Below are positions 1 through 44,330 of a DNA stretch of 44,330 bases, in pieces (positions within the stretch are counted from its first letter, which is position 1; every line of letters begins with the position of its first letter). Made by a program: the position numbers and the translations under genes. The notes below the pieces were generated by a model. It was given only the letters and a program-made list of their open reading frames with translations. It was not told the DNA's origin and ran no database searches. Source of the DNA: Nitrospirota bacterium (GTDB taxonomy: Bacteria; Nitrospirota; Thermodesulfovibrionia; Thermodesulfovibrionales; JdFR-85); assembly GCA_035873375.1 (NCBI GenBank), contig JAYWMQ010000052.1:1-44330 (forward strand). The letters run 5' to 3'.

Positions 1-1
1 C

Positions 2-481
2 GGCAGCCCCACCCATCCGCGGGGTATGGGACCGCTTATCCGTCTGTGTCTCTACTATGGAATAGAGCTCTGGTTCATCCCGCAATCAGAACCATGGCGT
101 AATGGTGTGGTCGAGCAGTTCAACAACCACTACCAACAGAAGTTTCTCAACCGGGTCCCCATGCGAACAGCAGATGAACTGAGAAAAGGCGCTTTGGCCT
201 TTGAGCACAAACATAACAGCCGCTATCGATACAGCAAGCTCAATGGTAAAACACCTCTGGAAGCTCTGGCTCAGTCAGGAAAGAGACCAGGGTCAGGGTG
301 TTATCACCTGATCCGCCTTATTCGGAGTGACTGCAAACTCGATATATTTGGTGAGTCTTTCCGGGTTTCACCAGACCTCCAGTATGAGTACGTGGTGGCG
401 ACTATCGATGTTAAAAAGCAAAAGCTCAAACTCTTCCATGATCAATTTCAAGTGGATGAATTTGATTATAAATTATCTTGA
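2..481 (+). CDS. DDE transposase, C-terminal part (truncated by window edge)
   Basis: This is the C-terminal portion of an rve-type DDE transposase, the enzyme that moves an insertion sequence. The reading frame is already open at base 2, so the true start lies outside the window and the ATG at 26 is internal. The segment around EPWRNGVVEQFN carries the Glu of the DDE triad, in a context typical of IS481/IS3-superfamily integrase cores. The C-terminal residues 90-151 resemble the small beta-rich tail of these proteins. The gene ends in TGA at 479-481, followed at once by a terminator hairpin and short direct repeats, consistent with the right end of an IS. The exact family is not certain. Confidence 0.8.
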   Translation, partial: GSPTHPRGMGPLIRLCLYYGIELWFIPQSEPWRNGVVEQFNNHYQQKFLNRVPMRTADELRKGALAFEHKHNSRYRYSKLNGKTPLEALAQSGKRPGSGCYHLIRLIRSDCKLDIFGESFRVSPDLQYEYVVATIDVKKQKLKLFHDQFQVDEFDYKLS

Positions 482-492
482 AAAAAACATAT

Positions 493-522
493 GGAATCAG
501 GATTAACATCCTGATTCCTTTT
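493..522 (+). terminator. Rho-independent terminator after the transposase
   Basis: A perfect 11-bp inverted repeat, GGAATCAGGAT (493-503) and ATCCTGATTCC (508-518), has a 4-base loop and is followed by four T residues. It begins 12 bases after the transposase stop. Confidence 0.75.
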
Positions 523-526
523 AAAC

Positions 527-573
527 TGTTAACGATGTCCTGGCACATTTTTGTGTAAACGATGTCCTGGCAC
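527..573 (+). repeat. Subterminal direct repeats at the IS right end
   Basis: Two 20-base copies of TGT(T/A)AACGATGTCCTGGCAC lie at 527-546 and 554-573 and differ at one base. They follow the transposase terminator and probably mark the right end of the insertion sequence. The left end is outside the window, so the terminal inverted repeat and target duplication cannot be defined. Confidence 0.6.
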
Positions 574-826
574 TTATCAGGTAGAGGCTCGCCTAATCCA
601 AATTGAAAAGTCGGCCATCCTTTGGAAGGGGGTCTGCAACATCGTCGAAGACTACCCCTCTGAAAGAAGGCTCACACTGGCCAAACTCATGTCAGATGAT
701 CTCGCACTCAAAGACAGGATTGCCAAAGCTGCAGAGGAGTGTACAACTGAGTTATTCTTTCAATTTTCGGGAAAAATGAATCCAAACCGTCCTGAGTATG
801 GACGTGTTCTGTCATGGTTAAGATGA
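551..826 (+). pseudogene. Hypothetical 91-codon ORF, probably a remnant cut by the IS
   Basis: This frame opens with TTG inside the IS-end repeat. The first dozen codons are therefore IS sequence and the rest is probably the 3' part of a gene disrupted by insertion. The body contains a plausible helical segment (LAKLMSDDLALKDRIAKAAEE) but I do not recognise a family. Its TGA (824-826) overlaps the ATG at 823 of the next lipoprotein gene in an ATGA arrangement. That argues the two were once a translationally coupled pair. It has no ribosome-binding site of its own. It may not be expressed now. Confidence 0.35.
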
Positions 827-1494
827 AACAACCGCTATTACTACTATCCATAGCCGCAATTACCTTTTTTCTCAACGCTTGTACCGGGCTGGTTCCGATA
901 CAATTCAGCACGCCTGTATTCCCAGAGGCGAATATTAGAATGAGTAAAAACGGGGTCATCAGTCTGCCCGGTCTTGACCTTAAGGTTGTGCCCCGCAATG
1001 AGGATTATCCTTTTATCCTGATTGGGTTTATAGTTCCGATCATCCCGATACCCTCTTTTCTCTTTTCCCCTGATCGTCCACAGTTTGAAATTCTGCTTGT
1101 CCTGGATCCCGAAGGAGAGGATTTCGCCCTCGACCCCGGGAGTATAGTTCTCCAAATCTCGGGAAAACCGGCCATCCCGCCTGTTGGGTTCAAGCGCGGA
1201 CCCGGTGCTTTTACTTCTGAGAATGGTGGAATTTTATTATCCCTTGGAAAGCCTCCAGGTGTATCTTGCAACGTTGATTCGCACTCGGATACTGTCCCAA
1301 TCCCCGTATCGCCTATCCCTGTACTTGAACGCACCTGCTTCCTGTTAACATTTAATATTCGCTCCCCCTTGCCAGAGAAGGAGTTTACACTCTTCATCGA
1401 TGGGGTCACAAAAGCGGGTCAACCATTTCCCATCCCACCGATCCACTTTAAGAAAGGATGGACGCTGGAATTTGATTTTGGTGTTCCTATTTGA
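823..1494 (+). CDS. Hypothetical lipoprotein
   Basis: The product is a predicted lipoprotein of about 223 residues. It has a short basic N-terminus, a hydrophobic stretch, and lipobox LNAC with Cys20. The mature part is rich in Pro, Ile and Phe with many short beta-type stretches (for example FPIPPIHF near the end). No catalytic motif or known domain is recognisable. I chose ATG 823 over ATG 814 because it overlaps the upstream TGA as ATGA and gives a compact signal peptide. There is no clear ribosome-binding site, so expression may depend on the upstream reading frame, which an IS has interrupted. The function is unknown. Confidence 0.6.
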   Translation: MKQPLLLLSIAAITFFLNACTGLVPIQFSTPVFPEANIRMSKNGVISLPGLDLKVVPRNEDYPFILIGFIVPIIPIPSFLFSPDRPQFEILLVLDPEGEDFALDPGSIVLQISGKPAIPPVGFKRGPGAFTSENGGILLSLGKPPGVSCNVDSHSDTVPIPVSPIPVLERTCFLLTFNIRSPLPEKEFTLFIDGVTKAGQPFPIPPIHFKKGWTLEFDFGVPI

Positions 1495-1733
1495 TTTGTT
1501 TGATTCCAGAGAGATGCGTGACAGGCTTACCCCAATATAAAAAAGCTTACTTGCAAGAGAAACGTTGCACAAAAACATAGGGGTTTCAAGTCTTTCCTCA
1601 AGTATTTCTTTCACAAAATCCCCTCTGCCGGCGTTTTTTGCCCATGACTGTCGAACCCGGGTTATTTGTAAATATTCGATATATGTTATAATTTTACCGG
1701 TAACCAGGAACAATATATCAATAGAAGAATAAA

Positions 1734-1817
1734 ATGGCACCACTATCAACAACAAATATGTCTTCAAAAGGACAAACTGTTATACCCGAGGAATCTGAAT
1801 CTGGGTTCAAATCTTGA
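1734..1817 (+). pseudogene. Truncated AbrB/MazE-type antitoxin remnant
   Basis: A 27-codon frame begins with ATG and reads MSSKGQTVIPEE from codon 9. This matches the first strand of SpoVT-AbrB swapped-hairpin domains, where the consensus is S(S/T)KGQ-V-IP-E-IR. The frame then departs from the family and stops. A shift into the neighbouring frame gives NLNLGSNLEY, which resembles the next part of the domain (LGL-PG-). A frameshifted or truncated antitoxin gene is the simplest reading. No partner toxin is visible nearby. Confidence 0.45.
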
Positions 1818-1898
1818 ATATTAAGTTTAGATATTGTTTTGGGTTTCTTTACAAATAAATACTTAACATTTAAAATGTGACTCTGAACAGAGTTCTCA

Positions 1899-1923
1899 CG
1901 ATTTTTTGCATTTGCAAAAATCG
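1899..1923 (+). terminator. A/T-rich hairpin, possible terminator
   Basis: CGATTTTTTGCA (1899-1910) pairs with TGCAAAAATCG (1913-1923), leaving one bulged T. GCGCCCTTTTT follows. It could terminate transcription arriving from the lipoprotein or the antitoxin remnant. The loop would be very small unless the top pairs open. Confidence 0.35.
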
Positions 1924-2094
1924 CGCCCTTTTTGAAAGCCTCTGATGAGGGCGTTGACAGCTCGAAGATATATATGATTAAATCTCAAAGTCTTGAACGA
2001 AGTGACACCAGGCAGTTAGTATGGCTTGGCCGATCTGATGTATGCATGGACAGGAGGGCATATAGCCATTCTGATACTGTAAGAACAAGGGGGT

Positions 2095-2217
2095 ATGGCA
2101 GAAAAAGACTTAGACGCTGATGATGAAGGAGTAAGCCGTGCGCTATGTGCTTTCTTATGGAGCGTTGAGGCATGCAATTCACCAATGCTTTATGAACAAA
2201 AAACAAAAAGGAGGTAA
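2095..2217 (+). CDS. Possible 40-aa small ORF upstream of lipoprotein
   Basis: An ATG preceded by AAGGGGGT opens a 40-codon acidic-then-basic frame (MAEKDLDADDEG at its start, KTKRR at its end). Its TAA lies two bases before the ATG of the next lipoprotein gene, and the ribosome-binding site of that gene forms its last codons. The arrangement would allow translational coupling. The sequence matches nothing I know and could be chance. Confidence 0.2.
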   Translation: MAEKDLDADDEGVSRALCAFLWSVEACNSPMLYEQKTKRR

Positions 2218-2219
2218 GA

Positions 2220-2600
2220 ATGAAGCAACCCTTAAATCTTATGTTTATCGTAAGTATGGTATGTCTGGTGGGATTTCTCGGTGGATGTGCCACAATACTG
2301 AGCGGCAACACACAAAAGGTTAATGTTACGACTGAGACCGGTAAAAAGTATACTGCCATGATCGATGGTCAAAAATTTACAGTGCCATCAATTATTGAAC
2401 TGACACGAGAAAATAAGAACAAGGTATTGACACTTGAAGAGTGTCCTGATCAGAAAGTTTTACTTCACAAGGAAATTAACCCTGTATTCTTTGTGAATAT
2501 ACTGTCTGGTGGTGTTTTTGGTTCAACCACTGATTATGCTTCAGGTGCTATGTGGAAATACCAGCCAGAGAATGTAACTGTAAAGTGTCCATCGCGGTAA
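2220..2600 (+). CDS. Small lipoprotein, GCATI(L/V)SG family
   Basis: This is a 126-residue lipoprotein with lipobox LGGC and Cys23. The mature protein begins CATILSGNTQKVNVTTETG. This resembles a widespread family of small bacterial lipoproteins with a PEGA-like start, a central charged strand and a late glycine-rich motif (here NILSGGVFGSTTDYASGAMWKY). Members usually have unknown function at the inner face of the outer membrane. A strong ribosome-binding site (AAGGAGG) precedes the ATG. The next gene overlaps its 3' end, so the two are likely cotranscribed. The first residues MKQPL match those of the lipoprotein at 823, hinting at shared signal peptide ancestry. Confidence 0.75.
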   Translation: MKQPLNLMFIVSMVCLVGFLGGCATILSGNTQKVNVTTETGKKYTAMIDGQKFTVPSIIELTRENKNKVLTLEECPDQKVLLHKEINPVFFVNILSGGVFGSTTDYASGAMWKYQPENVTVKCPSR

Positions 2601-4489
2601 AAAAGAAAACACTATCATTCCTAAGAGGAGGATTAATCCTCCTCTTACTTTTACTCCATTTTGACATCAGCTACAGTGAAGACAATATCGAACTCGTCTC
2701 TCCCAATCTCAATGAAGTTACAATGAATCGTATTATAGAAACTGCAATTGAAAAAAATTTATATAATTCTAATATCTGGAAGTCCCTGCTACACGTAACA
2801 AATAATAAGATAAACATAGAAGACCCAAACTTTATCCTGAGCGGTGATGATTTTAGTTTGGAGAACGAACTTGTAAAAACAATTCAATCCTTTTTTGATG
2901 TGCCCAATGACTCTGTTAAACATCCAATTTGTAGGTTCCCCGCAAGATTTTTCTGGATAAAGTCTGAGCTGGATTTGAATGATAGTATATTTCCTGATGT
3001 CCGCTGTCCTGAGTTTGAAGAATACCTGAATCGAGCTCCTGCTCAAAAGATCTCTCTGGTTTTTGTCTCGGAAAATGTTTCACAGCCATCAAGTATGATG
3101 GGGCATGTCCTTCTAAAACTATCCGGATATGATTATAACTCAAACTATGTTGAGCATGCAGTTTCATTTTATACTATTATAGATACAATAAACATTCCAC
3201 TTTTAATTATAAAAAGTACATTAACAGGTATGAATGGATTTTTCTCGTTATTACCCTATGGTGAGCAGGTCAAAAGATATTTAGAAGTGGAAGACAGAAA
3301 TGTGTGGGAATATGAGTTGGATTTGTCTGAAAAAAGTAAGACACTCATGTATTATCATATCTGGGAACTGAGAGATTTACAAATGAGATACCTTTTTACC
3401 GGCTATAATTGTGCAACAGTAATATACAATATTCTGTCTTTGAGCTCAGAGAACTTTTTAAAGAATAACAAACGGTTATGGATAACTCCAAAAGATGTAT
3501 TAAAAGAAGCATATCAAAACAATTTGATTGTAGGAACAAAGCTTATCCCATCTGATAAATGGTATATCAGAATGCTTTCTGAGGCATTAGATAGCAACAG
3601 TATTGATTATATCTATAATCTTTTAAATTTTAAAAAAAACTTCGAACGTGTCGAGCTAAGTGACGACGTCCCTAAGAGACTTTACCAGGCTGAGTTGATA
3701 AGAGCCTATGCCGGTTATCTTTACAAGCAGGAAGAGATCGATAAAAAGGAACTAAATATAATCATGAAGGTAACCGAAAAAAAAACACCATTAAACAGCA
3801 CTTATTATATCGATCTTTCACAATACAAGTCTCCACTCAAAACCTTTGATGATAGTCAACTGGGGCTTGGATATAGAACGGAAAAAAACCGCAATTATAT
3901 GAAACTTTACTTTTTACCTGCTTCAAATTCACTTTCGGATGATAATAGAGAATACTTTAATGAAAACTCTCTAAAATTAGGTGAACTTAGTTTATTGATA
4001 TCCAAGAAATCCATTAAATTAGAATCATTTCAACTATACGCTATGAAATCTCTTATTCCTTGGAACAAATTTGTAAAAGGTACGTCTGGTGAATTTAGAA
4101 TAGGGTTAGAAGAACATTACGATAAAAAATTAGAGAGTACTCTTGCAGTGAACATTTCAGGTGGTATCGGATTAACAAAAAAAATATCTACTGATATCAA
4201 TACCTATTTATTAATAAATGGAGGGGCAGGCTATGGAAAATCTCGTTTCTATCTATACTTATATCCAGAGGTTGGCGCAACCGTATATGAACTTATGAAT
4301 ATGAAAACAACCCTTTCATACAAATATGTTTATAATCAGCTTGGGTCAAACAATTTTTATCACAACTTTGACATTACGCAATCTTTTTTCTGGCATAGGA
4401 AGTTCAAGCTATCTACAACCTTTAAGCGACGTTTTAATGATCGATACTCGAATAATACATGTGAGTTAATGTTTCATGTTTACTTTTAG
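2585..4489 (+). CDS. DUF4105 (Lnb-type) envelope protein with barrel-like C-terminus
   Basis: The product is an exported protein of about 634 residues. A typical signal peptide (KKK, then a Leu-rich core, then SYS/ED) is produced if translation starts at GTG 2585. GTG 2552 would add 11 residues in front, and neither has a strong ribosome-binding site. Residues about 150-290 carry hallmarks of the DUF4105/Lnb N-terminal periplasmic domain: SSMMGH around 170-174 and YNCA with Cys276, a probable His/Cys pair. The last 200 residues alternate short strands, contain a Gly-rich turn (INGGAGYGKS) and end in Phe, as outer-membrane beta-barrels do. The gene is visibly more A/T-rich than its neighbours, suggesting recent transfer. 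The substrate is unknown. Confidence 0.75.
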   Translation: MSIAVKKKTLSFLRGGLILLLLLLHFDISYSEDNIELVSPNLNEVTMNRIIETAIEKNLYNSNIWKSLLHVTNNKINIEDPNFILSGDDFSLENELVKTIQSFFDVPNDSVKHPICRFPARFFWIKSELDLNDSIFPDVRCPEFEEYLNRAPAQKISLVFVSENVSQPSSMMGHVLLKLSGYDYNSNYVEHAVSFYTIIDTINIPLLIIKSTLTGMNGFFSLLPYGEQVKRYLEVEDRNVWEYELDLSEKSKTLMYYHIWELRDLQMRYLFTGYNCATVIYNILSLSSENFLKNNKRLWITPKDVLKEAYQNNLIVGTKLIPSDKWYIRMLSEALDSNSIDYIYNLLNFKKNFERVELSDDVPKRLYQAELIRAYAGYLYKQEEIDKKELNIIMKVTEKKTPLNSTYYIDLSQYKSPLKTFDDSQLGLGYRTEKNRNYMKLYFLPASNSLSDDNREYFNENSLKLGELSLLISKKSIKLESFQLYAMKSLIPWNKFVKGTSGEFRIGLEEHYDKKLESTLAVNISGGIGLTKKISTDINTYLLINGGAGYGKSRFYLYLYPEVGATVYELMNMKTTLSYKYVYNQLGSNNFYHNFDITQSFFWHRKFKLSTTFKRRFNDRYSNNTCELMFHVYF

Positions 4490-4881
4490 CGTTGAATGTG
4501 TCGGGAAGAAAGGACAGCGTCAGAAATGGCCGGCACCGCCAAGGAATACCACAAGAACTGAGTTAGTGGGAGGACGAAGGGGACATCCTATATACCTTTA
4601 TCAATACTCCATTTTAGCTGAACAAGCGCATTGCTGTCTTCCATTAGGTTAACCTGTCCCCCTGTCTCTTTGCGTCCTGGTAAAAACACAATCACAAGAC
4701 AAACACATCACAAGGCTTGTCAAATGCCATTAAATGTGATATATTGACTACAAATGTATCTTTAGTTGTTTGTGCCAGTCAAAAACCTGCTGTAGCTGAC
4801 AGTGATTTTCAGCAAAGCATGTTCAGGCACTCGTCAGTTACTTTCTTGTTAAATTTTTATCACTATTAATTGGAGGTAACT
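4490..4881 (+). other. Intergenic region with the cynS promoter and leader
   Basis: This gap carries AGGGGACA (4578-4585) facing TGTCCCCCT (4655-4663), inverted motifs that may be remnants of a small mobile repeat. A promoter for cynS lies downstream of them. Beyond that is a leader of about 130 bases containing small inverted repeats such as GCTGA/TCAGC. No coding frame is convincing. Confidence 0.4.
4717..4745 (+). promoter_or_regulatory. Predicted sigma-70 promoter for cynS
   Basis: TTGTCA (4717-4722) and TATATT (4740-4745) are separated by 17 bases. This is the best -35/-10 pair in the gap and faces cynS. Transcription would begin near 4752. Confidence 0.5.
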
Positions 4882-5322
4882 ATGGAGACACATGAAGTTA
4901 CACAAAGGCTCCTGGAAGCAAAAAAGAGAAAGGAAAAATCTTTTGCTGATTTGGGGAAACTTATCAACAGAGATGAAGTATGGGTAGCATCCCTTTTCTA
5001 TCGTCAAGCGAGTGCCTCTGCAGAAGAGGCTTCAATATTAGCTTCAGAACTGAAGATAGAAAAAGAGCTCGCTGATAAGTTAACCGAATGTCCTGTCAAA
5101 GGACTCGGTCCCGCAGTTCCCACCGACCCTTTAATCTATAGATTCTATGAAATCATGCAAGTCTATGGAATGCCTATGAAGGCCGTAATACACGAAAAAT
5201 TCGGTGACGGCATTATGAGTGCAATCGACTTCACACTCACAATTGATAAAGAAAATGATCCCAAGGGTGACCGGGTAAAAATCACCATGAACGGGAAATT
5301 CCTGCCTTATAAAAAATGGTAG
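4882..5322 (+). CDS. cynS: Cyanate hydratase (cyanase)
   Basis: Cyanase catalyses bicarbonate-dependent breakdown of cyanate to carbamate, which yields ammonia and carbon dioxide. The protein is 146 residues, close to the 156 of E. coli CynS, with an N-terminal helical domain and the diagnostic C-terminal catalytic domain ([31 protein letters not shown]). Arg87, Glu90 and Ser113 match catalytic Arg96, Glu99 and Ser122 by identity and spacing. ATG 4882 has GGAGG directly upstream, whereas the in-frame TTG at 4870 lies on top of that site. No cynT carbonic anhydrase, transporter or cynR regulator is adjacent, so the gene stands alone among lipoprotein genes. It could serve cyanate detoxification or nitrogen acquisition. 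Confidence 0.96.
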
Positions 5323-5756
5323 GCTTACTGTCTGCCTATAAAATATTTAAATATAACAATGCAACTGTTCGTTGCATTGTTATATTTAACCCAAGCCAAA
5401 AACCCTGCCCTAATTATTACTTCAAGATCAGATGGTAACAACTGATTCCCTTCAATGTGAAAAATACCTTTACTTCCCTTTTCGATAATGCAAAACTACA
5501 ACTCATCCTGTCCATACAAAAGTTAAGTACAAAAACACGTAATCTTAGAAAAACTCAGTCATGAGAATGTTCGGCCACTTCTGGAGTGATAAGGAGGTGA
5601 TGACTATAAGATGACTTAGAAACAGGGAAGGTCTTTTACGGGTGGTGGTTGACCTTAAGAAAAGATCACCAGAATCAAGAAAACATAAATGTATAACTCA
5701 TAAAATAGGGTGGGCCTTCCCCCCCACTCTCAAAAGGAAAAAAGGAGGCAAGAAAA
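5323..5756 (+). other. Intergenic region between cynS and the DUF6345-like gene
   Basis: This gap holds a perfect 19-bp hairpin just after cynS (5347-5389). Near its end, GTGGG and CCCAC around 5710-5727 form a short G/C hairpin shortly before the ribosome-binding site of the next gene. That hairpin might act as an mRNA leader structure. Short frames here (for example one beginning ATG 5561) have no support. Confidence 0.4.
5347..5389. terminator. Perfect 19-bp hairpin downstream of cynS
   Basis: Bases 5347-5365 are exactly complementary to 5371-5389 around the loop TGTTC. The stem is A/T-rich with a GCAAC/GTTGC top. The position 24 bases after the cynS stop suggests a terminator or 3' mRNA-stabilising element. 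No T-run follows on plus (CCCAAGCC comes next), so it is not a textbook intrinsic terminator. Confidence 0.55.
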
Positions 5757-6605
5757 ATGTGGAAAAACAAAATATATATCTTCTTATTACTTTTTGCGGC
5801 ATTTTCTCTTTTATTTATGACAGGATGCGTCAAGAAAGCAAGGCTTTATGGTGTCACCACATGGGATGGAGGATGTCCCGGCAGCGCGAGGCCAGCGTGG
5901 GATGACATGGGATTGGCCTGGTATAACGAAGTCACAGACAGTACAGCCCATGGGAAAGATGCTTTCACTAAAGATGGTCAATTCATAAACGGCAATATCG
6001 TAGATAGCATGTTTACTGATGTTGCAGTTGTTGCATGGGGAAATGACCATAACAATATCGATAAGGCTGATGCTGCAATGATCTTTATGCACGGAAGTGA
6101 AAACAACGACCGGTGGCAGGGAAGTGTCAGGGTGGATGAAGCAGGCTCAGGAAACTGTAGTACCTGGCAGGGTGATATGCGATTTGGCAACACTGATCTC
6201 GAATTCCTTCATCTATCTTCATGCAATAGCCTTGACGACAATCAATGGGCTGACAGATGGTGGCAATCCTTCAACGGTCTTCATCAGGTAAATGGTTTTC
6301 ATGGTTTTATGTGGATAGGCCAGGGTCTTGTAAGCGATTACGAGGACTTTGCAGATGATGCCTTCTCTACAACCATTGTGAATGCATGGCTTGATAATAT
6401 GTATCATCCGGATATAAGTGGCACAGACGATCAGTGTCCCGTTGCTTACGCAGTAGGTGCTGACAGCAATGACACATGGAACCGAATGGGGACAGAAAGA
6501 TACAACAACATCCTTGGCGACCCAACAACTGTTGGATACTGGGGAGCTATCTATATTGAGAACTGTGACCCTGCAAATGAGGATGTTATAGGAAATGACA
6601 TCTAA
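5757..6605 (+). CDS. DUF6345-like lipoprotein
   Basis: The product is a 282-residue lipoprotein with lipobox MTGC and Cys24. The mature domain has features I associate with DUF6345 proteins: an early WDGGC segment, a hydrophobic strand ending in His-Gly (AAMIFMHGSE, His112), a second strand ending in Cys (LEFLHLSSCNSL, Cys156), and GLHQVNGFHG at 174-183. A hydrophobic-block-HG followed by a hydrophobic-block-C is also the layout of clan CD (caspase/gingipain-fold) peptidases, so protease activity is possible but unproven. A strong GGAGG lies before the ATG. The next secreted protein follows after 17 bases and is probably cotranscribed. The family assignment is from memory of motifs. Confidence 0.6.
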   Translation: MWKNKIYIFLLLFAAFSLLFMTGCVKKARLYGVTTWDGGCPGSARPAWDDMGLAWYNEVTDSTAHGKDAFTKDGQFINGNIVDSMFTDVAVVAWGNDHNNIDKADAAMIFMHGSENNDRWQGSVRVDEAGSGNCSTWQGDMRFGNTDLEFLHLSSCNSLDDNQWADRWWQSFNGLHQVNGFHGFMWIGQGLVSDYEDFADDAFSTTIVNAWLDNMYHPDISGTDDQCPVAYAVGADSNDTWNRMGTERYNNILGDPTTVGYWGAIYIENCDPANEDVIGNDI

Positions 6606-6622
6606 AATAAAGGAGGAGAAAA

Positions 6623-7498
6623 ATGTTAAAAAATAAAAAGGTTTTCTCAATAATAATTGTTGTGGCTATTTGTATCTTTTCATTACAGCTGGTGGTTGCC
6701 TGGGGGCAGGAAGAAAAACGCAAAATGTCTGCGGACTACTACAGTCTTGCGAAAGAAAACCTTCCAGTGTGGGATGAACAAGTTTTGAAAGCACCGGCTA
6801 CTAAAGTCTGGACTGATAAAACATCCGTAGAGGCAGTGGCCAATGCAGTAAATGATAAAGTTCTTGAAAAAATTGATAAAGAAAAAAAGACTGATACCTA
6901 TCAGGATAAGGAGAGAAAAGTCAAGATTGACAGATATCGCGGTTATATCCGTTACCTTAATCAAAACAGACAGTTCCGATATGGTACCTCTCCCACAACA
7001 CCTGTTGATAAGCAAGAAGCTGAAGAGAAAATATTCAAAACAGTGAAAATCATTGGGCTACCTGTTGACGAATTACAGAAAGCAAGAGTCGATACGGTCG
7101 TGTCAGAAGGAGGCTCAATAAAGGCTAAAAAGATAGACGGGAAAATATATATGGAAAGGCTTGTAACTATCAAGCGCCGTATAAACAATCTTCCTGTTTA
7201 CGGGTCTATGTTAAGGGGTTCTATTTCTAACAAAGGCGAAGTGGCCCGGCTTCTTATTAAGTGGCCGGACTTTATCCCTGCCAAGACAAAACGCTTACGT
7301 GTTAGAGATTCAGTAATCGAGGAGATAGCAAAACGCATTGATGAACAGGCTAAAGGACAACCTGTTGCTGTCAATATGAAGCTTGGGCATATTCCGTCCC
7401 ATATCAAAGAGAGAATAGAGTATACACCAGGAATTATTGTCACGGTATTACCATCACAATCAACCGGCTTTATATTCACCGTGCCGATCGTAGAGTAG
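6623..7498 (+). CDS. Secreted protein of unknown function, partner of DUF6345-like gene
   Basis: This 291-residue exported protein has a signal peptide with probable cleavage after Ala26 (VVA/W). The mature part is Lys-rich. Residues about 175-215 read RRINNLPVYGSMLRGSISN followed by KGEVARL. This resembles the NLPVYGS-/-V-(N/D)-GEV pattern of FTP/PepSY-type propeptide modules that chaperone or inhibit secreted proteases. The match is weak. AGGAGGAG precedes the ATG, and the gene sits 17 bases after the DUF6345-like lipoprotein, so they probably form a two-gene unit. If the upstream protein is a peptidase, this one could be its separate propeptide or inhibitor; that is inference only. Confidence 0.6.
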   Translation: MLKNKKVFSIIIVVAICIFSLQLVVAWGQEEKRKMSADYYSLAKENLPVWDEQVLKAPATKVWTDKTSVEAVANAVNDKVLEKIDKEKKTDTYQDKERKVKIDRYRGYIRYLNQNRQFRYGTSPTTPVDKQEAEEKIFKTVKIIGLPVDELQKARVDTVVSEGGSIKAKKIDGKIYMERLVTIKRRINNLPVYGSMLRGSISNKGEVARLLIKWPDFIPAKTKRLRVRDSVIEEIAKRIDEQAKGQPVAVNMKLGHIPSHIKERIEYTPGIIVTVLPSQSTGFIFTVPIVE

Positions 7499-7562
7499 CA
7501 AGGATTAGACTATGATTTTAACCTTAATTATTCTGAGAACTGCAAATCATGTTTTTACCGGT

Positions 7563-7592
7563 GACCACCCTGCATGTCATGCATGGGTGGTC
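7563..7592. terminator. Hairpin after the two-gene secreted unit
   Basis: GACCACCC (7563-7570) pairs with GGGTGGTC (7585-7592). Inside it TGCATG pairs with CATGCA, with one bulged T. It lies 65 bases after the stop and before the next ribosome-binding site. Only two T residues follow. Confidence 0.45.
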
Positions 7593-7631
7593 TTCACGGC
7601 AGGCAGTTAGCAGGAAAGGGGGAAGACAGTA

Positions 7632-8618
7632 ATGAAATCCTGGATTATGAGAATATTCGCAATACCTGCAACTGTACTTTTTGTTTATGGATGTGCACAG
7701 TCTGTCAAGTTAAGACAACCTGCTGAAAACAGCCAAGGCCAACGAGTCGCTATGCAAAATCAGCAAGGGGAGATCACTTTGGAGGTTGAATTTCATCCCA
7801 GAGCCGACCAAAACACTTTTGTTGCAGATTTGGATAATACACCAATTACAAGCGAATTTCCGACTTCCGGTATTCGGCGTACAGCCACAGTAAATGCTTC
7901 TCAGGGACCCCATGTTCTTCGCTTGGAAGCAGACATGTCTCCGAGCAGAGCATTTGATAGCTTGGGGCGTAACTATAATTTCACTGTCTGTAAAGCTTCA
8001 TCGCCTCCGTTCTGCGATCGCTTTGCAAGGAATGGCTATCTTCGCGACAGCTATCGCTGGTTTGATGAAGGCAGTGCTGATACCTATCAGATAAGCGGCG
8101 GCCAACTGCAAATTACCGCGGGCATGGGACAGGATTTATGGGGTGGGCTCAAAAGAGGGGCTCCGGTGATGTTACATCCGGCTCCTGAAGGAAACTACGT
8201 GGTAGAAAGCCTTGTTGGTTCAGAGTGGTCGCCTGGCTCATATCCAAGAATTAATACACAAGTAGGCTTGTTTGTGTTTGAGGATGTTGAAAATTGGCTG
8301 TTCTTCGGTTTCACTTTTCACAGGAGTCAGGGGGGTACACTCCCAGACGGTAACGGGCTGATTATAACCTCGACTATTGGAAACTCATCGAGGGTAGTGT
8401 ATTATGAAGATTTTGGACCACCACTCATCGGTACACTAAAGATCGAGAAGTCAGGTAATTTGTGGCGATTTTATGTTAAATCAGGTAGTTCCTGGAATCA
8501 GGTTGGCCCTCCGGTTCAGGCTTCATTTGGATGTCACGAGGTTGGAATGGGAGTAAAGTCGTTTCAAAGTGGCGGGACCGCAGTACGGGGTCATTTTGAC
8601 AATTTTTGCATCCGATAG
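7632..8618 (+). CDS. Lipoprotein with a concanavalin-like (LamG/DUF1349-type) C-terminal domain
   Basis: This is a 328-residue lipoprotein with lipobox VYGC and Cys21. Residues about 40-105 form a small beta domain (TLEVEFHPRADQNTF to HVLRLEADM). From about 135 to the end, the pattern of DRF, SGGQLQITA, Trp-rich strands, VGLFVFED, IEKSGNLWRFYVKSG and a final HFDNFCI resembles a concanavalin A-like lectin/glucanase sandwich such as LamG or DUF1349. These domains typically bind carbohydrate. No glycosidase catalytic motif is evident. GGGGGAAG precedes ATG 7632. It may anchor a carbohydrate-binding module at the outer membrane, but the ligand is unknown. Confidence 0.65.
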   Translation: MKSWIMRIFAIPATVLFVYGCAQSVKLRQPAENSQGQRVAMQNQQGEITLEVEFHPRADQNTFVADLDNTPITSEFPTSGIRRTATVNASQGPHVLRLEADMSPSRAFDSLGRNYNFTVCKASSPPFCDRFARNGYLRDSYRWFDEGSADTYQISGGQLQITAGMGQDLWGGLKRGAPVMLHPAPEGNYVVESLVGSEWSPGSYPRINTQVGLFVFEDVENWLFFGFTFHRSQGGTLPDGNGLIITSTIGNSSRVVYYEDFGPPLIGTLKIEKSGNLWRFYVKSGSSWNQVGPPVQASFGCHEVGMGVKSFQSGGTAVRGHFDNFCIR

Positions 8619-9093
8619 TTAACAACGGTTTGCCCAGTAAAAGAAACCAATTTTTCACAGAGTGATATCCTTAAAACATTACTCAGGGCGTTTTGGAAAC
8701 ACGGCCTATGCTGCCACAAAGCAATGCAACCGAGTTTCCCATGCAGAACGCTGTCCAGTATTAACTGAACCGCCCCGGACAGATCTTCCTGGATAAAAAC
8801 GTGAACTTTTGCTATGAGTCCCGCCATCGGCGGGACTCATAGATTTGCTTCAGGCTCCCACCATACAAAACCCCACGGTTTTGCCCTTGCCTTTCACCAA
8901 CCGTTTCCGTTATATTGCATATAATAATGTATAATCTTCCGGCAGGGGACTTCCTGCCTGTGCATTGCACGCAGACGGGTCTCACCATTAGCTCATATCC
9001 TTGCCGGGCGCACACAATCCGGGGCAGCCGACAGCGTAAATGCCGCGGCGGAACTCTACGATATACAAATGATTACTTTTATATTGAGATGCT
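8619..9093. other. Gap of 475 bases with a strong hairpin and no clear gene
   Basis: The only clear structure is the perfect hairpin at 8812-8842. A minus-strand 78-codon frame (8591-8827) and a 67-codon frame (8812-9015) overlap the hairpin and lack ribosome-binding sites or recognisable motifs. This may be decayed sequence. The end contains the leader of the nuclease gene. Confidence 0.4.
8812..8842. repeat. Perfect 14-bp inverted repeat
   Basis: CTATGAGTCCCGCC (8812-8825) and GGCGGGACTCATAG (8829-8842) flank an ATC loop. The G/C-rich stem is strong. It has no T-run on plus, and on minus the next bases are GCAAAAG, so a classical terminator is doubtful. It could be a remnant of a mobile element or a regulatory RNA structure. 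Confidence 0.55.
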
Positions 9094-9966
9094 ATGAATA
9101 GACTGATTAAATTAGTCATCAAATCCCTACTACTTACATCAATATTGATGTTTGCAGGAGTTGCCCTGTCTCAGGCTGCTGAGTTGCAGAAGTTCTCTGA
9201 CGCAAGATTGATAAATAATCCGGCAAATGATGGAGATAGCTTCCTTGTGAAGGCTGATGGGAAAACCCTCCATGTGAGACTCTATTTTGTTGACTGTCCT
9301 GAAACTTCAACGAGTTCTAAAAGTGATGCACGACGGGTAAGAGAACAAACACGCTATTTCGGACTGTCCAACCCGGCACGTATCATTCATTTCGGTAACA
9401 AAGCAAAAACATTTGTTGAAGGCAGGCTTGCCAACCCTTTTACTCTTTATACTGCCTTTGCAAGTGCGATGGGAAGATCATCCAGTGGGCGGGTATATGC
9501 ATTTATCACTACATCAGATGGAAATGATTTGGCAAGTCTGCTTGTTAAAAAAGGGTTAGCCCGCACACGTGGTACAGGTAGAAAAACGCCTGACGGTATA
9601 CCTCGCAGTGAAATGATTAAGAGGCTTAGGGATATAGAGATTTCGGCAATGTTGAAACGTATCGGCATTTGGTCGGAGAGTGATCCTGATCGAATTGCCG
9701 AGCTTCGTGCCAAGGAACGTCGTGAAGAGGGTGAACTGCAGGAAATACAAAATCAAGTTTCTAAAGCCAACTCCCCAAAAGGGTTAGTTGACTTAAATAC
9801 TGCAACCGAAAAAGAGCTTCAGTCTATCAAAGGAATCGGTCCGGTTTATGCGGCAAGAATTATTGCCGGACGCCCCTATAAATCCATAGATGACCTGCTC
9901 AAAGTAAAAGGGATTGGCCGTAAAAAGCTTGACAAGATTCGAGCTTATTTTACAGTTGGAAGATAA
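9094..9966 (+). CDS. Secreted thermonuclease-like (SNase) protein with C-terminal ComEA-type HhH domain
   Basis: The 290-residue exported protein has a signal peptide (cleavage near SQAA/E, residue 29) followed by an SNase-like OB-fold nuclease domain. Visible active-site residues are Asp46 and Asp48 in NDGDSF, Arg62 and Glu70 in VRLYFVDCPET, and Arg133 in GRVYAF. They correspond to Asp21, Arg35, Glu43 and Arg87 of staphylococcal nuclease. Residues about 231-286 are a helix-hairpin-helix pair (VDLNTATEKELQSIKGIGP, then VKGIGRKKLDKI) as in ComEA, which binds DNA without sequence specificity. The fusion should be a periplasmic or extracellular DNA-degrading enzyme with its own DNA-binding tail. 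A role in nutrient DNA use or DNA uptake is inference. The ribosome-binding site is weak. Confidence 0.88.
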   Translation: MNRLIKLVIKSLLLTSILMFAGVALSQAAELQKFSDARLINNPANDGDSFLVKADGKTLHVRLYFVDCPETSTSSKSDARRVREQTRYFGLSNPARIIHFGNKAKTFVEGRLANPFTLYTAFASAMGRSSSGRVYAFITTSDGNDLASLLVKKGLARTRGTGRKTPDGIPRSEMIKRLRDIEISAMLKRIGIWSESDPDRIAELRAKERREEGELQEIQNQVSKANSPKGLVDLNTATEKELQSIKGIGPVYAARIIAGRPYKSIDDLLKVKGIGRKKLDKIRAYFTVGR

Positions 9967-10035
9967 TTATAAAAAAACGCTGGTAGCCGGACTAAACAAA
10001 CATATTATTATCTGATTTAACAGGAGGGCTTGATA

Positions 10036-10827
10036 ATGAAAAAAACCGATTGCAGGAGTTACAAAAATCGGGGTTCCCGGAAAACATTTCGTTTCTTTGG
10101 GGTAGCAGTACTGATAGTTTTAATGTTGGGAGGGCTTATTTCGGTTCTTGGTGGCTGTGCAGGTACCAGGCAGGCAATTGAAAACAGAGAGATGTCATTA
10201 AGTGCAAAGATGTCGGATACCATCTTTCTTAATCCTGAAGTACTTGAAAAGAATAACAGGATATATGTTCGCGTTACAAACACATCTGATTTTCAGGAGA
10301 TAAATTTTGCTCAGCTTCTAAAAAATAAACTTTCCGCAAAGGGGTATACAATAACGAACAAACCATCTGAGGCTGGATATATAGTACAGGCAAACTTTCT
10401 TTACCTTGGTGCAAAGAAAAAAGACCTGACAGCAGATGGAATGCTTGTAGGTGGTTTTGGTGGTGCACTGGCTGGGAGCGCAATAGGAAAAGGCCGGCGT
10501 GGCCCTGCACTTGCAGCAGGAGCAGGAGCGGTAGTAGGAAGTGTAGTCGGTGGGCTTGTTGGTTCCATGGTACATGTGGATACATATTTGGGGGCAGTGG
10601 ACATTCAGATCAAAGAGAGAGTGCCTGGAGGGGTGATTGGCACAATGCGGACAAATGCAAAACAGGGTTCTTCAACAACTCTGAAGACTACGCGGAGAAT
10701 AGAATCGAAATTTCAGGAGTATCGAACCAGAATAGCTGTCAAGGCAACACAGACGAACATTGACAGGGTTAAAGCATGTAATGCAATAGCTCAAATGCTG
10801 GGTTCTAAAATAGCCGGTATGTTTTAA
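10036..10827 (+). CDS. traT: TraT-family complement-resistance lipoprotein
   Basis: This 263-residue outer-membrane lipoprotein matches the TraT family throughout: Cys41 in GGCAGT, then MSLSAKMSDTIFLNPE, IYVRVTNTSD, a central Gly/Ala-rich membrane segment (about 135-180) and the C-terminal GSSTTLKTT and EYRTRIAVKATQTN motifs. F-plasmid TraT blocks surface exclusion-sensitive conjugation and confers serum resistance; chromosomal homologues have unknown roles. ATG 10036 is chosen over the in-frame TTG 10030 because AGGAGG (10022-10027) is spaced 8 bases from it. The N-terminal extension before the hydrophobic core is longer and more basic than usual. No other conjugation gene is present, so this is not evidence for a plasmid. 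Confidence 0.88.
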   Translation: MKKTDCRSYKNRGSRKTFRFFGVAVLIVLMLGGLISVLGGCAGTRQAIENREMSLSAKMSDTIFLNPEVLEKNNRIYVRVTNTSDFQEINFAQLLKNKLSAKGYTITNKPSEAGYIVQANFLYLGAKKKDLTADGMLVGGFGGALAGSAIGKGRRGPALAAGAGAVVGSVVGGLVGSMVHVDTYLGAVDIQIKERVPGGVIGTMRTNAKQGSSTTLKTTRRIESKFQEYRTRIAVKATQTNIDRVKACNAIAQMLGSKIAGMF

Positions 10828-10889
10828 AATAACCGGAAACTTCTCTGGTTACATTTGTATAAAAAATCGTTAAACTAATAAATGACAAG

Positions 10890-12059
10890 ATGTTGGTACA
10901 TCCCGATAAAAAGGCAAAAGTCATCGGTCTCATGTCCGGCACGTCTCACGACGGGGTGGACGCTGCGCTGGTAGAGATAATGCCGGGTGGTACTACCGGG
11001 AATAACGCATCTGCAGACAGCATTGAATTAATCAAACACCTTCACCGTCCTTTCAGTAAGGCGCTGAGAGAGGAAATACAAGGTGCATTTTCCGGAAACA
11101 CGGAACATATATGCAGGTTAAACTTCAAGCTGGGAGAGGTCTTTGCAAAAAGTGTACTATCCATGCTTGAGGTTTCAGGATTAAGCCCTGCGGATATTGA
11201 TGCCATAGCCTCTCACGGCCAGACTATCTATCACATCCCACCTTCAGGCAGCCCGTCAAGGAGAAAATCCGGCTCTACCCTACAGATAGGTGAGGCGTCA
11301 GTGATAGCGGAAAGGACAGGCATTATGACCATATCTGATTTCAGGACCCGCGATATGGCTGCCGGAGGACACGGTGCACCACTGGTCTCGTTTGCGGATT
11401 ATCTGCTTTTCAGAAAAAAGGGACAGACGATGGCTGTATTGAATATAGGAGGTATTGCCAATGTGACACTCGTTGAAGAGGAGATAGACAACACCATTGC
11501 CTTTGATACAGGTCCTGGAAATTCATTGATCGACGAGTCAATAAAATATTACTCATCCGGCAGACTCGCTTTTGACAGAAATGGCTCTGTTGCAGAATCC
11601 GGCCGGCCGGACAAGGGACTACTGAAAGAACTCCTGAAACATCCATACCTGAAGAAGAGACCACCAAAGACAACAGGCAGGGAGGTCTTTGGTGCAGAGA
11701 TGGTAAAAGATATTTTCAGCAGATACGGCAAGCTCGCTTTCGAGGACATCATAGCAACACTGACCCATTTCACGGCAACAAGCACTTACAGGGCAATAAT
11801 TCCACATGGGCCTGATGAGGTCATTGTAACAGGCGGAGGCACGAAAAACAGGTTTCTCATGAAACTCATCCACGGGATGTTCGGGGCAAAAGCGATCACT
11901 GTCAACAATATATCAAAATATGGTATTCCTCCTGAAGCAAAAGAGGCTGTAAGTTTTGCCCTGCTCGGTTATCAGACCCTGAACCTGCAGCCAGGCAACC
12001 TCCCCTCTGCCACAGGAGCGCATAGCAAGGTGATTCTCGGCAAGATAACCCTGCCATAA
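10890..12059 (+). CDS. anmK: Anhydro-N-acetylmuramic acid kinase
   Basis: AnmK converts 1,6-anhydro-MurNAc plus ATP to MurNAc-6-phosphate, opening the anhydro ring during cell-wall recycling. The protein has 389 residues, close to the family's usual 370, and begins with the diagnostic GLMSGTSHDGVDAAL (13-27). It also carries SHGQTIYH, the DFRTRDMAAGGHGAPL substrate segment, NIGGIANVT, FDTGPGN and VTGGGTKN nucleotide-binding motifs. The gene is convergent with the minus-strand operon nagZ-symporter-nagA-like, which supplies related steps. MurQ etherase, the next enzyme in the classical route, is not in the window. The ribosome-binding site before ATG 10890 is weak. Confidence 0.96.
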   Translation: MLVHPDKKAKVIGLMSGTSHDGVDAALVEIMPGGTTGNNASADSIELIKHLHRPFSKALREEIQGAFSGNTEHICRLNFKLGEVFAKSVLSMLEVSGLSPADIDAIASHGQTIYHIPPSGSPSRRKSGSTLQIGEASVIAERTGIMTISDFRTRDMAAGGHGAPLVSFADYLLFRKKGQTMAVLNIGGIANVTLVEEEIDNTIAFDTGPGNSLIDESIKYYSSGRLAFDRNGSVAESGRPDKGLLKELLKHPYLKKRPPKTTGREVFGAEMVKDIFSRYGKLAFEDIIATLTHFTATSTYRAIIPHGPDEVIVTGGGTKNRFLMKLIHGMFGAKAITVNNISKYGIPPEAKEAVSFALLGYQTLNLQPGNLPSATGAHSKVILGKITLP

Positions 12060-12080
12060 ATTAATGGTTGAAAAACCTGA

Positions 12081-12935
12081 TTAATGTAAATACCTCACAG
12101 GGTTTTCTGTAATACAGCTCATTACAACCTGTTCATCAATCCCCATCCCTATCAGCCTTTCTGAAACCTCGGTAACCGTCATACACCCGCCCGAGAGCCT
12201 GCCGCCACTCTCTGTTATACCCTGAGACTTCAATGATGTCCGTGTCTCTTTTACTGAATCTGAAACAATGATTATCCTTTCAGGATTTTTAACCTTGAAT
12301 ATAAGCTCAATTGTCTTTGCATGAAGATGAAATGGATCTGATATCACTTCAATAAAAACATCCTTATTCATGAGTCCAAACCCTGCAATTCCGGGCTCCC
12401 GGTGATGAAAGCCCCTCATGGCATTGAATAGATGTGTAATCCCCCGTGCCCCGGAATGAAAACCCCTCTCAGCCTCAGCATAAGTAGCATCAGAGTGCCC
12501 CATACTGACGATGATTCCCATACCGGATATTTTTCTTATCAGTCCCTCCGCACCCTTAATCTCCGGCGCAATGGTCATAATCCTTATAATATCTTCAAAC
12601 CCATCGATCAGCATTTCAAGGTTGTACTCTTCTGCTTCAAGGAATGCCCCGGCATCAAGGGCACCACATTTTACTGGATTAAGAAAGGGGCCCTCAAGGT
12701 TTATACCAACAATAACTGCACGCCCATCTTCTCCCGCTTTCTGCCTCTCAATTGCACTCCTGATTGTGGCCATGTTTTCACGCATTACCTCAATGGCGGC
12801 AGGGTATACGGTAGGGATGATCTCCGAGACCCCCAGGCGGCCATGGATTTCCGCCATCTTCAGGATATCCCCAGCAGCCACCGTCCTCGTATCATAACCA
12901 CCTATACCGTGAGTATGTATATCTATAATCTTCAT
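12081..12935 (-). CDS. nagA: N-acetylglucosamine-6-phosphate deacetylase-like amidohydrolase (short form)
   Basis: NagA removes acetate from GlcNAc-6-phosphate. This 284-residue protein starts directly with the metal motif HTHG (7-10) and has NLEGPFLNP, MGHSDA, THLFNAM and IVSDS near the catalytic Asp. All are NagA signatures in the amidohydrolase barrel. Canonical NagA is about 380 residues with a flanking beta-sandwich; here both sandwich portions are absent and only the barrel remains. AAGGA precedes the ATG. The gene is last in the operon nagZ-SSS-nagA, 8 bases after the symporter, which supports a role in processing amino sugars released by NagZ. The exact substrate could differ because of the shortened architecture. 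Confidence 0.85.
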   Translation of the reverse strand: MKIIDIHTHGIGGYDTRTVAAGDILKMAEIHGRLGVSEIIPTVYPAAIEVMRENMATIRSAIERQKAGEDGRAVIVGINLEGPFLNPVKCGALDAGAFLEAEEYNLEMLIDGFEDIIRIMTIAPEIKGAEGLIRKISGMGIIVSMGHSDATYAEAERGFHSGARGITHLFNAMRGFHHREPGIAGFGLMNKDVFIEVISDPFHLHAKTIELIFKVKNPERIIIVSDSVKETRTSLKSQGITESGGRLSGGCMTVTEVSERLIGMGIDEQVVMSCITENPVRYLH

Positions 12936-12943
12936 TAATTCCT

Positions 12944-14674
12944 TCAGCCTTTACCCTCTTCAGCCCCACCACTCAGCCCCCTGAAGACAAAAACGCCAAA
13001 AAGCAACCCGACAAAAACGTATATGCCTCCCTCAACATGCCTCCCGAACAGGAGCATCCCAAGCCCTATGGTAATTCCGTAAATAAATATACACCCATAA
13101 AGCCAATCCCTGATAGAAACCTTTAACCCCTGATTCAAATTCTCCGTGTGATGGAGCTTCCCCTCTATCCTCTTCCACCCTGCCCCGCCTACATTGACCT
13201 TTCTGTAAAATTCCAGCAGGTGTTTTTCATCGACTGGTCCGGTTAACAGGGTTACCGTCACCCAGATGACTGTGGAGAAGAATATTATAAGGAAGAGTTT
13301 TTCATAGAAAGGGAACCCGGGGTGCGCAACGTAAATATAAGAAGATATAAGTGTGGATGCCACCATGGCCGAGACTTCACTCCAGGCATTCACCCTCCAC
13401 CAGAACCAGCGCATAAGGTAAACCAGTCCTGTGCCGCTTCCAAATGCGATGAGGAATTTAAAGACCTCCACGATCGAGGTGGCATAGTATGTCACAACTG
13501 CGGTTATCAGGCTGAGGACGAGTATGGAAATCCTTGTCACTGTTATGTAATGTTTTTCAGAGTTGTTGCGGTTGACGAACCTCCTGTAGAAATCATTGAT
13601 GAAATACATGGATGAAAGGTTCAGATAGGTGCTGAGGGTGGACATGAATGCAGCAAAAAAAGACGCAAGCATAAGCCCCCGGACTCCCTCGGGAAGCAGG
13701 TCAACCACCATCATCGGATAGACGGATTCATGGTCAGTTACAGCGGGATAAAGTATGAGCGAGGCGACTGCAGCCACTATCCAGGGCCATGACCTGAGCG
13801 CATAGTTAGCAATATTAAAATACAGGGTTGCTCCGACAGCATGTTTTTCATCCTTGCATGAGACCATCCTCTGCACAATCACCCCGCCGCCATCAGACGA
13901 ATACTTGGACCACCAGCTCATGCCCATATAGGCGATAAACATCAGCACAGGCAGACTGAAAAAACCGCCATCAAGGGGTGGAAAGAAATCCGTATAATGC
14001 TGTCCGCTTCCGTATATGGAATCTATCCTTGATGTGAGCATATTCAGTCCTCCTACCTTGTCAACAGCAAAGTATGCGATGAGCACCGCCCCTATCATGG
14101 CAATGATAAACTGAAGAAAGTCTGTAACGATCACCCCCCAGTAACCGGACATCAGGGCGTATACTATGGTTATGCCGCTTGATATGAAGATGGCCTGCCA
14201 CTTGTCCCACCCCATGGTGACATCGAGTATCTTTACCATGGCAAGTATTACCTGGGCCTTTATGATCGTGTGAATGAAGACTGAAAAATATATCGCCTTA
14301 AAACCCCTCAGGATCAAGGCAGGCCTTCCAGAATAACGCATCTCTGTAAGCTCCACATCAGTCATCACCCCTGCAGACTTCCACAGTTTTGCAAAGACTG
14401 CAACAGAGAGCATACCGCTTATAACAAAGCACCACCATTGCCAGTTTTCGTAAATACCCTGAGATCGGACGAGCCCTGTAACATAAAGGGGAGTGTCTGA
14501 TGAAAACGTAGTGGCAACCATTGAAGTTCCTACGAGCCACCACGGGAGGTTTCTTCCCGAGAGAAAAAACTCTTCGGTGCTTGAGGATGCCCTCTTGGTA
14601 AAGTAGAGCCCGAGCACAAGGGACATCACCATATATGCAATTATGATTATCCAGTCAATCTGGGTTATTCTCAT
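12944..14674 (-). CDS. Sodium:solute symporter (SSS family)
   Basis: This 576-residue inner-membrane transporter has about 13-14 hydrophobic helices. SSS hallmarks include an N-terminal helix in which FLSGRNLPWWLVGTSM follows the first membrane span, and the unwound first-core-helix sequence TTFSSDTPLYVTGLV. It couples solute uptake to a sodium gradient. Its start overlaps the end of nagZ (ATGA at 14671-14674) and the nagA-like gene follows 8 bases later. The cargo is therefore probably a cell-wall amino sugar such as GlcNAc, MurNAc or an anhydro derivative. Sugar specificity cannot be read from sequence alone. A frame on the other strand covering 13322-13615 is a shadow. Confidence 0.92.
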   Translation of the reverse strand: MRITQIDWIIIIAYMVMSLVLGLYFTKRASSSTEEFFLSGRNLPWWLVGTSMVATTFSSDTPLYVTGLVRSQGIYENWQWWCFVISGMLSVAVFAKLWKSAGVMTDVELTEMRYSGRPALILRGFKAIYFSVFIHTIIKAQVILAMVKILDVTMGWDKWQAIFISSGITIVYALMSGYWGVIVTDFLQFIIAMIGAVLIAYFAVDKVGGLNMLTSRIDSIYGSGQHYTDFFPPLDGGFFSLPVLMFIAYMGMSWWSKYSSDGGGVIVQRMVSCKDEKHAVGATLYFNIANYALRSWPWIVAAVASLILYPAVTDHESVYPMMVVDLLPEGVRGLMLASFFAAFMSTLSTYLNLSSMYFINDFYRRFVNRNNSEKHYITVTRISILVLSLITAVVTYYATSIVEVFKFLIAFGSGTGLVYLMRWFWWRVNAWSEVSAMVASTLISSYIYVAHPGFPFYEKLFLIIFFSTVIWVTVTLLTGPVDEKHLLEFYRKVNVGGAGWKRIEGKLHHTENLNQGLKVSIRDWLYGCIFIYGITIGLGMLLFGRHVEGGIYVFVGLLFGVFVFRGLSGGAEEGKG

Positions 14675-16173
14675 GGCTCTATATTAACCGGAAGCTTTCC
14701 CTTAAAATCCATCTCTCCCTTTAAACACCTGACAACAGAATGCTGTGCCTGCCGGGTCACGCTATAGGCGGCAATCAGCATATCAGCCTCTGAAAAATGC
14801 CTGAGAACATAAGGACTCCCAAAGGAAACCACAATGGACTTTCCCGCCCTCCTGATACATTCCTTTATCCTGCCCTTCTCTTCATCTTCTATCCCTGAAC
14901 TCCCCTTCCATGCAGCAACGCTGCCGAAGATGGCAAAAATCACTGTATTCAGCCCGCCTATCCTATCCCCTTCCGATTCTTTTATATTAAACACCTGCAC
15001 ATCATTGCCTGAAAAATTCCTCAAAGGAGACTCCGTGCCATACCCTTCATCCCCGGCAAAAATAATACAGGTCTCCCCTGCATCCTTAAGCGGCAACAAT
15101 CCGGGAATTCCTTTCACAAGGGTTATGGACATATCAGTAATCCGTGATGACAATTCAACATGCTCCCGGTAATCGAATCTCCTCTTTCCCCCTTTCTTCA
15201 ACTTCATCTTGACCCTAAGTATCCGTTCCACCGCCATATCTACCTGCCCCTCGTCAATATCTCCTGATTCAATAGCCGCCACAAGCCCTCTGACAGTTGA
15301 ATCAGCATCTGCAGGATGGAGCAGTATATCCACACCTGCCTTAATACATTCTGCAGGTATATCAGTAACATTCTGAAGGGCATCCATGCTGAGGGCGTCC
15401 GTCAGGATCAGGCCATCAAACGAAAGCTCCTTTCTCAAAAGGCCGGTTATTATGCTTTTTGACAGCGTTGCAGGCCCTGGATCAATAACCGGGATACTGA
15501 GATGCCCCACCATGATGCTGCTTACCCCTGCATTGATGGCCTCTGAAAATGGCAGGATGTCTGTCTTCATCAGGTCCCTGAGGGGTTTATTAATCACTGG
15601 GAGTGAGATGTGAGAGTCTGTGCCGGAATCACCGTGGCCAGGGAAATGTTTGGCACAGCTTATGAGCCCAGCACCTTCGAGCACCCTTACGTATTCCGAG
15701 CCGAACCAGGCCACAGTCTCTGGGGAGTCGGAAAAAGCCCTTGTACAGATAATCGGGTTGTCCGGGTTCTGATTCACATCGAGCACAGGAATTAGAGGCA
15801 TGTTTATCCCAATATCCATTGCCTCATCAGCTATTGCCTGTAAGGCCTTTCTTAAGATTGCAATGTCTTTTGGGTCCTCTCTGTTGATTGCCGCAGCCAT
15901 GGCCATCTGAGGAGGGAACCTCGTAGCCCCTGTAACCTGCTGTCCCACACCCTGCTCAATATCAGAGGCCATAAATAGGGGCAACTCTGACAGGGACTGG
16001 ATTGTATCAATAAACCCCTTTAGCTCATCCCTCCTGCCCCCAAATATTATAAACCCGCCGATCCCTTTCCGGACAAGTTCGAATATCCCATCCTGATATG
16101 TCCTTGAGCTGAGCCGTTCCCCGTCAAGCCTGCTGATGATGAGTTGATACAGTTTCTGCTCTAATCCGTGCAC
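14671..16173 (-). CDS. nagZ: Beta-N-acetylhexosaminidase, GH3 family (NagZ-like, two-domain)
   Basis: NagZ removes terminal GlcNAc from muropeptides and GlcNAc-anhydroMurNAc. The 500-residue protein has the GH3 barrel with SDIEQGVGQQV, AKHFPGHGDSGTDSH carrying the Asp186/His188 acid-base dyad specific to NagZ, and the nucleophile Asp259 in LILTDALSMDAL. Residues beyond about 350 form a GH3 C-terminal alpha/beta sandwich, as in Bacillus NagZ but not in the short E. coli enzyme. There is no signal peptide, so it should act in the cytoplasm. The start is GTG 16173. It overlaps the symporter gene by ATGA, making a recycling operon opposite anmK. Confidence 0.93.
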   Translation of the reverse strand: MHGLEQKLYQLIISRLDGERLSSRTYQDGIFELVRKGIGGFIIFGGRRDELKGFIDTIQSLSELPLFMASDIEQGVGQQVTGATRFPPQMAMAAAINREDPKDIAILRKALQAIADEAMDIGINMPLIPVLDVNQNPDNPIICTRAFSDSPETVAWFGSEYVRVLEGAGLISCAKHFPGHGDSGTDSHISLPVINKPLRDLMKTDILPFSEAINAGVSSIMVGHLSIPVIDPGPATLSKSIITGLLRKELSFDGLILTDALSMDALQNVTDIPAECIKAGVDILLHPADADSTVRGLVAAIESGDIDEGQVDMAVERILRVKMKLKKGGKRRFDYREHVELSSRITDMSITLVKGIPGLLPLKDAGETCIIFAGDEGYGTESPLRNFSGNDVQVFNIKESEGDRIGGLNTVIFAIFGSVAAWKGSSGIEDEEKGRIKECIRRAGKSIVVSFGSPYVLRHFSEADMLIAAYSVTRQAQHSVVRCLKGEMDFKGKLPVNIEP

Positions 16174-16273
16174 AGGACATTATAAACTACAGGGGAGTGA
16201 GAATTAAACTCTCATCCGAATGTCTGATAAACATGGTTGTTGGAAGATTTAGGCTTTTCCTGCTGTATCCGGG

Positions 16274-16279
16274 TATAAT
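16274..16279 (+). promoter_or_regulatory. TATAAT box six bases before the start codon (possible leaderless mRNA)
   Basis: GGGTATAAT is followed by exactly six bases and then ATG 16286, so transcription would begin at or next to the start codon. No ribosome-binding site and no good -35 are visible. The same GGGTATAAT-N6-start layout occurs at 28132. Confidence 0.4.
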
Positions 16280-16285
16280 ATAACC

Positions 16286-16648
16286 ATGATAGTTAAAGAG
16301 AGACATAATCTCCTTACTGTGGTGATTATCACATCTTTTCTGCTATTTATGGCCCTTGGCTGTGAACCTATCACTGAAAAACAAGGGATTGATAGAAATT
16401 TTAATTCTGACAGCCCGGGAGGTGAGATGACCTTTTTAGCAGAAGTCAGATGGATTCCCCTGGAGGGTGGATTCTATGGCCTGGTGGCCAAAGACGGCAG
16501 ACGTTTTCTGCCCGTCAACCTGCCCCCGGAGTTCAGGCAGGATGGATTGGATGTCTGGGTCAGAGGAAAACCCGCAGATGTAGCCACCATTCAGATGTGG
16601 GGGACGCCTTTTGAGATTTATGAGATAAAAGTCAGCGAAGAGCCTTGA
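16286..16648 (+). CDS. Small lipoprotein of unknown function
   Basis: The 120-residue lipoprotein has a basic N-terminus, a hydrophobic core and lipobox ALGC with Cys26. The mature domain reads as one small beta fold: FLAEVRWIPLEGGFYGLVA, RFLPVNLPPEF, LDVWVRGK and IQMWGTPFEIYEIKV. This pattern recurs in short secreted proteins of bacteria and archaea, but I know no assigned function. There is no ribosome-binding site; a TATAAT box lies six bases before the ATG, suggesting leaderless expression. The gene points towards the HEPN-like minus-strand pair. Confidence 0.75.
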   Translation: MIVKERHNLLTVVIITSFLLFMALGCEPITEKQGIDRNFNSDSPGGEMTFLAEVRWIPLEGGFYGLVAKDGRRFLPVNLPPEFRQDGLDVWVRGKPADVATIQMWGTPFEIYEIKVSEEP

Positions 16649-16689
16649 GCATTAAAGTTAAAAATCAGGCCTTGAAGTCAGCATACTGA

Positions 16690-17070
16690 CTACACATTTT
16701 TTTCCAGAGAGACAAATTCCTCCATGGCATTATCAATCTCAAAGAGTATGCGCCCTGTCTTTAATGCCTGAATTGACAGGGGATTGGCATCATTAACCAT
16801 GTTCCTGAAAGAATCAATTCCATAGCTGAAGAAATTCAGCACCCCAGACGGGTCACGCTCCCTCAGAAAAAGATTATCTTTCAGGAAATCAACTGGAGTT
16901 CTGTATAGTACGAGTATATTTACCGGAAGTGAAGGGGGTGGCACATCTTCCCCTTCCGGATTGAAGACGACCACTGCGAGGGTATCAGCACCCCTGTCTT
17001 CATGGAGGCGAAGGATAAAATTCGAGAGCGGTTCAAAGAAAAACAGATCAACCCAACTCTGTCTCAACAA
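16690..17070 (-). CDS. Degenerate nucleotidyltransferase-like partner of the HEPN protein
   Basis: This frame gives about 126 residues from TTG 17070. The pattern DTLAVVVFNPEG...LPVNILVLYRTPVDFL...ALKTGRILF resembles a minimal nucleotidyltransferase (MNT) fold as found beside HEPN proteins, including the late alkaline-type G-R-ILF strand. The usual GS-x10-DxD catalytic motif is not visible, so it is probably inactive, or else a divergent regulator. The gene overlaps the 3' end of the HEPN gene; the start is uncertain (TTG 17067/17070, or ATG 17121 with upstream AAAGGA). Cotranscription with the HEPN gene is likely. Confidence 0.5.
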   Translation of the reverse strand: MLRQSWVDLFFFEPLSNFILRLHEDRGADTLAVVVFNPEGEDVPPPSLPVNILVLYRTPVDFLKDNLFLRERDPSGVLNFFSYGIDSFRNMVNDANPLSIQALKTGRILFEIDNAMEEFVSLEKNV

Positions 17071-17422
17071 ATCCCAGGATAGCCTTTGCACTGTCGATTG
17101 CCTCCTTTGCGGTCTCCTCATCAAAGTAATCCTTTGGAGCGCCTTTTTCAAAACAATAAGGATATCTTGATGGAACAAAAAAGGTGTCAAGAAGACGCGC
17201 CTTATGCAGTAATTGCTTTGTTGCAGTCTCCACCCTGCTCAGAAGAAAATAGACCGATGAACCTGTTGCAGTTATGCCCTTCCTCGTAAGGAGCCCTGTA
17301 ACCCCAAGCATGGCAGCATGGTGGGAAAGAAAACAGGCATCCTCATAAAAACCCCCGCTCTTGGAATGCTCTGCTGATGCTACGGTCCTTTTGGCCTGGT
17401 TTATCCAGTCTGTAACCCTCAT
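17048..17422 (-). CDS. HEPN domain protein
   Basis: The 124-residue all-helical protein has the HEPN pattern: an N-terminal WINQAKRTVASAEHSKSGGFYEDACFLSHHAAMLGVTGLL, the internal helices, and LLDTFFVPSRYPYCFEKGAP. The RYP motif near a Pro-rich turn followed by a final helix (AKEAIDSAKAILGFVE) is typical of the HEPN group paired with minimal nucleotidyltransferases. It lacks an obvious R-x4-6-H RNase motif, so toxin activity is doubtful. GAGGTG lies before the ATG. It overlaps the MNT-like gene downstream, supporting a functional pair, possibly a toxin-antitoxin or nucleotide-binding module. Confidence 0.75.
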   Translation of the reverse strand: MRVTDWINQAKRTVASAEHSKSGGFYEDACFLSHHAAMLGVTGLLTRKGITATGSSVYFLLSRVETATKQLLHKARLLDTFFVPSRYPYCFEKGAPKDYFDEETAKEAIDSAKAILGFVETELG

Positions 17423-17485
17423 TTCCTACACCTCGGTTAAAAATTCACCTATACTGTCAAGATTGCGTAAACCAAAGCTGAATTA

Positions 17486-18055
17486 TCAACTCCTGGGTTT
17501 TGCCAGTATCTCAAGCACCCTCAGGTCAAGAAACCTCTTTGAAGCGGCTGACTTTACAATCATAACCGTGTCCGCCCCCCTGCCGGTACCCGCCACGGTC
17601 AGGACCTCTGCACCCTCAGGGATAAGACCTGCGTCAACCACCATCATCGCCATTTCACAGCAGACCTTTGGTCCCTCCCCGAACCTCCTGAGTGACTGGG
17701 CAACAATAAGTGTAGGATAGAGGCCGTTGAACTTTGAAGACAGGGATGTCTCAAGGGAATGAGTAATCATGGTACCGGTGTATACCTTTGCACCATTTGA
17801 CTCGATCTTTCTTGCCACCTCAGCAGGCATCTCTATGGTATTTGGCTCCCTGAATCCGTGAGAATGCGTAACAACCACGATATTCACCCCACTGTCCTTT
17901 AAAGCCTCACTGAAGCGGAGCCCTGTCTCACCGGTGGTGGAGGCAATCACAAGATCACGGATATGCCCCTCTTTGAGTATATCCTGGACAGCCCTAAGGC
18001 AGTCCTCTGTATTATCACGACCTGGTTTCTCAAAATATAATACCTTTCTTTCCAT
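17486..18055 (-). CDS. Pyruvate kinase C-terminal (alpha/beta) domain protein
   Basis: This 189-residue protein consists only of the alpha/beta domain that forms the C-terminus of pyruvate kinase. Examples are IRDLVIASTTGETGLRFSEAL, VNIVVVTHSHGFREPN and the closing TVAGTGRGADTVMIVKS. Standalone versions are common in anaerobic bacteria and archaea. They lack the catalytic barrel, so pyruvate kinase activity is excluded. In pyruvate kinase this domain binds allosteric effectors, so a regulatory or ligand-binding role is plausible. GGAGGG is well spaced from the ATG. The neighbours give no pathway clue. Confidence 0.8.
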   Translation of the reverse strand: MERKVLYFEKPGRDNTEDCLRAVQDILKEGHIRDLVIASTTGETGLRFSEALKDSGVNIVVVTHSHGFREPNTIEMPAEVARKIESNGAKVYTGTMITHSLETSLSSKFNGLYPTLIVAQSLRRFGEGPKVCCEMAMMVVDAGLIPEGAEVLTVAGTGRGADTVMIVKSAASKRFLDLRVLEILAKPRS

Positions 18056-18122
18056 TAAAAGCCCTCCATAAAATATTTATACCATAAAGAAAAGATAAAA
18101 ACAAGCAAAAACAAAAAACCTG

Positions 18123-19043
18123 TCACCTGCCAAGCATCTCTTCCGTAGTTATCAATACAGAATCTGCAAGCGCAGTCAGGTCGTACCCGCCCTCAAGGGA
18201 AAATACAGTGGGGAGTCCATCTGCTGCTGTGAGTATACCCCTTGCTATACTTCTTATCCCCTCATCCGTCACATGAATGCCGGAGAGGGGGTCTTTTGCG
18301 TGTATATCGTAGCCAGCTGATATCAGGATGATATCAGGATTAAAAGAAGAGACAAGCCCCTGGAGCACCTCCGTATATATATGTGTGTACTCTTTATCCC
18401 CTGAACCGGACGGTAAGGGGATATTATACGTAAACCCCTCTCCCTTACCGGAGCCCCTCTCACGCTCACTTCCGGTGCCGGGATAATGGGGGTACTGGTG
18501 GGTACTGAAGTAGAAGACCGTATCGTCCTCATAAAAAATATGCTCTGTGCCGTTACCGTGGTGGACATCAAAATCGACTATAAAGACCCTGTCATACCCC
18601 AATCTCCGGGCATATCCGGCCCCCACAGCCACGTTGTTGAATATGCAGAACCCCATGGCCCTGTCTGCCTCTGCATGGTGTCCCGGCGGGCGGACTGCAC
18701 AGAATGCACTATTTATAACACCCTGATGACACTTCTCAATGGCTTCCATAACTGCGCCGGCAGCATGGAGAGCCGCCTCAAGGGTCCCTTCGGACATAAA
18801 GGTATCAGCATCAAGATAACCTGTGCCGAAGTTTTTTATCCTCTCAACATAGTCATGGGTATGAACAGCCTCTATCTCTTCAAAACCTGCCTTTCTGGGT
18901 TTGAGATGGATGAGGGACTCCCATATATCGGATTTCTGCAGTCTGTTGTGTATTGACTTAAGGCGTTGCGGAGATTCAGGATGCCACTCGGGTGTCAGAT
19001 GATTCAGGAAGACGGCGTCATAAATAAATCCTGCCTTTTTCAT
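18123..19043 (-). CDS. Histone deacetylase family protein (AcuC/HDAC-like)
   Basis: This is a zinc-dependent deacetylase of the arginase/deacetylase fold, 306 residues. Catalytic features visible are RPPGHHAE with the tandem His122/His123, and the zinc ligands Asp159 and His161 in VDFDVHHGNGT. The later SAGYDIHAKDPL Asp completes the zinc site, and a Gly-rich LEGGYD segment lies near the end. Bacterial members deacetylate acetyl-lysine, acetylpolyamines or acetoin-related targets; the substrate here is not inferable. The gene starts 11 bases after the stop of the JAMM peptidase gene, so the two are probably in one operon. GGAG precedes the ATG. Confidence 0.92.
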   Translation of the reverse strand: MKKAGFIYDAVFLNHLTPEWHPESPQRLKSIHNRLQKSDIWESLIHLKPRKAGFEEIEAVHTHDYVERIKNFGTGYLDADTFMSEGTLEAALHAAGAVMEAIEKCHQGVINSAFCAVRPPGHHAEADRAMGFCIFNNVAVGAGYARRLGYDRVFIVDFDVHHGNGTEHIFYEDDTVFYFSTHQYPHYPGTGSERERGSGKGEGFTYNIPLPSGSGDKEYTHIYTEVLQGLVSSFNPDIILISAGYDIHAKDPLSGIHVTDEGIRSIARGILTAADGLPTVFSLEGGYDLTALADSVLITTEEMLGR

Positions 19044-19054
19044 GGACGCTCCAT

Positions 19055-19459
19055 CTAAACGGTTACAATTTTTAACTCTTCCACCCGGCCTTCTTTTATG
19101 CTGAAGGCACGCACAACCGGTTCATCATCATTCATAAGACTGATTATAATATAGGCAAGGTCGTCATAAAAGGCAAGCCTGACATCCTTTGCTGATGGAA
19201 AAGCCTCTGATGCGGGGTGGGAGTGATATATTGCCACCATCTTGAGCCCCTTCTCTCTGATGGCCTTCATAACCTGAAACTGCTCTTTTGGATCCATATA
19301 ATAGCTGACAGGCGAGTGCTCTGTGTTGACCATTTCAAAGACCTCAACAACTTCATCATCTGCTCCGGCGAGTATACCGCACACCTCTTCGGGGGCACCT
19401 TCACGGGCATGATGGATTAACCTATCTAAATGCTGCCTGGAGATCTTTATGGATTTCAT
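19055..19459 (-). CDS. M67 family JAMM/MPN metallopeptidase
   Basis: This 134-residue JAMM-motif zinc peptidase has Glu25 in PEEVCG, His79 and His81 in YHSHPASEAFPSAKD, and Asp92. These complete the E...HxHP...PSxxD signature. Related small bacterial proteins remove C-terminal residues from ubiquitin-like sulfur carriers or act in cysteine and molybdopterin pathways. No sulfur-carrier protein lies next door, so the partner is unknown. It precedes the HDAC-like gene in the transcript. The ribosome-binding site is weak. Confidence 0.9.
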   Translation of the reverse strand: MKSIKISRQHLDRLIHHAREGAPEEVCGILAGADDEVVEVFEMVNTEHSPVSYYMDPKEQFQVMKAIREKGLKMVAIYHSHPASEAFPSAKDVRLAFYDDLAYIIISLMNDDEPVVRAFSIKEGRVEELKIVTV

Positions 19460-19498
19460 GTAATAAGGTCATTATCCAGACTCTTTTTCAACATTAAG

Positions 19499-19852
19499 CT
19501 AAAAATCAACTCTCAGAAGCGAGGTTGAGTACAGGATACCGGAATGTTTCTTCTGTATCATCGGTAAAGGCAGGGCAAACCTTACATTATCCTTCTTTAT
19601 CTCAACAAAACTCCTTGTCTCTGCAACTCCAAAAACGAGGCCGCCCAATGTACCCACAGCCACTCCCATACCAAGCTTCGCAGCAAAGTCATCCTGATCA
19701 ACAAGATAAATAGCGCCTCCGAGTATGGCACCAACCACTGCCCCATACAGTGCATCCCTGTAGACTATCTCTCCCTTGGCCCCTGCTGCAAAGGCTACAC
19801 TCTGAGACAGGAAAAGAAACAGGACAGTAACAATGAGAAACTTCTTAAACAT
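19499..19852 (-). CDS. Small exported protein with glycine-rich membrane segments
   Basis: The 117-residue protein has a signal peptide (MFKKFLIVTVLFLFLSQS, cleavage near AFA/A). Two Gly-rich hydrophobic helices follow (GAVVGAILGGAIYLV and MGVAVGTLGGLVFGV), resembling a glycine zipper. The C-terminal 35 residues are polar with strand character. ATG 19852 is preferred over the upstream in-frame start at 19870 because AAGGAGG sits six bases before it. The function is unknown. It could insert in or associate with the envelope. Confidence 0.7.
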   Translation of the reverse strand: MFKKFLIVTVLFLFLSQSVAFAAGAKGEIVYRDALYGAVVGAILGGAIYLVDQDDFAAKLGMGVAVGTLGGLVFGVAETRSFVEIKKDNVRFALPLPMIQKKHSGILYSTSLLRVDF

Positions 19853-19965
19853 ATACAACCTCCTTAACATTCACTGATAACTCCTTGGTATTTTAACATG
19901 TTTGACCAATTGAAATGAAGCTCAAAGATTAAAAAAGAGAAAAGGAAGTTAATTTTTCTTAAAGC

Positions 19966-20616
19966 CTATCTCCCCGGCATCATAAATATGTCGGTTGCCA
20001 TCTCCTTATCCACTGCTATCTGGGTATGCCCAAGCCTGAAGACATACGATGGGAAGGTCTGCATCACTTCAATGGTGACTCCCGGCAATATACCCATGGT
20101 CATCAGTTTCTGAAGCTTTTTATTATCCCTCGTGTGCAGGTATGCCACCCTCCCCTTTACACCCCTCTTGACATCAGCCAGGCTCGAAACTATATTCCTT
20201 GCTGTCTTTACAGAGTCCCTGCAACACCTCCCTGCAGGGATGGGTCTGTTATGAGGGCAAACCCCCGGATGGCCTAAAAGGGTGCAAATGCTTTCCTCCA
20301 CCTCCCTGCGGAGCAGATGCTCAAAGAGACATGCATTCTCCTCCATCAGCCCTCTGTCCAAATCAAACACATCAACCATCAGACGCTCTGCCAGCCTGTG
20401 TCTCCTTACAGCACTCTCAGCCTCTCCCATCCCCTCCTCTCTCAACGTTGCTGAGTCAGGGGAGACATCAATATAGTTTAACGACATAAGTTCCTGAATC
20501 TCCGGAGCATCCCTGTCTGTCTTCAGCTCCTTCAAGCTTACCCTCTCCTCTCCCATCTCACGGATCATTATCCACAGATACTCCAGTATTTCCTCAGCCT
20601 TGTTGCTTAAACGCAT
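19966..20616 (-). CDS. DtxR/MntR-family iron-dependent regulator fused to FeoA domain
   Basis: The 216-residue protein has an N-terminal winged-helix DtxR part (1-65), a dimerisation/metal domain (about 66-135) and a C-terminal SH3-like FeoA domain (about 145-216, with MGILPGVTIEVMQ). HRLAERLMVDVF and NACLFEHLL carry Cys, Glu and His in the positions of the DtxR metal ligands, and HPGVCPHNRPIPAG is the family hallmark. It should sense ferrous iron (or manganese) and repress DNA targets, while the FeoA-like domain suits a regulator of the adjacent FeoB. It overlaps the small Cys-rich gene by 23 bases and lies at the end of the feoB operon. Confidence 0.9.
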   Translation of the reverse strand: MRLSNKAEEILEYLWIMIREMGEERVSLKELKTDRDAPEIQELMSLNYIDVSPDSATLREEGMGEAESAVRRHRLAERLMVDVFDLDRGLMEENACLFEHLLRREVEESICTLLGHPGVCPHNRPIPAGRCCRDSVKTARNIVSSLADVKRGVKGRVAYLHTRDNKKLQKLMTMGILPGVTIEVMQTFPSYVFRLGHTQIAVDKEMATDIFMMPGR

Positions 20617-20788
20617 TTCTCTTCTCCTTCCATTTTTTAAATAGTTTTAAGAGGCCCGATTCTCCCGGGACTTCATACCCGCAGTTTGGGCATTTAATCA
20701 TACTGCATGACCTTCCCACAGGGCAGCCATTACAGGCGGCCTGTCCATCGCTTTCATTAAATTCAAGTCCACACAACCGGCATTTCAT
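20594..20788 (-). CDS. Small Cys-rich protein in the feo operon
   Basis: This 64-residue protein has seven cysteines: CRLC near the start, CNGC with a following Cys (19-28), and CPNC (33-36). A basic helix follows (LFKKWKEKRNAFKQ). The pattern fits a metal-binding or zinc-ribbon-like protein. Its start overlaps the feoB stop (ATGA at 20785-20788), and its end overlaps the DtxR-FeoA gene, so the three are cotranscribed. FeoC-like or other FeoB accessory roles, including iron-sulfur binding, are possible but not shown. Confidence 0.75.
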   Translation of the reverse strand: MKCRLCGLEFNESDGQAACNGCPVGRSCSMIKCPNCGYEVPGESGLLKLFKKWKEKRNAFKQQG

Positions 20789-22785
20789 AAGGTCACCCCC
20801 AGGCCATTGAGAATGAGATTAACAACAAACCCTACAAAGAAGGCAAAGGGAAAGATAAAGGCAGCCATACCAACCGCCATCTTTACCCCCCGCTCCTTTA
20901 TGGTAATGGAGAGCTGTGCAATACAGGGCATAAACAGGGCAAGGGTAATAATAGAGACAACAAGCGGGATACCGTCAAGGATTCCTGCATTCTTCAGGTC
21001 ATACAGGCCTGCAGCCCCGAAATCCCTCCTGAAGAAACCGTAGAGAAAGGCAGTCGCCGCCTCTTCCGGAAGCCCTATCCACTTAACAGGATACGACAGA
21101 ACATTAACAATTATGTCAAAAAGACCTGTAAGCTTTCCTGCCCAGATAAGAACGCTTGCGAGAATAAAGAGTGGAAAAACTTCCTTAAAATACCACTCCA
21201 CCCTTGTGTACGTCTTGGTAAAGACGTTTGAGAGCTTCGGCCATCTGAGGGGTGGCACCTCCATATAGAAGAGGGGACGTTCGCCGGGCATGAGTCTTGC
21301 CGACAGAAATCCGACAAAGAGAAAGACCGATGTCATTACAATTATAAATATTGCAAGGGCCTTTACATTACCTGAAAGGAGGGCAAGAATCACACCAACC
21401 TGTGCAGAACACGGAATCGCAAGGGAGAGCAAGAGTGTGGCTATCACCCGCTCCCTCCGTGTCTCCAGTGTCCTCGTCACCATGGTTGCCATGGTATCAC
21501 AGCCGAACCCCAGCACAACAGGAATTACAGCCCTGCCATTGAGTCCGATCTTTTTAAAAATCCTGTCCAGGAGCATGGCAAGCCGTGGCAGATACCCTGT
21601 ATCCTCTATTATTGAAAATGCAATGAAGAAAGTGGCCACAACCGGCAGGATAATGGCCACGGCATATCTGACACCAAGGGTGATTATCCCGTACTCGTTA
21701 ACAAAGAGGTCCTGAACCACCTTCCAGGGAATGATTGATGTTACTACCCCTGTAACAAAAGGGTTTATGTACTCTCCAAAAACCCTCCTTTCCAGGAAAT
21801 CAACAGAGACCTGTGCACCAAAAACACCCACGAATTCATACAAAGCATATATTGACAGCAAGAGAAAGGGAATTCCTGTCAGAGGATGCATCATGAGCTG
21901 ACTCAGCCTTTCTTTCAGGTCAGTCCTTCTTGAAATCTCAATTGTAGCAGCACCTTCCACCAACTTGGTTATAAACGCCTGCCTTGCCAGTGTGATAACG
22001 TAGTTTAACGGCTGACTGAACCCTCTCCCTGCCTCCTCAGCTATCTTATAAACGGCTACACCCCCATCCTTCTCCCGCTCCCTGATCATGCCCTTTATCT
22101 CAGGGTCATCCTGGAGTAAAAGCAGAGCCACCGCCCTCTTTGAAATACCGTAGCTCCCCTCCAGACCCTCTTCAATCCCCTTTATGGCTGACTCAATGAG
22201 CCCGTCATACCTGAGGGGCACCCTGCTGACATGCTTTTCATATCCCGAAATGGTCTCTTTCAGGAGGTCCATTCCCTTTTTCTCTGTAGCAATGGTTGCA
22301 ACAACAGGTATTTTCAGGGCCTTCCGTAAAACATCAAGATCAATCTTCATTCCCAGCCCTCCGGCCTCGTCCATCAGGTTGAGGTCAAGGATAACGGGAA
22401 GCCCTGCCTCAAGGAGCTGCAGGGTCAGATGGAGCATCCTTTCAATATTTTTGGCATCAGCCACATGGACAATCACATCAGGGTTCTCCCCCATCAGTAC
22501 CCTTCTGGCAACACGCTCCTCCTCGGTTATGGGAAGGAAGGAATACATCCCGGGGGTATCAATTACCCCAAATTCCGCATGACCGATCACGGCCCTGCCC
22601 CTGGTCACCTCAACGGTTGTCCCGGGATAATTCGAGACCGTCACATATTTCCCGGTGAGGTTACCAAAAATAACACTCTTGCCCACATTGGGGCTTCCGA
22701 CAAGGACAACCTTTCTCAAACCCTCCACTTCTTCATCAACGTTTCCATGACAGTTACACTTTGCTTCTTTTGTCTTTGCATTCAT
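20785..22785 (-). CDS. feoB: Ferrous iron transport protein B
   Basis: FeoB is a GTPase-coupled inner-membrane transporter that imports Fe(II). The 666-residue protein has an N-terminal G domain with G1 GSPNVGKS (30-37), the switch region SNYPGTTVEVTRG, G3 DTPG (76-79) and G4 NLMDE near 135. Two gate regions with Cys-containing helices follow (for example VVLGFGCDTMAT and LAIPCSAQVGVI), then the C-terminal helices. The first 13 residues hold a CNCHG cluster. A GGGAGAG lies before the ATG. The promoter region carries a palindrome like that in front of the adjacent arsR gene. Cys-rich and DtxR-FeoA genes follow in the same operon. Confidence 0.96.
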   Translation of the reverse strand: MNAKTKEAKCNCHGNVDEEVEGLRKVVLVGSPNVGKSVIFGNLTGKYVTVSNYPGTTVEVTRGRAVIGHAEFGVIDTPGMYSFLPITEEERVARRVLMGENPDVIVHVADAKNIERMLHLTLQLLEAGLPVILDLNLMDEAGGLGMKIDLDVLRKALKIPVVATIATEKKGMDLLKETISGYEKHVSRVPLRYDGLIESAIKGIEEGLEGSYGISKRAVALLLLQDDPEIKGMIREREKDGGVAVYKIAEEAGRGFSQPLNYVITLARQAFITKLVEGAATIEISRRTDLKERLSQLMMHPLTGIPFLLLSIYALYEFVGVFGAQVSVDFLERRVFGEYINPFVTGVVTSIIPWKVVQDLFVNEYGIITLGVRYAVAIILPVVATFFIAFSIIEDTGYLPRLAMLLDRIFKKIGLNGRAVIPVVLGFGCDTMATMVTRTLETRRERVIATLLLSLAIPCSAQVGVILALLSGNVKALAIFIIVMTSVFLFVGFLSARLMPGERPLFYMEVPPLRWPKLSNVFTKTYTRVEWYFKEVFPLFILASVLIWAGKLTGLFDIIVNVLSYPVKWIGLPEEAATAFLYGFFRRDFGAAGLYDLKNAGILDGIPLVVSIITLALFMPCIAQLSITIKERGVKMAVGMAAFIFPFAFFVGFVVNLILNGLGVTL

Positions 22786-22886
22786 TATTTTTTCTCTCCC
22801 GTCACAAACTTATATATGGCATCCGGGGTCCAATCGCCAGTTCCCGGAAGGCAACCGTTAAACATTGAAGCCCTTTTATTGTACGA

Positions 22887-22902
22887 TTGAACAACTGTTC
22901 AA
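22887..22902. promoter_or_regulatory. Palindromic operator upstream of feoB
   Basis: TTGAACA (22887-22893) and TGTTCAA (22896-22902) form a perfect inverted repeat around AC. It resembles TGAACA...TGTTCA sites bound by SmtB/CadC regulators. It lies 100 bases before feoB and just after the arsR-type gene, so feoB is likely a target of that repressor. Confidence 0.6.
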
Positions 22903-22932
22903 CTAAATATCAAAATAAAAGCGATACCTGTC

Positions 22933-23295
22933 TTACATATCCTCAACGTGCCTCAGACACTCATCAAAGAGGTTCTTTATATGTATATCATCAAGTGAAT
23001 AGTAAGCCATCTTTCCTTCCTTCCTGTATTTTACGAGCTTCATATTTCTGAGCACCCTCAACTGATGAGAAACAGCGGATTTTGTTGCACCCAGCAGGTT
23101 TGCAATGTCACACACGCAGAGCTCCTCCTGCGACAGGGCAAATATTATCTTTACCCTTGTCGGGTCACCGAGCGCCCTGAAGGTCTCTGCAAGGAGCTGT
23201 ATTGTCGACTCCTTCTTCATCTTCTTTTCAACAGAAACCACCTTCTTCCTGTCAACATAGGTAATCTCGCAGATCTCTTCTTTTGTCTTCTTCAT
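22933..23295 (-). CDS. ArsR/SmtB-family metal sensor (CadC/SmtB-like)
   Basis: This 120-residue winged-helix repressor is released from DNA by metal. It keeps Cys9 and Cys60/Cys62 (ELCVCD) of the CadC alpha-3N site, although CadC's second N-terminal Cys is replaced by Tyr13. It also has a complete SmtB-like alpha-5 set: Asp103, His105, His116 and Asp119, with the same spacing as Asp104, His106, His117 and Glu120. Such proteins usually sense Zn, Cd or Pb. The DNA-reading helix TKSAVSHQLRVLR is intact. The next gene in the same direction is feoB, with a matching palindrome in front, and another palindrome lies in its own promoter. No ribosome-binding site is visible at this start. Confidence 0.9.
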   Translation of the reverse strand: MKKTKEEICEITYVDRKKVVSVEKKMKKESTIQLLAETFRALGDPTRVKIIFALSQEELCVCDIANLLGATKSAVSHQLRVLRNMKLVKYRKEGKMAYYSLDDIHIKNLFDECLRHVEDM

Positions 23296-23309
23296 TCAAT
23301 ACACATATA

Positions 23310-23323
23310 TGAACAAACGTTCA
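23310..23323. promoter_or_regulatory. Palindromic operator upstream of the arsR-type gene
   Basis: TGAAC and GTTCA flank AAAC at 23310-23323, 15 bases before the start codon, within ATATATGAACAAACGTTCAA. The similarity to the palindrome before feoB suggests autoregulation by the metal sensor. Confidence 0.55.
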
Positions 23324-23385
23324 ACTGTTTGATATTAACAGTGGCGGGGTATAAATGTCAAGAAAAGAGTTTAGGAGTTCCCCCT

Positions 23386-23772
23386 CTACCTGGCCCCGTT
23401 TACAATTTCCAGTACTATCCGGTCGACCTCTTCTGCTATGGTCTTAATGTTTGCCTCCGGATAGAAATCCGATATTATCTTTGGTCTCAAGGCGCTTATG
23501 TAGGTTTTACCGTTCTCTACATAGACACTGATGGGGCATGGAAGCATGAGGGCTATCCTGACGTCGGCCTTCAGGACCTCGTTTGCATATTTGGCATTAC
23601 ATATCTCGATAATCTTTAACGGCTCCCTCTCAAACCCCTTACCCGCAAGCGTTGCCTTCACATCATGAACATGCAGCACTCCAAACCCCTTCTCCTTTGT
23701 CTGTGCTATGACTGCCTCCACTGCCTCATCAAAACCCTTGCTTGTCTCAACCGTGTAATCAAACTTTTCCAT
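23386..23772 (-). CDS. DUF302 domain protein
   Basis: The 128-residue protein fits DUF302: an opening YTVETSKGFDEAVEAV, then TKEKGFGVLHVHDV, the central EICNAKYANEVLKADVRIALMLPCPISVY with its conserved MLPC, and a tail including YPEANIKTIAEEVD. The family often sits with metal or redox genes and is structurally related to small beta-alpha folds, without a defined function. It is about 90 bases upstream of the arsR-type gene on the same strand. AAGGAGG lies before the ATG. The Cys in MLPC may bind a ligand or metal. Confidence 0.88.
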   Translation of the reverse strand: MEKFDYTVETSKGFDEAVEAVIAQTKEKGFGVLHVHDVKATLAGKGFEREPLKIIEICNAKYANEVLKADVRIALMLPCPISVYVENGKTYISALRPKIISDFYPEANIKTIAEEVDRIVLEIVNGAR

Positions 23773-23816
23773 TCCGAACCTCCTTGAATTAAAATGCCCT
23801 CAAATTGAGTGATCCA

Positions 23817-24013
23817 TACCCGAATCCGGCGATAAAAACCTCAAACAGGGAAGGGAAGCGGTATGATAGAGTCTGAACGGTTTTAATTTCGCAGTAAATT
23901 CACCCGGATGGTGAATTGCGAAATTCCCTCGGAGATGGACACGATGTCCATAGAGAATGAGTGAAGACTCTGTCATATCGCTTCCAACAACCGTTTAACT
24001 CCGGATTCGGGTA
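23817..24013. repeat. Structured inverted-repeat element (MITE or REP-like)
   Basis: A 197-bp element is bounded by 13-bp inverted repeats TACCCGAATCCGG (23817-23829) and CCGGATTCGGGTA (24001-24013). Nested inside are a second imperfect pair (23854-23874 against 23965-23985, two G-U-compatible mismatches), a 16-bp stem with a 4-base bulge (23885-23925), and a 7-bp stem (23935-23951). There is no coding frame. It lies between the DUF302 and M50 genes. A second copy of the end sequence occurs at 44165-44178. Confidence 0.7.
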
Positions 24014-24025
24014 TCATTAAATTTA

Positions 24026-25141
24026 TCATCTCCCCATAATCTGCATGTACCGTGCAATGCCGTTCCTTGTAATCAACCCTATGACCTTGCCTCCTTCCGT
24101 AACCACAAGCCTTCCCCTGTCCTCATTCAACATCAACTCCAGGGCCTTTATGACATCGGTTTCAGGGGAGACCTCCCAGCGCCTGCTATGTGAGACCACC
24201 ACGTCGGAAACCTTCACATCCCCCCACTCCTCCCTTGGAACTTTCTTGATATCCTTAAGGGTTACAAAGCCGAGAAAATTTTCATTTTCAAATACGGGAA
24301 AACCTCCAAAACCATACTTGAGAAAATAATGATTCACTGCCTCATCTATTGTAACATCCGGAGTGAATGCTACAATATCAGTGATCATTACATCCCTCAC
24401 CTTAATGCCCGAAAGGGTCTCCTGAAGGCTCGCCTGTTGATAACTTGTCTGCGCCGCCGTATAGAGAAACCAGCCGATAAGTATCAGCCACAGACTTCCC
24501 GGAACACCCATAAAGACTGAAAACAGACCAAAGAAGATAAAGAAAAGAGCTATCCTCTGTCCGAAAGTGGCGGCTCTTCGTGTGGCATAGAAAAAATCAC
24601 CTGTCCTTTTCCATATGACGGCCCTCAACACCCTGCCTCCATCCATGGGAAATCCCGGTATCAGATTGAAGACTCCGAGAATGAGGTTAAGCTGTGCAAG
24701 ATAGGAAAAAAGGGCCTTCACTCCGGCACTGGCCGCAGCAGCATAGAACAGAAAAAAGAGACCAGCAAGAAAGAGACTTGAAATCGGCCCTGCAATCGCC
24801 ATCCTCAGCTCTGCCCTGGGGGTCGGAGGCTCTCCCTTCATCTGCGCAACACCACCAAATATAAAGAGCGTTATACTGACAATTGATATCCTGTATCTCC
24901 TGGCAACAAAGGAGTGTGCAAGCTCATGGAATGCCACAGAGGCAAAGAGGAGGAGTGAGGCTATGGTACCTTTAATCCAGTAAGAGACAGCCGGAAGGTC
25001 AGGCGCTGCTTCAGGAAAATAAAAAGTAGATAATGACCAGGTTATCAGGCTAAAGACAATAAGCCACGAAAAATGGATCCGGATAGGTATTCCCATTATT
25101 TTCGTTATTTTCCATGAACCGTGAAGCAATGTTCCATTCAT
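24026..25141 (-). CDS. M50 (site-2 protease) metallopeptidase with CBS pair
   Basis: This is an intramembrane zinc protease of 371 residues. HELAHSFVARRY (His72, Glu73, His76) is the zinc motif, and NLIPGFPMDGGRVLRA near 160 gives the second metal ligand Asp. Five or six hydrophobic segments fill residues 20-230. The C-terminal part (about 248-371) is a tandem CBS pair (VRDVMITDIVAFTPD, then VSDVVVSHSRRWEVSPETD), which usually binds adenine nucleotides. It fits the Rip3/SpoIVFB-like CBS-bearing group. The substrate is unknown. AGGAGG is well placed before ATG 25141. The gene appears monocistronic, with the repeat element downstream. Confidence 0.93.
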   Translation of the reverse strand: MNGTLLHGSWKITKIMGIPIRIHFSWLIVFSLITWSLSTFYFPEAAPDLPAVSYWIKGTIASLLLFASVAFHELAHSFVARRYRISIVSITLFIFGGVAQMKGEPPTPRAELRMAIAGPISSLFLAGLFFLFYAAAASAGVKALFSYLAQLNLILGVFNLIPGFPMDGGRVLRAVIWKRTGDFFYATRRAATFGQRIALFFIFFGLFSVFMGVPGSLWLILIGWFLYTAAQTSYQQASLQETLSGIKVRDVMITDIVAFTPDVTIDEAVNHYFLKYGFGGFPVFENENFLGFVTLKDIKKVPREEWGDVKVSDVVVSHSRRWEVSPETDVIKALELMLNEDRGRLVVTEGGKVIGLITRNGIARYMQIMGR

Positions 25142-25267
25142 CGAAAGCCTCCTTTTTCAGTCCGGCTGCAGGGAAAAGCAATCAAACAGGCAGAGAAAGA
25201 GTGACAATCATTGAATCCTCTTATGAGAGAAACCCTTGGTATGGCTCCTGTCCCGCCAAATCCCGCG

Positions 25268-26380
25268 TTATAAAAGATTAAGCCTGTTTCTGAGTTCAAA
25301 TCCCCTCAAACTCCCTGACTTCCTGTTACCCTTATACTGAACCATCACCTTATGTGTATCCCCCATCCCGAGCAGAAGCCCTTTAATCTTCGGTATCTCA
25401 CTCTGAAATCCGGGATCAGCACTCAACATCCCTGAAATAACCCTGTCAATACCGAGCGAGACGAGAAATGTACCCTGGGGACAATACCCTATTGTCCTCA
25501 TCCCCACATCCTCCCCCCAGTCCCTGAGGGCGGAAAAGTTAACATGGGCAGTAATATCCTGTTCTCCTATGTATCCATACGGGTCTTCATTACAGGTATG
25601 TCTGTGATAACAGAGCAGTGTACCCCGGCTCCTCTCCTCTGCATAGTATTCCCACGAAGGATAGCCGTAATCAATGGTGATAACAAAGCCTTCGGAGAGG
25701 AGATTATTTATCTCTTCAAGAAACCCCCTCAGCCTCAGGTTCACCTCTGTCCTGTAACCGGTTATCCCGGGTATCCGGTATCTCCTGATGTATTCTTCCA
25801 GAAGGGGAGTGCTTAACGCCCCCATGCTCTCTTTAAATCCATCTTCCGCCACATCCACATATACCTCGGAAAAGGTATCATTCATCTGAACTACATGTGC
25901 GGGAAAAGCGTCGAGCAGCTCATTTGAGACAACACACCCGCAGAACCTTTCCACATCGGAAAGAGAGGAGACCCACTGAACTATCCCTTTATACTTCGAG
26001 AGTGTTTCTTCCTGCCCCTGCCGCATATGCGGATTTCTTTCAACGATTATGTAATGCCACCTATCGCCCCAGTTGAACTCTCTCCTGATGTACGAGATAA
26101 TCCCCTCTGCCAGAAATCCCCTGCCTGCACCGATCTCAAGAATGGTGAACTCCTTGGGCTCTCCCAAAAGCCTCCTCATCTCATCTATCTGTATCGCCAG
26201 GAGCCATCCAAAAACCGGGTGAAGATGCGGAGATGTGAAAAAATCACCATCAGGACCTATGACGGATTCCACGGACATATAATACCCGTATTCCGGCTGG
26301 TAAAGGGCCATATCCATAAATCTCTCAAACGTTATGGAACCCCCCTGCTTAATTCTCTCGCTGATTATCCTTTTAAGCAT
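25268..26380 (-). CDS. MidA/NDUFAF7-like SAM-dependent methyltransferase
   Basis: This 370-residue class I methyltransferase is of the MidA (DUF185) type. Features are RFMDMALYQPEYGYYMS, PDGDFFTSPHLHPVFG, the AdoMet motif ILEIGAGRGFLAEGI, then VVSNELLDAFPAHVV and ITIDYGYPSWEYYAEERSRGTLLCYHRH. The mitochondrial homologue NDUFAF7 methylates an arginine of the complex I subunit NDUFS2. Bacterial members probably modify a protein, with the target unknown. It is divergent from the HAD phosphatase gene. The ribosome-binding site is weak. Confidence 0.9.
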   Translation of the reverse strand: MLKRIISERIKQGGSITFERFMDMALYQPEYGYYMSVESVIGPDGDFFTSPHLHPVFGWLLAIQIDEMRRLLGEPKEFTILEIGAGRGFLAEGIISYIRREFNWGDRWHYIIVERNPHMRQGQEETLSKYKGIVQWVSSLSDVERFCGCVVSNELLDAFPAHVVQMNDTFSEVYVDVAEDGFKESMGALSTPLLEEYIRRYRIPGITGYRTEVNLRLRGFLEEINNLLSEGFVITIDYGYPSWEYYAEERSRGTLLCYHRHTCNEDPYGYIGEQDITAHVNFSALRDWGEDVGMRTIGYCPQGTFLVSLGIDRVISGMLSADPGFQSEIPKIKGLLLGMGDTHKVMVQYKGNRKSGSLRGFELRNRLNLL

Positions 26381-26458
26381 ATCCCGTGATTAAATCCCGA
26401 TAAGTAGATTATAATACAATCCCTGAAAATGTGCTAACCCGGAGAATAAAGATCTGAA

Positions 26459-27118
26459 ATGGAAAAGATACGACTCATAATATTCGACCTTGACGGCACC
26501 CTTGTGGATTCCTCAAGGGATATCACCAATGCCCTCAATTATGCCCTGAAGCCCTATGGATTTAAGACCATGACAGTGGAGGAGACCGTAAAACTGGTTG
26601 GAGAGGGGATAGCAAGGCTTATAGAAAAGGTCATAGGGACTGAAAAGATCGGGATGAAGGATGATGTACTGAAGAGATTCCTTGAGTATTACTCAGACCA
26701 TCTGACAGAGTATACCAGACCTTATCCAGGGGTAACAGAGACCCTTGACAAGCTCAGTGCATACGGAAAGGCGGTAATCTCCAATAAAAGGGAGGAGCTT
26801 TCCCGGAGACTCCTTGAAGAACTCAGCCTGGCACCTTACTTTAATCACATCCTCGGCAGTGACAGCACACCAGAGAAAAAACCCTCTCCCCTGCCGGTAC
26901 TAACAGTCCTCAAACGGGAAGGTCTCACCCCTGATCAGGCACTCATGGTCGGCGACAGTAACCTTGATATTGAGGCTGGCAGAAAAGCAGGCGTCATTAC
27001 TGTGGGCGCTGGTTACGGCTACAGGCCGTTAGAGGCACTAAAGGGGGCTGATTTTCTAATCAGGGAACGGCTTTCTGAACTCCCGGAAATCCTGGAGAAA
27101 ATACAGACTGAAGAGTGA
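26459..27118 (+). CDS. gph: Phosphoglycolate phosphatase-like HAD hydrolase
   Basis: The 219-residue HAD phosphatase has motif I FDLDGTLVDS (Asp10 and Asp12), a cap domain after it, motif II VISNKR near 110, and motifs III/IV GDSTPEKKP and VGDSNLDIEAGRKAG. The arrangement matches Gph and related phosphatases, which hydrolyse 2-phosphoglycolate (for example from DNA repair) in the cytoplasm. Other small phosphate esters cannot be excluded. It is convergent with the rhodanese gene, and a bidirectional-looking terminator lies between them. Confidence 0.9.
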   Translation: MEKIRLIIFDLDGTLVDSSRDITNALNYALKPYGFKTMTVEETVKLVGEGIARLIEKVIGTEKIGMKDDVLKRFLEYYSDHLTEYTRPYPGVTETLDKLSAYGKAVISNKREELSRRLLEELSLAPYFNHILGSDSTPEKKPSPLPVLTVLKREGLTPDQALMVGDSNLDIEAGRKAGVITVGAGYGYRPLEALKGADFLIRERLSELPEILEKIQTEE

Positions 27119-27121
27119 AGT

Positions 27122-27166
27122 GATAAAGAGGCCTGAGTCCCTGCTACAGGCCCAGGCCTCTTTATC
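27122..27166. terminator. Bidirectional terminator between gph and the rhodanese gene
   Basis: GATAAAGAGGCCTG (27122-27135) is exactly complementary to CAGGCCTCTTTATC (27153-27166). The A/T flanks of the stem give T-rich tails on both strands, and the site lies between two convergent genes. Confidence 0.7.
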
Positions 27167-27181
27167 CTGGCCGCGTTTATC

Positions 27182-27769
27182 TTATTTCTTGAGATCAGGC
27201 TGATAGGTCAGATTCTTATCCATCTTATATGTCCACGGTAAACCCTCAAGACGCCATCCTCCGATCATGCGCTGCCCATAGAACGGGCTATTCTTATCTT
27301 TTACCTTGTCACCCTCAAAACCACCAAGCAGGTTAAATACCTTGTCTGCCTTAAACCCGCAATCAACCGCAGCAGTGGTTGAAGCAATAGTCCTCGCAGC
27401 ACTTCGACACATCATCAACAGTGTGTCAGTCTTTGGGTTGAACCTTGCCTTGAGGTCATTGCAGAAATTTTTATTCAGAACCTTTTTATAACCCTTCTTT
27501 CCCACCTTGGTTGTGTAGAATTTCCAGGGTATATTGTAAGCCCCAAGGGGATGACCTATATCCTGATATTCAGTTCTGGTTCTAACATCCACAATAAAGG
27601 TATTTTTTGGATCCTTCCTGAGCATCTTGTAGGCCTCTTTGGGAGTCACGTCACCACCCTTGTGCTTTCCCTTAATCGGGTAGACCTCCTGGTTTAAGGC
27701 AAAGACAACCGAACTAAAAGCAAACACCATCAGTACTGCTAACAACAACGTCTTTTTCACCAAATTCAT
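27182..27769 (-). CDS. Periplasmic rhodanese-like protein
   Basis: This is an exported single-domain rhodanese of 195 residues. Signal peptide residues 1-24 end in VVFA. The domain holds TFIVDVRTRTEYQDIGHP and the active-site loop CRSAART with Cys121. Arg122 and the following residues fit a sulfurtransferase loop, so it can probably carry persulfide sulfur in the periplasm. ATG 27769 has GGAGGAG directly upstream; an earlier in-frame start would destroy the signal peptide. A second exported rhodanese lies 4.3 kb away on the same strand. Confidence 0.88.
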   Translation of the reverse strand: MNLVKKTLLLAVLMVFAFSSVVFALNQEVYPIKGKHKGGDVTPKEAYKMLRKDPKNTFIVDVRTRTEYQDIGHPLGAYNIPWKFYTTKVGKKGYKKVLNKNFCNDLKARFNPKTDTLLMMCRSAARTIASTTAAVDCGFKADKVFNLLGGFEGDKVKDKNSPFYGQRMIGGWRLEGLPWTYKMDKNLTYQPDLKK

Positions 27770-28058
27770 GTTCTCCTCCTTTGGATGTGATAAAGCCAAA
27801 CAAGTCTGGATTGGCTCCTCAATACAGAAAACTACTTCTGAACAGACCACCTCCTTTCACCGAAAATGCATTGGGGAAACCACCCGCTTTAATCATCTTA
27901 CAACATTTTGTCGTCTTTGTCTTCTCCATCAAGTTAAGCAAAATTCATACCATCAACGACCTACTCATTGTTTTGTGAATTTATCAGCATTTTCGGCACT
28001 CAACGTTGTCCAAAAAGGGACACCATTTCCTCAAGTCTGGTCTGAATTGGACAGTTTT

Positions 28059-28086
28059 TTGACAGCTTCTCCTTTAACCTAAAATT
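28059..28086 (+). promoter_or_regulatory. Possible promoter upstream of the GT2 gene
   Basis: TTGACA at 28059-28064 is a good -35, but the candidate -10 (AAAATT, 28081-28086) is poor, with 16-base spacing. A separate TATAAT lies at 28132-28137, six bases before the GTG start. Confidence 0.3.
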
Positions 28087-28143
28087 ACTATATATTCAGG
28101 AAGATACTACCCAAAATTGCTTAACATAGGGTATAATAAGACA

Positions 28144-29139
28144 GTGTCAGAGTTCATCTCTATAATCATCCCCAACTATAATGGGGAATCAACCATCGGA
28201 AAGTGCCTCGAAGCTGCTTTTTCATCCAGATATGATAACTTCGAGGTCATTGTGGTGGATGACTGTTCTGCCGACAACTCCATAGAGATCATTAAAAAGT
28301 TCCCCTGCAAACTTGTGGCCTTAAAGGAGCGCTCCGGGGCTTCAAAGGCAAGAAATGCCGGCGCACAGAACAGTGAGGGAAACCTCCTCTTCTTCATTGA
28401 TTCAGATTGTATCGTGAAAGAGGATGCCCTTTTAATTGCGCGTGCTTCATACGCTGCAAACGGTACTGACGTGGTTGTCGGGGGCACATATACACCCATG
28501 TCTTATGACAACAGGTTCTTCAGTATTTTTCAGTCTGTCTTCATTAATTACTCAGAGACCAAGAACCTAAGAAACCCGGATTATATAGCAACCCACGCAA
28601 TGGCCATTGATGCCGAAACCTTCAGAAAGAGCGGGGGCTTTCCGGAAGTCTTCATGCCCATAATCGAAGATGTGGAGTACAGTCACAGGATACGGAGGGA
28701 AGGATATAAACTGATCATGAACCCGGACCTGCTGGTACAACATATCTTTAATTACTCTCTTTCGAGATCCATGAAAAATGCCTTCAAAAAATCCAAATTC
28801 TGGACTATTTACTCTATCAATAACAAGGACCTCCTTGTTGATTCAGGCACGGCCTCTGTTGAACTGAAGGTCAATGTGCTATCATTCTTCCTAAACATCG
28901 TCTTCCTTCTGCTCTGGATATTTACACAGAACAGCCTGTTGCTCTATCCCATCCCCCTGATATTTGCAGTTAACATCTTTGTAAACAGACGTCTCATTCG
29001 GGCCTTCCATAAAACAAAGGGCCTCTTTTTTGCCTTTCTGGCCACATTATATTACACGTTACTCTACCCCCTGGCAGTAGGTACAGGAGGGATAGCAGGA
29101 TTGATGAAACATTACCTCTCAAAAAAGAAAGGATTCTAA
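28144..29139 (+). CDS. Family 2 glycosyltransferase with C-terminal membrane segments
   Basis: This GT2 enzyme of 331 residues transfers an activated sugar. It has the opening ISIIIPNYNGESTIGKCLEA, VVDDCSADNS, ASKARNAGAQ, and the metal-binding LFFIDSDC. The acceptor-side EDVEYSHRIRREGY follows. Two or three hydrophobic segments occupy about 240-325, so it is membrane-attached. GTG 28144 is chosen over TTG 28117 because it gives a standard GT2 start and sits six bases after TATAAT; no ribosome-binding site is visible for either. The radical SAM gene starts two bases after the stop, so the pair is cotranscribed and probably modifies a common surface product. Confidence 0.88.
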   Translation: MSEFISIIIPNYNGESTIGKCLEAAFSSRYDNFEVIVVDDCSADNSIEIIKKFPCKLVALKERSGASKARNAGAQNSEGNLLFFIDSDCIVKEDALLIARASYAANGTDVVVGGTYTPMSYDNRFFSIFQSVFINYSETKNLRNPDYIATHAMAIDAETFRKSGGFPEVFMPIIEDVEYSHRIRREGYKLIMNPDLLVQHIFNYSLSRSMKNAFKKSKFWTIYSINNKDLLVDSGTASVELKVNVLSFFLNIVFLLLWIFTQNSLLLYPIPLIFAVNIFVNRRLIRAFHKTKGLFFAFLATLYYTLLYPLAVGTGGIAGLMKHYLSKKKGF

Positions 29140-29141
29140 AA

Positions 29142-30230
29142 ATGTCCTACTCACCGTTCAGACATGTTGGTTCGATATTCTGGAAACACAACCCCATTCA
29201 CCTCACCCTGTTTCTGACCAAACGCTGCAATGCAAGGTGTCCTTTCTGCTTCTACCTCTCTGCTGACAACTACGCAAGCGCAGAGGCTGCTGAACTGACA
29301 CTCGAAGAGATAGAAAAGGTATCCTCTTCAATGGGAAATCTGCTCTGGCTGGCCTTATCCGGCGGAGAATTGTTCCTGAGGAAAGATCTTTATGAGATAG
29401 TCAAGGTCTTTTATGAACAGAACAAACCCGCTATAATCCTTTTGCCAACCAATGGCTTACTGACCGATGTTATAAGGAACCAGGCAGAGAAGATACTGAA
29501 ACTCTGCAAAAACAGTGTCGTCACCATAAAACTCTCCTTAGACGGACCCGAGGAGATACACGACACAATCCGGGGGGTCAAAGGCAGTTTCAGGAAGATG
29601 ATGGCGACCTATAGGGCGCTCGGAAAGCTCATTGACAAATACCCGAACTTTGAACTCGGTATAAACTCTGTATTCTGTTCAATAAACCAGGACTACATGG
29701 ATGAAATCCTGCAAATCGTGGGCGGCCTGGACAAGATCAAGACCCATACTGTCTCCCTGATAAGAGGAGATGTTTCAGACGGTGCATTGAAAGAGGTTGA
29801 CACGGAAAAGTATAACAGGCTAATTGAACAGATGGCGACGGATCTCAGGGATAAAAAGGCGCCTACTTATCGGTTCAAGGGGGCAAAACTCAAGGCAGCC
29901 CAGGATATCGTGCAGCGAAGACTTATTTATGAGACACAGGTAAAGAACAAACAGATAATACCCTGCTATGCAGGCAAGTTGAACATAGTCATCACAGAAG
30001 ACGGAGACGTTTATCCCTGCGAGTCCTTTACCCCGAAAATGAAACTCGGCAATGTCAGAAAAGACGGCTATGATATTAAAGGGATGTTGAAGACCACCCA
30101 GGCACGAGAGGTCGTACGTTCAATAAGGGAAAAGGGCTGCTTCTGTACACATGAGTGTTATTTCATGATAAACATCCTCTTTAATCCCACAATGTATCCC
30201 ACTCTGCTGAAAGAGTACGTGAAAATCTGA
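29142..30230 (+). CDS. Radical SAM protein with SPASM-like C-terminus
   Basis: The 362-residue radical SAM enzyme has CNARCPFC (Cys29, Cys33, Cys36) that binds a 4Fe-4S cluster, ALSGGELFLRKDL as the GGE motif, and LSLDGPEEIHDTIRG. Near the C-terminus Cys residues in IIPCYAG, VYPCESF and GCFCTHEC form a SPASM-type auxiliary cluster region. Such enzymes often modify peptides, but members beside glycosyltransferases also act on sugars or lipids. It follows the GT2 gene by two bases, with AAAGGA before its ATG. No precursor peptide is obvious next to it. Confidence 0.92.
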   Translation: MSYSPFRHVGSIFWKHNPIHLTLFLTKRCNARCPFCFYLSADNYASAEAAELTLEEIEKVSSSMGNLLWLALSGGELFLRKDLYEIVKVFYEQNKPAIILLPTNGLLTDVIRNQAEKILKLCKNSVVTIKLSLDGPEEIHDTIRGVKGSFRKMMATYRALGKLIDKYPNFELGINSVFCSINQDYMDEILQIVGGLDKIKTHTVSLIRGDVSDGALKEVDTEKYNRLIEQMATDLRDKKAPTYRFKGAKLKAAQDIVQRRLIYETQVKNKQIIPCYAGKLNIVITEDGDVYPCESFTPKMKLGNVRKDGYDIKGMLKTTQAREVVRSIREKGCFCTHECYFMINILFNPTMYPTLLKEYVKI

Positions 30231-30236
30231 TTAAAG

Positions 30237-31949
30237 CTACTTGGCACCCCTGTTGCGTTCATAGACCTTTACGATTGTCCTGTATCTGAATACCCCTGTA
30301 GCCGTGCTAAAGACCCTGGAGAGATGATATCCCCTCACCCTCTTCCTGACATAGCCTGGAAGGGGCTGACCCACCCTCTGCGATATTACAACTACTGCAC
30401 CGGCTTGGCCCGGCTTTTTCAGGCCGCTTCTGTAATATACGGGATTCCTGTACAGCCAGGTAAATCTCAGGGATGATTTTTTGACTCTTTCTGCCGGTAT
30501 GGGACGTCCAAACCTCTTGTTCACCTCATAATTGTACAAAAGCTTCCTGTCCGTAAAAAGGTCCAGGATAGGTACGGCAACAGCAGGGTTAACAAAAGAC
30601 CTCTTCTGCGGCAGGGTAAAGACCTCAGCATCCCCGATTTCAAGCGAATCCAGATACCTGCCAGCTTCCCTCAGGTTTACTGTACTGTATTTCTGCAGAA
30701 AGGGAAGATATACAGATATGGCCAGTACAAGTGAAGAGCCTATAACACAAAACACTATAAACTTCCTGACCTCTTTGGCCCTGATATTTCTCAGTCCGTA
30801 AGAGGCCATTAATGTCAGCATCGGCAACAGCGGGATGACATACCGTATCCTCCTTATCTGAAACAGAAGAACAAGAAGGATCAGGTAGCTTATGATCAAA
30901 TATTTCATATCCTTTTTTCTGAATGCAACATAGAGGGAATATAACGCTGCAGCAGTAATAAAGGGGTTTATCTGAAAGAGGAAGGTTGAAGCAAAAGTCT
31001 CTCCCCACCGCCTCAGCCCCGGCATCTGATAGCTGAAGAGGAATTTAATCTGTCCTAAAAAGAAGTCAAACTTCAGTAAAATAACCACACTGATGAGCAA
31101 TCCTGCAAGCAGGGCAATTACAGAGCTTCTGAGAAGTGGCCCCCTCCAGTCTTTTCTCAGGTACACCAGCAGTATGATACAGAGGACCGAAAGCATCGGC
31201 CAGGTCGAGTACTTGCAAAAGAAGACAAGGAATATGGCGATCGCCGAGGATATTATCCACCCTGCCCCCCCGTACTCCATTGCCATGAGAAAAGTAAAGA
31301 TTGAGAGAGTCAGGAAGAACATCGTCGGCACATCAACCATCATAAACGGTATCTGGACAAAGAGATACGGGACCCCTAACATGAGAAGCCCGGCATAAAA
31401 ACCCGTATCTTCGTCCCAGAGTGTCCTGCCGATCAGGTATGTGAGCACAACTGACAGTGAAAAGAGAAGTGTTGTGAATGCCTGGATATATATCCTCTGT
31501 TCCCCAAACACCTTAAGAATAATTCCGTAAAGGAAGGGTATAAGGGGCAAATCAGTCCATGCCAGAATATTGCCTCCCCATTCATTAAAGAAATATTTAA
31601 ACCCATACAGTTCCAGATGCTTGGCCTGTGTAAAATATCTTGAGGTATCCACAATTACCTCAGGCTCACTCCAGAAGACCGCTGCAATCATAAAGGAAGA
31701 GATAAAAAGGAAGAGCGGATTGTGATCAAAAAAAGAGACCTTTGACAAGCCATAGGCAATTATAATAACGGGAATCAGGAGCAGAAAAACTCTGAATGCA
31801 TTAATATCGGCAAATACCCACTGCCACCTCGTCAGCCTGTTATCGTCAAGAAAGCGAATTGAATAAAGTATTACAGGCGTGGCCAGTGTAAAAAAGGAAA
31901 TTATCAGAAAATAAGGGGCTGTCTTGATATCAGATTGGTCCGTATCCAT
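30237..31949 (-). CDS. ArnT/GT39-like membrane glycosyltransferase
   Basis: The 570-residue polytopic membrane protein looks like a PMT/ArnT (GT-C fold) glycosyltransferase, which moves sugars from polyprenyl-phosphate carriers onto lipids or proteins on the periplasmic side. It has about 11-12 hydrophobic helices, a first-loop acidic motif (SEPEVIVDTSRYFTQAKHLE, where DxxRY is typical), LPLIPFLYG, and a second pattern VDVPTMFFLTLS. The last 130 residues are a soluble domain. It is convergent with the GT2 and radical SAM pair, with just six bases between the stops. A shared envelope glycan pathway is likely but not proven. Confidence 0.82.
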   Translation of the reverse strand: MDTDQSDIKTAPYFLIISFFTLATPVILYSIRFLDDNRLTRWQWVFADINAFRVFLLLIPVIIIAYGLSKVSFFDHNPLFLFISSFMIAAVFWSEPEVIVDTSRYFTQAKHLELYGFKYFFNEWGGNILAWTDLPLIPFLYGIILKVFGEQRIYIQAFTTLLFSLSVVLTYLIGRTLWDEDTGFYAGLLMLGVPYLFVQIPFMMVDVPTMFFLTLSIFTFLMAMEYGGAGWIISSAIAIFLVFFCKYSTWPMLSVLCIILLVYLRKDWRGPLLRSSVIALLAGLLISVVILLKFDFFLGQIKFLFSYQMPGLRRWGETFASTFLFQINPFITAAALYSLYVAFRKKDMKYLIISYLILLVLLFQIRRIRYVIPLLPMLTLMASYGLRNIRAKEVRKFIVFCVIGSSLVLAISVYLPFLQKYSTVNLREAGRYLDSLEIGDAEVFTLPQKRSFVNPAVAVPILDLFTDRKLLYNYEVNKRFGRPIPAERVKKSSLRFTWLYRNPVYYRSGLKKPGQAGAVVVISQRVGQPLPGYVRKRVRGYHLSRVFSTATGVFRYRTIVKVYERNRGAK

Positions 31950-32010
31950 CTTTTTTTACCTTTTATAACTGCGTAATCAGGATTGAGCAGAGGCAGGGAT
32001 TACTTTGAAC

Positions 32011-32037
32011 AGGGAGAGGATATACCATCCCCTCCCT
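32011..32037 (-). terminator. Hairpin downstream of the second rhodanese
   Basis: AGGGAGAGGAT (32011-32021) pairs with ATCCCCTCCCT (32027-32037), leaving one A-C mismatch. It lies just after the rhodanese stop on the minus strand. No T-run follows, so it may be a weak terminator or 3' stabiliser. Confidence 0.45.
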
Positions 32038-32055
32038 GCCCAAAGATTAATAGTT

Positions 32056-32553
32056 TTACCTTTCTACCGGGAAGTTCTTTCGGGCAGCATTACCAATAGC
32101 CCTCTTCATCATGTTACCACCCCAGAAACCTTTCCCCCATGATGTATAGCCGAATGACATCACACGGGCATCATACCCAAGTGCACGCAAGGCGACTATC
32201 GGGAGATTCTGAGTCTGCCCCGTGTAACAATACAGGACAAGTATCTTGTTCTTAGGCAGCTTTTTGAGGTTTTCAGGTTTGAGTATCTCACTGTATGGAA
32301 TATTGATCGCCCCTGGAACGTGTCCAGCCTTGTAAGCCTTAGGCATTCTTACATCCACTACAAGGAAGTCCTTCTTCTTTGCCTTAATCCATTTGTATAG
32401 CTGATTTGCATTAACCTGGAAATGTTTTTTAGCCGGCCCCTGACTCAGCACGGCATCAAGCTCTTTTACTGCTGCCGGGCTAAGCGCATAGGCAGGTGAT
32501 AAAAAAGCCAATAGTGCCACTACCGTCATAAATACCTTCAAAGTGTTCCTCAT
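32056..32553 (-). CDS. Periplasmic rhodanese-like protein, second copy
   Basis: This 165-residue exported rhodanese has a signal peptide ending AYA (cleavage near residue 23), the domain start FLVVDVRMPKAYKAGHVPGAINIPYSE, and the active-site loop CYTGQTQ with Cys109. The loop is of the YCYTGQTS type, common in periplasmic sulfurtransferases. GGAGGAG is seven bases before ATG 32553. It differs clearly from the rhodanese at 27182 in loop and length, so it is not a recent duplicate. The gene stands alone between the GT39-like and ubiD genes. Confidence 0.88.
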   Translation of the reverse strand: MRNTLKVFMTVVALLAFLSPAYALSPAAVKELDAVLSQGPAKKHFQVNANQLYKWIKAKKKDFLVVDVRMPKAYKAGHVPGAINIPYSEILKPENLKKLPKNKILVLYCYTGQTQNLPIVALRALGYDARVMSFGYTSWGKGFWGGNMMKRAIGNAARKNFPVER

Positions 32554-32881
32554 CCCAAAGCTCCTCCATAGTAATTTTCAGTTTTTTAATCCCGGATTAT
32601 TAAGACATCTCCTAACAAAATACTCTTTTGCTTCACCTACAATCACATACTCTACCACCACCTTTCATAATCGAGACCAGACGTATAAGCTACAGCCCTT
32701 TTTCTGTTTCACGCAAAAGTATAAAGAAATTCTATACTAAAAGGCAAACTTTTTCAAGACTTTTAGTATCCGGCCCTCTACACCGTTAATTTCTTTCTAA
32801 AAACAGACAGGTAAATATATAATATAACCGTGAAAAGAATACCCTATCGAGTTCATGCAGACGGTATAACAGGAGGATAAC
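32554..32881. other. Divergent promoter region between rhodanese and ubiD
   Basis: This 328-base gap separates two divergent genes and should hold both promoters. Only the ribosome-binding sites (GGAGGAG for the rhodanese, AGGAGG for ubiD) are clear. I see no hairpin, tRNA or coding frame with support. Confidence 0.4.
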
Positions 32882-34324
32882 ATGGCATATAAAGACCTGA
32901 GGGAATTTATAACCCTTCTTGAAAAAAAGGGATTACTGAAGCGGATAACGGCCGAGGTTGACCCTGTCTTTGAGATTGCAGAGATTAACGACCGTGTGGT
33001 AAAGGCAGGAGGGCCCGCCCTACTTTTTGAAAATCCAAGGGGAGCAAAATTCCCCTGCATCGTAAACCTCTTCGGCTCATACGAACGGATGAACCTTGCC
33101 CTTGAAGTTGAAAACCTTGATGATATCGGCAGGGAGATTCTGGAGTTTCTGGAACCGGAGATCCCTACGAATTTCATGCAGAAGCTCAAGGCCCTGCCAA
33201 AACTCAAGCAGTTGAGCGATTTTCTCCCCAAATATGTAAAGAACGGTGTCTGCAAAGAGGTGATTACACGGGAAAACCCTTCTCTTGACATCTTTCCGGT
33301 ACTCAAGACATGGCCTGAGGATGGAGGAAGGTTTATAACCCTTCCAATGGTCTTCACAAAGGACCCGGAAACAGGTGAGCGTAACTGCGGGATGTATCGT
33401 ATGCAGGTCTATGACTCAAGGACAACAGGGATGCACTGGCATATGCACAAAGATGGTGCAAGGCATTACCGTAAGGCTGAAAAACTGGGAAAGAGACTGG
33501 AAGTGGCTGTTGCCATCGGGGCTGACCCTGCAGTCATGTATTCTTCAACAGCCCCGCTCCCGGAGGGTATAGACGAGATGCTCTTTGCAGGGTTTTTAAG
33601 AAAATCGCCGGTTGAGCTCGTTAAATGCGAGACTGTAGACCTTGAGGTCCCTGCAAATGCAGAGATAGTGCTTGAGGGTTATTGTACACCAAAGGAGAGG
33701 AAGGTCGAGGGCCCATTTGGTGACCATACAGGGTATTACTCATTACAGGATGAATTTCCGGTCTTCCACATCACCTGTATAACCCACCGAAGGGATGCAA
33801 TCTATCCGGCAACAATCGTCGGCAAGCCTCCGATGGAAGACTGCTACATGGCAAAGGCCACGGAAAGGATATTTTTACCCCTCCTGAAGAAACAGCTTCC
33901 CGAAGTTCTTGATATGAACCTCCCGGTTGAGGGAGTATTTCACAATATCGCCATCATATCCATTGACAAACGTTACCCCGGACATGCGCGCAAGGTAATG
34001 TATGCACTATGGGGAATGGGGCAAATGAGCTTCACGAAGATGATAGTGATAGTTGACAGCTGGGTCAATGTCCAGGACCCCGGTGAAGTCGTATGGAGGT
34101 TAGGCAACAATGTCGACCCCTCGAAGGACGTTGTGATACTTGAGGGCCCGCTGGATGTGCTTGAGCACGCCTCACGGATACCTGCTTACGGAGGCAAGAT
34201 GGGCATAGATGCCACAAAAAAATGGAAGACAGAGGGCTTTACACGTGAGTGGCCGGATGACGTTGTGATGACGCCGGAGATAAAAAAGCTTGTGGATGAG
34301 AGATGGAAGGAGTATGGGTTCTGA
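32882..34324 (+). CDS. ubiD: UbiD-family decarboxylase
   Basis: UbiD enzymes use prenylated FMN to decarboxylate aromatic or unsaturated acids. The 480-residue protein has NCGMYRMQVYD with the conserved Arg, LEVAVAIGADPAVMYSS, and EGPFGDHTGYYS with the acidic pair that forms the E-R-E site. Length and motifs fit UbiD or menaquinone-pathway decarboxylases. The cofactor is made by UbiX, whose gene is convergent 265 bases downstream. A small Cys-rich gene with an in-frame TGA lies between. The product could serve ubiquinone, menaquinone or aromatic metabolism; sequence alone does not say which. AGGAGG is placed five bases before the ATG. Confidence 0.93.
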   Translation: MAYKDLREFITLLEKKGLLKRITAEVDPVFEIAEINDRVVKAGGPALLFENPRGAKFPCIVNLFGSYERMNLALEVENLDDIGREILEFLEPEIPTNFMQKLKALPKLKQLSDFLPKYVKNGVCKEVITRENPSLDIFPVLKTWPEDGGRFITLPMVFTKDPETGERNCGMYRMQVYDSRTTGMHWHMHKDGARHYRKAEKLGKRLEVAVAIGADPAVMYSSTAPLPEGIDEMLFAGFLRKSPVELVKCETVDLEVPANAEIVLEGYCTPKERKVEGPFGDHTGYYSLQDEFPVFHITCITHRRDAIYPATIVGKPPMEDCYMAKATERIFLPLLKKQLPEVLDMNLPVEGVFHNIAIISIDKRYPGHARKVMYALWGMGQMSFTKMIVIVDSWVNVQDPGEVVWRLGNNVDPSKDVVILEGPLDVLEHASRIPAYGGKMGIDATKKWKTEGFTREWPDDVVMTPEIKKLVDERWKEYGF

Positions 34325-34358
34325 TAATAGAACTGGAGTAATGGAGATTTAGAGACTT

Positions 34359-34556
34359 TTGAGACCGGGAGATTTGGAAGAGAAGAAGCCTGTTTGCAGA
34401 AACTGCAGTGCTGAGCTGAAGCTTTATATTGGCTGACGGACGGCAAAGCTCTGCTGCACGGAGTGCAGCAATACCTTTACCATCAGTGAGTATATTGATG
34501 AACTCACTGAAGAGATGTGGGAGAGGATAGCGCTGAGGCCCTGTAACAGGGCCTGA
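34359..34556 (+). CDS. Candidate selenoprotein: dual CXXC motif small (seleno)protein
   Basis: A 65-codon frame, interrupted only by TGA at codon 26 (34434-34436), runs from TTG 34359 to TGA 34554-34556. It has CRNC (13-16) and CCTEC (32-36), then an acidic helix (ISEYIDELTEEMWERI) and a CNRA end. This matches what I remember of the dual CXXC motif small (seleno)protein family, in which the first CXXC is followed by a strand, a Cys or Sec in C/U-R-R-V context and the second CXXC. Here the TGA is followed by Arg-Thr-Ala-Lys exactly there. A stem-loop with a G-initial loop sits downstream, as expected for a bacterial SECIS. TTG start with GGAG 12 bases upstream is the best option but uncertain. 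A plain nonsense mutation is the alternative. Confidence 0.6.
34437..34470 (+). promoter_or_regulatory. Putative bacterial SECIS element
   Basis: Fifteen bases after the in-frame TGA, TGCTGCAC (34452-34459) pairs perfectly with GTGCAGCA (34463-34470) around the loop GGA. The loop begins with G and starts 24 bases after the TGA, within the range described for bacterial SECIS elements read by SelB. The stem lies inside the coding frame, as bacterial SECIS elements do. Confidence 0.55.
34536..34554. repeat. Perfect 8-bp hairpin at the end of the selenoprotein candidate
   Basis: AGGCCCTG (34536-34543) pairs with CAGGGCCT (34547-34554) around TAA, overlapping the stop codon. It may end or stabilise the transcript between convergent genes; no T-run follows. 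Confidence 0.4.
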
Positions 34557-34589
34557 AGCCGGCACCAGGCCGGGTTCTGCAAGTTTGAC

Positions 34590-35204
34590 TTACTGTTGCC
34601 ACCTTTTATACAGGTCATGGTCAATACGCATCTGATCAAGGACCTTTCCTGCCATAAAATCGACCATATCATCAATGCTTTCCGGCTTGCTGTAAAAACC
34701 GGCAACAGGGGGCACTATCCTCACGCCAAGCCTTGCAAGCTTGAGCATGTTTTCAAGATGGATGGCACTGAGCGGGGTCTCCCGGGGCGAAAGGATAAGG
34801 GGTCTGCCCTCTTTTATTGAAACATCGGCAGCCCTCTCTATAAGGCTGTCGGCATATCCGTTTGCTATAGCAGAGAGGGTCTTCATGGTACAGGGAACTA
34901 TGAACATCGCATCGATCCGAAAGGAACCACTTGAGACAGGGGCCCATAAATTCTGCCCGTTATGTACAAAAAGACCATCAAAGGAAGATAGTGCATTGCC
35001 GTCTGACTTTTTCTCCTTAAGCCAGGTCTTAAGCCTCTCTTCCGGCTTTTCTGAAAGATCAAGGCCCACCTCTTCCCTTATTATCGAGATGGCGGGCCCT
35101 GAAAGGATGAGATGAACCTCGGAGTCCTCAACCAGTCTTTCAAGTATTCTCAGCCCCATAACAGGACCGGTTGCACCAGTTATTGCAAGAATATATCTCC
35201 TCAT
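34590..35204 (-). CDS. ubiX: UbiX flavin prenyltransferase
   Basis: UbiX attaches a dimethylallyl group to FMN to make the prenyl-FMN cofactor of UbiD. The 204-residue flavoprotein has the N-terminal GATG motif (ITGATGPVMGLRIL), VHLILSGPA, IVPCTMKTLSAIANGYADSLIERAADV, LILSPRETPLSAIHLENMLKLA and the C-terminal PPVAGFYSKPESIDDMVDFM. The fold and Ser/Glu/Arg segments match known UbiX proteins. It faces ubiD and should supply its cofactor. The ribosome-binding site is AGGTG just before ATG 35204. Confidence 0.95.
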   Translation of the reverse strand: MRRYILAITGATGPVMGLRILERLVEDSEVHLILSGPAISIIREEVGLDLSEKPEERLKTWLKEKKSDGNALSSFDGLFVHNGQNLWAPVSSGSFRIDAMFIVPCTMKTLSAIANGYADSLIERAADVSIKEGRPLILSPRETPLSAIHLENMLKLARLGVRIVPPVAGFYSKPESIDDMVDFMAGKVLDQMRIDHDLYKRWQQ

Positions 35205-35278
35205 TTAACACCTATCCCTATATTTTCTATCTGCGGACTAAATTCTATTCTTACCCTTCACGAGGGTCTTCAGCACCT

Positions 35279-35770
35279 TCAGAGACTGCTCGCCACAATC
35301 TGTCCGGTCTCCCCTGCAACGAGATGACAATTGATCCTGATACTTCCGGTATGAATAATCCGTGTCTCGGAGACCCTTTTTGCCTTGTTACAGAGCCTCC
35401 TGAGCACATCAAAACGCCGGCCATAATAGAGGTAATGGAAAATATCATTACAATCCGAGGAGGTGAAGGGCCGCAGGTCGTCATCACTCAGGCCGAGTGT
35501 TTTCAGGAGGAAAAAAACCTCTCCCCTTGCCGGTCTTCCCTCTTTCCAGAGGGCAAGGCAGAGCATCCATTCCCAGCCACCCGAGACATGTATTTTAAGA
35601 GCCCCGTCACTTGCTGATTGCTGTAAAACATCGAAAAGTCCTTCCTCAACAACCTGATAGGCCCCATCGTCAAAACAGAACAATGCCTTATGGGCCTCTT
35701 TTGTTGAAAGGCTCTCACTGATTACTATCTCATGTCTTCCCTGTGGTCCTGTATCGCATATTAAAGACAT
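35279..35770 (-). CDS. Hypothetical protein upstream of ubiX
   Basis: This is a 163-residue soluble protein I do not recognise. It has a strand-rich first half (HEIVISE, ALFCFDDGAYQVVEEG), a Trp-containing segment (GGWEWMLCLALW) and a helical second half with FHYLYYGRRFDVLRRLCNKAKR. Its codon usage and base composition look like those of its neighbours, and it lies in the same direction as ubiX, 74 bases before it. The start ATG 35770 has no convincing ribosome-binding site. A plus-strand frame on the opposite strand has less protein-like composition. Confidence 0.5.
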   Translation of the reverse strand: MSLICDTGPQGRHEIVISESLSTKEAHKALFCFDDGAYQVVEEGLFDVLQQSASDGALKIHVSGGWEWMLCLALWKEGRPARGEVFFLLKTLGLSDDDLRPFTSSDCNDIFHYLYYGRRFDVLRRLCNKAKRVSETRIIHTGSIRINCHLVAGETGQIVASSL

Positions 35771-35858
35771 AAACCATTGTACTTTAACCCAAACAGGGCT
35801 ATCCGTTCAACCACGCCCCTCCCCTTTGCAACACTCCTGCAGCCATTACCGCTTAAAA

Positions 35859-37061
35859 TTAACTTGTCTTCTTAAGGATCCCGAGCACCTCAATGTGATA
35901 AGTCTGGGGAAACATATCAACCACCCTCACGGAATCCGGAACATAGTGCTCCTTCAAACGTCCAATGTCCCGTGCAAAGGTTGAAGGATTACAGGACACG
36001 TACACCAGCCATGAGGGAGAGGCCTCTATAATCCCCCTGAGCACCCTCTTCGTCAGCCCTGCACGTGGTGGGTCAAGGATAATCATGTCAGTATCCTTCC
36101 CTGGCTCAAAGTCTTCAACCCTCCTGTTTACAAGCCTGACATTCCCGATCCTGTTTAACTCTATATTTTCCTTTCCATCTCTGAAGGAAAAGGGATTTTC
36201 CTCCACACCCACTATCTCACCTGCAAAGGGGGAAAGGGGAATGGAAAAGTTCCCTGCGCCACAGTAAAGATCGATTACCCTATCAGGCCTTATACTGCTT
36301 ACAAAGGATGAGATAGCCGACAAGAGCTTATGATTAAGCCCCCAGTTGACCTGAAAAAAGGACCCTGGTGAGACCATATAATGATAACCGTCAAGGTCAA
36401 GACATATCTGTCCGGCACCCTCAACGGTTCCGTTTTTAAAAGATATACCGGAAACACCTGCATCCCTGAGTCTTTCCGCAGCAATCCCGGCATCAAACGT
36501 ATCCCCTTTTACCGCAGCCAGCAATATATCACCTGACTGCAAATGAATCTCTTTCACCCCGTGGGGCATTCCAAGAGACTTGATATGTTTAAGGAAGGTG
36601 TTTATCTCTGGACTCAAAAGGAGGCACTCCTCAAATTCCACAACCTCATGTGACAGCGTCCTGTAAAACCCTATCCTTCCATCTGCAGAAACCTTGAACT
36701 GAGCCCTCTTTCTGTAATGCCATGGCGATGATATCAGGGACGGATCAAGCGACAGCTCTGTTTTGCCAATCCTTTCAATACAATCAAGTACAACCTCCTC
36801 CTTCATGCTCACCTGCCTATGATAGGCTATATACTGATAATGGCAGCCTCCGCATATCCCGAAGACAGGACAGGCAGGCACAATCCTGTCTGGAGAGGGC
36901 TCAAGCACTTCCGTGACAGAGGCAACTGAATAATCCCTCTTTTTTTCCACCACCTCAGCCTCCACAACCTCACCAGGAAGGGCACCCCTGATAAAGATTA
37001 CACCGTCATCACGGCTGAGTGTGTATCCACCGTAAAGGGGAATAAGTGCCTCAAGTCTCAT
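35859..37061 (-). CDS. RNA m5U methyltransferase (RlmD/TrmA family)
   Basis: The 400-residue enzyme methylates uridine at C5 in rRNA or tRNA. It has an N-terminal TRAM-like region, a 4Fe-4S set of cysteines (Cys64, Cys70, Cys73 in CPVFGICGGC, with a fourth in EECLL near 147), and VIDLYCGAGNFSIPL as the AdoMet motif. DPPRAG and the catalytic YVSCNPSTFARD follow. The iron-sulfur cluster fits RlmD-type 23S rRNA U1939 or related RlmCD/TrmA-like enzymes. It begins one base after the response regulator stop and ends the galT-to-methyltransferase operon. Exact site specificity is not determinable. Confidence 0.92.
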   Translation of the reverse strand: MRLEALIPLYGGYTLSRDDGVIFIRGALPGEVVEAEVVEKKRDYSVASVTEVLEPSPDRIVPACPVFGICGGCHYQYIAYHRQVSMKEEVVLDCIERIGKTELSLDPSLISSPWHYRKRAQFKVSADGRIGFYRTLSHEVVEFEECLLLSPEINTFLKHIKSLGMPHGVKEIHLQSGDILLAAVKGDTFDAGIAAERLRDAGVSGISFKNGTVEGAGQICLDLDGYHYMVSPGSFFQVNWGLNHKLLSAISSFVSSIRPDRVIDLYCGAGNFSIPLSPFAGEIVGVEENPFSFRDGKENIELNRIGNVRLVNRRVEDFEPGKDTDMIILDPPRAGLTKRVLRGIIEASPSWLVYVSCNPSTFARDIGRLKEHYVPDSVRVVDMFPQTYHIEVLGILKKTS

Positions 37062-37062
37062 A

Positions 37063-37410
37063 TTATTTCTTGAGGAGCTTTTTGATTGTCTCTTTAAGCT
37101 CGGTGGTGTCAGATGATTTCACCACATACGCCTCCGACGCCCATACAGCAAAATCGTCACGGTAATCATAGGCAGTTGACATGATTATGGGCAACCGGGG
37201 CCTCTTCTCCTTCATCTTCCTCAACACCTGAATCCCATCCATATCCGGCATCAATATATCCAGTGTAACGAGATCAGGGTTCTCTTCCTCAAAAAGCCTC
37301 AAGGCCTCTTCGCCGGAACTCGCGGTAACCACTTCATAGCCTTCATCCTCAAGTTCTTCCTTGTAAAGCATCCTTATTGAAGGGTCATCATCTACTATAA
37401 GTATCTTCAT
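37063..37410 (-). CDS. Single-domain response regulator (CheY-like)
   Basis: The 115-residue protein is only a receiver domain: acidic pocket VDDD near 7-9, phosphoacceptor Asp51 in TLDILMPDMDG, Thr/Ser in MSTAYDY, and Lys near 98 in YVVKSSD. It has no output domain, so it probably relays phosphate or binds a protein partner. It follows the histidine kinase by 16 bases in the same operon, which makes that kinase the likely donor. GGGGGTG lies before the ATG. Confidence 0.94.
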   Translation of the reverse strand: MKILIVDDDPSIRMLYKEELEDEGYEVVTASSGEEALRLFEEENPDLVTLDILMPDMDGIQVLRKMKEKRPRLPIIMSTAYDYRDDFAVWASEAYVVKSSDTTELKETIKKLLKK

Positions 37411-37426
37411 CTTTACACCCCCTGTA

Positions 37427-40400
37427 TTAGTTTTTATATGGTAAATATATCTTGAAGGTCGTTCCCTCGCCCGGGGTACTATAGACGTCTATTTTTCCCT
37501 GATGCTCCTCAATTATACGGTGTGCAATGGCAAGCCCAAGCCCTGTTCCATCAATCTTCGTGGTAAAGAAGGGATCAAAGATATAAGGAAGGTCCTTCCC
37601 GTTGATGCCGGGCCCTGTATCGCTTACCTCAATCACTCCGTAATCCTGCTCTCTGTATGTCCTTATGATCAGGTGGTCTCCCTCACCCATTATCTGTATT
37701 GCATTATTTATTATATTTATCAGCGCCTCTTTTATCCTGTTTGGATCAACCTCAAGCGAGAGAGGATCCTTAAAATCCGTTTCAAGAACAACCCCCCTCT
37801 TTTTTATCTCCTGTGAAAAGAGCGAAAGGATATCCTCGATTATTTTAACCCCTTCAAGATGTTCCTTGGATATTCTCACATCTCTGACAAAGCTCAATAT
37901 CTCCTTGAGTATCTCCTCAAGCCTGTCCACCTCCCTGGTGATTACAGAGGCATACTCCAGCAGCTTTCCGTCAAGCCTCTTTTCAAGCCTCCTTGAGAAA
38001 CCGCCAATAGAGACAAGGGGATTTCTTATCTCATGGGCAACCTTTGCAGCCACCTCACCAAGGGCAGCCATCTTTTCAGCCATGGCGAGTTTTTCTCTCA
38101 ACTTCTTCAGTTCACTGATATCCCTGACAATATGGACGGTTCCCATAAAATTACTTGAGGAGTCGAAAAGCGGAGAGGTGGATGTCAAAAAAGTCCCACC
38201 CCTGTATGTATCCTCAAGCTCCTCGATATAGGCCTTCTGTGTCTTCACTGTCTTGTGATGCGGGCATTTTTCGTAAGGTCTGTCCATGCCATGAAATATC
38301 TCATAACACTTACGTCCGACTATCTCCTCCTTCTTTCTCCCTATCTTCTCAACAACAGCCCTGTTTATATTTCTGATCGTATAATCCTCTGTGGTTATAT
38401 AAAGCAGGTCGGATATGGATTCAAATATATTCTCAAGTTCAGACTCTGCCAACTTTACTTTCTCAAAGAGCCTTGCGCTCTCTATGGCAGATGCAATCTG
38501 GTCTGAAAACCCGGAAAGGAATCTCATGTCTTCATCCGTAATGGGTTTGCGGTTAAAGTAGTTATCCACCCACAACACCCCTATGACCTTGTTCCTTGCA
38601 ATGAGCGGAACAACAGCGTAAGCCTCTGTACCAAGGAGTTGAATAACAGCAGGATCAGCAAGGTCGTCGTGCTTGACATCATGTATATTAAAGCTCTTCC
38701 TCTCCCTGACGGCACGTGACAGTGCCGTATCATCCTTGAGGTCAACCTCGATCCCGGTACTCAATCTGTCAAGGAAGGAGTCCTTTCTCAGGGGCCCCTC
38801 CTCTATGTCTCTCAGTATCTCCGGCAGGCTCTTCTTCTCGATTGAAAGCCTCTCCCATATCTGCCAGGCCTCTTCAGGAGTTGCGGGACCAACACCCATT
38901 GTCCCCCTGAGCACGGACTTCTCTTCATCCAGCAAAAAGAGGATGGCCCTGTTGAAACCAAGGCCGTCACTCATGGTTACAGCGGTCAGGACCATCCTGA
39001 GGAGTCTTTCGAGCTCAAGTGTCCCCCTCATGGCTGAACTTATAAAGAAAAGCCTCGAAAGTTCCTGATTTCTCCTGATAAGCTCTTTTTCAACTTTTTT
39101 CTTTTCAGATATATCCCTGGATATACCGCTTATTCCTATAACTTCTCCGGAGGCATCCTTGATTGGTGAAAGGGTAAGGCTTACCTCGATCATGGCGCCG
39201 TCTCTCTTCTTACGCAGTGTCTCTATATTTTTTATTGTTTCGCCCTGCTTGATTCTCTCTATGTACTGCATCTCTGTCTCCAGGAGAAAATCAGGGATAA
39301 AGGGTAGAAAAGACCCGATCGCTTCCTCCTCTGTAAAGCCGTATATTCTTTCTGCACCCCTGTTCCAGGAAGTAACGACCCCCTTCAGGTCTGTAGTCAC
39401 AATGGCATCAGCCGAATTATCTATCAGGCTCTCCAGATACTCCTTTGTCTGTGCTACTTCCTTGTAGAGGGCAAGTATCTCCTCCTGGTACAGTACCCTG
39501 TCCGTAATATCCTGGATCAGGACAACCGCCTCAACCACATCACCCTCTTCATCCTTAATGGGATAGGAACTCAATTCAGCATAATTCGCCCCCTTGGATT
39601 GGGTGATAATATTTATATCGCCGGTCTCAAAGGTGAGTTTTGCTGCACAATGTGGACATATTCCTCCTTTTTCATGAAATATCTCCAGGGCACTTCTGCC
39701 CACTACATCCTCAGACTGCATATGAAGAAACTCTTCCACAAAACGGTTGATGGAAAGGAGCGTGTAATTTCTGTCAAGGGTGACAATACCACCCTGAACG
39801 CTCTCAAAGAGGATATCCAGCCTCTTCTTTGCCTCCAGCGCTTCCTGTTCCTTCTCTTTTTCCTTCTCAAAAATTCTGGCCTTTTCAATGGCAAGGGATA
39901 TGAGGGAGGCAATGCCTTCCGTAGTCCTGAGGTCGTCAAGATTAAAGGTTATAATCTCCCCCTCCGGCCCTTTCTTGTCATATAACCCGATTGTTCCTAT
40001 AACCTCATTGCCTATCTTCAGGGGAACACAGACCACTGATTTTGCCTCAAGCACCGGAACCCGTGTATCTTCCGGCATCTCTGCTACGTTCTCAACAAGC
40101 ATGGACTTACCGGAGCTTGAAACCTTACCGGCAATCCCCTCTCCAACCTCCGTCTCCATCCCCTTTATAAAATCCACCGGAACACCATAATGGGCCTTTA
40201 TCTTCAGGGCATGGTCCTCCTGAAGTCTTATAATGCAGCCCTTTGCGTGGAGAAGACGCGTCACTTCAAAGACAACCCTCTTTAAAAGATCTTCAAGGTC
40301 AAGCAGGGTTGTAAGGTCCCTGGATAGCTCATAAAGGACTGTTATCTTGTTGAGCTGGTCCATGGCAGAGACATAGAGCTCTGCATTTCTGACAATGGTA

Positions 40401-41605
40401 CCTATTGTATTTGAGAGAATATTTGCTATGTTCAGCTCATTCTCTGTAAACTTCCTTACGGCCTCAACACCGATAAAAAAGAGCCCCAGGCAACGGCCCT
40501 CCCTTATAATCGGAAAGAGGATGAGTGAGCCCAGACTGCGCTTTATAAAGGCGACTTCCCTTTCCGTCGGCATCTCCTTATACACAGGCTCTCTCGTATC
40601 AAGTATCTTTCTGCACAGCTCCCCACTGTCCACGGCAAAGCTCCTCTCAAAGATGTCCGCATCCCTGTTTAAAGCCTGCAAGGTAAATACCTGTCCCTCC
40701 ACATTCAGGAGATACACACCCACATAATCAAGACCCTTCCAGTCAGCCACGGTTTCGGTTATCAGTTTCAGGGATTCCTTCAGCTCAAGTGTTGAGCTTG
40801 CAATACGGGTGACCTCAAAGAGCAGCTCCGTCTCTGAAAGTCTTTTCCTCAAGTTCTCCTCAGACTCCTTCAGTTTGCTCAAGACCTGCCCAAAGCGCCT
40901 CGCAATGATGCCGAACTCATCATTCCTCTCAACTCCCGTCATCGCATCTACCTCGCCTGAGATAATCTTCTCTGTAAAAAGAAGAAGCTCCTTGAAGGGT
41001 CTGCCTATGGATCGTGTGATAAGAAGCACAAGAAAAATTACTGAAAAAATCGTTATAAAAATAAGGACTGCAACATATAGCGTCAATCTCGCCTTTGATT
41101 CTTCCGTCTCCTTCACTGCTATGGTTACATTTTTCAGGGATTCAGTATGAAGCTCCTCCACAGAGGTCAATATATCCAGTTCCTGCTCTTCAATCTGCCC
41201 CACAAGGTGGAGTACAGCCTGATTTCCTTTTGGTCTTGAGTAAGAGAATATCTTTCTGGCTGTCCGGTTCAACTCAGTGAATTTCGAACCTACCTCCTTC
41301 AGCACATCCTTGTCTGCAACATAATCCTGAAGGGCACCAAAGTCCTGATAAACCTTTGAGAGGCCATCCCTGTAAAGCCTTCTATATCTCTGCTCACCTG
41401 TAAAGGCCCAGCTCTTCACATAAGTGGAAAACTCCACAATGGACATCTTCAGTTCCTCATGCAACCTGTACTCCTCAGAGGTTTTTTTGAGCAAATCGAG
41501 GTTATTCGATATCCTGTCGAAGATAAACATGGTACCCCCGCCAAACATGGAGGCAATAAGGATAAAGACAAGCAGAAATATGGAGAGTTTTAATCTTATA
41601 CTCAT
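37427..41605 (-). CDS. Large multi-domain hybrid-less sensor histidine kinase
   Basis: The 1392-residue membrane sensor kinase has an N-terminal membrane helix (about 7-27), a periplasmic helical region, a second helix (about 178-200) and a HAMP domain. Next come a GAF domain (about 270-410), another GAF (about 425-590), PAS (about 605-720, with CPHCA), and PAS (about 735-850). A third GAF (about 865-1040) precedes a PAS (about 1050-1160) with CPHHK, HisKA with His1191 in KVAHEIRNPLVSIGGF, and an HATPase domain (about 1275-1390). The PAS Cys/His patterns could bind metal or heme. ATGA couples it to glgA upstream, and a lone receiver follows. The signal is unknown. Confidence 0.93.
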   Translation of the reverse strand: MSIRLKLSIFLLVFILIASMFGGGTMFIFDRISNNLDLLKKTSEEYRLHEELKMSIVEFSTYVKSWAFTGEQRYRRLYRDGLSKVYQDFGALQDYVADKDVLKEVGSKFTELNRTARKIFSYSRPKGNQAVLHLVGQIEEQELDILTSVEELHTESLKNVTIAVKETEESKARLTLYVAVLIFITIFSVIFLVLLITRSIGRPFKELLLFTEKIISGEVDAMTGVERNDEFGIIARRFGQVLSKLKESEENLRKRLSETELLFEVTRIASSTLELKESLKLITETVADWKGLDYVGVYLLNVEGQVFTLQALNRDADIFERSFAVDSGELCRKILDTREPVYKEMPTEREVAFIKRSLGSLILFPIIREGRCLGLFFIGVEAVRKFTENELNIANILSNTIGTIVRNAELYVSAMDQLNKITVLYELSRDLTTLLDLEDLLKRVVFEVTRLLHAKGCIIRLQEDHALKIKAHYGVPVDFIKGMETEVGEGIAGKVSSSGKSMLVENVAEMPEDTRVPVLEAKSVVCVPLKIGNEVIGTIGLYDKKGPEGEIITFNLDDLRTTEGIASLISLAIEKARIFEKEKEKEQEALEAKKRLDILFESVQGGIVTLDRNYTLLSINRFVEEFLHMQSEDVVGRSALEIFHEKGGICPHCAAKLTFETGDINIITQSKGANYAELSSYPIKDEEGDVVEAVVLIQDITDRVLYQEEILALYKEVAQTKEYLESLIDNSADAIVTTDLKGVVTSWNRGAERIYGFTEEEAIGSFLPFIPDFLLETEMQYIERIKQGETIKNIETLRKKRDGAMIEVSLTLSPIKDASGEVIGISGISRDISEKKKVEKELIRRNQELSRLFFISSAMRGTLELERLLRMVLTAVTMSDGLGFNRAILFLLDEEKSVLRGTMGVGPATPEEAWQIWERLSIEKKSLPEILRDIEEGPLRKDSFLDRLSTGIEVDLKDDTALSRAVRERKSFNIHDVKHDDLADPAVIQLLGTEAYAVVPLIARNKVIGVLWVDNYFNRKPITDEDMRFLSGFSDQIASAIESARLFEKVKLAESELENIFESISDLLYITTEDYTIRNINRAVVEKIGRKKEEIVGRKCYEIFHGMDRPYEKCPHHKTVKTQKAYIEELEDTYRGGTFLTSTSPLFDSSSNFMGTVHIVRDISELKKLREKLAMAEKMAALGEVAAKVAHEIRNPLVSIGGFSRRLEKRLDGKLLEYASVITREVDRLEEILKEILSFVRDVRISKEHLEGVKIIEDILSLFSQEIKKRGVVLETDFKDPLSLEVDPNRIKEALINIINNAIQIMGEGDHLIIRTYREQDYGVIEVSDTGPGINGKDLPYIFDPFFTTKIDGTGLGLAIAHRIIEEHQGKIDVYSTPGEGTTFKIYLPYKN

Positions 41606-43041
41606 TTCAGCCGTTCCTTAAGGGCCTTTTTGTAAAGTTCAACGTATTCGGAGGCAAAGCGTCTCCATGAAAAATCCTTCTCCATTCCCCTCTTCATAAG
41701 CTTCTGCCATCTCCTGCTGAAGGGATAGAGTGTAAGCGCCCTTTTTATCGACTCAAGAAAGACGGCAAGGTTATAGTCATCAAAGAGAAACCCTGTACCT
41801 GTATCGCAAAGCGCATTATAATCCTCTATGGTATCGGAAAGCCCCCCTGTATTCCTTGCAACAGGGACTGTCCCATATCTGAGGGCTATCATCTGAACAA
41901 GACCGCATGGCTCGTATCTGGACGGCATCATCACCATGTCTGAACCCGCATATACCGAGTGGGCAAAGACCTCATCAAAGTCCAGTCTGATGTAAAGGTT
42001 TTCCCTCCCCTCCCTGGATATCGACAACAGGCTCTCCTCAGCCTCTTTTGTGCCTGTTCCAAGGAGTATTACACCACAGCCGTAGCCGATCAACTTATCC
42101 AGCCCCTCAATTATCAGCTCAACCCCCTTCTGCACACTGAGCCTGCCGACAAAAGCGAGGAGCGGTGCCCCCTTCTTCAACTTGATATTACATTGTTTCA
42201 TAAGTTTTTCCTTGCATAAAGCCTTGCCCTTCAGGTCCTCTGCAGAATATCTGCTCTGTATAAGCCTATCAACCTCGGGAGACCACTCCCTGTAGTCTAT
42301 CCCGTTCAGTATCCCGAAGAGGACATCTCTTCTCCTGCTCAGAATCCCGTCCAGTCCGAAACCATACTCAGGTGTGGTAATCTCTTCAGCATATCTCCTG
42401 CTGACGGTGCTCAATATATCGGCATAAAGGATTCCAGCCTTCAGGAAATTCACTTTTCCGTAAAACTCTATACCATCCGGATTGAAGACCTCCCGTCCCA
42501 GACCGGTTGCTGACAGATCCTCCGGAGGAAACAACCCCTGATAACCGAGGTTATGGATGGTCAGCAAGGTCAGCGTATCCCTGAAAAAATCATCTCCGCT
42601 ATACTCTGTTCTCAGATAAAGGGGGACCAGCGCGGTCTGCCAGTCATTAAGGTGTATAATGTCCGGCCTGAAATCAATTGCCTTGCATACCTCAAGGACT
42701 GCCTTGCAGAAGTAAGAAAACCTCAGTGCATTGTCCGCAAAGTCACCCGTCTTGTCACCATAAAGACCTTCCCTTCCATACAACTCGTCACAGCCTATAA
42801 AAATAGCCTTGTTGTGAGTGTATACCCTCCCTGAATAAAACCTCCTGTTCAGAAAAATCCTCAGCTCGATTCCTGTATCCGTAAGCTCAAAATCCCTGCT
42901 TATACTGCCGTAAAGAGGCAGAATAAGCCTCGCATCAATATTCATGACATTGAGCTCCTTGAAAAGAACGCCGGCTACATCTGCAAGTCCCCCGGTTTTA
43001 CAATACGGGATAGCCTCGCTCGACGCTATCAAAACCCTCAT
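41602..43041 (-). CDS. glgA: Glycogen synthase
   Basis: GlgA extends alpha-1,4-glucan using ADP-glucose. The 479-residue GT5 enzyme starts with the nucleotide-binding KTGGLADVAG (15-24) and carries IHLNDWQTALVPLYLR, the central HNLGYQGLF, FVGRLSVQKGVELIIEGL, and PSRYEPCGLVQMIALRYGT with the catalytic Glu region. ATG 43041 is chosen because it gives the standard start and overlaps the galT stop as ATGA; the longer in-frame start at 43113 lies inside galT. The 3' end overlaps the histidine kinase start in the same way. The operon ties glycogen-type storage to GalT and a two-component pair. Confidence 0.95.
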   Translation of the reverse strand: MRVLIASSEAIPYCKTGGLADVAGVLFKELNVMNIDARLILPLYGSISRDFELTDTGIELRIFLNRRFYSGRVYTHNKAIFIGCDELYGREGLYGDKTGDFADNALRFSYFCKAVLEVCKAIDFRPDIIHLNDWQTALVPLYLRTEYSGDDFFRDTLTLLTIHNLGYQGLFPPEDLSATGLGREVFNPDGIEFYGKVNFLKAGILYADILSTVSRRYAEEITTPEYGFGLDGILSRRRDVLFGILNGIDYREWSPEVDRLIQSRYSAEDLKGKALCKEKLMKQCNIKLKKGAPLLAFVGRLSVQKGVELIIEGLDKLIGYGCGVILLGTGTKEAEESLLSISREGRENLYIRLDFDEVFAHSVYAGSDMVMMPSRYEPCGLVQMIALRYGTVPVARNTGGLSDTIEDYNALCDTGTGFLFDDYNLAVFLESIKRALTLYPFSRRWQKLMKRGMEKDFSWRRFASEYVELYKKALKERLK

Positions 43042-44039
43042 AACTGGGCTTCCCGCATATACCTGGCGGCTTCCTCTGGCGGAGTCGGGTTTATATAAAA
43101 TCCCGATCCCCATTCAAAACCCGCTATCTTGGTCAGTTTCGGCATAACCTCAATATGCCAGTGATAATATTCATTGGTCTCGTCCGTAAAGGGTGAGGTA
43201 TGGATCATGAAATTATACGGTGGAACATCGAGCAGCTTATCCAGTTGCTTAAGCACCCGCTGGAGTATCTCTGCAAGCTGGGCAAAACTCTTTCCATGAG
43301 GCTGGAAGGCGGATTCGTGCTCCTTTGGCAGTATCCAGGTCTCAAAAGGTGCACGCGGTGCAAAGGGAGCTATGGCAAGATAATGCTCATTTTCGTAAAC
43401 CACCCTTCTGCCATCCCCGATCTCCTGATCAACGACATCACAAAATATGCACCTCTCTTTCATGTCATAGTAATGCCTTGATGAAGTTATCTCTTCCTTG
43501 ACGATCTTGGGCACAATCGGAAGTGCTATCAACTGGCTGTGCGTATGTTCAAGGGACGCCCCGGCAGCCTCTCCCTCATTCTTGAAAACAAGTGCATATT
43601 TCAACCTCGGGTCTTTTTTAAGGTCATTGATCCTCAGGTCATACGCCCAAAGCACATCCTCAACTGATTTCTGGGGCATGGTGGCAAGAGAACCCATATG
43701 GTCTGAAGTCTCAATAATTACCTCGTGAGCACCAATTCCGTTCATCTTGTCAAACAGGCCCTCACCTGTCTTGTCAAGTTCGCCATGAATCTGCAGGGCA
43801 GGAAACTTGTTAGGCACTATCCTGAGCGTCCATTCCGCTGCATCGGATCGCTGATCCTCATGGGCCCTGAAGGCCATTATCTCTTCAGGTGTGGTGTATT
43901 CATTACCAGGACAAAAGGGACAGAATCCTGCAATCTTCCTTTTCTGTGATGGAGAAGCAAAATCAGAGGGTCTTTTCCCTCTTTCCACCGATATAATGAC
44001 CCATCTTCCAACAATCGGGTCCTTCCTCAACTCGGGCAT
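43038..44039 (-). CDS. galT: Galactose-1-phosphate uridylyltransferase-like protein
   Basis: GalT exchanges UMP between UDP-glucose and galactose-1-phosphate. The 333-residue HIT-superfamily protein has zinc ligands Cys40 and Cys43 (FCPFCPGNE), DPIVGRWVIIS near the start, NEGEAAGASLEHTHSQ with the catalytic His165-x-His167, and the second zinc/HIT-related part (CIFCDVV, EYYHWHIEVMPK). The usual HPHxQ reads HTHSQ here. Some such homologues are ADP-glucose or other hexose phosphate transferases rather than Leloir enzymes. It shares an operon with glgA, so an ADP-glucose role is possible. AAGGAGG precedes the ATG by six bases. Confidence 0.9.
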   Translation of the reverse strand: MPELRKDPIVGRWVIISVERGKRPSDFASPSQKRKIAGFCPFCPGNEYTTPEEIMAFRAHEDQRSDAAEWTLRIVPNKFPALQIHGELDKTGEGLFDKMNGIGAHEVIIETSDHMGSLATMPQKSVEDVLWAYDLRINDLKKDPRLKYALVFKNEGEAAGASLEHTHSQLIALPIVPKIVKEEITSSRHYYDMKERCIFCDVVDQEIGDGRRVVYENEHYLAIAPFAPRAPFETWILPKEHESAFQPHGKSFAQLAEILQRVLKQLDKLLDVPPYNFMIHTSPFTDETNEYYHWHIEVMPKLTKIAGFEWGSGFYINPTPPEEAARYMREAQL

Positions 44040-44164
44040 ACCATACCTCCTTAAGTATATAAAGTCATTGCTCTTATTACCTGTTAATAAGTTTCCGGCC
44101 TATAGTCTCCTATTTTACCAAAAAGCAGCGGATAAATGAGACGTTACGTTTGCAATACGGAATA

Positions 44165-44178
44165 ACCCGAATCCGGCG
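44165..44178 (+). repeat. Second copy of the repeat-element end
   Basis: ACCCGAATCCGGCG at 44165-44178 is identical to the left end of the 23817-24013 element over 14 bases. The opposite inverted end is not visible in the remaining window, so this is either a solo end or one side of an element cut by the boundary. Confidence 0.5.
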
Positions 44179-44263
44179 GCAATATTTTATTTCTGGCAAA
44201 AGAAGAACCATTTAGGTTACAATAAAAACAGTATGAAAAAGGGGTACATGAAGGGGCACATGG

Positions 44264-44330
44264 ATGAAAATATTTAAGCTCTTAATTATTATATCTTTTT
44301 TACTCATTCCTTCTTATGCCTTTGCCTGGG
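44264..44330 (+). CDS. Start of a secreted protein (truncated by window end)
   Basis: ATG 44264, with AAGGGG about ten bases upstream, opens a frame that reads as a signal peptide: MKIFKLLIIISFLLIPSYA followed by FAW. It runs off the window after 22 codons, so only export can be stated. The short FAWG-like junction occurs in several secreted families, so no function is claimed. An upstream ATG at 44248 is followed by a stop within a few codons. Confidence 0.6.
   Translation, partial: MKIFKLLIIISFLLIPSYAFAW

Follow-up and report, generated by a model that had tools for sequence, protein, structure and literature searches.

Gene organization of the locus

The window, by which we mean the whole stretch of 44,330 nucleotides analysed, carries a very small open reading frame with an in-frame TGA codon between a ubiD gene and a convergent ubiX-family gene (Table 1). 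The frame (34359-34556, plus strand) consists of 65 sense or selenocysteine (Sec) codons followed by a TGA stop, and in this 65-codon numbering the two CXXC motifs lie at C13/C16 and C33/C36, on the two sides of U26. Translation and a six-frame scan agree with the original prediction of a 65-codon frame with two CXXC motifs and an in-frame TGA at 34434-34436, and the CXXC-TGA-CXXC arrangement was found a single time across the six frames of the whole window. The predicted product of 65 residues fared less well. The TTG at 34374 lines up with the ATG starts of the sister genomes L043 and L045, and on this comparison it is more likely to be the start than the TTG at 34359 noted earlier, which is still a possible one; the protein would then have about 60 residues, with Sec as residue 21. 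The spacing of this non-AUG start from a GGAG is unusually short. At the gene's stop, and spanning its last codons, there is a perfect GC-rich hairpin (AGGCCCTG TAA CAGGGCCT, window positions 34536-34554). No T-run terminator was found at this hairpin, and neither the promoter and terminator scan of the locus nor an Rfam search of the window gave a useful lead.

Table 1. Positions of the features at the small selenoprotein locus in the window
Feature	Position	Strand	Description and evidence
ubiD, menaquinone biosynthesis decarboxylase type	32882..34324	+	Directly upstream; TIGR03701 670 bits (cut-off 495.9), Pfam UbiD
Selenoprotein gene of the NF041197 family (very probable)	34374..34556	+	Likely TTG start, ~60 aa, Sec as residue 21, TGA stop at 34554-34556
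First CXXC (CRNC)	34395..34406	+	Invariant, 78/78 homologues
In-frame TGA, very probably read as selenocysteine	34434..34436	+	Homologue codons and Sec machinery in the genome
SECIS-type hairpin, 8-bp stem, GGA loop	34452..34470	+	Folding, Sec/Cys comparison, TGC fixation in the stem
Second CXXC (CTEC), coded within the SECIS stem	34455..34466	+	Invariant, 78/78 homologues
ubiX-family flavin prenyltransferase	34590..35204	-	Convergent, downstream; NF004685 and TIGR00421 above cut-off

Family assignment and distribution

When the TGA is read as Sec, the frame matches the NCBIfam model NF041197, 'dual CXXC motif small (seleno)protein', with 52 bits (cut-off 40) over profile positions 1-52 of 53. 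A six-frame search of the genome with the same model gave a single locus with one internal TGA (43.7 bits), and Pfam offered no convincing family for the small protein. A review of 2026 enters the family twice. One entry, OS_HP3 (motif RxU), goes back to the 2007 work of Zhang and Gladyshev on the Olavius algarvensis symbiont (PMC13188914); the other, 'hypothetical protein DW' (motif GxU), comes from deep-Sep (PMC13188914; PMC12013277). The RefSeq accession given for the family is WP_425411677.1 (PMC13188914). The earlier statement that small dual-CXXC proteins with either Cys or Sec are known is thus correct, the family being catalogued in both sources (NF041197; PMC13188914). Generic ORF callers do miss the gene, as had been anticipated, although not "entirely", as the NCBI library models the family. 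The protein shares with NF041197 both CXXC motifs, the single Sec between them, a match along the whole length of the profile and the existence of Cys-containing homologues. It differs in having I-G-U where OS_HP3 has R-x-U and in the linkage to ubiD seen in its lineage, neither of which contradicts membership. The window gene is a member of a known, functionally uncharacterised family, and the family is not new.

Homologues were found in 36 of 41 near-relative genomes, the window's own genome counted, and in 152 of the 396 genomes of the phylum Nitrospirota that were sampled. The named loci from a profile scan of contigs belong nearly all to Nitrospirota/Nitrospirae MAGs, Thermodesulfovibrionales included.

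The in-frame TGA codon

In a gap-free alignment of 78 distinct homologues the codon at position 26 is TGA in 71, TGT in five and TGC in two, with no other codon at the site. Besides the four cysteines of the CXXC motifs, residues L22, Y45, E48, W54, R60 and R64 are each present in more than 85% of the 78 sequences, and the residues after the TGA are conserved through to the C-terminus across the phylum. Moreover, 17 codons downstream of the TGA differ from those of the relative L080, and 15 of these differences are synonymous (P ~7e-8 against an expectation of 25%); the part after the TGA is therefore taken to be translated. Alignment with homologues at codon 26 had been proposed as a check, and it returned only TGA or Cys codons (71 and 7 of 78) together with a strongly conserved downstream region. 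The C that follows the TGA had also been pointed out; the base is indeed C, but it is weak evidence for Sec, as 51 of the 71 Sec-form relatives have A there and 20 have C, because a conserved Arg, Lys or Thr residue follows Sec.

The SECIS-type hairpin

The stem is formed by positions 34452-34459 (TGCTGCAC) paired with 34463-34470 (GTGCAGCA), a perfect match of 8 bp closing a GGA loop at 34460-34462. The hairpin starts 15 nt past the TGA, with 23 nt from the UGA to the loop, and its folding energy is -11.5 kcal/mol. The published limits for a bacterial SECIS element are a loop of 3-9 nt, a stem of 4-16 bp, a G in the first two loop bases, a UGA-to-loop distance of 16-37 nt and a minimum free energy of at most -7.5 kcal/mol (PMC13188914). 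All the values of the window hairpin lie within them, and the bacterial SECIS geometry that had been recognized from an 8-bp stem with a G-initial loop 15 nt after the TGA was confirmed by folding and by these limits.

Of 73 Sec genes, most have a hairpin at the same position (mean -8.3 kcal/mol), whereas it is weak or absent in most of seven Cys genes (mean -2.3 kcal/mol). The stem is built upon the codons of the second CXXC, and in the Sec genes TGC encodes 135 of the 142 cysteines there (95%); the share is 87 of 142 (61%) at the first CXXC of these genes and 6 of 14 (43%) at the second CXXC of Cys-type genes. Fisher tests gave p values of 9e-9 and 7e-5 for the two Cys columns of the second CXXC against the first, and 2e-6 for TGC in the second CXXC of Sec against Cys genes, all of them optimistic since the sequences are related and not independent. 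The stem shows little base-pair covariation, most of its positions being fixed by the amino acids they encode. Taken alone, the window gene has a hairpin energy that is not significant (p 0.08) against shuffles whose codons come from the homologues themselves, which makes the test conservative.

Selenocysteine machinery and the reading of UGA

The 2.67-Mb Nitrospirota genome to which the window belongs contains selA (contig C48), selB (C13), a tRNA-Sec with anticodon UCA (C61) and selD (C2), so that the search for selA, selB, selC and selD recommended with the original prediction found all four. Its selD is itself a selenoprotein gene with an in-frame TGA in the motif KAAG-U-AGKLGPGD (L075, G000:C2:65053-65967). 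Two loci match the formate dehydrogenase alpha subunit above cut-off (L136, G000:C36:17107-19107, and L137, G000:C48:11793-13796), one with a single in-frame TGA and the other without, and they are possibly Sec and Cys paralogues in one genome. The in-frame TGAs of selD and of the formate dehydrogenase match serve as positive controls for UGA recoding from within the genome.

The genome also encodes a second tRNA above the Rfam tRNA-Sec cut-off (58.2 bits; L004 1501-1597, G000:C44:44398-44490), with anticodon GCA, U73, a long acceptor and variable arm and cysteine features. By these sequence features it is a tRNA-Cys of the selC-star type that mimics tRNA-Sec, a class known from Nitrospirae of which some related genes bear an opal anticodon (PMC7609411).

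Taken by the generic code the frame would end at the TGA, which bacterial release factor 2 reads, and what follows would be an untranslated remnant or a product of chance. The strong purifying selection past the TGA speaks against this, as do the conservation of the C-terminus across the phylum and the existence of Cys alleles whose frame continues across the site. A true stop was rejected on the post-TGA selection and can hardly be credited. Nor is it at all probable that a suppressor tRNA inserts Cys or Trp at the UGA. The second tRNA makes the idea worth considering by its score, its cysteine identity and the opal anticodon of some of its relatives (PMC7609411), but its own anticodon GCA decodes UGC and UGU and not UGA, for which reason Cys insertion by it was rejected; moreover tRNA-Sec (UCA), selA, selB and selD are all present. 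The assignment of the TGA to selenocysteine is thus supported by the machinery, by a site that holds only TGA or Cys codons, by the conservation after the TGA and by the SECIS-type hairpin. On this computational support we consider 34374-34556 (plus strand) to be a genuine UGA-decoded selenoprotein gene, with Sec at 34434-34436, at a probability of about 95%.

Sec and Cys forms in relation to selA

Across the 396 genomes, 141 have both the family and selA, 11 the family only, 34 selA only and 210 neither, so that the presence of the family goes with that of selA. Eight Sec-form genomes are without a detected selA (G077, G162, G225, G231, G309, G332, G357 and G395), perhaps from incomplete assembly. 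Six genomes of the phylum sample have the Cys form, three of them without convincing selA (G206, G256 and G258) and three with it (G184, G250 and G346). The SECIS-type hairpin is lost from one Cys-type clade (L048, L056, L060 and L090), which carries the motif G-C-T-A/T-A-F-L-S-C-T-K-C and writes its second CXXC mostly with TGT. As selA is kept in two genomes of this clade (G250 and G346), the change from Sec to Cys was not solely the result of losing the machinery.

Genomic neighbourhood

The upstream flank is assembled in 13 genomes of the window's GTDB family, and in every one of them ubiD lies immediately 5' of the small gene. In several genomes of this family the start of the small gene overlaps or abuts the ubiD stop, which suggests translational coupling. 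In the GTDB family of the window the small gene is probably co-expressed with the menaquinone-type ubiD. Outside this family the neighbours match NYN_YacP, a CxxCxxCC (zinc/iron-chelating) protein or AICARFT_IMPCHas (PurH), and another, recognized by eye, we take to be ribosomal protein L13. Adjacency to ubiD as a general functional link was rejected on these differences. Since the neighbours vary elsewhere in the phylum, the linkage is lineage-specific and ubiD is more likely the host operon than a general partner. A further reading, quite improbable, is that in this Nitrospirota family the menaquinone-type UbiD/UbiX pair has the small selenoprotein as its own redox or metal partner, one that might for example protect or activate the prenylated-flavin enzyme and would carry a selenol at the tip of a zinc-ribbon hairpin.

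At L083, L084, L108, L112, L115, L116 and L118 the small selenoprotein gene has a gene for a CxxCxxCC (putative zinc-/iron-chelating) protein behind it on the same strand. This neighbour, found in several other lineages, is a possible functional clue.

Predicted fold and function

The structure model (pLDDT 67, pTM 0.44) shows a beta-hairpin with strands at residues 19-24 and 29-33 and Sec26 in the turn. Pfam zinc-ribbon matches were weak; a Foldseek search with this model returned several zinc ribbons among its matches, none of them significant, and a PDB sequence search with the small protein gave no useful lead. The two CXXC knuckles and the predicted beta-hairpin are shared with C4 zinc ribbons such as those of RNA polymerase RPB9/RPC10 and topoisomerase I, to which the structural matches are weak and non-significant. 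What sets the protein apart is the additional Sec or Cys between the two motifs, together with a conserved stretch at the C-terminus that contains Tyr, Trp and two Arg. The knuckles and the modelled hairpin point to a C4 zinc ribbon whose hairpin would carry a selenol at its tip. The second half is also weakly similar to the zinc-binding region of HypA, the hydrogenase nickel-incorporation protein, but the score is far under every cut-off and the window protein is without the nickel-binding N-terminal domain. To our knowledge HypA contains no Sec.

On the computational evidence, SelB and the hairpin at 34452-34470 should direct the ribosome to insert Sec at UGA 34434, after which translation should run on to the TGA stop at 34554. 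For the protein itself the following mechanism can be proposed. The two CXXC pairs of a zinc-ribbon fold would together hold one metal ion, probably zinc. Sec would sit in the turn (G-U-R/K) of the beta-hairpin that connects these pairs, and there it may be a redox-active or electrophile-reactive selenol acting upon a partner protein. This redox zinc ribbon is a tentative prediction, to which we would give not quite even odds. Sec could instead coordinate metal, at a site of five ligands or an alternative one, and serve metal handling or sensing rather than redox catalysis, a reading to which four invariant Cys and a Sec or Cys within about 60 residues, as well as the weak similarity to the metal-handling HypA, lend some weight. 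We regard it as rather unlikely: the four knuckle Cys of a canonical C4 ribbon already saturate the metal, Sec is predicted by the model to lie in the hairpin turn, and Sec is used more often for redox chemistry. Our preferred reading is a selenol with redox activity that would serve a partner protein; metal handling is the main alternative. The redox or metal-binding role suggested with the original prediction is thus a plausible one.

What is new here is the breadth of the family in Nitrospirota, the near-universal use of Sec in it and its lineage-specific place right behind a menaquinone-type ubiD. The TGC codons fixed in the hairpin stem are a codon-level signature that separates Sec from Cys alleles within one family, and the lineage-fixed linkage to ubiD is one testable lead on the function of the family. 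A very small gene that is invisible to ordinary ORF callers thus represents a widespread Sec protein in Nitrospirota.
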